Shown piece by piece: positions 1 through 42,400 of a DNA stretch of 42,400 nucleotides (the first letter of the stretch is position 1; each line of letters begins with the position of its first letter). Position numbers and translations under genes: made by a program. The stretch covers positions 1 through 42,400 of the forward strand of contig JAQVNC010000008.1 of NCBI GenBank assembly GCA_028703305.1, in the 5' to 3' direction. The notes under the pieces were generated by a model, which saw nothing but the letters and a program-made list of their open reading frames with translations, was not told the origin of the DNA and ran no database searches. The stretch comes from Patescibacteria group bacterium (GTDB lineage Bacteria > Patescibacteriota > Patescibacteriia > Patescibacteriales > GWC2-42-12).

Positions 1-1032
1 GAGGAAGTGGCTTTGGCGGAATTGCTCGTTAAGCTTCATCCTTGGGCAAATATGGTTAGGTACGCCAGGGGCGGCGGCGAGGCTATGACAGTAGCCGCGC
101 GCATAGCCAGGGCTCACTCCGGCAAGGATAAAATCGCCTTCTGCGGATATCATGGCTGGCAAGATTGGTATCTGGCCGCCAATTTGGCAAGTGATAAAAA
201 TTTGGACGGGCATTTGCTTTCCGGCTTGGAGCCAAGGGGCGTTCCGCGAGGATTAATCGGCACGGTTTTGCCATTTCACTATAATAATATTTCCGAATTG
301 GAAAAAATAGCCGCCAACAATAAAGATATCGGCGCCATCATCGTTGAAACGGTCCGCGACCATGAACCAAAAGATGACTTTTTAAAAAAAGTCAGGCGGA
401 TTGCCGATCGGATCAACGCTGTTTTAATTTTTGACGAGGTTACGGTTGGTTGGCGGTTGGCGGTTGGCGGCTCGCATTTAAAATACGGAGTAAATCCCGA
501 TATCGCGGTTTTTGCCAAAGCCATGGGCAATGGCTTTCCCATAGCCGCGATCATAGGCAAGCGGTCGGTAATGGATGACGCCCAGAAAACTTTTATCAGC
601 AGCACCTTCTGGACAGAGCGAATCGGTTCGGTTGCCGCGCTCGCTACCATTAAAAAATTACGCGCTAAAAATGTTCCGGCGCATTTAGCCAAGATCGGCC
701 AGCGGATCGGCCAAGGCTGGGAAAAACTGGCCTTGCGCCATGGGCTTAAAATCAGTGTCGCCGGCCCTTTCTGTTTAGTCGCTTTTGCCTTTGACTATGG
801 GGCGGAAAGCCAGGCAATACGAACATTATTCACCCAGGAAATGCTTAGGCGGGGATATTTAGCCTCAAGCAGCGTTTATGTGTCCTTGGCGCACACGGCC
901 AAGCTGGTAGATGATTATCTTAAAGCCGTTGATCAAGTTTTCGGCATTATTAAAAAGGCTATTGATGAAAATAAAGTGCGTGAATATTTAGAGGGTCCGG
1001 TGGCGCACGCCGGCTTTAAACGCCTTACTTAA
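1..1032 (+). CDS. Class III (glutamate-1-semialdehyde-like) aminotransferase, 5' end cut off
   Basis: PLP-dependent class III aminotransferase. The frame is open from base 1, so the gene begins upstream of the window and the GTG at 7 is probably not the real start: 343 residues are present against about 430 for the family, so roughly the first 90 are missing. Visible-part landmarks are the cofactor-phosphate loop GGEAMTVAARIARAHSG (25-41), HGW (51-53), FDEVTVGWR (144-152; Asp145 would hold the pyridine nitrogen) and FAKAMGNGFP (171-180) with the Schiff-base Lys173. The TFWTER segment that follows differs from the GSGT region of true haem-pathway HemL. That and the glycan neighbours suggest a sugar- or glycan-precursor transaminase. 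An SDR gene follows after 19 bp. The substrate is unknown; the family call is firm. Confidence 0.85.
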   Translation, partial: EEVALAELLVKLHPWANMVRYARGGGEAMTVAARIARAHSGKDKIAFCGYHGWQDWYLAANLASDKNLDGHLLSGLEPRGVPRGLIGTVLPFHYNNISELEKIAANNKDIGAIIVETVRDHEPKDDFLKKVRRIADRINAVLIFDEVTVGWRLAVGGSHLKYGVNPDIAVFAKAMGNGFPIAAIIGKRSVMDDAQKTFISSTFWTERIGSVAALATIKKLRAKNVPAHLAKIGQRIGQGWEKLALRHGLKISVAGPFCLVAFAFDYGAESQAIRTLFTQEMLRRGYLASSSVYVSLAHTAKLVDDYLKAVDQVFGIIKKAIDENKVREYLEGPVAHAGFKRLT

Positions 1033-1051
1033 TTAAATAATTTTTTAAAGT

Positions 1052-1855
1052 ATGAAAGTTAAAAAATTAGGCACCACTGGATTTTTAAAAGGCAAAGTCT
1101 GCTTAATCGCCGGCGGTGCGGGTTTTTTGGGAAAAAATTTTTCTAAAGCCATGGCCGCGGCGGGCGCCACGGTTATTATCGCGGATATCGATTCAATTAG
1201 CGGCGAGAAAATAGCAGAGGCTATCCGCCGGGCAACTAAAAATAATTCCGTTGTTTTTCACCGATGCGATATTAATCAAAAGCAAGAAGTTAATAAATTA
1301 GTCGAAGCGGTTGTTAAAAAATTCGGCCGGATTGACGCTTTGATTAATAACGCCGATCCCATGAATAAAAATCGCGGTAGGAAGTTTGAAGATGTTACCT
1401 ATGAAGATTTTTGCGAGAATATTAATTTGCACATCGGCGGATATTTTTTAATGGCTAAAGAAGTTGCCAAACAGATGAAAATGCAGGGCAAGGGAAATAT
1501 TATTAACATTGGTTCGATTTACGGCTGCTTCGCCCCTAAATTTGAAATTTATAAAAACACTGACATGACCATGCCAATAGAATACGCGGCGGCCAAAGGA
1601 GCGATAATCAATTTAACAAAATATTTAGCTTCTTATTTGGGCAAATACAATATCAGGGTGAATTGCCTTTCTCCGGGAGGAGTTTTTAACAACCAGCCGG
1701 AAAGTTTTGTAAAAAAATATTCGGCCGAAGTAATCCTTGGCCGAAGAATGGCCGAGCCGGAAGATTTGTCCGGAGTATTATTGTTTTTATTATCCAACGA
1801 GTCAGGCTACATGACCGGGCAAAATATTGTTGTGGACGGCGGCTGGTCTTTATAG
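1052..1855 (+). CDS. Short-chain dehydrogenase/reductase
   Basis: Classical SDR of 267 aa, NAD(P)-dependent. The nucleotide-binding turn AGGAGFLG is at residues 20-27, the NNAG-type structural motif reads NNAD (99-102), Ser155 lies in INIGSIYG, and the catalytic YxxxK is Tyr178/Lys182 in EYAAAKGA. The C-terminal stretch ending in GGWSL is typical of FabG-like enzymes. PtmA-type SDRs accompany sialic/legionaminic acid genes in Campylobacter, so a role in making or modifying a nonulosonic acid precursor is plausible but inferred from position. It lies 19 bp after the aminotransferase and 10 bp before the first neuB. There is no Shine-Dalgarno; the start follows an AT-rich spacer. Confidence 0.85.
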   Translation: MKVKKLGTTGFLKGKVCLIAGGAGFLGKNFSKAMAAAGATVIIADIDSISGEKIAEAIRRATKNNSVVFHRCDINQKQEVNKLVEAVVKKFGRIDALINNADPMNKNRGRKFEDVTYEDFCENINLHIGGYFLMAKEVAKQMKMQGKGNIINIGSIYGCFAPKFEIYKNTDMTMPIEYAAAKGAIINLTKYLASYLGKYNIRVNCLSPGGVFNNQPESFVKKYSAEVILGRRMAEPEDLSGVLLFLLSNESGYMTGQNIVVDGGWSL

Positions 1856-1865
1856 TTTTAATTAT

Positions 1866-2912
1866 ATGGCGATAAAAATAGAAAAAAAAGAAATTTCAGA
1901 TAAGGCGCCGGTTTTTATAATTGCCGAAGCCGGCGTGAACCATAACGGTGATATAAATTTAGCCAAGAAGCTGATAGACGTGGCCGTTACCAGCGGCGCC
2001 GACGCGGTAAAATTTCAAACTTTTACCGCTGAATTAATAGTGACTGAAACGGCCGAGCAGGCTGCCTACCAATCTAGAAATATCGGCAAAACCGAAACGC
2101 AGTATAAGATGCTTAAGCGCCTGGAATTAAGCGAGCAGGATCATTATGTTTTGCGCGATTATTGTGAAGAAAAAAATATCATTTTTTTATCAACCCCTTT
2201 TTCAGAAAAAGACGCGGATTTTTTAGAAACAGTCGGAGTGCCGGCTTATAAAACTTCCTCGGGTGAAATTACTAATCTGCCATTTTTAGAGCATATAGCT
2301 AAAAAAGGCAAACCAATTATTCTTGCCAGCGGCATGTCATCTTTAGAGGAGTTAAGGGCGGCCGCTCTAGTTATAAAGAAAGCGGGGAACCGTGATTTGG
2401 TTATTCTCCATTGCACTTCAAACTATCCGGCCGATCCTAAAAGCTTGAATTTGCGCGCTATTAAGACTATTAAAAATGAATTTGGCGCTTTAGCCGGGTA
2501 TTCCGACCATAGTGAGGGAAACCTGGCGAGCTTATTGGCAGTGGCTCTGGGCGCTTGCGTTATTGAAAAGCACTTTACCCTTGATAAAGCCATGGCGGGT
2601 CCGGACCATAAAGCGTCACTTAACCCCGAAGAGCTTAAAAATTTTGTTAAATCAATCAGGCAAGCGGAGGTCATGCTGGGAAGTTTTGAAAAAAAGTGCA
2701 GCCCTGAAGAAGAAAATTCAAAAATTTTTGGCCGAAAAAGCATCGTGGCGGCTAAAGACATAACGGCCGGAGCGGCCATCACGCGAAATGATTTGATTAT
2801 GAAGCGGCCGGGCTCGGGGATATCGCCCGCGGAAATTAATTCGGTAATTGGCAAGTCGGCTAAAATAAATATTTTAAAAGATAAGATTATAATATGGGAA
2901 ATGATAAAATGA
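1866..2912 (+). CDS. neuB: N-acetylneuraminate/nonulosonate synthase family (NeuB-like), copy 1
   Basis: Condenses phosphoenolpyruvate with a 6-carbon amino sugar to give a 9-carbon nonulosonic acid (sialic, legionaminic or pseudaminic type). The N-terminal TIM barrel shows IIAEAGVNHNGD and AVKFQTF. The C-terminal antifreeze-like SAF domain shows GRKSIVAAKDI and KRPGSGI. I chose ATG 1866 (348 aa) over the longer TTG frame at 1827: family proteins begin just before the IIAEAGVNHNG strand, and the longer form would run back over the SDR stop. The TGA stop overlaps the next ATG (ATGA). A second, divergent synthase lies at 15329-16357. Which nonulosonic acid is made cannot be read from sequence alone. 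Confidence 0.92.
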   Translation: MAIKIEKKEISDKAPVFIIAEAGVNHNGDINLAKKLIDVAVTSGADAVKFQTFTAELIVTETAEQAAYQSRNIGKTETQYKMLKRLELSEQDHYVLRDYCEEKNIIFLSTPFSEKDADFLETVGVPAYKTSSGEITNLPFLEHIAKKGKPIILASGMSSLEELRAAALVIKKAGNRDLVILHCTSNYPADPKSLNLRAIKTIKNEFGALAGYSDHSEGNLASLLAVALGACVIEKHFTLDKAMAGPDHKASLNPEELKNFVKSIRQAEVMLGSFEKKCSPEEENSKIFGRKSIVAAKDITAGAAITRNDLIMKRPGSGISPAEINSVIGKSAKINILKDKIIIWEMIK

Positions 2913-3859
2913 AAAAAATTTTAATCGCCGGCGGCGCCGGATTTATCGGCTCGCGTTTAGCCAATAAGCTTATTTTTTTAGGCTACAAAGTAATAATTTT
3001 AGATAATCTTTCCACCGGTAAAAAAGAGAATGTAACTGGCGCGGCGAAGTTTTATCTGGCTGACATAAGAGATGAAAAATCGGTAGAAAAGATTTTTAAA
3101 AAAGAGCGGCCGGAAATCGTTATTAACCAGGCGGCCAAAGTCTATTGGAGCGAAAAAGAGAAAAATCAGCTTTTGGATATTTCGGTCAGCCTCATGGGAA
3201 CAATTAATTTATTAAACAGTTGCGTTAAGCACGGCGCTAAAAAATTCATTTTTGCCTCAACAATCTCTGTCTACGGCCGCCGGCCGGATAAAAAGCGCGT
3301 TAAAGAAACGGAAATAATAGCATGCGATAATATTCCCTTAGCTATTTTTTCATACGCGTCCGCAAAAAACGCTGCGGAACAATATATTTATTATTTTAAT
3401 AAAAAATTTAAGCTGGATTACGCGATTTTGCGCTACGGCCATGTTTATGGGCCGGGCCAAACCGGCCAAAGAGATGTTATTTCAATTTTTATGGAAAACT
3501 TTTTGAAGAATAAGCCATTGCTGGTAGCCGGCGGCGGCGGGCAGTTTAGGGATTATGTTTATATTGAAGACGTTGTTGAAGCGACCATTTCGGCGGTTAA
3601 GAAAAAAAATAACGGCATATTTAATATCGGCGGCGGCCAGGCGGTAACGGTTAATAATTTAATAAATATATTTAGTAAGATATTTAAAAAAAATATTAAA
3701 ATAAAAAATATAAAATCAGTAGAAAGGCCGGATGGCAGGCTTATGGATATTTCTAAAGCAAAAAGAGAATTAAAGTGGTCTCCCAGATTTTCCATGGAAG
3801 CGGGCTTAAGAAAAATTGTTTTAGATTATTTTAATAAAAAACAATCAAAAATAAAATGA
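2909..3859 (+). CDS. NAD-dependent epimerase/dehydratase (extended SDR)
   Basis: Extended SDR of 316 aa acting on nucleotide sugars. It begins with the NAD turn IAGGAGFIGSRL and an acidic residue ending the second strand (LDNLSTGK). ASTISVYG supplies the Ser/Thr and SYASAKNAAEQ the YxxxK pair. RYGHVYGPGQ and GGGQFRDYVYIEDV are the usual substrate-side motifs of UDP-glucose 4-epimerase-like proteins. I chose ATG 2909, which makes a 4-bp ATGA overlap with neuB, over the in-frame ATG at 2894. It overlaps neuC by ATGA at its end, so the three genes are probably translationally coupled. The exact reaction (4-epimerase, dehydratase or reductase) cannot be fixed. Confidence 0.85.
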   Translation: MKKILIAGGAGFIGSRLANKLIFLGYKVIILDNLSTGKKENVTGAAKFYLADIRDEKSVEKIFKKERPEIVINQAAKVYWSEKEKNQLLDISVSLMGTINLLNSCVKHGAKKFIFASTISVYGRRPDKKRVKETEIIACDNIPLAIFSYASAKNAAEQYIYYFNKKFKLDYAILRYGHVYGPGQTGQRDVISIFMENFLKNKPLLVAGGGGQFRDYVYIEDVVEATISAVKKKNNGIFNIGGGQAVTVNNLINIFSKIFKKNIKIKNIKSVERPDGRLMDISKAKRELKWSPRFSMEAGLRKIVLDYFNKKQSKIK

Positions 3860-5031
3860 AAAAGAAAGCTAAAAAAATAATAGGCGTGCTAACCGGAGTT
3901 AGGGCCGAGTATGGCCTCTTAAAGCCCGTTATGGAGCAAATAGTAAAAAGCAAAAATCTGCGATTGGCTACTTTGGTCACCGGCTGCCATTTAGATAAAA
4001 ATTCAGGCTACACCATAAAAGATATAATAAACGATGGGTTTAAAGTTGACGCGAAAATTCCCATGTACGGAAATTCAGGGCCAGCGGATCTCCGAATTCC
4101 TTTGTCTTTAAGCAGGGGTTTAAGCGGCATAACCAAGGCGCTAAAAAAAATAAAACCGGATTTTCTTTTGCTCTTAGGAGACAGGGGCGAGGCTTTAATG
4201 GGCGCGATAGCGGCCGCTTACCTTAATATCCCGATTGCCCATATCCACGGCGGCGATCAGTGCGCCGGAGCCGATATTGACGATAATCTAAGGCATGCCA
4301 TAACAAAACTGGCCCATATCCATTTTCCGGCTACAAAAAAAAGCGCCCAAAGAATAGCGAGTTTAGGCGAAGAAGGCTGGAGAATCCATACGGTGGGCGC
4401 GCCTGGCCTGGATTCCATACTCAATCGTAAACTGCCGTCGAGGGCTAAAGTGGCTAATTTATTAAATCTAGATTTAAATAAACCGATTATCCTTTTACTC
4501 CAGCATGCCGTTTCTTCAGAGACGGAAAAAGCGGAAAAACAGATGGAAGAAACAATGCGGGCGATTATAGAATTAAATTTTCAGACGGTTATTATTTATC
4601 CCAATACCGACCCCGGCAATCTGGCAATCGTTAAAATTATTGAAAAATATAAAAATAACCCATTTTTACGGGCAAAAAAATCTCTGCCTCATGATATTTT
4701 TTTAGGGTTGATGAAAATAGCGGATGTTATGGTAGGAAATTCAAGCAGCGCTATTGTAGAGGCTCCGTCCTTTAAATTACCGGTTGTTAATATAGGCATA
4801 AGGCAGGCGGACCGGGAAAGAAGCAATAATATTATAGACGTAAATCATGATAGCAAGGAAATAAAAAAAGCAATTCTTAAAGCGGTCTACGACAATAAAT
4901 TTAAACTGAAAGTAAAGCGGGGCAAAAGCCCTTACGGCGACGGCAAGTCGGCCGAGAGAATTATTGATGTTTTATCAAAAATAAAAGTCGATGAAAAATT
5001 ATTAAGAAAGAAATTTATTTCGCGGAGTTAA
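3856..5031 (+). CDS. neuC: Hydrolysing UDP-N-acetylglucosamine 2-epimerase (NeuC/LegG type), copy 1
   Basis: GT-B-fold enzyme that epimerises UDP-GlcNAc (or a diacetamido derivative) at C2 and releases UDP, giving the ManNAc-type substrate for NeuB. GVLTGVRAEYGLLKPV at the N-terminus, LVTGCHLDKNSG, LLLGDRGEALMGA, IAHIHGGDQCAG with DDNLRHAITKLAHIHF, and VGNSSSAIVEAPSF are all NeuC/LegG family landmarks. At 391 aa the length is normal (about 380). It starts inside the previous stop (ATGA at 3856) and is followed after 7 bp by the WbqC gene. A paralogue is at 11239-12405, and the pair could serve two different nonulosonic acids or two steps of one route. Confidence 0.92.
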   Translation: MKKKAKKIIGVLTGVRAEYGLLKPVMEQIVKSKNLRLATLVTGCHLDKNSGYTIKDIINDGFKVDAKIPMYGNSGPADLRIPLSLSRGLSGITKALKKIKPDFLLLLGDRGEALMGAIAAAYLNIPIAHIHGGDQCAGADIDDNLRHAITKLAHIHFPATKKSAQRIASLGEEGWRIHTVGAPGLDSILNRKLPSRAKVANLLNLDLNKPIILLLQHAVSSETEKAEKQMEETMRAIIELNFQTVIIYPNTDPGNLAIVKIIEKYKNNPFLRAKKSLPHDIFLGLMKIADVMVGNSSSAIVEAPSFKLPVVNIGIRQADRERSNNIIDVNHDSKEIKKAILKAVYDNKFKLKVKRGKSPYGDGKSAERIIDVLSKIKVDEKLLRKKFISRS

Positions 5032-5038
5032 TAATTTT

Positions 5039-5761
5039 ATGATACTTTCAGGCCATCAACCGGAATATTTGCCATATCTTGGCTATATTTATAAAATCGC
5101 CAAAGCTGATAAGTTTATTTTAGTGGATCATATCCAATATTTGCAAAAGAGTTTCCAGAACAGCAATAGAATCAGAACCGCGCCCGGCGAAAACGGTTTT
5201 GCTTGGCTAACCGTGCCGGTAATAACTCATGGCCGCAGGTATCAAAAAATAAGCGAGGTGGAAATTGATAATTCTTCGGACTGGGGCAAAAAACATTGGA
5301 AAACCATTTATTTAAATTATAAAAATACCCCCTTTTTTAAAGATTATGAAGATTTTTTTGAAAAATTGTACTTAAAAAAATGGGATAAATTAGCCGACTT
5401 AACCGAAGCGATTATTTATTATTTAGTGGAACAGCTGGAAATTAAAACGCCAATTTACAAAAGTTCAGATTACAATTTCAAGGGCGCTAAGACTGATTTA
5501 TTGATTGAGATGTGCGAAGCGCTGGGGGCGGATACTTATTTATCCGGCCAAGGAGCTAAATGCTACGTGGAAGAAGAAAAATTCAAAGCCCGAGGCTTAA
5601 ATCATGTGTTTTCTGATTTTAACCATCCGGTTTATAAGCAAAAATACGAACCATTCGTCGAAAATTTATCGGTAATTGATTTATTGTTTAATCATGGCCA
5701 GGAGGCTAAAAAAATAATTGAGAATTCATTTTATGAAAATAAAGAAAATAAACCAGAATAA
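5039..5761 (+). CDS. WbqC family protein
   Basis: WbqC-like protein of 240 aa. The family is recurrent in O-antigen and surface-glycan loci and its biochemical role is not settled. The signature is the N-terminal SGHQPEYLPYLGYIYKI, followed by LVDHIQYLQKSFQNSNRI and later YLSGQGAKCYVEE. No signal peptide or membrane segment is visible, so it should be cytoplasmic. The 3' end overlaps the next methyltransferase by 29 bp. Its place between neuC and the methyltransferases suggests it modifies an amino-sugar nucleotide, but that is inference. Confidence 0.8.
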   Translation: MILSGHQPEYLPYLGYIYKIAKADKFILVDHIQYLQKSFQNSNRIRTAPGENGFAWLTVPVITHGRRYQKISEVEIDNSSDWGKKHWKTIYLNYKNTPFFKDYEDFFEKLYLKKWDKLADLTEAIIYYLVEQLEIKTPIYKSSDYNFKGAKTDLLIEMCEALGADTYLSGQGAKCYVEEEKFKARGLNHVFSDFNHPVYKQKYEPFVENLSVIDLLFNHGQEAKKIIENSFYENKENKPE

Positions 5762-6404
5762 TAGGTGGGAAGAATTATATAAAAAAGGCCAGTACCAAGG
5801 CAGCTATCCCAATGAAGATGTTATCAGATTTATTCAGCATCATTTTCCCGACAGGGAAAAGAGAAAAAATATTAAAATTTTGGATTGGGGCTGCGGTACC
5901 GGCAGGCATGTCTGCTATTTGGCCAAAGAAGGCTTCTTAGCATATGGCGCGGAAGTTTCCGAAGCGGGCGTTAAGCTAACGAAAAAATGGCTTAATAAAG
6001 AAAAATTAAAAGCTAAAGTCGATGAAATAGACGGTTTAACCGCGCCCTACCGCGATAATTTTTTTGATGCTATTATAGAATGCGCGGTCTTGCAGCATAA
6101 TGAAAAAAATCAAATTAATGAAATCGCGGCCGAGATGAAACGGATCCTTAAGCCGGGCGGCCATATTTTTTCTTTATGCAAAGCCAAGCAAGATTCTTTA
6201 TTTAAGGGAGGCATGAGGCTGGAAAAAGACACTTTTTATATAAAAAATTCCGTTGAGACGCCTACCATTATTCATTTTTTTGACAGAAAAGAATTAAAGC
6301 TACTGTGGCATGAATTTACCGATATTAAGATTGAATACACCGAGAGAACGATAAATAATATGGCTAAAAAGGTTGCTCATTATATAGTCTGGGTAACAAA
6401 ATAA
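5733..6404 (+). CDS. Class I SAM-dependent methyltransferase (tandem copy A)
   Basis: Methyltransferase of 223 aa. Motif I is ILDWGCGTGRHVCYLAKEG, followed by an acidic residue at the end of the second strand (GAEVSE) and post-motif ILKPGGHIFSL. I chose ATG 5733 over the TTG at 5718 because it leaves a shorter overlap (29 bp) with the WbqC gene. It is clearly a paralogue of the next gene: both share a PNE/PDE-xx-V/IRF opening, a GRHxxYLAK motif, a HFFD/RKEL block and a xERTINN/LTRNN segment at similar positions. The likely role is O- or N-methylation of a glycan sugar; the acceptor is unknown. Confidence 0.85.
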   Translation: MKIKKINQNNRWEELYKKGQYQGSYPNEDVIRFIQHHFPDREKRKNIKILDWGCGTGRHVCYLAKEGFLAYGAEVSEAGVKLTKKWLNKEKLKAKVDEIDGLTAPYRDNFFDAIIECAVLQHNEKNQINEIAAEMKRILKPGGHIFSLCKAKQDSLFKGGMRLEKDTFYIKNSVETPTIIHFFDRKELKLLWHEFTDIKIEYTERTINNMAKKVAHYIVWVTK

Positions 6405-6419
6405 TTAATAATACAAAAT

Positions 6420-7061
6420 ATGAAAACATGGGAAAAATACAACAAAGTAACAAGAATAATGGTGCCGGACGAAAATCTGGTGCGGTTTGTCCAAAAGACC
6501 TTTCCGGATTTTAAAAAAAGAAAAAAGATAAAGATCTTGGACGCTGGCTTTGCTTCGGGCCGCCATTTAGTCTATCTGGCTAAACAAGGCTTTGATGTAC
6601 GCGGTTTTGATTATTCCAACGAAAGTTTAAAATTCGCAAAAAATTGGTTAAAAAAAGAAAAATTGGCAATAGAAGTAAAGCAAGCGGATATATTAAAATT
6701 GCCGTATAAGGATAATTCGTTTGATGTTTTTATTGAAATAGGGATGGTAGAGCACTTTTTTTCAGGAGATAGGGAGAAGGCCATAAGCGAAGCTTTCCGA
6801 GTTTTAAAGCCGGGCGGGCGCCTTTTCTTTATTGTTAAAAAAACAGGAGACTATTTAGAGGGTGCGGGCAAGAAATTGGAAAAGGGCACGTATTTAATAA
6901 ATGAGTCTTTCATAAAAGACACTCCGTATCATTTCTTTGATAAAAAAGAGCTTAAGGCCCTGCTTAAAAATTTTAAAGAATTAGATTTAAATTACACTAT
7001 CTTAACCAGAAATAATACGATCGTGGAAATACATGATTGGATCGCTATCGCCAAAAAATAA
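6420..7061 (+). CDS. Class I SAM-dependent methyltransferase (tandem copy B)
   Basis: 213 aa. Motif I is ILDAGFASGRHLVYLAKQG, an atypical form: the usual GxGxG turn reads AGFASG, so the middle glycine is lost. The partner acidic residue follows in GFDYSNES, then ADILKLPYKDNSFDVF and VLKPGGRLFFI. It lies 15 bp after its paralogue and most likely arose by tandem duplication. SAM binding is expected because the acidic residue and strand 4 are kept. It is probably a second sugar-tailoring methyltransferase of the same glycan; target unknown. Confidence 0.85.
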   Translation: MKTWEKYNKVTRIMVPDENLVRFVQKTFPDFKKRKKIKILDAGFASGRHLVYLAKQGFDVRGFDYSNESLKFAKNWLKKEKLAIEVKQADILKLPYKDNSFDVFIEIGMVEHFFSGDREKAISEAFRVLKPGGRLFFIVKKTGDYLEGAGKKLEKGTYLINESFIKDTPYHFFDKKELKALLKNFKELDLNYTILTRNNTIVEIHDWIAIAKK

Positions 7062-7072
7062 TTTAAATATTT

Positions 7073-7726
7073 ATGAAAAAAATACTTGTTATTGCTCCCC
7101 ACCCCGACGATGAAGTCTTGGGCTGCGGCGGGACGATTAAAAAATATGTAAAAGCCGGCGACGAGGTTTTTCTCGGCATTGTCACTAAAGCCTACGCGCC
7201 AGATTGGAGCGAGAAATACATGGAAGACAAGCTGGTGGACATAAAAAAATCCAACGCGGTCTTAGGGTTTAAAAAAACATATTTTCTAGATCTGCCGACC
7301 GTTAAGCTAGATACAATCCCGCGCAAGGAATTAAATGATAAAATAAGAGGATTGGTTAAAGAGGTTGACCCTGATATTTTATTTATTCCTCATGTTGGAG
7401 ACTTAAACCATGACCATCGTTTGGTTTTTGAAGCCTGCCTGGTCGCCGCCAGGCCGACCGGGAATAAAATAAAAAAGATTTTAGCTTATGAAACTCTTTC
7501 GGAAGCCTCGCGAGGGGCAAAACAGTTTACGCCTAACGCTTATATGGATATAACAAAAACTTTAAAAGATAAATTAAAGGCCATAGCCTGCTATAAAAGT
7601 GAACTGCAAAAATATCCTCACCCCAGGTCATTAGAAGGCATAACCGCCTTGGCCAAGAAGAGGGGAACGGAATCAGGATTATTGGCGGCCGAAGCTTTTA
7701 TGGTTATCAGGGAAATTTTAAGTTAA
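7073..7726 (+). CDS. PIG-L/LmbE family deacetylase
   Basis: Zinc-dependent N-deacetylase of the PIG-L family, 217 aa, the usual length. The metal-binding motif is at the very N-terminus, APHPDDEVLGCGGTIKK (HPDDE), and the second metal histidine is in LNHDHRLVFEA. The ending SGLLAAEAFMVIRE is also family-typical. In surface-glycan loci such enzymes remove N-acetyl groups from sugar nucleotides or lipid-linked sugars, making a free amine that can then be re-acylated. No acyltransferase is visible in this window. The gene sits 11 bp after a methyltransferase and 18 bp before the DegT aminotransferase. The substrate is unknown. Confidence 0.88.
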   Translation: MKKILVIAPHPDDEVLGCGGTIKKYVKAGDEVFLGIVTKAYAPDWSEKYMEDKLVDIKKSNAVLGFKKTYFLDLPTVKLDTIPRKELNDKIRGLVKEVDPDILFIPHVGDLNHDHRLVFEACLVAARPTGNKIKKILAYETLSEASRGAKQFTPNAYMDITKTLKDKLKAIACYKSELQKYPHPRSLEGITALAKKRGTESGLLAAEAFMVIREILS

Positions 7727-7744
7727 AATTTTAATATTTAAAAT

Positions 7745-8875
7745 ATGAAAAAATATCCCGTAGCCAAACCTTATATAACGGCTGAAGATAAAGCCGGCGT
7801 TTTAGCGGTTTTAAATTCCGATCAGCTTAGCTTAGGCCCGGTCTACAAAAAATTTGAAAAAAAGTTTGCCAAAAAAATCGGCGTAAAATACGCCTGCGCC
7901 GTTTCCAGCGGCACGGCCGGTTTGCATTTGGTCCTTTTAGCTTGCGGCATTAAAGCCGGCGATGAAGTAATTACCACGCCTTTTTCTTTCGTGGCTTCGG
8001 CCAATTCCATTTTATATGTTGGCGCTAAGCCGGTTTTCGTTGATATTGATCCTTTAACTTATAACATGGACCCTTTAAAAATTGAAGCCAAAATCACTAA
8101 AAAAACCAAAGCTATTTTAGCGGTTCATATTTTTGGCCAGCCCAGCGAGATGGATCCGATCAGGCGGATAGCCAAAAAATATAAATTGCAAATAATTGAA
8201 GATGCCTGCGAATCAATCGGCGCTACTTATAAGGCCAAGCAAGCCGGGACTTTCGGCCAAGCCGGGGTTTTCGCTTTTTATCCCAATAAGCAAATGACTA
8301 CGGGCGAGGGCGGTATGATTGTGACCAATGACAAAAAAATTTACGAGATCTGCGATAGCTTAAGAAACCAGGGCCGGGCGAATAATGATCAATGGCTGGA
8401 CCATAAATATTTAGGCTATAATTACCGGCTGGACGAAATGAGCTCCGCTTTGGGCGTAAGCCAATTGGCAAAACTTGATTTTATGATAAGCGAGCGCAGA
8501 AAAATCGCCGCCTGGTACGGCAATATATTAAAGCCGCTAAGCAATATAATTCAGGCCCCGGTAACGGCCGCTAATAACACCCATACCTGGTTCGTTTATG
8601 TCGTTAAAATAAAAAATAAAAAAATTAACCGCGATTTGTTAATGAAAAATCTAAAGAAAGCCGGCGTTAGCACAAAACTTTATTTGCCCTCAATCCATTT
8701 ATTTGATTTTTATAAAAAAATGTTTGGCTATAAAAAAGGCGATTTTCCGATTGCCGAGGCAGTAAGCTCATCCAGCTTGGCTTTGCCGATTTACATAGGC
8801 TTAACCAAAAAAGATTGCGAACTTATAATTAATGCTTTAGCGAGCCAGATTGATAAATTAAATAAAGTTAAATAA
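7745..8875 (+). CDS. DegT/DnrJ/EryC1/StrS (LegC/ArnB-type) sugar aminotransferase
   Basis: PLP-dependent sugar aminotransferase, 376 aa. It aminates a 4-keto sugar nucleotide, normally the product of a 4,6-dehydratase. AVSSGTAGLHL binds the cofactor phosphate, EDACESIGATY holds the pyridine-contacting Asp, and FYPNKQMTTGEGG carries the Schiff-base Lys182. NYRLDEMSSALGVSQL is typical of the family C-terminal half. The next gene, only 4 bp away, encodes a UDP-HexNAc 4,6-dehydratase, so the two together should make a 4-amino-4,6-dideoxy sugar, as in legionaminic (LegB/LegC) or pseudaminic (PseB/PseC) acid synthesis. The LegC-versus-PseC choice is not resolved. Confidence 0.9.
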   Translation: MKKYPVAKPYITAEDKAGVLAVLNSDQLSLGPVYKKFEKKFAKKIGVKYACAVSSGTAGLHLVLLACGIKAGDEVITTPFSFVASANSILYVGAKPVFVDIDPLTYNMDPLKIEAKITKKTKAILAVHIFGQPSEMDPIRRIAKKYKLQIIEDACESIGATYKAKQAGTFGQAGVFAFYPNKQMTTGEGGMIVTNDKKIYEICDSLRNQGRANNDQWLDHKYLGYNYRLDEMSSALGVSQLAKLDFMISERRKIAAWYGNILKPLSNIIQAPVTAANNTHTWFVYVVKIKNKKINRDLLMKNLKKAGVSTKLYLPSIHLFDFYKKMFGYKKGDFPIAEAVSSSSLALPIYIGLTKKDCELIINALASQIDKLNKVK

Positions 8876-8879
8876 TTTT

Positions 8880-9926
8880 ATGATCAAAGAATTTAAAAAC
8901 AAAAAAATATTGGTAACCGGCGGCACCGGTTCAATCGGCTCGGCGATTGTTAAAGAGCTATTAAAATGCGGGCCTTATCAAATCAGAGTCTTTAGCCGCG
9001 ATGAGACTAAGCAGTTTGAATTAATGCATGAAATCGGCCCGTCGACGAAAGTGGATTTTTTAATCGGCGATGTGCGCGATAAGGAGCGCTTGAATTTGGC
9101 CATGGAAAATATTGATATTGTTTTCCATGCCGCCGCTTTAAAACACGTCGTAGCCTGCGAAAACAATCCTTTCGAAGCGGTTAAAACCAACGTGCAGGGA
9201 ACGCAAAACGTAATTGATTGCGCTTACGCCAACCAGGTTGATAAAGTTATTATGATTTCAACCGATAAAGCCACGGATCCGACCAATGTTATGGGCTGCA
9301 CCAAGCTTTTAGCCGAAAAATTAATTTTAGCCAGCTTTCTCTATAAAGGGAAAAAGAAAACCAAATTTTGCTGCGTTCGCTTCGGCAATGTTTTAGGCTC
9401 TCGCGGCTCGGTTGTTCCGTTATTTATCAATCAAATAAAGCGCGGCCAGCCGATTACGGTTACTGATCCGCGCATGACAAGATTTATCATGTCGATTCCG
9501 CAAGCGGTCCAGCTGGTTTTTAAATCGGCCCAATTAATGAAAAATCATGAAATTTTCGTGCTAAAAATGCCGGTGGTAACCTTGAAAGATTTAGCCCAAG
9601 CCGTCATAGAAGCTTTCCGCGAGAAAAATAAAGTTAACCGGAGCGTACCCGTAAAAATAATCGGGAAAAATGGCGGAGAAAGAATTCATGAAAAATTATT
9701 AACCGTCGAAGAATCAGCGGGCGCCCTAGAATTAGATGATATGTTTGTTATCCTGCCGAACTTACTGGAGCCGAGCGTAGGCTACGAGCTTTTAAAAAAT
9801 AACTCTTATCCTCGGGCTAAGAGGGCTAATGTCCATGAGTATTCGTCAATGGATAATAAAAAAATGACGGTAGCCGAAATTAAAAAGTTATTGCTTTCAA
9901 ACCATGATCTGAAATTTGATTTATGA
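8880..9926 (+). CDS. UDP-N-acetylhexosamine 4,6-dehydratase (CapD/PseB/LegB-like)
   Basis: Extended SDR of the polysaccharide biosynthesis protein (CapD-like) family, 348 aa. It removes water from UDP-GlcNAc to give a 4-keto-6-deoxy sugar. The NADP turn is LVTGGTGSIGSAIVKEL, AALKHVVACENNP is a family hallmark, and the active site STDKATDPTNVMGCTK has Met in place of the classical SDR Tyr, followed by Lys, as in FlaA1/CapD. It has no N-terminal membrane segments, so it is the short soluble type. The product should feed the DegT aminotransferase immediately upstream. The TGA stop overlaps the next ATG (9923-9926). Confidence 0.88.
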   Translation: MIKEFKNKKILVTGGTGSIGSAIVKELLKCGPYQIRVFSRDETKQFELMHEIGPSTKVDFLIGDVRDKERLNLAMENIDIVFHAAALKHVVACENNPFEAVKTNVQGTQNVIDCAYANQVDKVIMISTDKATDPTNVMGCTKLLAEKLILASFLYKGKKKTKFCCVRFGNVLGSRGSVVPLFINQIKRGQPITVTDPRMTRFIMSIPQAVQLVFKSAQLMKNHEIFVLKMPVVTLKDLAQAVIEAFREKNKVNRSVPVKIIGKNGGERIHEKLLTVEESAGALELDDMFVILPNLLEPSVGYELLKNNSYPRAKRANVHEYSSMDNKKMTVAEIKKLLLSNHDLKFDL

Positions 9927-11236
9927 GAATATTATTGGAAAAAATAAGATATAAAATTAAAGAAACATCAGCTATCACGCTTATTAAAGTTGGGCTATTT
10001 TTAAATTGGCCGTGGCTGGCCGTGGCCGCGTTTTGGCTGGCTTCCGGCAAGGTTAATCCAAAATGTAAGAGCCAATATACGGTTTTATGCATGGGCCGAA
10101 GCATCTTTGTGGAAGACGTTAAAGCCATGGCCGCCTATGGCAACCGCATAAAATACGTTATTGTTTGGCGGACCTATCTGCAAAAAATTTATGAACATTT
10201 TATCAATGGTCAAGAGAGCAAAAAAATAACCGAAGAAAATTATCATACCCATGATTTTTGTAAAAAGGGAAAGCAGGATTATTATTTATATTTAAAAAGA
10301 ATGTTTCCTCTCCTGCGCCGGGCTTTAGGCTTTGACGCGGTCTTAGGCGGGAATTTTGGCTACCTTGACCAGCAGGAGTTGGCGCGCGTTTGCGAAGAGG
10401 CCGGAGTGCCGTTTATTGTTTTGCATAAAGAAGGCTTGGTTAGGAAGGGTGATTTTAAAACACTGATAAAATTCGTTGAAGGAAAGAGATTTATCGGTTC
10501 AAGAATATTATTATATAATTCAATGATAAGAGACGCTTATATTGAAGCGAAAATATCGGGCATAAAAGAGGAGAATGCCATAGTTGTTGGCGTGCCGCGG
10601 CTTGACCATTATTTTTTGGAAAAAATCGGCGAGTCAGGAGAAAAACAAATTGTGCTTTTTTCTTTTTGGTCTACTGATAAGTTTTTTTTCATCGGCGAGG
10701 AAATAGATTCATCCGTGGCCCAAAAGAGGGTAGACGATTTTCACAGATGGGTAATGGAATTTGCTTTGCGCCATCCTGATTTTAAAGTGATTATTAAAAC
10801 TAAAGTAGCTACCCATTACGTTGATTATGTCGACCGGGTTTTTAAGGATAATTTTAAGGAAAAAATAGATAATTTAATTATAACTAATTCGGCCGATCCG
10901 AAAAAATTAATAAAGGGGTCGGCCGCCGTGCTTGGCTTTAGCTCCACTACGTTAATGGAAGCAATCATGGCGAAAAAAATTATTATCTCGCCCTATTTTA
11001 GCGATCTTATTAAAGGCCAGCCGGCGGACCATTTTTTCGAATATCCAAATTTGATAAATTACGCGAAATCTTACGACGAAATGGAAAAGATTATTTTAAA
11101 TTTCAAGGACCATTATAATTATACCGAGCAAGAAAAAATTGATTTTTTAAAAAGCTATCTTTATATGCCTGACGGCAAAGCCAGCTTTCGCGCCGAAGAG
11201 GCGATAATCAAGGCGATAGAAGAATCAGCTTGTTAA
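9923..11236 (+). CDS. Uncharacterised surface-carbohydrate protein, possible GT-B glycosyltransferase
   Basis: I do not recognise this 437-aa protein with certainty. The C-terminal half has a GT-B-like nucleotide-sugar look: a strand with FKVIIKTK, a predicted helix before IITNSADPKKLIKGSAAVLG, then FSSTTLMEAIMAKKIIISPYF. That last block resembles the donor-binding loop of CDP-glycerol/Kdo/sialyl-type transferases. The N-terminus has a short hydrophobic stretch (about residues 23-42, LFLNWPWLAVAAFWLA) that could sit on the membrane. It overlaps the dehydratase by ATGA and is followed by a second neuC. Because no other transferase for a CMP-nonulosonate is visible here, it is the best local candidate for that job, which is inference. 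Confidence 0.5.
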   Translation: MRILLEKIRYKIKETSAITLIKVGLFLNWPWLAVAAFWLASGKVNPKCKSQYTVLCMGRSIFVEDVKAMAAYGNRIKYVIVWRTYLQKIYEHFINGQESKKITEENYHTHDFCKKGKQDYYLYLKRMFPLLRRALGFDAVLGGNFGYLDQQELARVCEEAGVPFIVLHKEGLVRKGDFKTLIKFVEGKRFIGSRILLYNSMIRDAYIEAKISGIKEENAIVVGVPRLDHYFLEKIGESGEKQIVLFSFWSTDKFFFIGEEIDSSVAQKRVDDFHRWVMEFALRHPDFKVIIKTKVATHYVDYVDRVFKDNFKEKIDNLIITNSADPKKLIKGSAAVLGFSSTTLMEAIMAKKIIISPYFSDLIKGQPADHFFEYPNLINYAKSYDEMEKIILNFKDHYNYTEQEKIDFLKSYLYMPDGKASFRAEEAIIKAIEESAC

Positions 11237-11238
11237 TT

Positions 11239-12405
11239 ATGAAAAAGACTAAAAGAAAAATTTGTGTTTATTTTGGCAAACGCGGCGGTTTTGGCGCTTA
11301 TTTGCCTTTGATGCGCTTGATTGAGGCTGATCCTGATTTAGAGCTGCAGATTATATTGGGCGATATGCATGTTTCTAAAAAGTTCGGCAAAACGTCTAAT
11401 GAAGTAAAAGGATTTTTTCCGAAATCAAAAATAGCTTCGGTTGAAATGGGTACCGGCAGAGGGGATTCCCTGCTGGTTAGAGCCGAAAATTTGGGCGTTT
11501 GTTTGAAAAAAGTCGCCCAAGTTATGGAAAAATTGAAGCCTGATATTTTTTTAATTCATGGCGATCGCGGCGACCACTTTATAGCGGCTTTCGCGGCGTT
11601 AAATTTAGGCATCCCGATAGCCCATACCCAGGGCGGTGAAATTTCCGGCAATATCGACGATATTCAGCGCCACGCTCTGACAAAAATTTCCCACCTGCAT
11701 TTAACCGAAACTAAAATGGCGGCCGAGAGAATTAAGAAAATGGGAGAGGATGATTGGCGGATTAAAACCGTTGGCTCCGTTTATATTGACAGAATCGTTA
11801 AAAAAATATATAGCCCGTTTAATGAAACAAGAGAAAAATACGGCTTGCGGCCGGGCGAAAAATATTTTATAATAATTTTCCACCCCGATACCTTCGAGAG
11901 CAAAGACAATAATTATAGGCACATGAAGAATACGCTCTTAGCCGTTAAATCTTTCGGCCTTCGCTCTTTCGTGGTTTTCCCTTGCTCTGATTCAGGCTAC
12001 GGCGGAGTCGTAAAAGCGATAAAAGAAATTGAGCGCGACCCTAATTTTTTAATACACAAGAATATCCACAATTTTGACTTTTTAAGCTTAATGGAAAATG
12101 CCCAGGCGCTTATCGGCAATTCGTCCTGCGCTTTGGTGGAAGCGCCGTACTTTAAGTTGCCGGCGGTTAATATCGGCAAGAGGCAAATCGGCAGGTACAG
12201 GCAAAAAAACGTGGTTGACGCCCGCCCGACCGTTTCGGATATTAAAGAAAAAATTAATTATATTTTAACGAATCAAAAGTATAAAAAGCAGCTGCTTAAA
12301 ATGCCGCATCGCTTGGGCGAAGGCGATGCCGCGGAAAAGATTATTAAGATATTAAAAAATATCCCCCTTAATGATAAACTGCTTAGGAAGAGATTAACAT
12401 ATTAG
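11239..12405 (+). CDS. neuC: UDP-N-acetylglucosamine 2-epimerase family (NeuC-like), copy 2
   Basis: Second NeuC-type protein, 388 aa, clearly a divergent paralogue of 3856-5031. Shared blocks include IHGDRGDHFIAAFAAL, IAHTQGGEISGNIDD with QRHALTKISHLH, and IGNSSCALVEAPYFKLP; the endings ENKLLRK-like and NDKLLRKRLTY also match. The N-terminus differs (KICVYFGKRGGFGAYLPLM), lacking the VRAEY of copy 1, so the substrate may differ (for example a diacetamido-trideoxy hexose as in LegG). I chose ATG 11239 over the TTG at 11230, which would overlap the previous gene. The spacing of 2 bp from the previous stop supports coupling. Confidence 0.88.
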   Translation: MKKTKRKICVYFGKRGGFGAYLPLMRLIEADPDLELQIILGDMHVSKKFGKTSNEVKGFFPKSKIASVEMGTGRGDSLLVRAENLGVCLKKVAQVMEKLKPDIFLIHGDRGDHFIAAFAALNLGIPIAHTQGGEISGNIDDIQRHALTKISHLHLTETKMAAERIKKMGEDDWRIKTVGSVYIDRIVKKIYSPFNETREKYGLRPGEKYFIIIFHPDTFESKDNNYRHMKNTLLAVKSFGLRSFVVFPCSDSGYGGVVKAIKEIERDPNFLIHKNIHNFDFLSLMENAQALIGNSSCALVEAPYFKLPAVNIGKRQIGRYRQKNVVDARPTVSDIKEKINYILTNQKYKKQLLKMPHRLGEGDAAEKIIKILKNIPLNDKLLRKRLTY

Positions 12406-12445
12406 CAGCGCGCATTAAAATAAGTAAATAATAACATAATAATTT

Positions 12446-13447
12446 ATGAGTACGTTCGATAAACAAACCAAAGGCGATATTTTTTTCAACCAGCGGGACA
12501 ATGAACTTGATAAATTAATCGACCCGAAGACAGGCAAGGTTTATTCCCATCTAGTTAAAAAAATAAATTGCATGCTCTGCCAGAGCCCGGATTTTACGGT
12601 TCTATTCACTAAAAATGGTTTTGATTTTGCGCGCTGCGGCCAGTGCGGGCATATTTACGTTAATCCCCAATTCGACGAAAAAGCTACGGCCGAACATTAT
12701 AATGACGATTCGAAAACGATGGAGTTCAGCTATGATTTTATTTCATCGGATAAACAAATGGAAGTAAGGGGCGAATTATATAAAAATTTTTTCAGCCAAT
12801 TAAAGAGCGACATTCCAAATGGTAAAATTTTAGATATCGGCTGTTCAATCGGCCAATTTCTGAAAATGGGCAAGGATTTAGGCTATGACGTGATGGGTTT
12901 AGAATTAAATGAAAAGGCGGCCCAATATGCTGAAAAAAAATTCGGGGTAAAGGTTGAGAGGAAATTGTTAAATGAGTGTAACTTCGAGGATAATAGTTTT
13001 GATATTGTTTCAATGTTCGGAGTAATCGAGCATCTGCCCGATCCGGCGGGAGTAATGAAAGATGTCTACAGAATTTTAAAGCCGGGAGGAGTTTTTATCG
13101 GGATTTGTCCCAATGTAAATAGCTTAGTTTGCATGGTGCTGCATCAATTTTCAAAGACATTTACCGGCAGGTTGCATTTATCGTATTTTTCAGAAAAAAC
13201 GTTAAGATATTTATTCGCCAAAGTCGGTTTCAAAAATGAAAATATCCAAGTCGGGAACCGTTATACGGGCAAATATTCCCTTCTCAATTATTTTCAATTT
13301 CTTGATCCGTTCGGGGATGAAATAGATGAATATTTGCCGGCTAAATTCAGAGAAATTGTTACCAACGAAAGTGAGAGCAAAAAAATCGAAGAAAAGATGA
13401 ATGAGCTGGGCATAGGCTTAAAATTGACATTTATAGCGAAAAAATAA
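12446..13447 (+). CDS. SAM-dependent methyltransferase with N-terminal zinc-ribbon
   Basis: 333 aa. An N-terminal four-cysteine zinc site (Cys42, Cys45, Cys64, Cys67 in CMLCQSP and CGQCGHIYVNP) precedes a class I methyltransferase domain with motif I ILDIGCSIGQFLKMGKDLG and FGVIEHLPDPAGVMKDV plus ILKPGGVFIGICPN. This layout occurs in sugar C-methyltransferase-like and other surface-polysaccharide methyltransferases. It is the third methyltransferase of the locus but not a close relative of the tandem pair. The 40 bp before it is the largest gap so far in the run. The acceptor is unknown. Confidence 0.82.
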   Translation: MSTFDKQTKGDIFFNQRDNELDKLIDPKTGKVYSHLVKKINCMLCQSPDFTVLFTKNGFDFARCGQCGHIYVNPQFDEKATAEHYNDDSKTMEFSYDFISSDKQMEVRGELYKNFFSQLKSDIPNGKILDIGCSIGQFLKMGKDLGYDVMGLELNEKAAQYAEKKFGVKVERKLLNECNFEDNSFDIVSMFGVIEHLPDPAGVMKDVYRILKPGGVFIGICPNVNSLVCMVLHQFSKTFTGRLHLSYFSEKTLRYLFAKVGFKNENIQVGNRYTGKYSLLNYFQFLDPFGDEIDEYLPAKFREIVTNESESKKIEEKMNELGIGLKLTFIAKK

Positions 13448-13457
13448 CCTATAATTT

Positions 13458-14180
13458 ATGGCGCTAAATAATAAAAAATTTATAGCAATCATACCCGCGC
13501 GCGGCGGAAGCAAAAGATTCTCAGGCAAGAATATTTACCCGTTAAACGGCAAGCCGCTGATTAGTTATGCTATTGAAGCGGCGAAAAAAGCCAAATTGGT
13601 TGACAGAGTAATAGTTTCAACGGATAATATTGAGATTGCCGAAATAGCCAAGCAATACGGCGCCGAGATTCCTTTTATGCGCCCGGATTATTTAGCCACC
13701 GATCTAAGCCCTTCCATAGATACTATCAGATATACGCTTGAAAAGTTGGCGGAGGATGGCTATCGCGCCGATTATGTTGTTTTGTTGCAGCCAACCTCGC
13801 CGCTTATCAGCGCGGATAATTTGGATGAAGCGATTGACTTAGCGATTAAAAATAAGGCCGGCTCGGTTGTCGCCGTGGTGGAAGTTGACGGTTTGAATCA
13901 TCCTTATAATATCAGAGAAATTCAGCCGGACGGCACAATCAAATTTTGGCAGGACGAACTTCATTATGAATATATTGTAAAGCCAAAAGAAAAGCCGAAA
14001 TTTTATTATGCCGGCGGAATATGGGTTTCAAGTTTTGATACCGTGATGAAAGAAAAAAAACTGGAAAGCAGGAATAATTATCCTTTAATTATTTCAAAAA
14101 TTTCCGCCATGGATATTGATAAAAAAGAAGATTTGGAATTAATAGAGTTATTTATGAAATTAAATAATAATAAGTTTTAA
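13458..14180 (+). CDS. neuA: CMP-nonulosonate cytidylyltransferase (NeuA/LegF/PseF-type)
   Basis: Acylneuraminate cytidylyltransferase of 240 aa. It activates a nonulosonic acid with CTP to the CMP-sugar used by transferases. The defining N-terminus AIIPARGGSKRFSGKNIYPL holds the CTP-binding RGGSK, and VSTDNIEIAEIA, VLLQPTSPLISADNLDEA and YAGGIWVSS follow in the family order. It is the only CMP-sugar synthetase in the window, although there are two synthases and two 2-epimerases. It lies 10 bp after a methyltransferase and 9 bp before the UDP-sulfoquinovose synthase. Confidence 0.92.
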   Translation: MALNNKKFIAIIPARGGSKRFSGKNIYPLNGKPLISYAIEAAKKAKLVDRVIVSTDNIEIAEIAKQYGAEIPFMRPDYLATDLSPSIDTIRYTLEKLAEDGYRADYVVLLQPTSPLISADNLDEAIDLAIKNKAGSVVAVVEVDGLNHPYNIREIQPDGTIKFWQDELHYEYIVKPKEKPKFYYAGGIWVSSFDTVMKEKKLESRNNYPLIISKISAMDIDKKEDLELIELFMKLNNNKF

Positions 14181-14189
14181 GCTAAATTT

Positions 14190-15350
14190 ATGAAGATTTT
14201 AATTTTAGGAGGAGACGGTTATCTCGGTTGGCCAACGGCTATGTATTTTTCCCGCAAGGGTCATGAAGTAGCGGTGGTTGATAATTTTAATAAAAGAAAA
14301 TGGGAGATGGAGCAGGGCGTTAAGCCGCTTTTGCCGATTTCCACCTTGCACGACAGAGTGGGGGTATGGGAAAAAATTACCGGAAAAAAAATTAAGATGT
14401 ATATTGGAGATTTAACTAACGAGCGCCATGTGCAAAAAGTATTTGAAGACTTTATTCCGGAAGCTATTGTGCATTATGGAGAACAGCCTTCCGCCCCTTA
14501 CTCAATGATAGGAAATCACAGCGCGGCCGAAACTCAAATAAACAATGTCGTCGGCACTTTAAACGTGTTATTCGCCATGAAAAGAACTTGCCCTTCCGCT
14601 CATTTGGTTAAATTGGGCACTATGGGAGAATATGGCACGCCAAATATTGATATTGAAGAAGGCTATATTACCGTTAATCATAAAGGGCGTTCAGACGTGA
14701 TGATCTTTCCAAAACGCGCCGGATCGTTTTACCATTTATCAAAAGTTCATGACAGCCATAATATAGAATTTGCTTGCCGCACTTGGGGGATGCGGGCGAC
14801 AGACTTAAATCAAGGCGTTGTCTACGGCCTTGAGACAGAGGAGACAAAGCTTGACCCTAAGCTAAACACCAGCTTCCATTATGATGCTATTTTTGGAACC
14901 GCCCTGAATAGATTTTGCGTGCAAGCGGTAGCCGACTTGCCCCTGACTCCTTACGGGTCGGGCGGGCAAAAAAGAGGCTATTTAAATATTATTGATACTT
15001 TGCAATGCGTTGAACTGGCTGTTTTAAATCCGGCGGACAAAGGAGAATTCAGGGTGTTTAATCAATTTACGGAAGTATTTTCAGTCAATAAATTGGCAGA
15101 TATAGTAAAATCTTGCGGTGAAAAAATCGGCCTTCAGGTAAAAATAATGAATATCCCCAACCCGCGCAAAGAAGCTGAAGACCATTATTATAATCCGGTC
15201 CACACAAAACTTTTAGATTTGGGCCTTGAGCCGAATAAACTTTCTGACGTGCTAATAAACAGCATGCTTAAAAAAATAATTGAAAATAAAGGCAATATCG
15301 TAAAAGAAATACTATTGCCAACAATTTTATGGGATCAAAAATCAAATTAA
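14190..15350 (+). CDS. sqdB: UDP-sulfoquinovose synthase (SQD1/SqdB family)
   Basis: 386 aa, strongly matching the SQD1/SqdB/Agl3 family that makes UDP-sulfoquinovose from UDP-glucose and sulfite with bound NAD. The N-terminal GGDGYLGWPTAMYFSRKGHE, the NAD/UDP-contacting HYGEQPSAPYSM, LGTMGEYGTPNIDIEEGYI and SFYHLSKVHDSHN blocks are all SQD1 hallmarks. The catalytic Thr, Tyr and Lys fall at 144, 181 and 185, matching the plant enzyme nearly position for position. RATDLNQGVVYG and FRVFNQFTEVFSVN also match. Sulfoquinovose is best known from photosynthetic membrane lipids; in Sulfolobus it decorates N-glycans. In this glycan operon a surface-sugar role is more likely. No recognised sulfoquinovosyl transferase is present. 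The 3' end overlaps the next gene by 22 bp. Confidence 0.9.
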   Translation: MKILILGGDGYLGWPTAMYFSRKGHEVAVVDNFNKRKWEMEQGVKPLLPISTLHDRVGVWEKITGKKIKMYIGDLTNERHVQKVFEDFIPEAIVHYGEQPSAPYSMIGNHSAAETQINNVVGTLNVLFAMKRTCPSAHLVKLGTMGEYGTPNIDIEEGYITVNHKGRSDVMIFPKRAGSFYHLSKVHDSHNIEFACRTWGMRATDLNQGVVYGLETEETKLDPKLNTSFHYDAIFGTALNRFCVQAVADLPLTPYGSGGQKRGYLNIIDTLQCVELAVLNPADKGEFRVFNQFTEVFSVNKLADIVKSCGEKIGLQVKIMNIPNPRKEAEDHYYNPVHTKLLDLGLEPNKLSDVLINSMLKKIIENKGNIVKEILLPTILWDQKSN

Positions 15351-16357
15351 ATCAAAATCGGGTTGTTGGCGAGGGCGAACCGGTTTATATTGTCGCCGAA
15401 GGCGGGGTGACTAATTTTGGCAGTTTAGAGCTGGCCAAAAAACAGGTGGACGCGGCCATGGCCGCCGGTGCCGATGCTATAAAGTTCCAAGCCCAAACCA
15501 CCGAAGCTCTAGTTTCAAAAAAGGTTGACCCTTATTGGTATCGACGGATGAAATACAAGGAATTGCCGCACGATGAATTAAAAAAATTATGGGAATATTG
15601 CCAGATTAGAAATATTGATTGCTTTATTACCGCCCATACCGAAGTTGACTTGGATTTTTTGGACAAAGAATTGAATGTGCCTTTCTTTAAAATCGGTTCG
15701 GGCGAGTCAGTAAATTATGACTTTTTAAAAAACGTCGGTTCGCGCGGCAAGCCGGTAATCATTTCCTTGGGCCTGCACCTTAATGATAATGAAATTAAGA
15801 AATCAATTGAAGCATTGACTAGCGCCGGCGCTAAAGATATTGTTATCCTTCATTGCAATACTGTTCTGCCGACGCCGCCGGAAATTAATCATCTTAGAAG
15901 GATTTTGCATTTGCAAAAAATGTTTAATTATCCGGTTGGCTATTCTGATCATACGGTCGGCTGGCATATGGTAATTGCCGCGGTGGCTCTAGGAGCTTGT
16001 TTGATTGAAAAGCATCTTTCTTTTGATTTAAATGATTTAAGGTCGTTTGATTGCGCCGGCTCCTGCACACCGGAAACTTTAAAATCAATGGTTAGCCAGA
16101 TTAGGGAGGTGGAAAGAGGCTTGAGCGTTCCCTCGCCGCTTAGAGAAGAAAAAATAATTGCCGGCCGCAAATGGGCCCGGCAGAGCATCGTGGCGAATAA
16201 AAACATACGCCAAGGCGCAAAAATAACATCAGGCATGCTTGCCCTTAAGCGTCCGGGCGTAGGTTTGCCCCAGGAAAAATTAAATGATGTTATTGGAAAG
16301 TCAGCCTTAAAAAATATTGAATTGGATGAATTAATAACTGAAGAAAATATACAATAA
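15329..16357 (+). CDS. neuB: Nonulosonate synthase family (NeuB-like), copy 2
   Basis: 342-aa NeuB-type enzyme with both the barrel (IVAEGGVTNFGSLELAKKQV, AIKFQAQT, KIGSGESVNYDFL, GYSDHTVGWH, IEKHLSFD) and the C-terminal SAF domain (ARQSIVANKNI, LALKRPGVGL). Compared with copy 1 the first motif reads EGGVTNFG instead of EAGVNHNG and the barrel middle is quite different, so this is not a recent duplicate and may use another amino-sugar acceptor. The start overlaps sqdB by 22 bp and the next gene begins 10 bp later, so it connects the sugar genes with the ATPase/GTPase/Fe-S trio. Confidence 0.9.
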   Translation: MGSKIKLNQNRVVGEGEPVYIVAEGGVTNFGSLELAKKQVDAAMAAGADAIKFQAQTTEALVSKKVDPYWYRRMKYKELPHDELKKLWEYCQIRNIDCFITAHTEVDLDFLDKELNVPFFKIGSGESVNYDFLKNVGSRGKPVIISLGLHLNDNEIKKSIEALTSAGAKDIVILHCNTVLPTPPEINHLRRILHLQKMFNYPVGYSDHTVGWHMVIAAVALGACLIEKHLSFDLNDLRSFDCAGSCTPETLKSMVSQIREVERGLSVPSPLREEKIIAGRKWARQSIVANKNIRQGAKITSGMLALKRPGVGLPQEKLNDVIGKSALKNIELDELITEENIQ

Positions 16358-16367
16358 GTTAATTAAT

Positions 16368-17192
16368 ATGATGAAAATAGAAAAAATTTCAATAATCGGC
16401 GGTTATGGCAGGGATGGCAAGGCGGAAGAGATAAAAAGGGTGGATTTTTATATGGGCGATATAATCAGCATAGTCGGACCTACCGGAAGCGGTAAAACAG
16501 CCTTAATTAATGATATTGAGTTATATGCCGACGGGAACACCCCTTCAAAAAGAAAAGTATTGATTAATGACCAGCCGGTGCCGGAGGAATTCAGCTTAAA
16601 TCCGTCTCAGCATCCAATCGCTTTGATTTCCCAGCATACTAATTTTTTATCCGATCTGCCAGTAGGAGAATTTCTAGAAATTCACGCCAGAATACGCCGT
16701 TCCGAAAATGCCGCCAGCATTGTCGGGGAAACCCTTGATTTTGCCAATCAGCTAACGGGAGAAGCGATTGACCCTAGAAGCTCCATGACCGAGCTTTCCG
16801 GAGGCCAAACAAGATCTTTGCTTATTGCCGATGCCGTGATTATCGGGAACGCGCCAATAATTTTGCTTGACGAGATTGAAAACGCCGGAATTCACAAAAG
16901 AAAAGTTCTCGAGCTTTTAAAGAAATATAAAAAGATTTTTATTTTTGTTACTCATGATCCGGCCATAGCCTTGTCGTCAAAATTGAGAATTATCATGGGC
17001 AAGGGGGCAATGCAAAAATTAGTTGAAACTGGCGAGGACGAGCAGCTGGCCGCGAGCAAATTGCAAGCGATTGACGGCGTTATGCTGGATTTTAGGAAAT
17101 TAATGCGCCTGGGCAAAGAGATTGGAAATGAAGAAGTCGAAGATCGAATCAAGCAATTAGTTAATCCGGGCAAACCGCCGGAAATTAAATAG
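16368..17192 (+). CDS. Soluble ABC-type ATPase with no transmembrane partner
   Basis: 274-aa ABC ATPase. Walker A is GPTGSGKT (37-44), the Q-loop glutamine lies in LISQH (Gln89), the signature is LSGGQ (143-147), Walker B ILLDE (165-169) and the H-loop VTHD (His196), so the ATPase should be active. No permease or binding protein is encoded nearby, so a transport role is doubtful. A C-terminal extension after residue 215 is probably helical. It starts 10 bp after neuB copy 2 and is followed by a Cys-rich GTPase and a 4Fe-4S protein at 26-bp spacings. Soluble ABC ATPases next to G3E GTPases recall metallocentre or cofactor assembly machinery; that is inference. ATG 16371 is an alternative start. 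Confidence 0.8.
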   Translation: MMKIEKISIIGGYGRDGKAEEIKRVDFYMGDIISIVGPTGSGKTALINDIELYADGNTPSKRKVLINDQPVPEEFSLNPSQHPIALISQHTNFLSDLPVGEFLEIHARIRRSENAASIVGETLDFANQLTGEAIDPRSSMTELSGGQTRSLLIADAVIIGNAPIILLDEIENAGIHKRKVLELLKKYKKIFIFVTHDPAIALSSKLRIIMGKGAMQKLVETGEDEQLAASKLQAIDGVMLDFRKLMRLGKEIGNEEVEDRIKQLVNPGKPPEIK

Positions 17193-17218
17193 CCGTAAAA
17201 TTTAAATATTTTAATTAT

Positions 17219-17920
17219 ATGAAATTAGTTATTATCGCCGGACCGCCTACTTGCGGCAAAACAACTGTAATTAAGCAGGTAATAAAAAAAATGATTGGAG
17301 CCGATATTCGCCCGGCTTTTCTTAAGGTTGACGTGCAATATATTGACGAAGACGAGATGATAAAAAAAGAGTTTGGCATACCGGTTAAAAAAGTATATTC
17401 AGGCGAATTATGCCCGGACCATTGCAATGTTTTAATTTTAGCCGACGCGGTTAAATGGGCGGAAAAGAGCGGAGCCAATCTTCTTTTTGTTGAAACGGCC
17501 GGCTTATGCCTGCGCTGCTCTCCTTATGTGGAAGGATCGTTGGGAATTTCCGTGCTGGAATCTACCAGCGGCATGAATTTGCCAAGAAAAATTGGCCCGA
17601 TGCTATCTTTAGCCGACATCGCGGTTGTGACAAAAATCGATTTAATATCGCAGGCGGAGCGTGAAGTTTTTAGAGCCAGAATAAATGAAGTCTCGCCCAA
17701 TGTGGAAATAATTGAATCTAACGCCCTTTATGGCATAGGAATCGACCCATTGATAAAAAAGATTAAAGAGTCAAAAGAGGCGGTTTTGCCGATGTTTTTA
17801 AGAGGCAACCCTCCGGTCGGCACTTGTACGATTTGTGCCGGTAAAAAAGAGATTGGCACCGAGCATCATTATGGAGTATTGCGCACTTTGGACGAAGATT
17901 TATTTTATAGAGGAGAATAA
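17219..17920 (+). CDS. G3E/SIMIBI-type GTPase (HypB/CobW/UreG-like), cysteine-rich
   Basis: 233-aa P-loop GTPase resembling the metallochaperone group HypB/UreG/CobW. The P-loop is GPPTCGKTT (8-16), the Walker B-like strand runs LLFVETAGLC (88-97) and the guanine motif is TKID (138-141). It carries three Cys pairs outside the P-loop: CPDHC (65/69), CLRC (97/100) and CTIC (203/206), the last followed by EHHYG. Cys and His placed this way suggest metal or Fe-S binding, as in HypB, though the positions differ from classical HypB. It lies 26 bp from the ABC ATPase and 26 bp from the Fe-S gene. Which metal, and which client, are unknown. Confidence 0.78.
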   Translation: MKLVIIAGPPTCGKTTVIKQVIKKMIGADIRPAFLKVDVQYIDEDEMIKKEFGIPVKKVYSGELCPDHCNVLILADAVKWAEKSGANLLFVETAGLCLRCSPYVEGSLGISVLESTSGMNLPRKIGPMLSLADIAVVTKIDLISQAEREVFRARINEVSPNVEIIESNALYGIGIDPLIKKIKESKEAVLPMFLRGNPPVGTCTICAGKKEIGTEHHYGVLRTLDEDLFYRGE

Positions 17921-17946
17921 TTCTAATAGAAATTAAGTTATTAAAT

Positions 17947-18585
17947 ATGGCAATTAAATTACCCGGGTTAAATTGCGGTTTATGCGGATTCAGAACCTGC
18001 TCGGAATTCCAGCAAATAATTTTAAAAGATGATAAAGAGGCTAAAAGATGCATCCATTTAGGCAGAGTTAACCGCGGCGAAGTAAAAATCGATGATGATT
18101 TATCAGGGCCTGATGCCGATAAATTGGAGGATTCTCTGGGAAGAGAATTTGATTTTATTTTAGAGCCATTTAGGGATGAGGAGGGCGGAACTTTAGAATT
18201 TATACATCCGCTCAATAATGACGCAATAAAAAATTTGAAGCTTAAAAAAGGAGACGTTATAATCGGCCGGCCATTAGCCGCCGGCTGCCCGGTAACCCAT
18301 TGTGGCAGGATAATAGATATTGATTCTTCGGGAATAATAAAGTGGAGCGTAATCGGGCCTTTGGTTGCTAGAAATAAGCCGTTAGTGGATATTGGTAGTT
18401 ACGCGCCGGTAGTTTTTGAGGGAGTTGTTAAACAGGCTAAATCTGAACTTAAGGTTGGTATGAGATATAATTTTATGCCTCGCCATTGCATGCTGCAATG
18501 GCGGCATAGCGGTCTGATTAGTTTTGTCAGCAAAGCGCCAAACGGTTCTTATAAAGTAAGAATTGAGGGGATAATGCTTGGTTAA
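17947..18585 (+). CDS. 4Fe-4S domain protein of unknown function
   Basis: 212 aa. The N-terminus LPGLNCGLCGFRTCSEF has Cys10, Cys13, Cys18 and, after 16 residues, Cys35: the C-x2-C-x4-C-x16-C spacing of the Fes domain found in RnfB and in the corrinoid Fe-S protein of acetyl-CoA synthesis. The rest is a beta-rich domain with further Cys/His (GCPVTHCG and MPRHCMLQWRHSG) that I do not recognise. It closes the operon; a terminator begins 19 bp after the stop. Together with the ATPase and GTPase it looks like an energy-driven redox or metal-centre module. No obvious client enzyme lies in this window. Confidence 0.72.
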   Translation: MAIKLPGLNCGLCGFRTCSEFQQIILKDDKEAKRCIHLGRVNRGEVKIDDDLSGPDADKLEDSLGREFDFILEPFRDEEGGTLEFIHPLNNDAIKNLKLKKGDVIIGRPLAAGCPVTHCGRIIDIDSSGIIKWSVIGPLVARNKPLVDIGSYAPVVFEGVVKQAKSELKVGMRYNFMPRHCMLQWRHSGLISFVSKAPNGSYKVRIEGIMLG

Positions 18586-18603
18586 GGTAAAATTTAGAAA
18601 ATA

Positions 18604-18645
18604 AAAACAGGGTTGATTCATTTAGGATCAGCCCTGTTTTTATTG
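18604..18645 (+). terminator. Rho-independent terminator of the glycan operon
   Basis: A 14-bp stem (18604-18617 with 18627-18640, one G-T wobble) with a 9-nt loop runs directly into a T-rich tract. It lies just after the Fe-S protein gene and just before the IS30 element. Confidence 0.85.
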
Positions 18646-18660
18646 AATAGAATGCACCTT

Positions 18661-18687
18661 TAAATTCTATTCCAAAGCTTAATTATT
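18661..18687. repeat. IS30 left terminal inverted repeat
   Basis: Starts TAAATTCTATTCC and continues AAAGCTTAATTATT. It pairs with 19722-19748 with about 5 mismatches and includes the last codons and the stop of the transposase. Confidence 0.75.
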
Positions 18688-19659
18688 TTGGCGAAAAAAC
18701 ACCTCGTTAGGGGTCAAATAACCCAGCCTTTTTCTCGGGCGATTGTTGATGAGGCCGCAGGCCTCATCAACAGCCTCTTGAGTGATCATAGCAAACGTGG
18801 ATTTTTTGGGAAAGAATTGTCGGAGCAATCCGTTGGCATTTTCATTTGCACCCCGCTCCCAGGAATGATAGGGATTGGCAAAGAATATTTCTATACCGGT
18901 TTTCTTTTCAGTCATCTCGAATGCGGAAAAAGTTGTTCCGTTATCATAGGTGGATGTATATTTTTTGTTTTTTGGTATTTTTTTAAATCGTTCAATGGTT
19001 TTATTTTTAGTCTCTTCGGCCGTAGAGTGTTCCAGCTTGTCGCCTAACAGCAATCCGCTCTTGCGTTCCACATGCGTCAGTATCTGCTTGGTTCGTTCTT
19101 TGCCGATAATTGTATCTCCCTCCCAGTCGCCGATCCGCTCTCGTTTTTCCACTACTTCAGGCCGTTGGCCTATGCGCTTCTTTTTCAGCTCTTCCCGCTG
19201 TTTTACCCGTATTCTGGTGCCATACCGACGCCGGTATTTACCCTTTTGGCACCTCAAATATTTAACTAGATCTTTTCTTTCGGCGTAGAGGAATTTGTAA
19301 ATACTGTCTTTGCCGATCTGTCGATTTTTATCCGCCGGCCAGTTTCTTTCTAATCGTCCGCTGATTTGTTCCGGCGACCAATATTTTTTTGTTTTCTTCA
19401 CAATGTAATTTCTTAGCCAGACATTATTTTCTATCTTTCTGAATCGTTGGTTGGCCATTATTCTTCTCTGCTTGGTATTTGCCTTGGCGATGCCGGCATC
19501 GTAGCCCATTTTGGTCGTAGCCGGATTTCTTTTTAGCTCCTGCGAGATGGCAGAGGGGCTTTTGCCTAATAGTTTGGCTATCTGGTATTGTTTTAAATCC
19601 GCCCTTAACAGGGCGGATAGCTCATTCCTTTGGGATGAGCTAATATGTCTGTAGGACAT
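18679..19659 (-). CDS. IS30 family transposase
   Basis: 326 aa, apparently intact. The N-terminal helix-turn-helix is SSSQRNELSALLRADLKQ through SPSAISQELKRN. The DDE catalytic core is visible as Asp in GDWEGDTIIGK, Asp in STYDNGTTFSAFE and Glu in WERGANENANGLLRQFFPK, with NNRPRKRLGYLTPNEVF at the C-terminus; all are IS30-family hallmarks. No frameshift or premature stop is seen, so the element may still be mobile. Overlapping plus-strand frames inside it are shadows. Confidence 0.95.
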   Translation of the reverse strand: MSYRHISSSQRNELSALLRADLKQYQIAKLLGKSPSAISQELKRNPATTKMGYDAGIAKANTKQRRIMANQRFRKIENNVWLRNYIVKKTKKYWSPEQISGRLERNWPADKNRQIGKDSIYKFLYAERKDLVKYLRCQKGKYRRRYGTRIRVKQREELKKKRIGQRPEVVEKRERIGDWEGDTIIGKERTKQILTHVERKSGLLLGDKLEHSTAEETKNKTIERFKKIPKNKKYTSTYDNGTTFSAFEMTEKKTGIEIFFANPYHSWERGANENANGLLRQFFPKKSTFAMITQEAVDEACGLINNRPRKRLGYLTPNEVFFRQNN

Positions 19660-19721
19660 CTTTGTTTCGGTTAATAATTAGTAGATTTAATTATTTTACC
19701 TTAACTTAGGTGTCCTTTTGG

Positions 19722-19748
19722 ATTAATTCAGCTTGGGAGTAGAATGTA
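19722..19748. repeat. IS30 right terminal inverted repeat
   Basis: Its reverse complement starts TACATTCTACTCC and continues CAAGCTGAATTAAT, matching the left repeat. It lies about 60 bp upstream of the transposase start. Confidence 0.75.
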
Positions 19749-19908
19749 GCCCCGAGGATTTGACAAAATTACTTAAATTTGTCAAAATAGACAGTTAAGA
19801 TTGTCCTTTAAATTTATGAGGTAGCTCCTTGAGGGTGCGTTTTACGCTTAACGCGCTTTATTATTCGAAACAATTTCAGTAATCCAATGAATTGAATATG
19901 GGGGGAAT
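19749..19908 (+). promoter_or_regulatory. Upstream region of the transporter with an operator-like inverted repeat
   Basis: A 9-bp perfect inverted repeat, TTTGACAAA at about 19760 and TTTGTCAAA at about 19779, spans a possible -35 hexamer (TTGACA). The matching -10 about 18 bp downstream is weak (AAAATA). A smaller GCGTT/AACGC hairpin lies near 19839-19856. The GGGGGGA ribosome-binding site precedes ATG 19909. The reading as a repressor site is inference. Confidence 0.35.
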
Positions 19909-20868
19909 ATGGAAATCATCGTTTGGCTTTTGCCAATTATTTCCGGTCTGGCGGACGCGGCGTCGCGGGGCGCAATCAAATTGACCAAAGTTCATCGTTT
20001 GACTTTGGTGGCTGGCGGTTTCTTTTTCGCTTTGCCTTATTATATGGTATGGCTCATGATTACCGGCCTGCCGCATGTTAACCCAAAGTTTTGGATTGTT
20101 ATCGCGGTTGAAGTTCCTTTGCTGGCTATCGCTAATGTCATGGTCGTTGAGGCGCATCGGCGTTCGCCATTAATGATTGTCGCGCCCATGCAAACTCTTT
20201 TGCCGATTTTGCTTTTAGCAACGACGCCGATAATGGGAAAATTACTTTATCCATCGCCTTTGCTGGTAGAATGGCCGACTATTTTTGGCGGCGCCGGAGT
20301 GATGATTGCCGTAAGCGGTTTATATTGCCTAAATTACCAGAAGAATCAAAGCGGTTTACTGGCGTCGTTTAGGCAATTGGCGATTGACCCTGGACTGCGG
20401 TTCATGTGTCTGGTACTAGTGATTTTTTCTATCACTTCTAACCTGGATTTTTTGGGTTTTTCCTACTCAAACGCGCCTTTTTTTCTGGCAGTTGTCCACG
20501 GTCTGACCGGACTGGCCGCGGCATTAACCTTGCTGTTTTACGTCAGCACGGGCGAAGTTGCAATTGACGAAGCCTTGCCCAAAGGCTTAACTAAAGCAGT
20601 CGTTATCTACGGATTTTTCATTGCCTTCGGTGTCATTCCCCACATTATGGCGTTCAAGTGGATCAGCTTTGTGCCATATGTCATCATCGGTAAACGGACC
20701 GGTGCTGTTATCTTCGCCGTTGTCATCGCGTTTATTATCGCGAGTTTGCGAAGATTTGAAGGAAGATACGCCAGCGAACGGGAAAATTTGGCGTATCGCC
20801 TAATCGGCATAACGCTGATGTTGGCGGGCATGGCAATAGTAATCTGGCTGGGCAAGGGGAGCCTCTGA
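19909..20868 (+). CDS. EamA/DMT-like membrane transporter, probably acquired
   Basis: 319-aa integral membrane protein with about ten hydrophobic segments, for example 1-15, 33-52, 60-80, 84-108, 120-138, 162-180, 188-212, 230-250, 264-280 and 298-314. The two-times-five arrangement and small-residue-rich helices suggest the drug/metabolite transporter (EamA-like) superfamily; the substrate is unknown. The start is preceded by GGGGGGA, a strong Shine-Dalgarno that nearly all other genes here lack. Codon use is less AT-rich than the neighbours (CTG, GCG, GTC and CGG are frequent). With the adjoining IS30 this suggests lateral transfer. A bidirectional terminator separates it from the convergent cupin gene. 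Confidence 0.72.
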   Translation: MEIIVWLLPIISGLADAASRGAIKLTKVHRLTLVAGGFFFALPYYMVWLMITGLPHVNPKFWIVIAVEVPLLAIANVMVVEAHRRSPLMIVAPMQTLLPILLLATTPIMGKLLYPSPLLVEWPTIFGGAGVMIAVSGLYCLNYQKNQSGLLASFRQLAIDPGLRFMCLVLVIFSITSNLDFLGFSYSNAPFFLAVVHGLTGLAAALTLLFYVSTGEVAIDEALPKGLTKAVVIYGFFIAFGVIPHIMAFKWISFVPYVIIGKRTGAVIFAVVIAFIIASLRRFEGRYASERENLAYRLIGITLMLAGMAIVIWLGKGSL

Positions 20869-20902
20869 AACTACAAGTGATTTAAAGGGCGACACGAAAA
20901 CC

Positions 20903-20974
20903 ATGCCGCCACCGCCGTATGAGCTGATCAATATGCCGCGGATTAACGAGATTTCATTTTTACCTGGTATTTAA
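20903..20974 (+). pseudogene. Possible remnant reading frame after the transporter
   Basis: A 23-codon frame, MPPPPYELINMPRINEISFL and three more residues, then stop. In the same frame it runs back past the transporter stop without a stop codon. It reads like the end of a protein and has GC-rich codons like the transporter, so it may be a leftover of the donor locus. Low certainty. Confidence 0.2.
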
Positions 20975-20980
20975 AAAAAC

Positions 20981-21009
20981 GGGATAACATTTGTTATCCC
21001 TATTTTTTT
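20981..21009. terminator. Bidirectional terminator between convergent genes
   Basis: An 8-bp perfect stem, GGGATAAC (20981-20988) with GTTATCCC (20993-21000), loop ATTT. It has an A-tract on the left and a T-tract on the right, so it can serve the transporter (+) and the cupin gene (-). Confidence 0.85.
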
Positions 21010-21018
21010 AGAATTTAT

Positions 21019-21417
21019 TTATTTGCCAATTTTAATGACGATCATTTTAACTAAGCCCTCGCCATGGCGGTGGGCTATGCCTTTGGGTATGATAATTATA
21101 TCTCCCGCTTTTATATTGTAGGTTTTAGCATTTTTCAATATTTCTCCACGCCATTCACCCGGCGCGATTTTCCGCTTGTCGGAAATTTCTCCGCCAATGA
21201 AAATTTTTTCTTGACCGTCCTTAACTAAAAAGATATCAGCATAATTATCATGGATTTCCGCTTTGGCCGCGATTTTTTTGCCTGTAACATTTTTTGAAAC
21301 AATAACAGAACGTTTGTCGTTAGCCAATATTTCTTCGCCAAAAATATCGGCCGAAGTTAAAGACGCGGCGATTTTATCAATCAATTCCCGTTTAATAATA
21401 ATTTCTTTTTTAAACAT
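21019..21417 (-). CDS. Small cupin-domain protein
   Basis: 132 aa with a single cupin fold. Motif 1 is represented by EIHDNYADIFLVKDGQEKI and GEW, and motif 2 by NIKAGDIIIIPKGIAHRHG; the histidines could bind a metal. The first 45 residues form a predicted helix-rich leader. It lies 10 bp downstream of the sugar transferase gene on the same strand and is probably cotranscribed with it. The reaction is unknown; candidates are a sugar isomerase-like enzyme or a small binding protein. The family call rests on the motif 2 pattern and overall length. Confidence 0.7.
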   Translation of the reverse strand: MFKKEIIIKRELIDKIAASLTSADIFGEEILANDKRSVIVSKNVTGKKIAAKAEIHDNYADIFLVKDGQEKIFIGGEISDKRKIAPGEWRGEILKNAKTYNIKAGDIIIIPKGIAHRHGEGLVKMIVIKIGK

Positions 21418-21427
21418 AAAATTTTTT

Positions 21428-22777
21428 TTACATTCCCTTCCTTGCCGCTACCGTGGCGATGGTTTTTAAGATGATTGACAGGTCTAAAAACAATGACCTG
21501 TTTTTTATATAGAAGAGATCATATTGTAGTTTTTTTAAGCTGTCTTTAAGCGAAGGCGAGTGGTATTCGCCGGAAATCTGGTCAGGGCCGGTTAGCCCGG
21601 GTTTTACCAAAGTTCTCTGTCCGTAAAAGGGGATTTGCTTTTCAAGTTCAAGCGCCAATTCTGGCCGTTCGGGCCTGGGACCGACAAAGCTCATCTCGTT
21701 GCGCAAAATATTTATAACCTGCGGCAGTTCATCAAGTCTAGTTTTTCTTAAAAATCCGCCGAACTTAGTAATGCGCTTGTCTCCGGCGCGGGTTGGCGAA
21801 TGATCATTGCCTTCTTCTTTCATGGTTCTGAATTTTATCAATTTAAATATTTTATTATTCTGCCCGGCTCTTTCCATGATAAAAAATATCGGTCCGGAGC
21901 TTTCTAATTTAATAATAACCGCGATAATCAGCCAGAAGGGAAGTGTAACAACAAAAATTAAGAGCGCTAAGATAATGTCATAAATAAATTTCAGGCGATT
22001 AAACCAGATTTTATTGTTTTCGTTTAAATTTTCCAAAAACCACATTTGGTTTAAATTGTCCAACGGTACCTTGCCGGTAATGGCTTCATAAAAATTAGGC
22101 AGGCTGACATAATTTATCCGGCGGTGAAGCGCGTTAAATAAGGCCGCGCGCAAATTTTCCGACTGGTGCGGGTCGCTTGATAAAATAACCGTGTCCAATT
22201 TATTTTCCTTGAGCAGTTTTTCCAGCTCGCTAATCGGCCTGACGCCGTTAGTTTGGTTCTCAGGCCGGTCATCAACTACAAAGCTTAAGGCATAGCCCAG
22301 GTGCGGCTTTTGCTTAAATTCATTTATGATTTCGGCCACTAAATTATTGTAGCCGACAACGCCGATATTTCTTTTAGGCAGATATGATTTTAGCGACCAG
22401 TTATAGAAATTGCGCCAGAGATAAAATACGGCCCCGAAAACTATAATATAGATAAATAAATTTCTTTTTGGCGCGATGCCGATTTGCGGGGTTAAATAGA
22501 AAAAGGCCAAGGAGACAAAGCCGGCGATAGCCAGCGCGCGGCCGGCAGCTTGATAAAAACTAAGGTTATTGACGGCTAAATTCAGGCTGTAAAGATTGGA
22601 AATATAAAAAATAATTAGCCAAAATATAAAAATCAAGGTAAAGGGCCAAAAATGAGCTGACCAGATTTCCGGTTTATAGCTGCCCCAATATCTGATGATT
22701 AAAGTTAAATACAGCGAAAAATATAGGGTTAGAACGTCCCCGCCGAGTAAAATCAGTTTTTTAAGATTGTTATTCAT
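21428..22777 (-). CDS. Polyprenyl-phosphate sugar-1-phosphate transferase (WbaP/WcaJ-like)
   Basis: 449 aa. Starts glycan assembly by moving a sugar-1-phosphate from a nucleotide sugar to undecaprenyl phosphate. The N-terminal half has four to five membrane segments (about 8-30, 42-62, 80-98 and 106-122), followed by a CoA-binding-like Rossmann region (IGVVGYNNLVAEIINEF, 138-154), then the bacterial sugar transferase domain with a membrane-entry helix (263-290). Catalytic motifs are KFRTMK (315-320), the Asp349-Glu350 dyad in RKTRLDELPQV, and FVGPRPERPEL. It is a plausible first enzyme for the glycan of the upstream locus. A promoter of the form TTGCAT-N17-TATATT puts transcription at the start codon. 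Confidence 0.93.
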   Translation of the reverse strand: MNNNLKKLILLGGDVLTLYFSLYLTLIIRYWGSYKPEIWSAHFWPFTLIFIFWLIIFYISNLYSLNLAVNNLSFYQAAGRALAIAGFVSLAFFYLTPQIGIAPKRNLFIYIIVFGAVFYLWRNFYNWSLKSYLPKRNIGVVGYNNLVAEIINEFKQKPHLGYALSFVVDDRPENQTNGVRPISELEKLLKENKLDTVILSSDPHQSENLRAALFNALHRRINYVSLPNFYEAITGKVPLDNLNQMWFLENLNENNKIWFNRLKFIYDIILALLIFVVTLPFWLIIAVIIKLESSGPIFFIMERAGQNNKIFKLIKFRTMKEEGNDHSPTRAGDKRITKFGGFLRKTRLDELPQVINILRNEMSFVGPRPERPELALELEKQIPFYGQRTLVKPGLTGPDQISGEYHSPSLKDSLKKLQYDLFYIKNRSLFLDLSIILKTIATVAARKGM

Positions 22778-22783
22778 GTCGCT

Positions 22784-22812
22784 AATATAACAGAAATATG
22801 GAGAAAATGCAA
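22784..22812 (-). promoter_or_regulatory. Sigma-70-type promoter of the sugar transferase gene, leaderless
   Basis: Read on the minus strand: -35 TTGCAT (22807-22812), a 17-bp spacer and -10 TATATT (22784-22789). The expected start, seven bases after the -10, is the A of the ATG (22777), which implies a leaderless mRNA. Confidence 0.6.
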
Positions 22813-22826
22813 ATAATTAAAAATTT

Positions 22827-22855
22827 TTGACTCGCCTGCTTTATTAGGCTATAAT
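22827..22855 (+). promoter_or_regulatory. Sigma-70-type promoter of holB, leaderless
   Basis: -35 TTGACT (22827-22832), a 17-bp spacer and -10 TATAAT (22850-22855). The expected start is base 22862, the A of the holB ATG, again implying a leaderless mRNA. Confidence 0.75.
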
Positions 22856-22861
22856 TTATTC

Positions 22862-23902
22862 ATGGAAAAGAGCAAAAATAAATCCAATTGGCCCATAATC
22901 GGTAACAGTCATATTTTTGAATTTTTAGCTAAAAGTTTGGCTAAAAATAATGTCTCCGGCAGCTATATTTTTACCGGTCCGGCGAATTTGGGCAAAACCA
23001 CGGCCGCGCATTTTTTCGCGCAAAGCCTGGTTTGCGAAGCTAGCGACGGTCCAAAGCGGCCTTGCGGCAAATGCTCGGCCTGCCTGCAGGCGGTTAGAAA
23101 CATACATAGCGACATTTATTTGATAAAAAAAGAGCCTGATAAAAAAAATATTTCCGTTGATCAGATTAGGGACTTTATCAGAAATTTAAGCATGAGCTCG
23201 TTTTTAAATTCCTATAAAATCGGCATTATTAAGGGCGCGGAAAATTTAAGCGAGGGCGCGGTTAACGCTTTATTAAAAACTTTGGAAGAGCCTAAAATAA
23301 AAGTGGTTATAATTTTAACCGTGACCGATTTTGAAGCTTTGCCTAAAACTATAATTTCGCGCAGCCAGATTTTACGATTCCGGGCCGTGGCCAGCGATAT
23401 TATTCATGACGAGCTGATTAAAAATCATAAGGCTTCAAGAAGCCAGGCCAAAAATTTTTCCCGCCTTTCGGCCGGCCGGCCGGCTTTAGCTTTAAAGTTT
23501 ATGGAGGACAAAGAATATTATGAAAATTATAAAACTTATGTTAAGTCTTTTGCCGGCCTTTTAGATTCTAATCTAAATGATCGTTTTAGCGCCATTGAAG
23601 ATATTCTTGGCGCCGAGGCGCGGGGTCAAGAAGCGGTTAAGGCCGCGGCCGGCATTATTGATATCTGGCAGAATTTAACCCGAGATTTAATGCTTATGGA
23701 ATTAAATTTAGCCGATCTAATCCAGCACGAAGCGTTTATTAAAGAGCTGGAGGCGCTAAAAAATAAAGTTAACCTGCCTACCGGGCAGGCAGGTTTAAAA
23801 GCGATTTTAAATTTAATAAATGTTTTAAAGCAAAGCCGGGAATATCTGGCGGCCAACGTAAATCCCAAGCTGGCGCTGGAAAATGTGGCGGTAAGCTTTT
23901 AA
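22862..23902 (+). CDS. holB: DNA polymerase III delta' subunit (clamp-loader)
   Basis: 346 aa. Clamp-loader AAA+ subunit that helps place the sliding clamp during replication. The N-terminus IIGNSHIFEFLAKSL leads into a P-loop-like TGPANLGKTTAAHFF, a zinc module (CGKCSAC) as in delta'/tau, DIYLIKKEPDKKNISVDQI, and the family motif NALLKTLEEP followed by SRSQILRF. The P-loop looks complete, unlike E. coli delta', so nucleotide binding is possible. A 25-bp palindrome inserted at 23771-23795 adds residues about 304-312 (NLPTGQAGL) to the C-terminal domain. It is the first gene of a run with the lipoprotein, frr and rseP. Confidence 0.9.
   Translation: MEKSKNKSNWPIIGNSHIFEFLAKSLAKNNVSGSYIFTGPANLGKTTAAHFFAQSLVCEASDGPKRPCGKCSACLQAVRNIHSDIYLIKKEPDKKNISVDQIRDFIRNLSMSSFLNSYKIGIIKGAENLSEGAVNALLKTLEEPKIKVVIILTVTDFEALPKTIISRSQILRFRAVASDIIHDELIKNHKASRSQAKNFSRLSAGRPALALKFMEDKEYYENYKTYVKSFAGLLDSNLNDRFSAIEDILGAEARGQEAVKAAAGIIDIWQNLTRDLMLMELNLADLIQHEAFIKELEALKNKVNLPTGQAGLKAILNLINVLKQSREYLAANVNPKLALENVAVSF
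23771..23795. repeat. Palindromic repeat inserted in frame in holB
   Basis: AACCTGCCT and its exact reverse complement AGGCAGGTT surround a 7-base loop, ACCGGGC. It encodes NLPTGQAGL without breaking the frame. Similar CCTGCC/GGCAGG palindromes are common in Patescibacteria, from general recollection. Confidence 0.7.
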
Positions 23903-23926
23903 AATTTAAAATGTAAATCTAAAAAT

Positions 23927-24994
23927 ATGATAAGACAATTTAAAATTTTATTTTTGATTATGCTGTTGGCCATAACCTTGTCCGGCTGTACTTTAAGCTT
24001 TGGCACGAGCTCGGGCACGAGTTCGGGCAATGTTGCCGACGGCGGAGTCTATAAGTCTTTGAACAAAGGAGCGAGCTGGACGCAGAAAACTTCAATCCAA
24101 GGCGTTAATACTAAAAGAAGTTTTTCTGGCATTGATATTATTTCTTTGGCGATTGATCCGAGCGATAATAAAGCGATTTATGCCGGCAGTTTTGAAAACG
24201 GCTTGTTTTACAGCTATGACAGCGGCGAAAGCTGGCAAGTTGCCACCGGCTTAGGCAAAGTAAGCATTTCCAATATAGCGGTTGACCCGGCGGATAAATG
24301 CGTGATTTACGCTACCGCCGGCAATAAAGTTTTAAAATCCGAGGATTGCAGCCGAACTTGGGCGCAAGTTTATTTTGACAACGATTTAAAAGCGTCTGTA
24401 AGCTCGCTGGTGATTGATTACGCGAACAGCAATAATATTTTTATTGGCACTTCCAACGGCGATATTATTAAAAGTTCTGATAAAGGAGCGAGCTGGCGCG
24501 CCTTAGACAGGTTTGACAGCCAAGTTGATAAAATTGCTATCAGCCCGGCTAATCCTAAAATTATGTTCGTCGGCACAACGGCCAGGGGGATTTTTCGTTC
24601 GGTTGACGGCGGCGATAAATGGGAAAAATTAGCCGATAAGTTAAAAGATTTTGATGGCAGTAATCGCTTCCGCGATTTAGCCATAGTAAAATCAGACAAA
24701 GCGGTTATATTTTTAGCCACTAATTACGGCTTATTAAAATCAGTTGATGACGGCAATACCTGGACTAAAATTGAACTTTTAACCGCTGAAGCAGAAGCTA
24801 AAATATATTCTATCGCCGTTAACTCCGGCGACGCCAATGAAATTAACTATACGACCGGCACGACTTTTTACCATTCGCTGGACGGCGGCAAGAACTGGTC
24901 TGCAAAAAAATTGCCGACCGGCCGCGCCGGCTATAAATTATTGTTAGATCCGAAAAATTCTGCTATTCTGTATTTGGCGGCAAAATCTAAATAA
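23927..24994 (+). CDS. Lipoprotein with BNR/VPS10-like beta-propeller repeats
   Basis: 355-aa exported lipoprotein. The signal peptide is followed by a lipobox LSGC with the lipidated Cys21. The rest is made of repeated propeller blades with the sortilin/Ycf48-like pattern: KSLNKGASWTQ, YSYDSGESWQV, KSEDCSRTWAQ, KSSDKGASWRA, RSVDGGDKWEK, KSVDDGNTWTK and HSLDGGKNWSA, that is about seven copies of S-x-D-x-G-x-x-W. Each blade is paired with an 'AIDPSDNKAIYAGS'-type strand. The function is not known; it is probably a surface or binding scaffold. It lies 24 bp after holB and 19 bp before frr, an unusual place for a surface protein. Confidence 0.85.
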   Translation: MIRQFKILFLIMLLAITLSGCTLSFGTSSGTSSGNVADGGVYKSLNKGASWTQKTSIQGVNTKRSFSGIDIISLAIDPSDNKAIYAGSFENGLFYSYDSGESWQVATGLGKVSISNIAVDPADKCVIYATAGNKVLKSEDCSRTWAQVYFDNDLKASVSSLVIDYANSNNIFIGTSNGDIIKSSDKGASWRALDRFDSQVDKIAISPANPKIMFVGTTARGIFRSVDGGDKWEKLADKLKDFDGSNRFRDLAIVKSDKAVIFLATNYGLLKSVDDGNTWTKIELLTAEAEAKIYSIAVNSGDANEINYTTGTTFYHSLDGGKNWSAKKLPTGRAGYKLLLDPKNSAILYLAAKSK

Positions 24995-25013
24995 TAAATA
25001 AATTTAAAATTTT

Positions 25014-25568
25014 ATGAATCAATACATTCAAGCCAAACAAGCTGATTTTACTAAAGCCGTTGATTTTTTTAAGAAAGATATTTCCGTCATTAGAACCGGC
25101 CGGGCAAATCCGGCGATTTTAGACGGTATTTTCGTTGAGGCTTATGGCGCCAAAACAGCTTTGGTCGGCTTAGCTTCAATCAGCGTGCCTGAAGCGCGCA
25201 GCATTGTTATTACGCCTTGGGATAAAAGCATAACCAAAGATATTGAAAAAGCCATTACGGCCGCTGATCTGGGCATAAATCCGGTCAATGAAGGCGATAA
25301 AATCAGGCTGGTCGTGCCGCAATTAACCGAAGAAAATCGCAAAGAGCTGGCAAAAAAATTGAGCGAGAAAATGGAAACCGCCAGAATCGCCCTTAGGCAG
25401 ATTAGAGACGAAGTTAAAACTATAATTGAAGAAGCGTTCAAAAATAAAGCCATGAGCGAAGATGATAAATTCAGGTTTATCAAAGAATTGGACGAAGAAA
25501 TTACCCGCCAAAACGAGGCTTTAAAAAGCATTAAGGACAAAAAAGAAGAAGAGATAATGACAATTTAA
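25014..25568 (+). CDS. frr: Ribosome recycling factor
   Basis: 184 aa, the normal length (about 185). Splits the 70S ribosome after termination together with EF-G. VIRTGRANPAILDGI, ISVPEARSIVITPWDKS, GINPVNEGDKIRLVVPQLTEENR and the ending RFIKELDEEITRQNEALK are the family core. In many bacteria it sits beside pyrH and tsf; here it is between a lipoprotein and rseP, 5 bp before the latter. Confidence 0.97.
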   Translation: MNQYIQAKQADFTKAVDFFKKDISVIRTGRANPAILDGIFVEAYGAKTALVGLASISVPEARSIVITPWDKSITKDIEKAITAADLGINPVNEGDKIRLVVPQLTEENRKELAKKLSEKMETARIALRQIRDEVKTIIEEAFKNKAMSEDDKFRFIKELDEEITRQNEALKSIKDKKEEEIMTI

Positions 25569-25573
25569 CATTT

Positions 25574-26737
25574 ATGCTTTTAACCATAATAATATTTTTC
25601 ATCGTCCTCTCCGTTTTGGTGCTTGCCCACGAGTTCGGGCATTTTATGACGGCCAGAAAATTCGGCGTTAAGGCCGAGGAATTCGGCTTGGGTTTTCCGC
25701 CCCGGGCTTTTGGAATTTATAAAAATTCAGCCGGACAATGGAAATTTTTTTGGGGCAATAAAGAAGTGGCGGATAGCCCGGGTACGGTTTATTCCATAAA
25801 TTGGCTGCCGCTCGGCGGCTTTGTAAAAATTAAGGGAGAAAACGGCGAAGGCGAAAATGAGCCTGACAGTTTTGCCTCGCGGCCGATTTGGCAAAGGGCG
25901 ATTATGCTGTCCGCCGGCGTAATTATGAATATTGTTTTGGCCGCGGTTTTGATTTCCGCCGGCTTTATGATTGGGCTTCCCCAGGCCTTAGACGGACAGC
26001 TGGACGCGCGGGCGCAAGTTAGCGATCGGAAAATCCAAATTATTGAAGTTATGAAAAATACTCCGGCCGAAGCCGCCGGTTTAAAAGCCGGTGACACGAT
26101 TTTAAATATTAATGGCAATAATTTTTCAAACTATGGGGCTTTGCAAAAGTTTGTAGCCGATAATGTCGGCAATAAATTGGATTATCGGATTAAGCGCGGC
26201 CAAGAATATTATGACTTAATCATAATGCCGAAAGTTTTAACCGAAACCGGCCACGGCGGCATAGGTATCGGCATTACCGAAACCGGCATAGTCAGCTATC
26301 CTTGGTATTTAGCGGTTTGGGAAGGCGCTAAAACGACTCTAATGTTAACTTGGGCGATTATCATGGCGTTTTATGAATTGATTAGAGGTTTGACTTTAGG
26401 CCAAGGCGTAACCGCTGATTTATCCGGACCGGTCGGCATCGCCACTTTAACCGGCCAGGTCGCGCGGTTGGGCTTTGTTTATCTTTTGCAATTCACGGCC
26501 TTATTATCCATAAACTTGGCGGTGATTAATTTTTTTCCTTTTCCGGCGCTGGACGGCGGCCGAGTCTTATTTTTAATCATTGAAAAAATAAAAGGGTCGG
26601 CGGTTAAAAGGGAAGTTGAAGGCGCGATTCATAATATCGGTTTTGCCTTGCTCATGCTGCTCGTGCTGGTTGTAACCTTTAGGGATGTGGCTAAGTTTGG
26701 CGATGCCTTTAAAGCTATTTTTGATAAAATATTTTAA
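25574..26737 (+). CDS. rseP: Site-2 intramembrane protease RseP
   Basis: 387 aa. Zinc protease that cuts substrates within the membrane, such as anti-sigma factors or leftover signal peptides. The HExxH motif is HEFGH (residues 19-23) in the first membrane helix. A PDZ domain spans about 130-215 (NTPAEAAGLKAGDTILNING), and the third metal-ligand motif NFFPFPALDGGRV is in the C-terminal helix region. The membrane segments (four) are at about 1-20, 105-128, 290-325 and 350-372. Length and layout are those of the single-PDZ RseP/RasP form. Confidence 0.95.
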   Translation: MLLTIIIFFIVLSVLVLAHEFGHFMTARKFGVKAEEFGLGFPPRAFGIYKNSAGQWKFFWGNKEVADSPGTVYSINWLPLGGFVKIKGENGEGENEPDSFASRPIWQRAIMLSAGVIMNIVLAAVLISAGFMIGLPQALDGQLDARAQVSDRKIQIIEVMKNTPAEAAGLKAGDTILNINGNNFSNYGALQKFVADNVGNKLDYRIKRGQEYYDLIIMPKVLTETGHGGIGIGITETGIVSYPWYLAVWEGAKTTLMLTWAIIMAFYELIRGLTLGQGVTADLSGPVGIATLTGQVARLGFVYLLQFTALLSINLAVINFFPFPALDGGRVLFLIIEKIKGSAVKREVEGAIHNIGFALLMLLVLVVTFRDVAKFGDAFKAIFDKIF

Positions 26738-26743
26738 AAACCT

Positions 26744-26772
26744 TTGAAAACTTTTTCAAAAAAAGTTTTCAA
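26744..26772. repeat. Perfect 13-bp inverted repeat after rseP
   Basis: TTGAAAACTTTTT (26744-26756) and AAAAAGTTTTCAA (26760-26772) are separated by a 3-base loop. No T-tract follows, so a classical terminator is not clear. It may still end or stabilise the rseP transcript. Confidence 0.6.
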
Positions 26773-26793
26773 TACTTTCAAAAAATATAATGT

Positions 26794-26850
26794 ATCAAAT
26801 AAAAATTTTATAGCGGGCAAAGCCCTACGGCCATAAAATTATTATTTGAT
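26794..26850 (+). promoter_or_regulatory. Long hairpin in the hpf leader
   Basis: An 18-bp stem with one mismatch (26794-26811 with 26833-26850) encloses an inner GGGC/GCCC hairpin. A -10-like TATAAT at 26786-26791 has no good -35. If transcription begins near 26798 most of the hairpin is in the 5' leader, ending 11 bases before the hpf ATG. Confidence 0.5.
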
Positions 26851-26861
26851 TATAAATCATT

Positions 26862-27203
26862 ATGCGACTAAACATCAAAGCCACTAATTTGGAATTAACT
26901 CCCAGGGTTAAAGAGTATGTCCAGAAAAAAATGGATATGCTGGATAAATATTTAGGCAAACTTAAAGTTATCAATGCCAGCGCTGAAATTAGCAAAACCA
27001 CCAAGCATCATAAAAAAGGTGAAATTTATTTGGCAGAAGTTAATATTTCGCTAGGCAGCGATTTACTGCGGGTGGAAAAAACTGAAAAAGATTTATTTAA
27101 GGCCGTTGATAAAGTCAAAGATCATCTGGAGTTGGTCATAAAAAAATATAAAGACAAAAAAATAGACAGAAAGAAGAAAAAGCAAAAATTGGGCGCTATG
27201 TAA
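26862..27203 (+). CDS. hpf: Ribosome hibernation-promoting factor, short form
   Basis: 113 aa. Binds the 30S subunit in resting cells and blocks the tRNA and mRNA sites. The single YfiA/HPF domain starts MRLNIKATNLELTPRVKEYV and ends with a Lys-rich helix (DHLELVIKKYKDKKIDRKK). There is no C-terminal dimerising extension, unlike the long HPF of Firmicutes. A hairpin leader precedes it, and secA follows on its own promoter. Confidence 0.93.
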   Translation: MRLNIKATNLELTPRVKEYVQKKMDMLDKYLGKLKVINASAEISKTTKHHKKGEIYLAEVNISLGSDLLRVEKTEKDLFKAVDKVKDHLELVIKKYKDKKIDRKKKKQKLGAM

Positions 27204-27230
27204 TAGGCCCATAAATTTTTAAATAAACAG

Positions 27231-27259
27231 TTGATTTTTTATATGTTAAACTGTATAAT
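27231..27259 (+). promoter_or_regulatory. Promoter of secA
   Basis: -35 TTGATT (27231-27236), a 17-bp spacer and -10 TATAAT (27254-27259). The expected start is about 27266, giving a leader of about 53 bases. Confidence 0.7.
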
Positions 27260-27291
27260 GAGCTTGTTTTATTAGTATTTATCCTAAAGAC

Positions 27292-27311
27292 CACGCTGAA
27301 GCGTGTTTTTT
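27292..27311 (+). promoter_or_regulatory. Leader hairpin before secA, terminator-like
   Basis: Stem CACGC/GCGTG (27292-27296 with 27301-27305), tetraloop TGAA, followed by six T. It ends about 13 bases before the secA ATG. It could be a weak attenuator or an mRNA-stability element. Confidence 0.45.
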
Positions 27312-27318
27312 ATAATAT

Positions 27319-30144
27319 ATGAGCATAATAGATAAAATTTTTGGCGACCCTAATGAAAAAGTTGTTAAGACTTTACGGCCGATCGTGGAGAAAATCAATA
27401 ATCTGGAAAAAAAATATCAGGCCATGAGCGACGATGAGTTAAAAGAGCAAACCGTGGAATTTAGGAAAAGATTGGGAGTAGAAAATGAAGGTGAATATAT
27501 AAAATCCCCTCAACCCCCTTTGCTAAAGGGGGTCTTAGATGAAATATTGCCGGAAGCTTTTGCCGTGGTGCGCGAAGCGGCTAAAAGAGTTTTGGGCCAG
27601 CGACATTATGACGCCCAGCTTATGGGCGGCATAGTACTGCATCGCGGCCAAATCGCGGAAATGAGAACCGGAGAAGGTAAAACTTTGGTAGCCACTTTGC
27701 CGGCATATTTAAACTCTTTAACCGGCAAGGGCGTGCATGTCATAACTGTCAATGACTATTTAGCTAAACGCGACGCCGAATGGATGGGGAGAGTGCATAA
27801 TTTTCTTGGTTTAACTGTAGGATGCATAACTCATGAGACGGCTTATAAATATACTTCAGATCAGAATGACCAATTTCCCCCATCCGGGGACAAGCCAATG
27901 ACAAATGACCAAGAAAATGCAAATGCCGATGAGTCTAAATTAAAACTTGTTCCCAGGAAAGAAGCTTATGCCTGTGATATTCTTTACGGCACTAATAACG
28001 AATACGGCTTTGATTATTTGCGCGATAACATGGCGCCGGATTTAAATTCAATGGCCCAGCGCGGTTTAAATTACGCCATCGTTGATGAAGTAGATTCAAT
28101 TTTAATTGATGAAGCCAGAACGCCGTTGATTATCAGCGCGCCGGCCGAAGAATCAACGGAAAAATATTATAAATTCGCCCAGTTAGTGGAACGGCTGGCC
28201 GAGAACGAAGATTATAATATTGATGAAAAAATGCGCGCCGCCACTTTAAGCGAAGCCGGCATCGCCAAGATGGAAAAATTTTTAGGCGTGGAAAATATTT
28301 ACGTGGCCGGCGGTATGTCGGATGTGCATCATATTGAGCAGGCCTTAAAAGCGCGGGTTTTATTCAAGCGCGACCGCGATTATGTGATTGATGGCGGAGA
28401 AGTTATTATTGTTGATGAATTCACCGGGCGCTTAATGCACGGCCGGCGCTACTCCGAAGGGTTGCATCAGGCGATAGAAGCTAAAGAAAAAGTGGACATC
28501 CAGCGCGAATCCCAAACTTTAGCCACGGTCACTTTTCAAAATTATTTTAGAATGTACGCCAAGCTTTCCGGCATGACCGGCACGGCCGTGACCGAAGCCG
28601 AGGAATTTTCCAAAATTTATAATCTGGAAACCGTAGTCATTCCGACCAACCGACCGATGGTTAGGAAAGATTTAAACGATTTGATTTATGCCACGGAAAT
28701 CGGAAAATTTAAAGCCGTAGTGGAAGAAGTAAAGCGCCGGCACGCGGCCGGCCAGCCGGTTCTAGTCGGCACGATTTCCATAGAAAAAAATGAAATTTTA
28801 GGCGAGATGCTGGAGCGCGAAGGCGTTATGCCGCAAGTTTTAAACGCCAAGCATCATGAAAAAGAAGCGCAAATTATTTCCCAGGCGGGCAGATTGGGAG
28901 CGGTGACTATCGCCACCAATATGGCCGGCAGGGGAGTTGATATTATTTTGGGAGGAAATCCGACTGATCCGGACGAGCAGATAAAAGTAAAAGAAGCCGG
29001 CGGCTTGCATATTATTGGCACGGAACGGCATGAATCCAGGCGCATTGATAATCAGCTAAGAGGCCGCGCCGGACGCCAGGGTGATCCGGGATCATCGCAA
29101 TTTTATGTTTCCATGGAAGATGATTTGATGAGAATTTTCGGCGGCGATAGGATGAAAAGCCTAATGGCGACTTTAAAAGTGCCGGAAGATCTGCCTATAG
29201 AAAACGGCATGGTGTCGCGATCCATTGAATCGGCGCAAAGAAAAGTAGAAGGCAATAATTTTGATATCAGAAAACATTTGGTTGAATATGATGACGTTAT
29301 CAATAAGCATCGCGAAACTATTTATAGAAAGAGGCGGGAGATTTTGGAATTGGCGGAAAGTGATGTTGCCGCGGAGAAAAGCCTGTCAAGCATAATTTTG
29401 GAAATGATTGAAAATGAAATTGAGCAGGCTGTAATTTTTCATACGGCCGCGGACAGGACCGGAGATTGGAATGTCCAAGAAATTTATCAGGTAACTTCAA
29501 CCATTTTTAATGTTTCGCCCGGCCTTAAGGAAGAGTTGGCCGCGCTGATTAAAGATGGCGATAAACTGGATAAAGTAAAAGCCAGGACAAAAATTATTGA
29601 GCATCTAATTAATCTGGCTGAAAAAAATTATGAAAAAATTACCAAATTGGCGGGCGAGGCCGGCATTAATTGGCGGCAAGTTGAAAAATCGGTTTTAATC
29701 AGGTCTATAGACATGCTGTGGATTGAGCACCTGGAAGCTATGGATCATATGCGCCATGGCATCGGCCTTCGCGGCTACGGCCAGCGCGACCCGCTTATAG
29801 AATACAAAAAAGAAGCTTATATCTTATATAATGAGCTTAATAATTTAATCCAAAAGCAAGTCGCTTATTCAATTTTTAAAGTGGCCGATTTGGGAAATTT
29901 CGCGGCGCCGACTTTAAAAACGCGGCCGCAGAATTACATAGCGCCGGCTAAAACCATGGATAAAAATACCGGTTCGTTTTCTGAATTTAAAAAAGAGAGC
30001 GGTTCGACCGCTCGAAGCGGTCGAACCGCTAGCTTTGGCTTAGTGCATGAAAAAGTAAAAGACGCTGAAGGTGAAAAAATTGGACGCAACGACCCCTGCC
30101 CTTGCGGCAGCGGAAAAAAATTTAAAAAGTGCTGCGGTAAATAA
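27319..30144 (+). CDS. secA: Preprotein translocase ATPase SecA
   Basis: 941 aa. The motor that pushes unfolded proteins through SecYEG. The Walker A-like [49 protein letters not shown], the DEAD-like [17 protein letters not shown], and [15 protein letters not shown] are canonical. The C-terminal zinc finger is [16 protein letters not shown]. There are three insertions unlike typical SecA: residues about 62-74 from a C5T3/A3G5 palindrome, about 178-214 in nucleotide-binding domain 1 ([13 protein letters not shown]...) and about 894-904 from a 15-bp inverted repeat. All are in frame. The gene has its own promoter and a hairpin leader. Confidence 0.97.
27514..27532. repeat. Palindromic repeat inside secA, N-terminal
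   Basis: CCCCCTTT and AAAGGGGG (exact reverse complement) around the loop GCT. It adds a PPLLKG-type peptide to the protein; this palindrome type is widespread in bacteria, mostly between genes. Confidence 0.7.
29998..30030. repeat. Palindromic repeat inside secA, C-terminal
   Basis: A perfect 15-bp inverted repeat (29998-30012 with 30016-30030) with the loop CGA, based on GCGGTTCGACCGC. It encodes a Ser/Thr/Arg/Ala-rich stretch in the linker before the zinc finger, a tolerant site. Confidence 0.8.
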
Positions 30145-30145
30145 T

Positions 30146-30364
30146 ATGTTAAAGCTCGGCCAATACCAACATTATAAAGGCGGTAAATATGAGGTGATTA
30201 GCCTGGCTAAGCATAGCGAAACCGGTGAAGAGCTGGTAATTTATCGCGCTTTATATGGCGAACAAAAAATTTGGGCGCGGCCTTTAACCATGTTTTTGGA
30301 AGAGGTGGAAGCTAATGGTAAGAAAATGCCCAGGTTTAAATATATTTGTCATCCTCGGGCTTGA
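30146..30364 (+). CDS. DUF1653 family small protein
   Basis: 72 aa. The protein matches the short DUF1653 family: [20 protein letters not shown] at the start, then [33 protein letters not shown] and PRFKYI. The function is unknown. I chose ATG 30146 (1 bp after the secA stop) over an in-frame ATG at 30071 that lies inside secA. The last residues (CHPRA) are encoded by an intergenic repeat beginning at 30347, so the native C-terminus may have been replaced. Confidence 0.82.
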
Positions 30365-30473
30365 CCCGGGGATCCAGAGTCTATTGGCACGGACATCTTA
30401 TTTTACCATCTTATCAATAAGTCAAAATTTGTACGGGTTTAATCTGGATTCCGGCTCGGTGGCCGGAATGACA
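30347..30473. repeat. Imperfect inverted-repeat element between DUF1653 and secD
   Basis: The left end TGTCATCCTCGGG with CCCGGGGATCCAG and the right end CTGGATTCCGG with CCGGAATGACA are inverted versions of one another. GTCATTCC/CTGGATTCC repeats of this type are dispersed in many bacterial genomes (general knowledge). A 67-codon frame here is not a gene. Confidence 0.6.
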
Positions 30474-30497
30474 ATAACCTTAGCCATTTATTTTCCC

Positions 30498-30526
30498 TTG
30501 ATTTTATCTAAAAATTAAACTAAAAT
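30498..30526 (+). promoter_or_regulatory. Promoter of secD
   Basis: -35 TTGATT (30498-30503), a 17-bp spacer and -10 TAAAAT (30521-30526). The expected start is about 30533, giving a leader of about 47 bases. Confidence 0.6.
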
Positions 30527-30555
30527 ATATTAAGTAAGAAAAATAACTTCATTCG

Positions 30556-30569
30556 CACCCTTCCGGGTG
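30556..30569 (+). promoter_or_regulatory. Leader hairpin before secD
   Basis: Stem CACCC/GGGTG with loop TTCC, ending 10 bases before the ATG. The form CAC-N2, tetraloop, N2-GTG matches the hairpin in the secA leader. Confidence 0.45.
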
Positions 30570-30579
30570 TTATTAATTT

Positions 30580-32769
30580 ATGTCTGACAACATTTTACAA
30601 AAATTGCTAAAGCCAAGCGCCCGCGGCAAAGTTTGGTGGGTTTTTGCTTGCATCATGGTTTTAGTTTTAGTAACATCGCTCGTAGATTTCGGCGGCTATT
30701 ACAATAAAGCCGTGGACAAATTTAAAATTCCTTTTCCTAAAGTAAAAGAAGTGCCTTTTAGATTGGGCCTTGATTTACTCGGCGGAACGCAATTGACTTA
30801 TCAGGCTGATGTCTCGGCCATCGCTACCGCGGATAAAAGCAACGCGGTTGAAGGCGTTAGAGATGTAATTGAAAGAAGAATAAATATTTTTGGCGTTTCC
30901 GAGCCTAATGTGCAGATTAACCGCACTTCGGGCGGCGATTACAGGATAATTGTGGAATTGGCCGGCATTAAAGACGTTAAGCAAGCCATTAAAATGATCG
31001 GCGAAACTCCGCTCTTGGAATTTAAAGAGCAAAATACTGAAATCAGGCAAGTAACGGCCCAAGAAACCACGCAATTAAATGATTTTAATAAGACGGCTGA
31101 AAAACAGGCTACCGAAGTATTGGGCAAGGTTCTTTCCGGCGGCGATTTTAAAGCTTTAGCAACCGCGTATAGCCAGGATGAAAAAACCAAAGCCGCGGGC
31201 GGAGATTTAGGCTATATCACTGAAAAAGATAACCCGGAAATTTATAATTTAGCCAAAAATATTCCGGTAGGTAAAACCAGCGCCGACTTGGGCAAGGTAA
31301 CTAACGGCTATGAAATTATTAAAGTTGAAGATAAGAGGGTGAAAACCAACGCTTTTAGCAATACGGAAGAAAAAGAAGTTAAGGCTTCGCATTTGTTAAT
31401 TTGCTTTACCGGCACAACGGGCTGTGAAAGCGGTTTAAGCAAAGAGGAGGCCTTAGAAAAAATTAATAAATTAAAGAGCCGGGCTACTATAAATAATTTT
31501 AAGGATTTGATTAATCAAAATTCTACCGAACCGGCCGCGCGCGAATCAAACGGCGAGTTGGGCTGGTTTGGCGCCGGCGCTATGGTCCAATCGTTTGAAG
31601 ACGCGGTTTTTAAGCAGGCGGTCGGCGTAATTTCCGGCCCGGTGGAAACTGAATTCGGCTTTCATTTGATTTATAAGCAAGCCGAAAGAAAAGTTGAAGA
31701 AATAAAAGCCAGCCATATTTTTATAAAAATCATGACCGAAGCCGATATTGTCGGCTCGCAAAGCGAATGGAAAAATACCGAATTGACCGGAAAAAATTTA
31801 AAGTCAGCCACGGTGGAATTTAATCCCCAGGACGGTTCGCCGGAAGTCTCGCTGGCCTTTGACGACGAAGGTGCCAAGATGTTTGAAGATATTACCGGCA
31901 GAAATATCGGTAAGCCGGTGGCGATTTATTTAGACGGTTATCCTATCAGTACGCCGAATGTCAATGAAAAAATTCCCGGCGGCAAAGCCGTGATTTCCGG
32001 AAAATTTAATATTACTGAAGCTAAATTATTGTCGCAGAGGCTTAATGCCGGCGCTTTGCCGGTGCCGATTGAATTGGTCAATCAGCAGACTATCGGCGCT
32101 AGCTTGGGCCAGCAGTCGGTTAACGATAGCATGAAGGCCGGCCTAATCGGATTTATTATCATCGCCATATTCATGATTCTTTTTTATAGATTGCCCGGCT
32201 TAATGGCGGTTTTGGCGCTGATGGTTTATAGTTTAATCGTTTTCGCCATCTTTAAGATTGGTTTTTCCATGGCCGCTTTATTATTAGTCGGCATCTTTCT
32301 CTTAATCGGCATTACGGTTAACGGCTGGTTTATTTTATTTTCTTTTATAAGTTATATATTACTATATTTTATCGGCGGCTTATCTCCGGTAACTTTGACT
32401 TTGGCCGGATTAGCCGGGGCGATTGTCTCCGTCGGTATGGCCGTAGACGCCAATATTTTGATTTTTGCCAGAATGAAAGAAGAGATCGCCAACGGCAAAC
32501 CGCTGACCAGCGCCATTGAAGACGGCTTTAAACGCGCTTGGCCGTCAATTAGGGACAGTAATTTTAATACCCTGATTACCTGTTTTATCCTGATTATGTT
32601 CACGACTAGCGCGGTTAAAGGCTTTGCCATTACCCTGGGTCTAGGCGTTATCATTTCCATGTTCACCGCCATTTTTATTACCAGAAATTTCTTGAATTTA
32701 ATACCGTCGGCCTGGCTGGAAAAACGGCATAGCTTAATAACTTCGGTTAAATCTTCGGAAAATAAATAA
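30580..32769 (+). CDS. secD: Translocase subunit SecD with inserted parvulin (PpiC) domains and extra membrane helices
   Basis: 729 aa. Most bacterial SecD proteins I know are shorter, so the length itself is notable. SecD drives late steps of export with SecF. TM1 is at 17-35; the first part of the P1 domain shows FRLGLDLLGGTQLTYQ and VIERRINIFGVSEP. At residues about 165-385 the P1 domain is interrupted by parvulin-like sequence: a first copy (165-255) with FKALATAYSQDEKTKAAGGD, a second complete one (268-371) opening KASHLLICF and ending FHLIYKQAER, and another opening strand KASHIFIKI (377-385). SecD then resumes (ELTGKNL, SLAFDDEGAKMFEDI) with SVGMAVDANILIFARMKEE in TM4. A hydrophobic stretch at 561-602 adds about two membrane helices. 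secF follows after 8 bp. Confidence 0.93.
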   Translation: MSDNILQKLLKPSARGKVWWVFACIMVLVLVTSLVDFGGYYNKAVDKFKIPFPKVKEVPFRLGLDLLGGTQLTYQADVSAIATADKSNAVEGVRDVIERRINIFGVSEPNVQINRTSGGDYRIIVELAGIKDVKQAIKMIGETPLLEFKEQNTEIRQVTAQETTQLNDFNKTAEKQATEVLGKVLSGGDFKALATAYSQDEKTKAAGGDLGYITEKDNPEIYNLAKNIPVGKTSADLGKVTNGYEIIKVEDKRVKTNAFSNTEEKEVKASHLLICFTGTTGCESGLSKEEALEKINKLKSRATINNFKDLINQNSTEPAARESNGELGWFGAGAMVQSFEDAVFKQAVGVISGPVETEFGFHLIYKQAERKVEEIKASHIFIKIMTEADIVGSQSEWKNTELTGKNLKSATVEFNPQDGSPEVSLAFDDEGAKMFEDITGRNIGKPVAIYLDGYPISTPNVNEKIPGGKAVISGKFNITEAKLLSQRLNAGALPVPIELVNQQTIGASLGQQSVNDSMKAGLIGFIIIAIFMILFYRLPGLMAVLALMVYSLIVFAIFKIGFSMAALLLVGIFLLIGITVNGWFILFSFISYILLYFIGGLSPVTLTLAGLAGAIVSVGMAVDANILIFARMKEEIANGKPLTSAIEDGFKRAWPSIRDSNFNTLITCFILIMFTTSAVKGFAITLGLGVIISMFTAIFITRNFLNLIPSAWLEKRHSLITSVKSSENK

Positions 32770-32777
32770 TCAATATT

Positions 32778-33689
32778 ATGACAAATTTCAAAATAATTCA
32801 AAAGAGAAATATTTGGCTCTCAATCGCCGCGGCCTTATTCGTGGTTTTTACCATTTCGCTGTTCGTTTGGGGTTTAAAATTCGGCATTGATTTTACCGGA
32901 GGCAGTTTGCTGGAAGTTAAATTTTTAGGGACAAGGCCATCGGTCGGCCAGATTGAAGCCGGCTTAGCCGATCTTAAATTAAACAGCTTGACCATCCAAC
33001 CGATAGGCGAGCAGGATGTCATGCTAAAATTTCAACAAACTTCGGAAGAAATTCATCAAGCCGCGTTAAGCAAATTGAATGAGCTGGCAAAAAAAGAAAA
33101 TAAAGATAATTCAATAGAAGAACAGCGCTTTGAATCGGTCGGACCGTCAATCGGCCAGGAATTAAAAATTAAATCCCTTTGGGCCATATTTTTCGCCCTG
33201 ATAGCCATGCTGGCTTACATTACTTACGCTTTCAGAAAAGTTTCCAAGCCGGTAGCTTCCTGGAAATATGGTTCGGCCGCGATTATCGCCATGTTTCATG
33301 ATGTGGTAATCACCATGGGCATATTTGCTTTCTTAGGTCATTTCTATGGCGTGGAAATCAATACGGCATTCGTGGCCGCGGTTTTAACCGTTTTAGGCTA
33401 TTCAGTTCATGATACAATCGTGGTTTTCGACCGTTTGCGCGAAAATTTACCTAAAAGCAACGAAGATTTTGAAGGCACGGTTAACACCAGCTTAAATCAA
33501 ACTTTAGTCCGCTCGCTTAATACTTCTTTAACCGTGCTGTTGGTTTTATTGGCCATTATCATCTTCGGCGGCGCTTCCATCAGAACTTTTGTTTTGGCTT
33601 TGGCTATTGGTATTTTTTTCGGCACTTATTCTTCAATTTTCATAGCTTCGCCGATTTTGGTGGTTTGGGAGAGATGGGGGAAGAAATAA
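32778..33689 (+). CDS. secF: Translocase subunit SecF
   Basis: 303 aa, normal length. Partner of SecD in the SecDF complex, proton-driven. TM1 is followed by GLKFGIDFTGGSLLEVKF; the C-terminal half shows SVGPSIGQELKIKS, a run of membrane helices, YSVHDTIVVFDRLREN (the SecF signature) and NTSLNQTLVRSLNTSLTVLL. No fusion or insertion is seen, unlike SecD. A strong hairpin terminator begins 15 bp after the stop. Confidence 0.96.
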   Translation: MTNFKIIQKRNIWLSIAAALFVVFTISLFVWGLKFGIDFTGGSLLEVKFLGTRPSVGQIEAGLADLKLNSLTIQPIGEQDVMLKFQQTSEEIHQAALSKLNELAKKENKDNSIEEQRFESVGPSIGQELKIKSLWAIFFALIAMLAYITYAFRKVSKPVASWKYGSAAIIAMFHDVVITMGIFAFLGHFYGVEINTAFVAAVLTVLGYSVHDTIVVFDRLRENLPKSNEDFEGTVNTSLNQTLVRSLNTSLTVLLVLLAIIIFGGASIRTFVLALAIGIFFGTYSSIFIASPILVVWERWGKK

Positions 33690-33704
33690 AAAATTTTTAT
33701 TATA

Positions 33705-33748
33705 AAAATGCCTGCAAATTAATTTGCAGGCATTTTAGTTTTTATTTG
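33705..33748 (+). terminator. Terminator after secF
   Basis: A perfect 16-bp palindrome (33705-33720 with 33721-33736; as RNA a 14-bp stem with loop TTAA) followed by a T-rich tract. Confidence 0.85.
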
Positions 33749-33780
33749 TCATTCCCGCGAAAGCGAGAATCCAAGGGTCT
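33748..33780. repeat. Dispersed repeat of the GTCATTCCCGCGAAAGCG type
   Basis: An ATTCCCGC-GAAA-GCGAGAAT hairpin with one mismatch in the stem, ending AATCCAAG. It is a common dispersed element in bacterial intergenic regions by general knowledge. Confidence 0.5.
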
Positions 33781-33914
33781 AGTGAAATAAATGTGATATT
33801 ATCTATTCTCTTAATACTTATTCGTACATTATAGTATACAGTTAATAAATTAAATCATTCGTGACGCTCCCGCTAGGGGTCACTTTTTATGACTAAAAAG
33901 TAACCAAAAAGTCT

Positions 33915-33986
33915 CGGGGAGTTCCGATTGGCTATTGTGTTGATTTATCTTCGTGCTGTAAGCAATGGCGCCAACTCCACTCCCCG
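33915..33986. repeat. Nested inverted repeat
   Basis: CGGGGAGT (33915-33922) pairs with ACTCCCCG (33979-33986), and inside it TTGGC (33928-33932) pairs with GCCAA (33970-33974). It could fold as a 72-nt RNA or be a small non-autonomous element. Confidence 0.5.
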
Positions 33987-34045
33987 AACCACTGGGTTAT
34001 TTTTAATTGTATTAAAAAATGGTTATTTTTATCATTTTTTCTACT

Positions 34046-34075
34046 TTGACAAACAGAGTGATTTTAGGGTAAACT
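34046..34075 (+). promoter_or_regulatory. Promoter-like site upstream of the 159-bp inverted repeat
   Basis: -35 TTGACA (34046-34051) is perfect; -10 TAAACT (34070-34075) after 18 bp. The expected start is about 34082, so the RNA would begin just before the inverted-repeat element and continue into the MazG-like gene. Confidence 0.5.
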
Positions 34076-34089
34076 GAAGAAGTAATTCT

Positions 34090-34248
34090 GAGCTCATCTC
34101 GGAAATATACTTTGGCTTATTTTTAGTCTTTTTCGGCTACAAAAACCGAAAATTTCGTCGAAATAATATTATTATTCCTCCTCAATTTTCGTTTTTTTCG
34201 CTCGAAAAATCCGCAAAAATAACTTAAAGATATTTCCGAGATGAGCTC
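34090..34248. repeat. 159-bp inverted-repeat element before the MazG-like gene
   Basis: A perfect 19-bp terminal inverted repeat, GAGCTCATCTCGGAAATAT (34090-34108) with its exact reverse complement (34230-34248), continued by weaker pairing inward. The interior holds TTTTCGG/CCGAAAA and other CGAAA hairpins. The right arm ends 9 bases before ATG 34258. It could be a MITE or a structured leader. Confidence 0.7.
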
Positions 34249-34257
34249 TGTAAATTT

Positions 34258-34584
34258 ATGCCTGATTTAAGCATGGAAAAATTGAGCGAAATGGTCATGG
34301 CCGTGGCCAGGGATAAAAAATTCGGGATAACGCCAGAAGAGGTTAATACGTTTGAAAAATTCGCCCTGATTCATAGCGAAATTTCTGAGGCTATGGAAGC
34401 TTATCGGCGAAAAAATTTAGATGGTAAAGACGGCCTGGCTGAAGAACTGGCCGACGCGGTTATAAGGATTATGCATCTGGCCGGAGTCCATAAAATAAAT
34501 TTGGAAAAAGAAATATTAAAAAAATTGGAAACTAATAAAAATAGGGAGTGGAAATGGGATGAGCTTAATGAAAAACACTCTTAA
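34258..34584 (+). CDS. MazG-like nucleotide pyrophosphohydrolase
   Basis: 108 aa, one all-alpha NTP-PPase (MazG/dCTPase-like) domain. The metal-binding pattern is visible: Glu41, Glu44 and Glu47 in HSEISEAMEAYRR, then Glu63 and Asp66 in AEELADAVIRIMHL, the E-x2-E...E-x2-D arrangement that binds magnesium. Such enzymes hydrolyse unwanted or damaged nucleoside triphosphates to monophosphate and pyrophosphate. It has its own promoter-like site and a large hairpin in front; mreB follows 38 bp later. The substrate is unknown. Confidence 0.85.
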   Translation: MPDLSMEKLSEMVMAVARDKKFGITPEEVNTFEKFALIHSEISEAMEAYRRKNLDGKDGLAEELADAVIRIMHLAGVHKINLEKEILKKLETNKNREWKWDELNEKHS

Positions 34585-34590
34585 ATATTT

Positions 34591-34612
34591 AGACGTTGGA
34601 TGTCCGACGTCT
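34591..34612. repeat. Short palindrome between the MazG-like gene and mreB
   Basis: AGACGTTGGA and TCCGACGTCT form a 10-bp stem with one T-G wobble and loop TG. There is no T-tract, so a terminator is unlikely; it ends 10 bases before the mreB ATG. Confidence 0.45.
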
Positions 34613-34622
34613 CTGACGCATC

Positions 34623-35666
34623 ATGTTAAATAAATTTTTCGGAAAATTTTCTAAAGATCTGGGGATTGATCTGGGCACGACCAATACTTTGGTGTACACG
34701 CCTGACAAGGGGATTGTGATTAACGAGCCTTCGGTGGTGGCGGTTAATTTGCGCACCGATGAAATTTTGTGCGTGGGAACGGAAGCTAAAAAAATGCTGG
34801 GCAAAACCCCGCCCCATATCCAGGCGATTAAGCCTTTGGTTGACGGCGTGATTTCGGATTTTGAAGTTACGGAAAAAATGCTTAAATATTTTATTGATAA
34901 AGTTCATGCCGAGCATTTTACTTTAGTGCCGCGCCCGCGAGTGGTTATCGGCATACCTCTGGATATTACCGAAGTGGAAAAAAAAGCGGTTGAAGATGCC
35001 GCTAAATCGGCCGGAGCGCGCGAAGTTTTTTTAATTGAGCAATCCATGGCCGCGGCCATTGGCACCCGCCTTGACGTTACCGGGCCTCAGGCCGTTATGG
35101 TGGTTGATATTGGCGGCGGCACGACTGAAATCGCGGTGATTTCTTTGGGCGGAGTGGTCACCTGGAAAACTTTGCGCTTGGCCGGCAATGCCCTGGATAA
35201 CGATATTATCCAATATGTGCGCGAAGAATTTAATATTTTAATCGGCGAGCAAGTGGCGGAAAATATAAAAATAAGAATTGGTTCGGCTACCGCCCTAAAA
35301 GAACCTATTGAAATGCCTTTGCGCGGCCGAGATTTAATCAACGGCTTGCCTAAAGAAGTAATGATTTCAGACAGCCAAGTCAGAGAAGCTATGCAGCGCA
35401 TTATTAGGCAAATTATAGAAAATATAAAGATAACTTTAGAAACCACGCCGCCGGAATTAGTTTCCGATATTTATGAGCACGGCATTGTGCTTACCGGCGG
35501 GGGAGCTTTGCTTCGCGGCTTGGACAAAGAAATCGCTCAAGCCACTAAAATTCCGGTCAGAGTGGCTGAAGATCCCTTAACCTGCGTAGTTAGAGGCACG
35601 GGCATATTGCTGGCCGACCCGGCTTTATTGGCTAAAGTTTTATCGCCGGCTACGGAAGAATATTAA
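34623..35666 (+). CDS. mreB: Rod-shape protein MreB
   Basis: 347 aa. Bacterial actin that guides lateral wall synthesis. SKDLGIDLGTTNTLVY is the phosphate 1 motif with an amphipathic start (MLNKFFGKF) for membrane binding; VVDIGGGTTEIAVISLGGVV is phosphate 2, and GIVLTGGGALLRGLDKEI the adenosine motif. Length is typical. It is followed after 7 bp by mreC, as in most rod-shaped bacteria; mreD, a PBP2 and rodA are not in the window. The cell is therefore probably rod-shaped or elongated. Confidence 0.97.
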   Translation: MLNKFFGKFSKDLGIDLGTTNTLVYTPDKGIVINEPSVVAVNLRTDEILCVGTEAKKMLGKTPPHIQAIKPLVDGVISDFEVTEKMLKYFIDKVHAEHFTLVPRPRVVIGIPLDITEVEKKAVEDAAKSAGAREVFLIEQSMAAAIGTRLDVTGPQAVMVVDIGGGTTEIAVISLGGVVTWKTLRLAGNALDNDIIQYVREEFNILIGEQVAENIKIRIGSATALKEPIEMPLRGRDLINGLPKEVMISDSQVREAMQRIIRQIIENIKITLETTPPELVSDIYEHGIVLTGGGALLRGLDKEIAQATKIPVRVAEDPLTCVVRGTGILLADPALLAKVLSPATEEY

Positions 35667-35673
35667 ATTTGTT

Positions 35674-36507
35674 ATGTTAAAGTTTAATGTAAAAAAGTAT
35701 ATTATCATCGCCGCAGTTATAACACTGCTTATTTTTTTGCATTATTTTAAGCTTTTAATTCCGCTGGAATCATTTTTAAATAACGGCCTTAAGCCGGTTT
35801 TTGGCGGCTTCTATTCATTAAGCGCCAATATAAATAAAACATATTCAACCCAGGCGCAAAAGCAGGATTTAGCCGCCGAGTTAAAACAAGCCGAAGAAAG
35901 GATAAATCAGCTAACCGCTGAAAATATTAAGTTAAGGTTTTTAGAAGAAGAAAATTTAGCCCTAAGAAAACATTTGAATTTTTTTGGCAAAAACAGCCAG
36001 CGCTATTTAATGTCCAATATTATTTCTCGGGGCGAATTAACCGGTTCCAGTGGCGAAGGCAATCAAACGGTCGTGATTGATAAGGGGTCAGCCGATGGTT
36101 TGTTCCCCGGGCTGGCGGCTGTAAGCTCAACAGCCGTCGGCACTTCAAGCCAAGGGGTTATTATTGGGAAAATAATTAATGTTAAAGAGCATATCGCGGA
36201 AGTTTATTTAGTAACCAATAAAAATAGTAAATTAGCCGCTTCAATTTTTGGAGAAAACAAAACCTTGGGCGTTGTCTCCGGCGAGCTTGGCTTAACGGTT
36301 AAAATGGATTTCATACCCCAGACGGAGAATATAAAGACCGGTGATATCGTGGCCACTTCAGGCCTTGAGCAAAGTATACCGCGAGGCCTAGTAATCGGCC
36401 GAGTAGCTAAGGTTATTAAAGAAAATAATGAAGTTTGGCAAAGCGCCATCATTGAGCCGGCGGTTGATTTGGATGCTTTAGCCATCGTATCAATCTTATT
36501 ACCGTAA
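35674..36507 (+). CDS. mreC: Rod-shape protein MreC
   Basis: 277 aa. Single N-terminal membrane helix (about 9-25, IIIAAVITLLIFLHYF), a coiled coil (about 66-102, rich in Glu, Leu and Ala with LTAENIKLRFLEEENLALRK), then the double beta-barrel domain with VVIDKGSADGLFPGLA and IKTGDIVATSGLEQSIPRGLVIG. It links MreB filaments to the wall-synthesis enzymes outside the membrane. The gene is cotranscribed with mreB. A palindromic element separates it from murB. Confidence 0.93.
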   Translation: MLKFNVKKYIIIAAVITLLIFLHYFKLLIPLESFLNNGLKPVFGGFYSLSANINKTYSTQAQKQDLAAELKQAEERINQLTAENIKLRFLEEENLALRKHLNFFGKNSQRYLMSNIISRGELTGSSGEGNQTVVIDKGSADGLFPGLAAVSSTAVGTSSQGVIIGKIINVKEHIAEVYLVTNKNSKLAASIFGENKTLGVVSGELGLTVKMDFIPQTENIKTGDIVATSGLEQSIPRGLVIGRVAKVIKENNEVWQSAIIEPAVDLDALAIVSILLP

Positions 36508-36519
36508 TTTCTTGTGCTG

Positions 36520-36617
36520 ATTGAGTTGAATTTAGTAAATTTCCTACTGCGGAACTCGCCCGAGATTACTCGGGCTCAAACAGTCCTCGCACGGAAATTT
36601 CCCAAATCCAACTCAAT
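36520..36617. repeat. 98-bp inverted-repeat element between mreC and murB
   Basis: ATTGAGTTG-ATTT on the left matches AAAT-CAACTCAAT on the right, and AAATTTCC matches GGAAATTT further in. The centre holds a perfect GCCCGAG/CTCGGGC hairpin (36558-36575). Probably a dispersed MITE-like repeat; it may also affect readthrough into murB. Confidence 0.6.
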
Positions 36618-36637
36618 AGTATAGTTTAAAGTAATAT

Positions 36638-37576
36638 ATGCAGATAGAAAAACAAATTAAAAAAAATTTTGATTTGACTCCATTTACGACTTTTCGCATC
36701 GGCGGCCAAGCCGAATTTTTTGTGATAGTAAAAAATAAAGAAGAACTGCTCGAAGCTATAAAATGGGCTAAAGCTAAAAGGGCGCCGATAAATATTTTGG
36801 CCGGAGGCAGCAATGTTTTAATTGTTAGAAAAAAAATCAAAGGCTTGGTCATAAAAATAGCCGGCGAGCATTATAATATTAAAAAAAATTATTTAAGCTG
36901 CTGGGCCGGCACCGGCCTGACTAAGTTGGCGAAAATTTCAGCCGCGGAAGGTTTAACCGGCATGGAATGGTCTTTTGGCATTCCCGGCAGCGCGGGCGGC
37001 GCGGTTAGGGGGAATGCCGGAGCCTATGGCCTTGATATGTCCAGCGTCGTGGCCGAGGTTGAAGCTTATGATTTAATTAAAAATCAGTTTGTAAAAATAA
37101 ATCGCCAGGCTTGCGGTTTTAGCTATCGCGGTTCGGCGTTTAAAAAGAAAAATAATTTATTGATCGTTCAAGTTAAATTAAAATTGGCCAAAGGCAAGTC
37201 GGAACAAATAAAAAACTTAAGCCGGAAAAATTTTAACCATCGCTTTGAAACTTTGCCCAAAGATCCAAGCGCCGGCTGCGTTTTTAAAAATTTGCAATAT
37301 AAAGATGTTGCGAAAGAAAATAAGCAGCTGGCCGAAGATTTAGCGGCCAAAGGCTTGGTTAGAGGCGGCAAAATTGGCGCAGGTTATTTAATTGATCAGC
37401 TTAGGCTTAAGGGCAAAAAAGTTGGCGGGGCCGAAGTTAGCGGAAAGCATGCTAATTTTATAGTAAATACGGGGAAAGCTAGGCCAAAAGACGTTATTAA
37501 GCTTATAAATTTAATAAAAAGAAAAATTAAACATAAATATAAAATTAAGTTTGAGGAAGAAATACAATATTTTTGA
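36638..37576 (+). CDS. murB: UDP-N-acetylenolpyruvoylglucosamine reductase MurB
   Basis: 312 aa. FAD- and NADPH-dependent reduction of the enolpyruvyl group, giving UDP-MurNAc for peptidoglycan. TTFRIGGQAEFFVIV and INILAGGSNVLIVRKK are the FAD-binding motifs, GMEWSFGIPGSAGGAVRGNAG carries the central glycine-rich block, FSYRGSAFKK holds the catalytic-side Tyr and Ser, and AGYLIDQLRLKGKKVGGAEVSGKHANF is split over the C-terminus. The protein resembles the type II MurB of Gram-positives in length. It follows mreBC after a 130-bp gap filled by a repeat. Confidence 0.95.
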   Translation: MQIEKQIKKNFDLTPFTTFRIGGQAEFFVIVKNKEELLEAIKWAKAKRAPINILAGGSNVLIVRKKIKGLVIKIAGEHYNIKKNYLSCWAGTGLTKLAKISAAEGLTGMEWSFGIPGSAGGAVRGNAGAYGLDMSSVVAEVEAYDLIKNQFVKINRQACGFSYRGSAFKKKNNLLIVQVKLKLAKGKSEQIKNLSRKNFNHRFETLPKDPSAGCVFKNLQYKDVAKENKQLAEDLAAKGLVRGGKIGAGYLIDQLRLKGKKVGGAEVSGKHANFIVNTGKARPKDVIKLINLIKRKIKHKYKIKFEEEIQYF

Positions 37577-37609
37577 AAATAAATCGCCAATAAAGAGTTT
37601 AAGATAATT

Positions 37610-37631
37610 AAGGCTAATTTTAGCCTTTTTT
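37610..37631 (+). terminator. Terminator after murB
   Basis: Stem AAGGCTA/TAGCCTT (37610-37616 with 37621-37627), loop ATTT, followed by T6. Confidence 0.85.
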
Positions 37632-37663
37632 GTTATTATTTTATAAAATTTTATTATAAACTC

Positions 37664-37692
37664 TTGACGTATAAAAATAAATATGTTAATAT
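37664..37692 (+). promoter_or_regulatory. Promoter of the sigma4/HARE gene
   Basis: -35 TTGACG (37664-37669), a 17-bp spacer and -10 TAATAT (37687-37692). The expected start is about 37699, giving an 85-base leader. A hairpin (37708-37718 with about 37732-37742) and an AAGGAG at 37752-37757, far from the ATG, lie in that leader. Confidence 0.65.
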
Positions 37693-37783
37693 ATTGCAAT
37701 AAAATGAATATTAGACAAAAACTTAATAGTCTTGTTTAATATGTTTTAAAAAAGGAGATATTAACCTACTTTTTAATTTTTTT

Positions 37784-39016
37784 ATGGAAAATGATAATAA
37801 ATCTATTTTAGACCAAATAATGGACAACCACCAAGCCGAGGAAGTCGCCAAGCTTGACGCGGTTGAAATAATCACTAATTTATTCAACGAGCTCGACGAA
37901 AGAGAGCGTGATGTTTTAATTAGGCGTTTTGGCTTGTCGGGCGGCGGCAAAGAAACCTTGGAAGAAATCGGCAAAATCCATAAATTAACCAGAGAGCGCA
38001 TTAGGCAGATTGAAACCACCAGCGTAAAAAGATTGAGGCAGCTTGAGAATTTAGATAGCTATTTGAGCGGCTTGAAAAATATTATTATCAATTTGCTGGA
38101 AGAGCATGGCGGGCTTATGGAAAAAGAATATTTATTCAATAACTTAGTTAATTTTTCCATCGGCGGCGGGAAAAACGGCGACAACGAAATTAAACATAAG
38201 CGCCATTTTGATTTTTTAATATCAAAATTGCTGCATGATGAATTTGAAGCTGTTGGCGACTCGGAATATTTTAAAGAATCGTTTAAATTGAAATATCAGT
38301 CGTTAGAGCATCTGGAAGCTTTGGCTAAGGAGCTTTTGGAAAAAATAAAAGAGATTAAAAAAATCTTCATGACCGAAGAGCTGGTTAATTTGTCAAAAGA
38401 ATTGGAAACTTATAAAAGTAATCAAGAAAAATTCAGCCCGGCCGGCAATTTGGATGTTTCTGGAATTTTAGCCAATGATTTATTCAAAGAAAAAGCCGAG
38501 GTGGTTAACGGCAATAAAGTTATTTATTCAATTTTGCAGGCGGCAAAAAAAATTGAGCAAAATAGATTCGGCCTTTGGGGCTTAAATAGTTGGCGTGAAA
38601 TCAAGCCGAAAACTATCAATGATAAAATTTATTTGATTTTAAAAAATAGCGGCAAGCCAATGCATTTTTCCGAAATCGCCGATAAAATAAATCAAATAAG
38701 CTTTGATAAAAAAGTCGCCAACGCGGCCACGGTGCATAATGAATTGATTTTGGATGAAAAATATATTTTAGTCGGCCGCGGCCTTTACGGCCTTAAAGAG
38801 TGGGGCTACCAGAAAGGCACAGTCGCCGATGTAATTAAAAAAATTATTGCTGAATCAGGCCAGCCTTTAAAACGCGAAGAAATTATTAATAAGGTTTTAG
38901 GCCAAAGAATCGTTAAAAAGGCCACTATAAATTTAGCGTTAATGGATCGGAATAAATTTGAAATTACCAGCGATGGAAAATATAAAATAAAGGACGGTAG
39001 CGCTGTTGCCGAGTAA
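37784..39016 (+). CDS. Sigma-70 region 4 fused to HARE-HTH winged helices
   Basis: 410 aa. Residues about 34-88 are a sigma-70 region 4 helix-turn-helix (LDERERDVLIRRFGLSGGGK, then TLEEIGKIHKLTRERIRQIE and KRLRQLE), which reads -35 elements. There is no region 2, so it cannot act as a complete sigma factor. A middle helical part (90-270) is of unknown fold. The C-terminus has two HARE-HTH-like winged helices, about 278-345 (INDKIYLILKNSGKPMHFSE) and about 346-404 (TVADVIKKIIAESGQPLKRE), as in the RNA polymerase delta subunit. A transcription regulator touching RNA polymerase at the -35 is the best guess. Confidence 0.82.
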   Translation: MENDNKSILDQIMDNHQAEEVAKLDAVEIITNLFNELDERERDVLIRRFGLSGGGKETLEEIGKIHKLTRERIRQIETTSVKRLRQLENLDSYLSGLKNIIINLLEEHGGLMEKEYLFNNLVNFSIGGGKNGDNEIKHKRHFDFLISKLLHDEFEAVGDSEYFKESFKLKYQSLEHLEALAKELLEKIKEIKKIFMTEELVNLSKELETYKSNQEKFSPAGNLDVSGILANDLFKEKAEVVNGNKVIYSILQAAKKIEQNRFGLWGLNSWREIKPKTINDKIYLILKNSGKPMHFSEIADKINQISFDKKVANAATVHNELILDEKYILVGRGLYGLKEWGYQKGTVADVIKKIIAESGQPLKREEIINKVLGQRIVKKATINLALMDRNKFEITSDGKYKIKDGSAVAE

Positions 39017-39046
39017 TTTTACATAAAAATAGTTTTTCAGGCGCTA

Positions 39047-39100
39047 AAAAGCGGATTTAATTCAGCTAATATTTCCCATAGCTGGGTTAAGTCCGTTTTT
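39047..39100 (+). terminator. Terminator after the sigma4/HARE gene
   Basis: A stem of about 20 bp with only wobble departures from perfection when read as plus-strand RNA (39047-39067 with about 39080-39099), loop of about 12 bases, ending in T5. On the minus strand those wobbles would be mismatches, so the active direction is plus. Confidence 0.8.
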
Positions 39101-39102
39101 GT

Positions 39103-39132
39103 TTGGCAAAAATCGGTTAAATGTGGTAAAAT
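39103..39132 (+). promoter_or_regulatory. Promoter-like site upstream of the membrane-anchored protein
   Basis: -35 TTGGCA (39103-39108), an 18-bp spacer and -10 TAAAAT (39127-39132). The expected start is about 39139, exactly at the edge of a GTTAACC-containing inverted repeat (39138-39211). Confidence 0.45.
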
Positions 39133-39137
39133 AATAT

Positions 39138-39211
39138 CAGTTAATCGGTTAACCGGTTGAGCGGTTTTATTTATATATGGCAGCCAACTGACTGGTTAAC
39201 CAAATTAACTG
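39138..39211. repeat. GTTAACC inverted-repeat cluster in the leader
   Basis: CAGTTAAT-CGGTTAACC (39138-39154) pairs with GGTTAACC-AAATTAACTG (39194-39211), with one or two interruptions. Each arm holds the palindrome GGTTAACC. It could be an operator with two palindromic half-sites or an RNA hairpin, ending 14 bases before the ATG. Confidence 0.5.
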
Positions 39212-39225
39212 ATTAACTAATTTCC

Positions 39226-40695
39226 ATGGATATAGTTATAAATATACAGCCAATATTGGATTTTTTAGATTTGCCAGTAGACCAAATGCTGTTATTGCTG
39301 TTTTATTATATCGGCTGGATTCCGATTGCGGTTACTTTTGTTTGGGGCGTAGGCCAGGTTTGGCTAAGATATATTCGTCTGGCTTACGGCGCTTCGGAAA
39401 AAACCGTTTTATTGGCGATTGACGTGCCTCGCGGCAACGCGCAAACGCCGATGGCCGTAGAAAATATTTTTGCTTATTTGGCCGGCGCGCATAGCACCAA
39501 GGATTTGTTTGAAAAATGGTGGCTGGGCGAGTGGCAGCTTTATTTCAGTTTTGAAATCGTCAGCATTGACGGCTATATCCAATTTTTAGTTTGGATGCCG
39601 GTGAAATACCGCAACCTGATGGAGGCGGCGATTTATTCCCAGTATCCGGACGCGGAAATTACCGAAGTCAATGATTATACGGCCGGCCTGCCAACGCATT
39701 TCCCTGACGAAGAATATGATATTTTTGGCGCCGAATATAAGCTGACAAAAAATTCAGTTTATCCGATAAAAACTTATAAGCATTTTGAGCATCAGATGGG
39801 CGAACCGGAAACCCAGTATAAAGATCCGATGGCGGTGCTAATGGATTTAATGGGCAGTATGAAAAAGGGCGAGCAGTTATGGTATCAAATTTTAACCATA
39901 CCGATCGGCCATGAATGGGCGGATCAGGGCGATGAAGAAATAAAAAGGATTGTGGGAGAGAAAGTTACTTCTAATAATTTTATTGATAAATTGATTGATG
40001 GCATAGTTGAGTTTATGGGCGCTATAAGCGAAATAATTTATAAGCTTTGGGGCGACATTGAAACCGCTAAAAAAGAAGAAAAAGAGCCGCAATTCAGAAT
40101 GATGAATTTAAAGCCCAGACAGAAAAAGCAGGTTGAGGAAATTCAGGAAAAAGTCGGCAAGCTCGGTTTTGGCGTTAAAATCAGGTACGTCTATATTGCC
40201 AAAAAAGAAATGATAAATAAAAATAAGGTAGCGTACGGTTTTACCGGCTATATGAAGCAATTCAATTTTAACGATTTGAATTCTTACAAGCCGGATACGG
40301 GCGATGGCGGCACTATGACTAAAGTTCAATATGATAGGATTTTCGGCAATTACCGGGTCAATGTCAGAAAGAATAAATTAATGACGGCTTATAGGTTTAG
40401 GAGCGATGCCCGCGGCCGTTTGCCCCATATTCTTAATACCGAAGAATTGGCTTCAATTTGGCATTTTCCGGTGGAGGCTTCGGTTAAAGCGCCTCTAATT
40501 CAGAAAGCTCCGGGTAGAAAAGCCGAGCCGCCGGCCGGCTTGCCCATAAGCGTGGGAAGTACCTCCAAAGATTTGGAATATGGTTTTCCCGCCAATAAAG
40601 CTGAAAGTATCTTTGTTTTAAATGACAAGCCCGGTGGAAATAAAGCCGAAGCTAAACCTAAAAATTCTCCGCCGGCTAATCTGCCGATAGTGTAA
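39226..40695 (+). CDS. Membrane-anchored protein of unknown function, partner of the ATPase downstream
   Basis: 489 aa, no family that I can name with certainty. One or two hydrophobic segments at the N-terminus (about 20-45, LLLLFYYIGWIPIAVTFVWG) are followed by a cytoplasmic part that opens LLAIDVPRGNAQTPMAVENIFAYL. That sequence resembles the amino-terminal domain of some VirB4/TraC-like ATPases in which the same module is fused to the motor. The C-terminal 60 residues are low-complexity, rich in Pro, Ala and Lys (APGRKAEPPAG, NDKPGGNKAE). The ATPase gene follows after a 167-bp repeat. I infer a split version of one machine. Confidence 0.55.
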   Translation: MDIVINIQPILDFLDLPVDQMLLLLFYYIGWIPIAVTFVWGVGQVWLRYIRLAYGASEKTVLLAIDVPRGNAQTPMAVENIFAYLAGAHSTKDLFEKWWLGEWQLYFSFEIVSIDGYIQFLVWMPVKYRNLMEAAIYSQYPDAEITEVNDYTAGLPTHFPDEEYDIFGAEYKLTKNSVYPIKTYKHFEHQMGEPETQYKDPMAVLMDLMGSMKKGEQLWYQILTIPIGHEWADQGDEEIKRIVGEKVTSNNFIDKLIDGIVEFMGAISEIIYKLWGDIETAKKEEKEPQFRMMNLKPRQKKQVEEIQEKVGKLGFGVKIRYVYIAKKEMINKNKVAYGFTGYMKQFNFNDLNSYKPDTGDGGTMTKVQYDRIFGNYRVNVRKNKLMTAYRFRSDARGRLPHILNTEELASIWHFPVEASVKAPLIQKAPGRKAEPPAGLPISVGSTSKDLEYGFPANKAESIFVLNDKPGGNKAEAKPKNSPPANLPIV

Positions 40696-40703
40696 TGAAA
40701 TGC

Positions 40704-40851
40704 AAAATTCTAATATCTAAATCCTAAATACTAAACAAATTCAAATGCTCAAAATTCTAAATTCAAAACGAATATTAATTGCCTCTGTTTAAAATATTTG
40801 GATTTTGAATTTTGGATTTGTTTAGAGTTTAGATATTAGGATTTAGAATTT
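40704..40851. repeat. 148-bp inverted-repeat element
   Basis: The left half (AAATTCTAATATCTAAATCC...) is largely complementary to the right half (...GATATTAGGATTTAGAATTT). Its ends AAATTC and GAATTT match. The style, TCTAAATCCTAA, is that of a widespread dispersed repeat in Patescibacteria as I recall it. It lies between the two genes of the translocation pair. Confidence 0.65.
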
Positions 40852-40862
40852 ATTAATTTTAT

Positions 40863-42400
40863 ATGCCACAAGAAATAACAGTCTTCGCGGAAACAAATTT
40901 CCGCAATCAATATAGGCAATTTGGCATTAAAACCGACGATCGCCGCCGGCATATGTATTTGGTTGGTAAAACCGGCATGGGCAAATCAACTATTTTGGAG
41001 AACATGATTGTTGATGATATTAGATCGGGCAAAGGCGTTATGGTAGTTGATCCGCACGGCGATTTGGCGGAAAAAATTATTGAATATATTCCTTCAAGCC
41101 GGGTTAATGACGTTATTTATTTTAATCCATCCGATATTGATTATCCGATCGCCTTTAATATCGTTGAGCAGGTGGACGCGCACTTAAGGCATCTGGTCGC
41201 TTCTGGCCTGATCGGGGTTTTTAAAAAGCTTTGGGCTGATTCTTGGGGGCCGCGGCTTGAATATATTTTGCGCAATGCCATTTTAGCCGTTTTGGATTAT
41301 CCGGGCTCAACTTTATTAGCCATTACCAGGATGCTGTCGGATAAAAATTTTAGAAAAAAAGTCATAGAAAAAATTCAGGATCCGGTAGTAAAATCTTTTT
41401 GGGTTAATGAATTTTCCGGCTATGCCAATAATTTCGCTTCCGAAGCGGTTTCGCCGATTCAAAATAAAGTCGGGCAATTTTTATCAAGCGCGCTTATTAG
41501 AAATATCGTTGGCCAAGTAAAATCTTCAATTGATTTGCGCGAGGTCATGGATTCGGGTAAAATTTTAATTTTGAATTTAAGCAAAGGGCGCATCGGCGAA
41601 GATAATTCAGCGCTCCTGGGCGCCATGATGATTACTAAGGTCCAGTTGTCGGTTATGAGCCGGGTTGATATTTTGGAAAGAGACCGCAAAGATTTTTATC
41701 TTTATATTGACGAATTTCAAAATTTTACGACTGACAGTTTTGCCAATATTTTATCCGAAGCCAGAAAATATCGGCTTAATTTGATTATGGCGCATCAATA
41801 TATTGAACAGCTCGGAGAAATAGTTAAGCCGGCGGTTTTCGGCAATGTCGGCACTTTGGTTGTTTTTAGGGTGGGCGCGACTGACGCTGAAGAATTAGTA
41901 AAAGAATTTACCCCGACTTTCACCGAAGAAGATTTGGTTAATTTAGCCAAATATGAATTTTATATTAAATTGATGATTGACGGGGTTTCATCCGATCCTT
42001 TTTCCGCCCGCGGCCTGCCGCCTTTAACCGAAGAAGAAAAGACCGGCAATAAGGATAAAGTAATTAAAGTTTCGCGCGAAAGGTATGCCAAGCAAAGACT
42101 GTCCGTGGAAGAAAAGATTAATCGCTGGCATACCAGCAATGAAGACGAGGAAGAAAAAACCGAAAGGCGTCCGGAAAGAAAAATATTAAAAGAAGCGCCG
42201 GCGCCGCGGCAATACGCGCCGTCTAAACAAGCGCCAAGGAGTTTTTCTCCGGCGGTTAGCGATAAAAATTTCGTGAATAAACCAAAAGCCGAGGCGGGAA
42301 ATTTTAAGCAGCCGGATAATAATAAATATGATTATGTTTGCAGCCGCTGTGCCAAGCCAACCCAAGTTTCTTTCGTGCCCGACGGCATTAGGCCGATTTT
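40863..42400 (+). CDS. VirD4/HerA-like AAA ATPase, 3' end cut off
   Basis: 512 codons are present and the frame is still open at the window end, so the gene is partial. Walker A is LVGKTGMGKST (33-43), followed by VMVVDPHGDLAE (59-70), IYFNPSDIDYPIAFNI, and Walker B DFYLYIDEFQNF (about 277-288) with ILSEARKYRLNLIMAHQYIEQL. This is the type IV secretion coupling protein/HerA-FtsK family: hexameric motors that move DNA or proteins through membranes. After about residue 400 there is a low-complexity linker (Lys/Glu/Pro-rich) and, at the end, the start of a zinc ribbon (CSRCAKP). No membrane helix is visible, so the anchor may be the preceding gene product. Confidence 0.88.
   Translation, partial: MPQEITVFAETNFRNQYRQFGIKTDDRRRHMYLVGKTGMGKSTILENMIVDDIRSGKGVMVVDPHGDLAEKIIEYIPSSRVNDVIYFNPSDIDYPIAFNIVEQVDAHLRHLVASGLIGVFKKLWADSWGPRLEYILRNAILAVLDYPGSTLLAITRMLSDKNFRKKVIEKIQDPVVKSFWVNEFSGYANNFASEAVSPIQNKVGQFLSSALIRNIVGQVKSSIDLREVMDSGKILILNLSKGRIGEDNSALLGAMMITKVQLSVMSRVDILERDRKDFYLYIDEFQNFTTDSFANILSEARKYRLNLIMAHQYIEQLGEIVKPAVFGNVGTLVVFRVGATDAEELVKEFTPTFTEEDLVNLAKYEFYIKLMIDGVSSDPFSARGLPPLTEEEKTGNKDKVIKVSRERYAKQRLSVEEKINRWHTSNEDEEEKTERRPERKILKEAPAPRQYAPSKQAPRSFSPAVSDKNFVNKPKAEAGNFKQPDNNKYDYVCSRCAKPTQVSFVPDGIRPI

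Follow-up and report, generated by a model that had tools for sequence, protein, structure and literature searches.

A sigma-70 region 4 protein with four HARE-type winged helices in Patescibacteria, a candidate accessory transcription factor

Introduction

In sigma-70 factors, region 2 binds the core, recognises the -10 element and melts DNA, whereas in the split sigma factor SigO (YvrI)/RsoA of Bacillus subtilis the SigO side is a region 4 protein without region 2; SigO is not known to bear a winged-helix array. Phage T4 gp33 is likewise a sigma4-like flap module without a melting domain, and no HARE domains are known in it. The delta subunit (RpoE) of Bacillota, which sits on RNA polymerase between the beta' shelf and jaw, consists of one HARE domain and a long acidic disordered tail, and most of its work is done by the tail. 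The C-terminal domains of the RNA polymerase alpha subunit (alpha-CTDs) are upstream-promoter-binding domains. Aravind and Iyer (2012, in Cell Cycle, on HARE-HTH) reportedly described HARE proteins combining features of the alpha subunit and of a sigma factor.

The protein described here is encoded in a window of 42,400 nucleotides (the whole stretch of DNA that was analysed) from a Patescibacteria group bacterium. With the group 1/2 sigma-70 factors (RpoD, RpoS) it shares a region 4 retaining all of the -35-reading residues, but it lacks regions 1, 2 and 3 and would be unable to recognise or melt a -10 element. It resembles SigO/RsoA in being a region 4 protein without region 2, yet the genome of the window holds no orphan region-2 partner; the likeness to gp33 lies in the working idea only. 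Its third winged helix appears to share the HARE fold and family of the Bacillota delta subunit, and its model resembles solved delta chains; in contrast to delta, however, the protein comprises sigma4 and four wings and has no acidic tail. The literature search yielded no paper on an architecture of sigma4 plus a winged-helix array.

Domain organisation of the sigma4-HARE protein

The gene and the parts of its product are located as follows.

37784..39016, + strand: sigma4-HARE protein gene (ATG at 37784, stop codon ending at 39016, 410 aa)
37853..38053, + strand: sigma-70 region 4 (sigma4), residues 24-90, found by Pfam, HHalign and Foldseek
37988..38014, + strand: -35 recognition motif TRERIRQIE, residues 69-77
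38045..38299, + strand: winged helix w1, residues 88-172 (AlphaFold topology; HHalign 87% to w4)
38300..38590, + strand: winged helix w2 with an insertion, residues 173-269 (AlphaFold topology; HHalign 91% to w4)
38591..38809, + strand: winged helix w3, HARE-HTH/delta-like, residues 270-342 (Pfam HARE)
38810..39001, + strand: winged helix w4, second HARE copy, residues 343-406 (HHalign 97% to w3)

The Pfam search of the protein detected Sigma70_r4 at residues 34-86 (E 1.5e-14) and HARE-HTH, in two stretches, at residues 278-340 (E 2.3e-9), and NCBIfam added matches to the C-terminal parts of RpoS and RpoD. An AlphaFold model built from 38 orthologues (mean pLDDT 86, pTM 0.77) displayed winged-helix topology at about residues 88-172, 172-272, 270-342 and 343-406, and a second model, restricted to residues 88-410, agreed with the first. 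Profiles of the wings and of sigma4, taken as segments of an alignment of 115 homologues, were compared by HHalign, which related w1, w2 and w3 to w4 with probabilities of 87%, 91% and 97%, and sigma4 to any of the wings with about 1% or less. As judged from the predicted fold and these profile comparisons, the protein is a sigma4 followed by four tandem HARE-type wings, only the last two of which are detected by Pfam. The first-pass annotation had described a sigma region 4 fused to two HARE-HTH domains; both domain families and the HARE nature of the C-terminus were borne out, while the number of wings has to be raised to four.

The orthologues are 87-40% identical to the window protein, and its best conserved part is w3 (PKTINDKIYL...TVHNELILD...VGRG). 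Sigma4 was always N-terminal and HARE always C-terminal in the homologues examined, and in the sampled Patescibacterial members sigma4 begins no more than about 20-50 residues from the N-terminus. The HMMER alignment of RpoS with the window protein starts near residue 4, ahead of region 4. A short N-terminal motif, SILDQII, is present in only 52 of the 115 homologues and resembles the stretch that precedes region 4 in RpoS and RpoD, which hints at a sigma3.2-like element. In one sub-clade of the order (L044-L049, L051-L057 and L060) w4 is absent, so that w1-w3 appear to suffice there. The nearest copy of the Shine-Dalgarno-like AAGGAG lies some 27 bases 5' of the start codon (positions 37748-37784 of the window), and for this reason a classic SD-dependent initiation of translation is not apparent.

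Residues for -35 recognition and absence of region 2

Within the recognition motif, residues R70, E71, R72, R74 and Q75 are invariant in all 115 homologues and identical in the RpoD of the same bacteria; they correspond to R584, E585, R586, R588 and Q589 of Escherichia coli sigma70, which contact the -35 element. The hydrophobic positions of region 4 also keep their character across the homologues. The earlier proposal that the protein recognises a -35-type sequence is thus well supported at the level of sequence conservation. A Foldseek search with the sigma4 domain returned the sigmaA region 4/beta-flap-tip chimeras 8d5v, 7kug and 7kuf, and since these are solved structures of sigma4 joined to the beta flap, docking of the modelled domain on the flap is plausible.

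Pfam found no match to Sigma70_r2 in the window protein. A profile of residues 88-275 compared by HHalign with RpoD from the same order (21 proteins) gave a probability of 0.3%, as against 99.2% for the sigma4 segment and RpoD region 4. The cryptic region 2 within residues 90-270 that would have refuted the first reading is consequently rejected; that stretch forms two winged helices. The absence of region 2 had been claimed on first reading, as had the inability to melt a promoter; the former held, and the latter would follow from it.

Similarity to the delta subunit of RNA polymerase

The NCBIfam profile of the delta subunit matched residues 280-340 of the window protein with 40.5 bits, just short of the cut-off of 42, which was reached by three of ten distant homologues (L211, 47.9 bits; L181, 45.7 bits; L209, 42.0 bits). 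In the Foldseek search one wing matched the solved delta chains 8x6g_E, 9a6y_A, 7f75_L, 6zca_D and 2m4k with probabilities of 0.97-1.00, at E-values of 0.06-0.5, and the four-wing model also drew the tandem winged-helix proteins UFL1, SelB, RPC5 and TFIIE; by sequence only, even the top-scoring delta chain of the PDB was a weak match (E 0.012). Taken on profile and model similarity, w3 is delta-like. The protein ends in w4, and a long acidic disordered C-terminal region is absent.

The window protein is the only HARE protein of its genome, and the same is true of nearly all of 20 relatives; a separate delta is absent from this genome and from the order. The delta-like w3, together with this position as the sole HARE protein in most of the order, leaves the accessory subunit suggested by the first-pass annotation a plausible description; the anti-sigma-like regulator offered there as the other option would bind a sigma factor and block it.

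Relatives in Bacillota

Outside Patescibacteria, the family was sampled in Bacillota only, by a search with the alignment of the HARE pair. The Bacillota relatives (L241-L246) range from 536 to about 1180 aa, and in them one to three RNA polymerase alpha-CTDs are followed by sigma4 and then by the same wing array; alpha-CTD was found in L241, L242, L244 and L246 (genomes G457, G423, G422 and G383). The order sigma4, w1, w2, HARE, HARE is that of the window protein, and the family profile matched the Bacillota proteins in one continuous stretch from sigma4 to w4 (E 1e-28 to 1e-43). These relatives are, we assume, the alpha/sigma hybrids mentioned in the Introduction. They differ from the Patescibacterial form in two respects: they carry N-terminal alpha-CTDs, which the latter lacks, and their -35-reading residues are changed (TRARIQQI, TTRQWVSV), whereas those of Patescibacteria are invariant. 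On sequence grounds, the Patescibacterial protein would therefore be an alpha-CTD-less variant of hybrids that are already known, one in which -35 recognition has been kept.

Distribution in Patescibacteria

Orthologues are spread over Candidatus Falkowbacteria and further Patescibacteria. Matches were obtained in 40 of the 41 genomes searched (nearly all of the order), a tally that includes sigma4-only matches to RpoD, long matches being listed for about 37; all 29 good-quality genomes were positive. Nearly every genome of the order carries the gene. Phylum-wide, 163 of 287 genomes (57%) gave a match far stronger than that of the sigma4 of RpoD. The gene is absent in about 43% of the sampled genomes and hence is not indispensable across the phylum.

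In genomes L215, L219, L220 and L221 two sigma4-HARE genes lie ∼8 kb apart, with a leucyl-tRNA synthetase-like gene between both copies in L215 and L219. The family may travel on phages too, since a contig from the viral collection (IMGVR_UViG_3300035698_007438, positions 5004-5924; L099) codes for a full-length relative of 306 aa in which sigma4 and two HARE stretches are present; this is the sole full-length relative among the viral contig matches listed, the other 79 matching the region 4 part only. A contig labelled Planctomycetota (JALOQQ010000085.1; L063) bears a gene fragment that shares 75% identity with the window protein and is probably a misbinned Patescibacterial contig.

Promoter and leader of the gene

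Three elements were delineated upstream of the start codon.

37610..37635, + strand: terminator-like hairpin and T run after murB, separating murB from the sigma4-HARE transcription unit
37664..37692, + strand: promoter TTGACG-17-TAATAT with an extended -10 TG, its spacing and bases kept throughout the order and in part also in distant families
37712..37740, + strand: leader hairpin TAGACAA...TTGTTTA, kept in the close family only

Scanning the region for promoters in general gave no more than chance (6 found vs 7.2 expected), and the case for this promoter therefore rests on conservation. The pattern TTGAC-(16-18)-TAnnnT precedes 34 of 42 family genes of the order as against 16 of 205 neighbouring genes, and 37 of 54 family genes of distant families as against 23 of 287 neighbours; the count was confined to genes preceded by 80 bp or more of intergenic DNA, and, as related genomes are not independent, the Fisher p-values of the comparison overstate the case. 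The promoter itself is kept, in contrast to the leader sequence beside it, which has diverged. The good sigma-70 promoter noted on first reading is, in view of these counts, real as a feature strongly conserved across relatives.

Among 46 promoters of this kind in the order, the extended -10 TG is present in 43 and a T as sixth base of the -35 element in 38, other genes favouring A at that position (18/27). Spacer positions are kept as well, namely T9 (42/45) and A13 (38/45). The extended pattern TTGAC-N14-16-TGnTAnnnT has 51 sites in the window's own genome (e.g. L273) versus 6 for the reversed control, which places the sigma4-HARE promoter in a strong housekeeping class. One such site is situated 47 bases before a ribosomal protein S12-like (rpsL-like) gene.

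The leader, previously thought long and structured, is in fact short (about 85 nt), and it does not fold better than expected by chance (z = -1.4, with 16 of 200 shuffles as good). Rfam returned sub-threshold matches only and the leader hairpin showed no covariation, leaving a structured regulatory leader unsupported. The leader element was also considered as a regulon motif and discarded, as it occurs once in the genome. Autoregulation, which had been proposed from promoter and leader together, thus retains indirect support from the conserved near-consensus promoter and draws none from leader structure; a TTGAC-reading protein expressed from a conserved TTGAC promoter would be a natural candidate for it.

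Proposed role and alternative explanations

The reading favoured here, to which a probability of roughly 0.5 is assigned, is that the sigma4-HARE protein is a -35-binding accessory transcription factor which works with RNA polymerase and modulates RpoD transcription. Probably able to find promoters but not to open them, it looks like a transcription helper or brake. Sigma4, given the observed residue conservation, would read the same TTGAC -35 element as housekeeping RpoD and could probably dock on the beta flap of RNA polymerase, and the delta-like w3 and the other three wings would provide further contacts, with RNA polymerase and/or with DNA close to the -35 element. Since without region 2 no DNA can be melted, the protein would act on strong -35 promoters by taking up, sharing or reshaping their -35/flap site. 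RpoD transcription would thereby be dampened or retuned, and the protein's own conserved promoter would most likely be controlled in the same way.

An accessory factor is supported by the architecture, the invariant -35 residues, the delta-like w3, the near-absence of other HARE proteins and of a separate delta in genome and order, the core-like distribution and the conserved own promoter, and further by the upstream-promoter-binding alpha-CTDs of the Bacillota relatives. Against it, the conserved promoter may equally reflect the need of any strongly expressed RpoD-dependent gene, the acidic tail is absent, the sequence match to delta is weak, and about two in five sampled genomes do without the gene.

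A DNA-binding repressor or nucleoid-type protein, in which sigma4 would serve as a -35-specific helix-turn-helix and the wings would sit on neighbouring DNA with no contact to RNA polymerase, seems rather unlikely. Winged helices are mostly DNA-binding folds, the -35-reading residues are invariant, and T9 and A13 of the spacer are kept beyond the hexamers, as if another domain were reading them; w3, however, is nearest to the polymerase delta subunit and not to generic repressors, and the relatives carry polymerase alpha-CTDs. It is more doubtful that the protein is a Patescibacterial counterpart of delta, with sigma4 as a flap anchor and its work lying in elongation, recycling or sigma exchange. 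The delta-like w3, the homologues that reach the NCBI delta cut-off, the lack of any other HARE protein in nearly all genomes of the order, and the abundance predicted by the strong promoter would agree with this, but the acidic tail is missing, a large minority of the sampled genomes lack the gene, and a pure anchor would not need invariant -35-reading residues. A trans-acting sigma4, by which the polymerase-bound protein would displace region 4 of RpoD from the flap, so that region 2 came from RpoD and region 4 from the sigma4-HARE protein, is regarded as improbable.

The downstream neighbourhood bears on a further possibility.

39226..40695, + strand: membrane protein without a Pfam match, a conserved downstream neighbour
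40863..42398, + strand, running off the window: VirD4/TraD/HerA-like DNA translocase ATPase (Pfam TrwB_AAD_bind 1.2e-10, DUF87 1.3e-7)

The same-strand downstream order is kept in 44 of 53 loci of the order and in about 41 of 60 distant loci, and in some genomes the membrane protein and the ATPase are fused. With this order kept over the phylum, the genes often being less than 60 bp apart, the sigma4-HARE protein might be thought a functional partner (a regulator or DNA adaptor) of the membrane protein and the VirD4/HerA-like translocase. The membrane protein is, however, encoded in 284 of 287 genomes, including those without the sigma4-HARE gene, so that conserved order does not prove joint function, and a dependence between the two genes is unsupported; in the window itself the gap amounts to 210 bp, and in several distant families the genes are separated. 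Such a partnership is accordingly held to be a long shot. Finally, half of a split sigma factor in the style of Bacillus SigO/RsoA, with region 2 from a partner, would explain a region 4 without region 2 but is hardly credible, since all four region-2 proteins of the window's genome have their own region 4 and no orphan region 2 was found there.

Implications for Patescibacteria

Patescibacteria are a large group of ultra-small bacteria with very small genomes and few regulators, and the control of their transcription is little known. As a widespread protein in which a housekeeping-type -35 reader is joined to a delta-like domain of polymerase, the sigma4-HARE protein offers a concrete candidate for a core regulator in these organisms. 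Because its promoter is conserved and its -35-reading residues are invariant, it lends itself to direct tests in vitro. Should the accessory factor act at the flap, -35 recognition would be separable from the DNA-melting sigma factor; and if the improbable trans-acting sigma4 were true, -35 recognition at a set of promoters in many Patescibacteria would be supplied by a separate protein.
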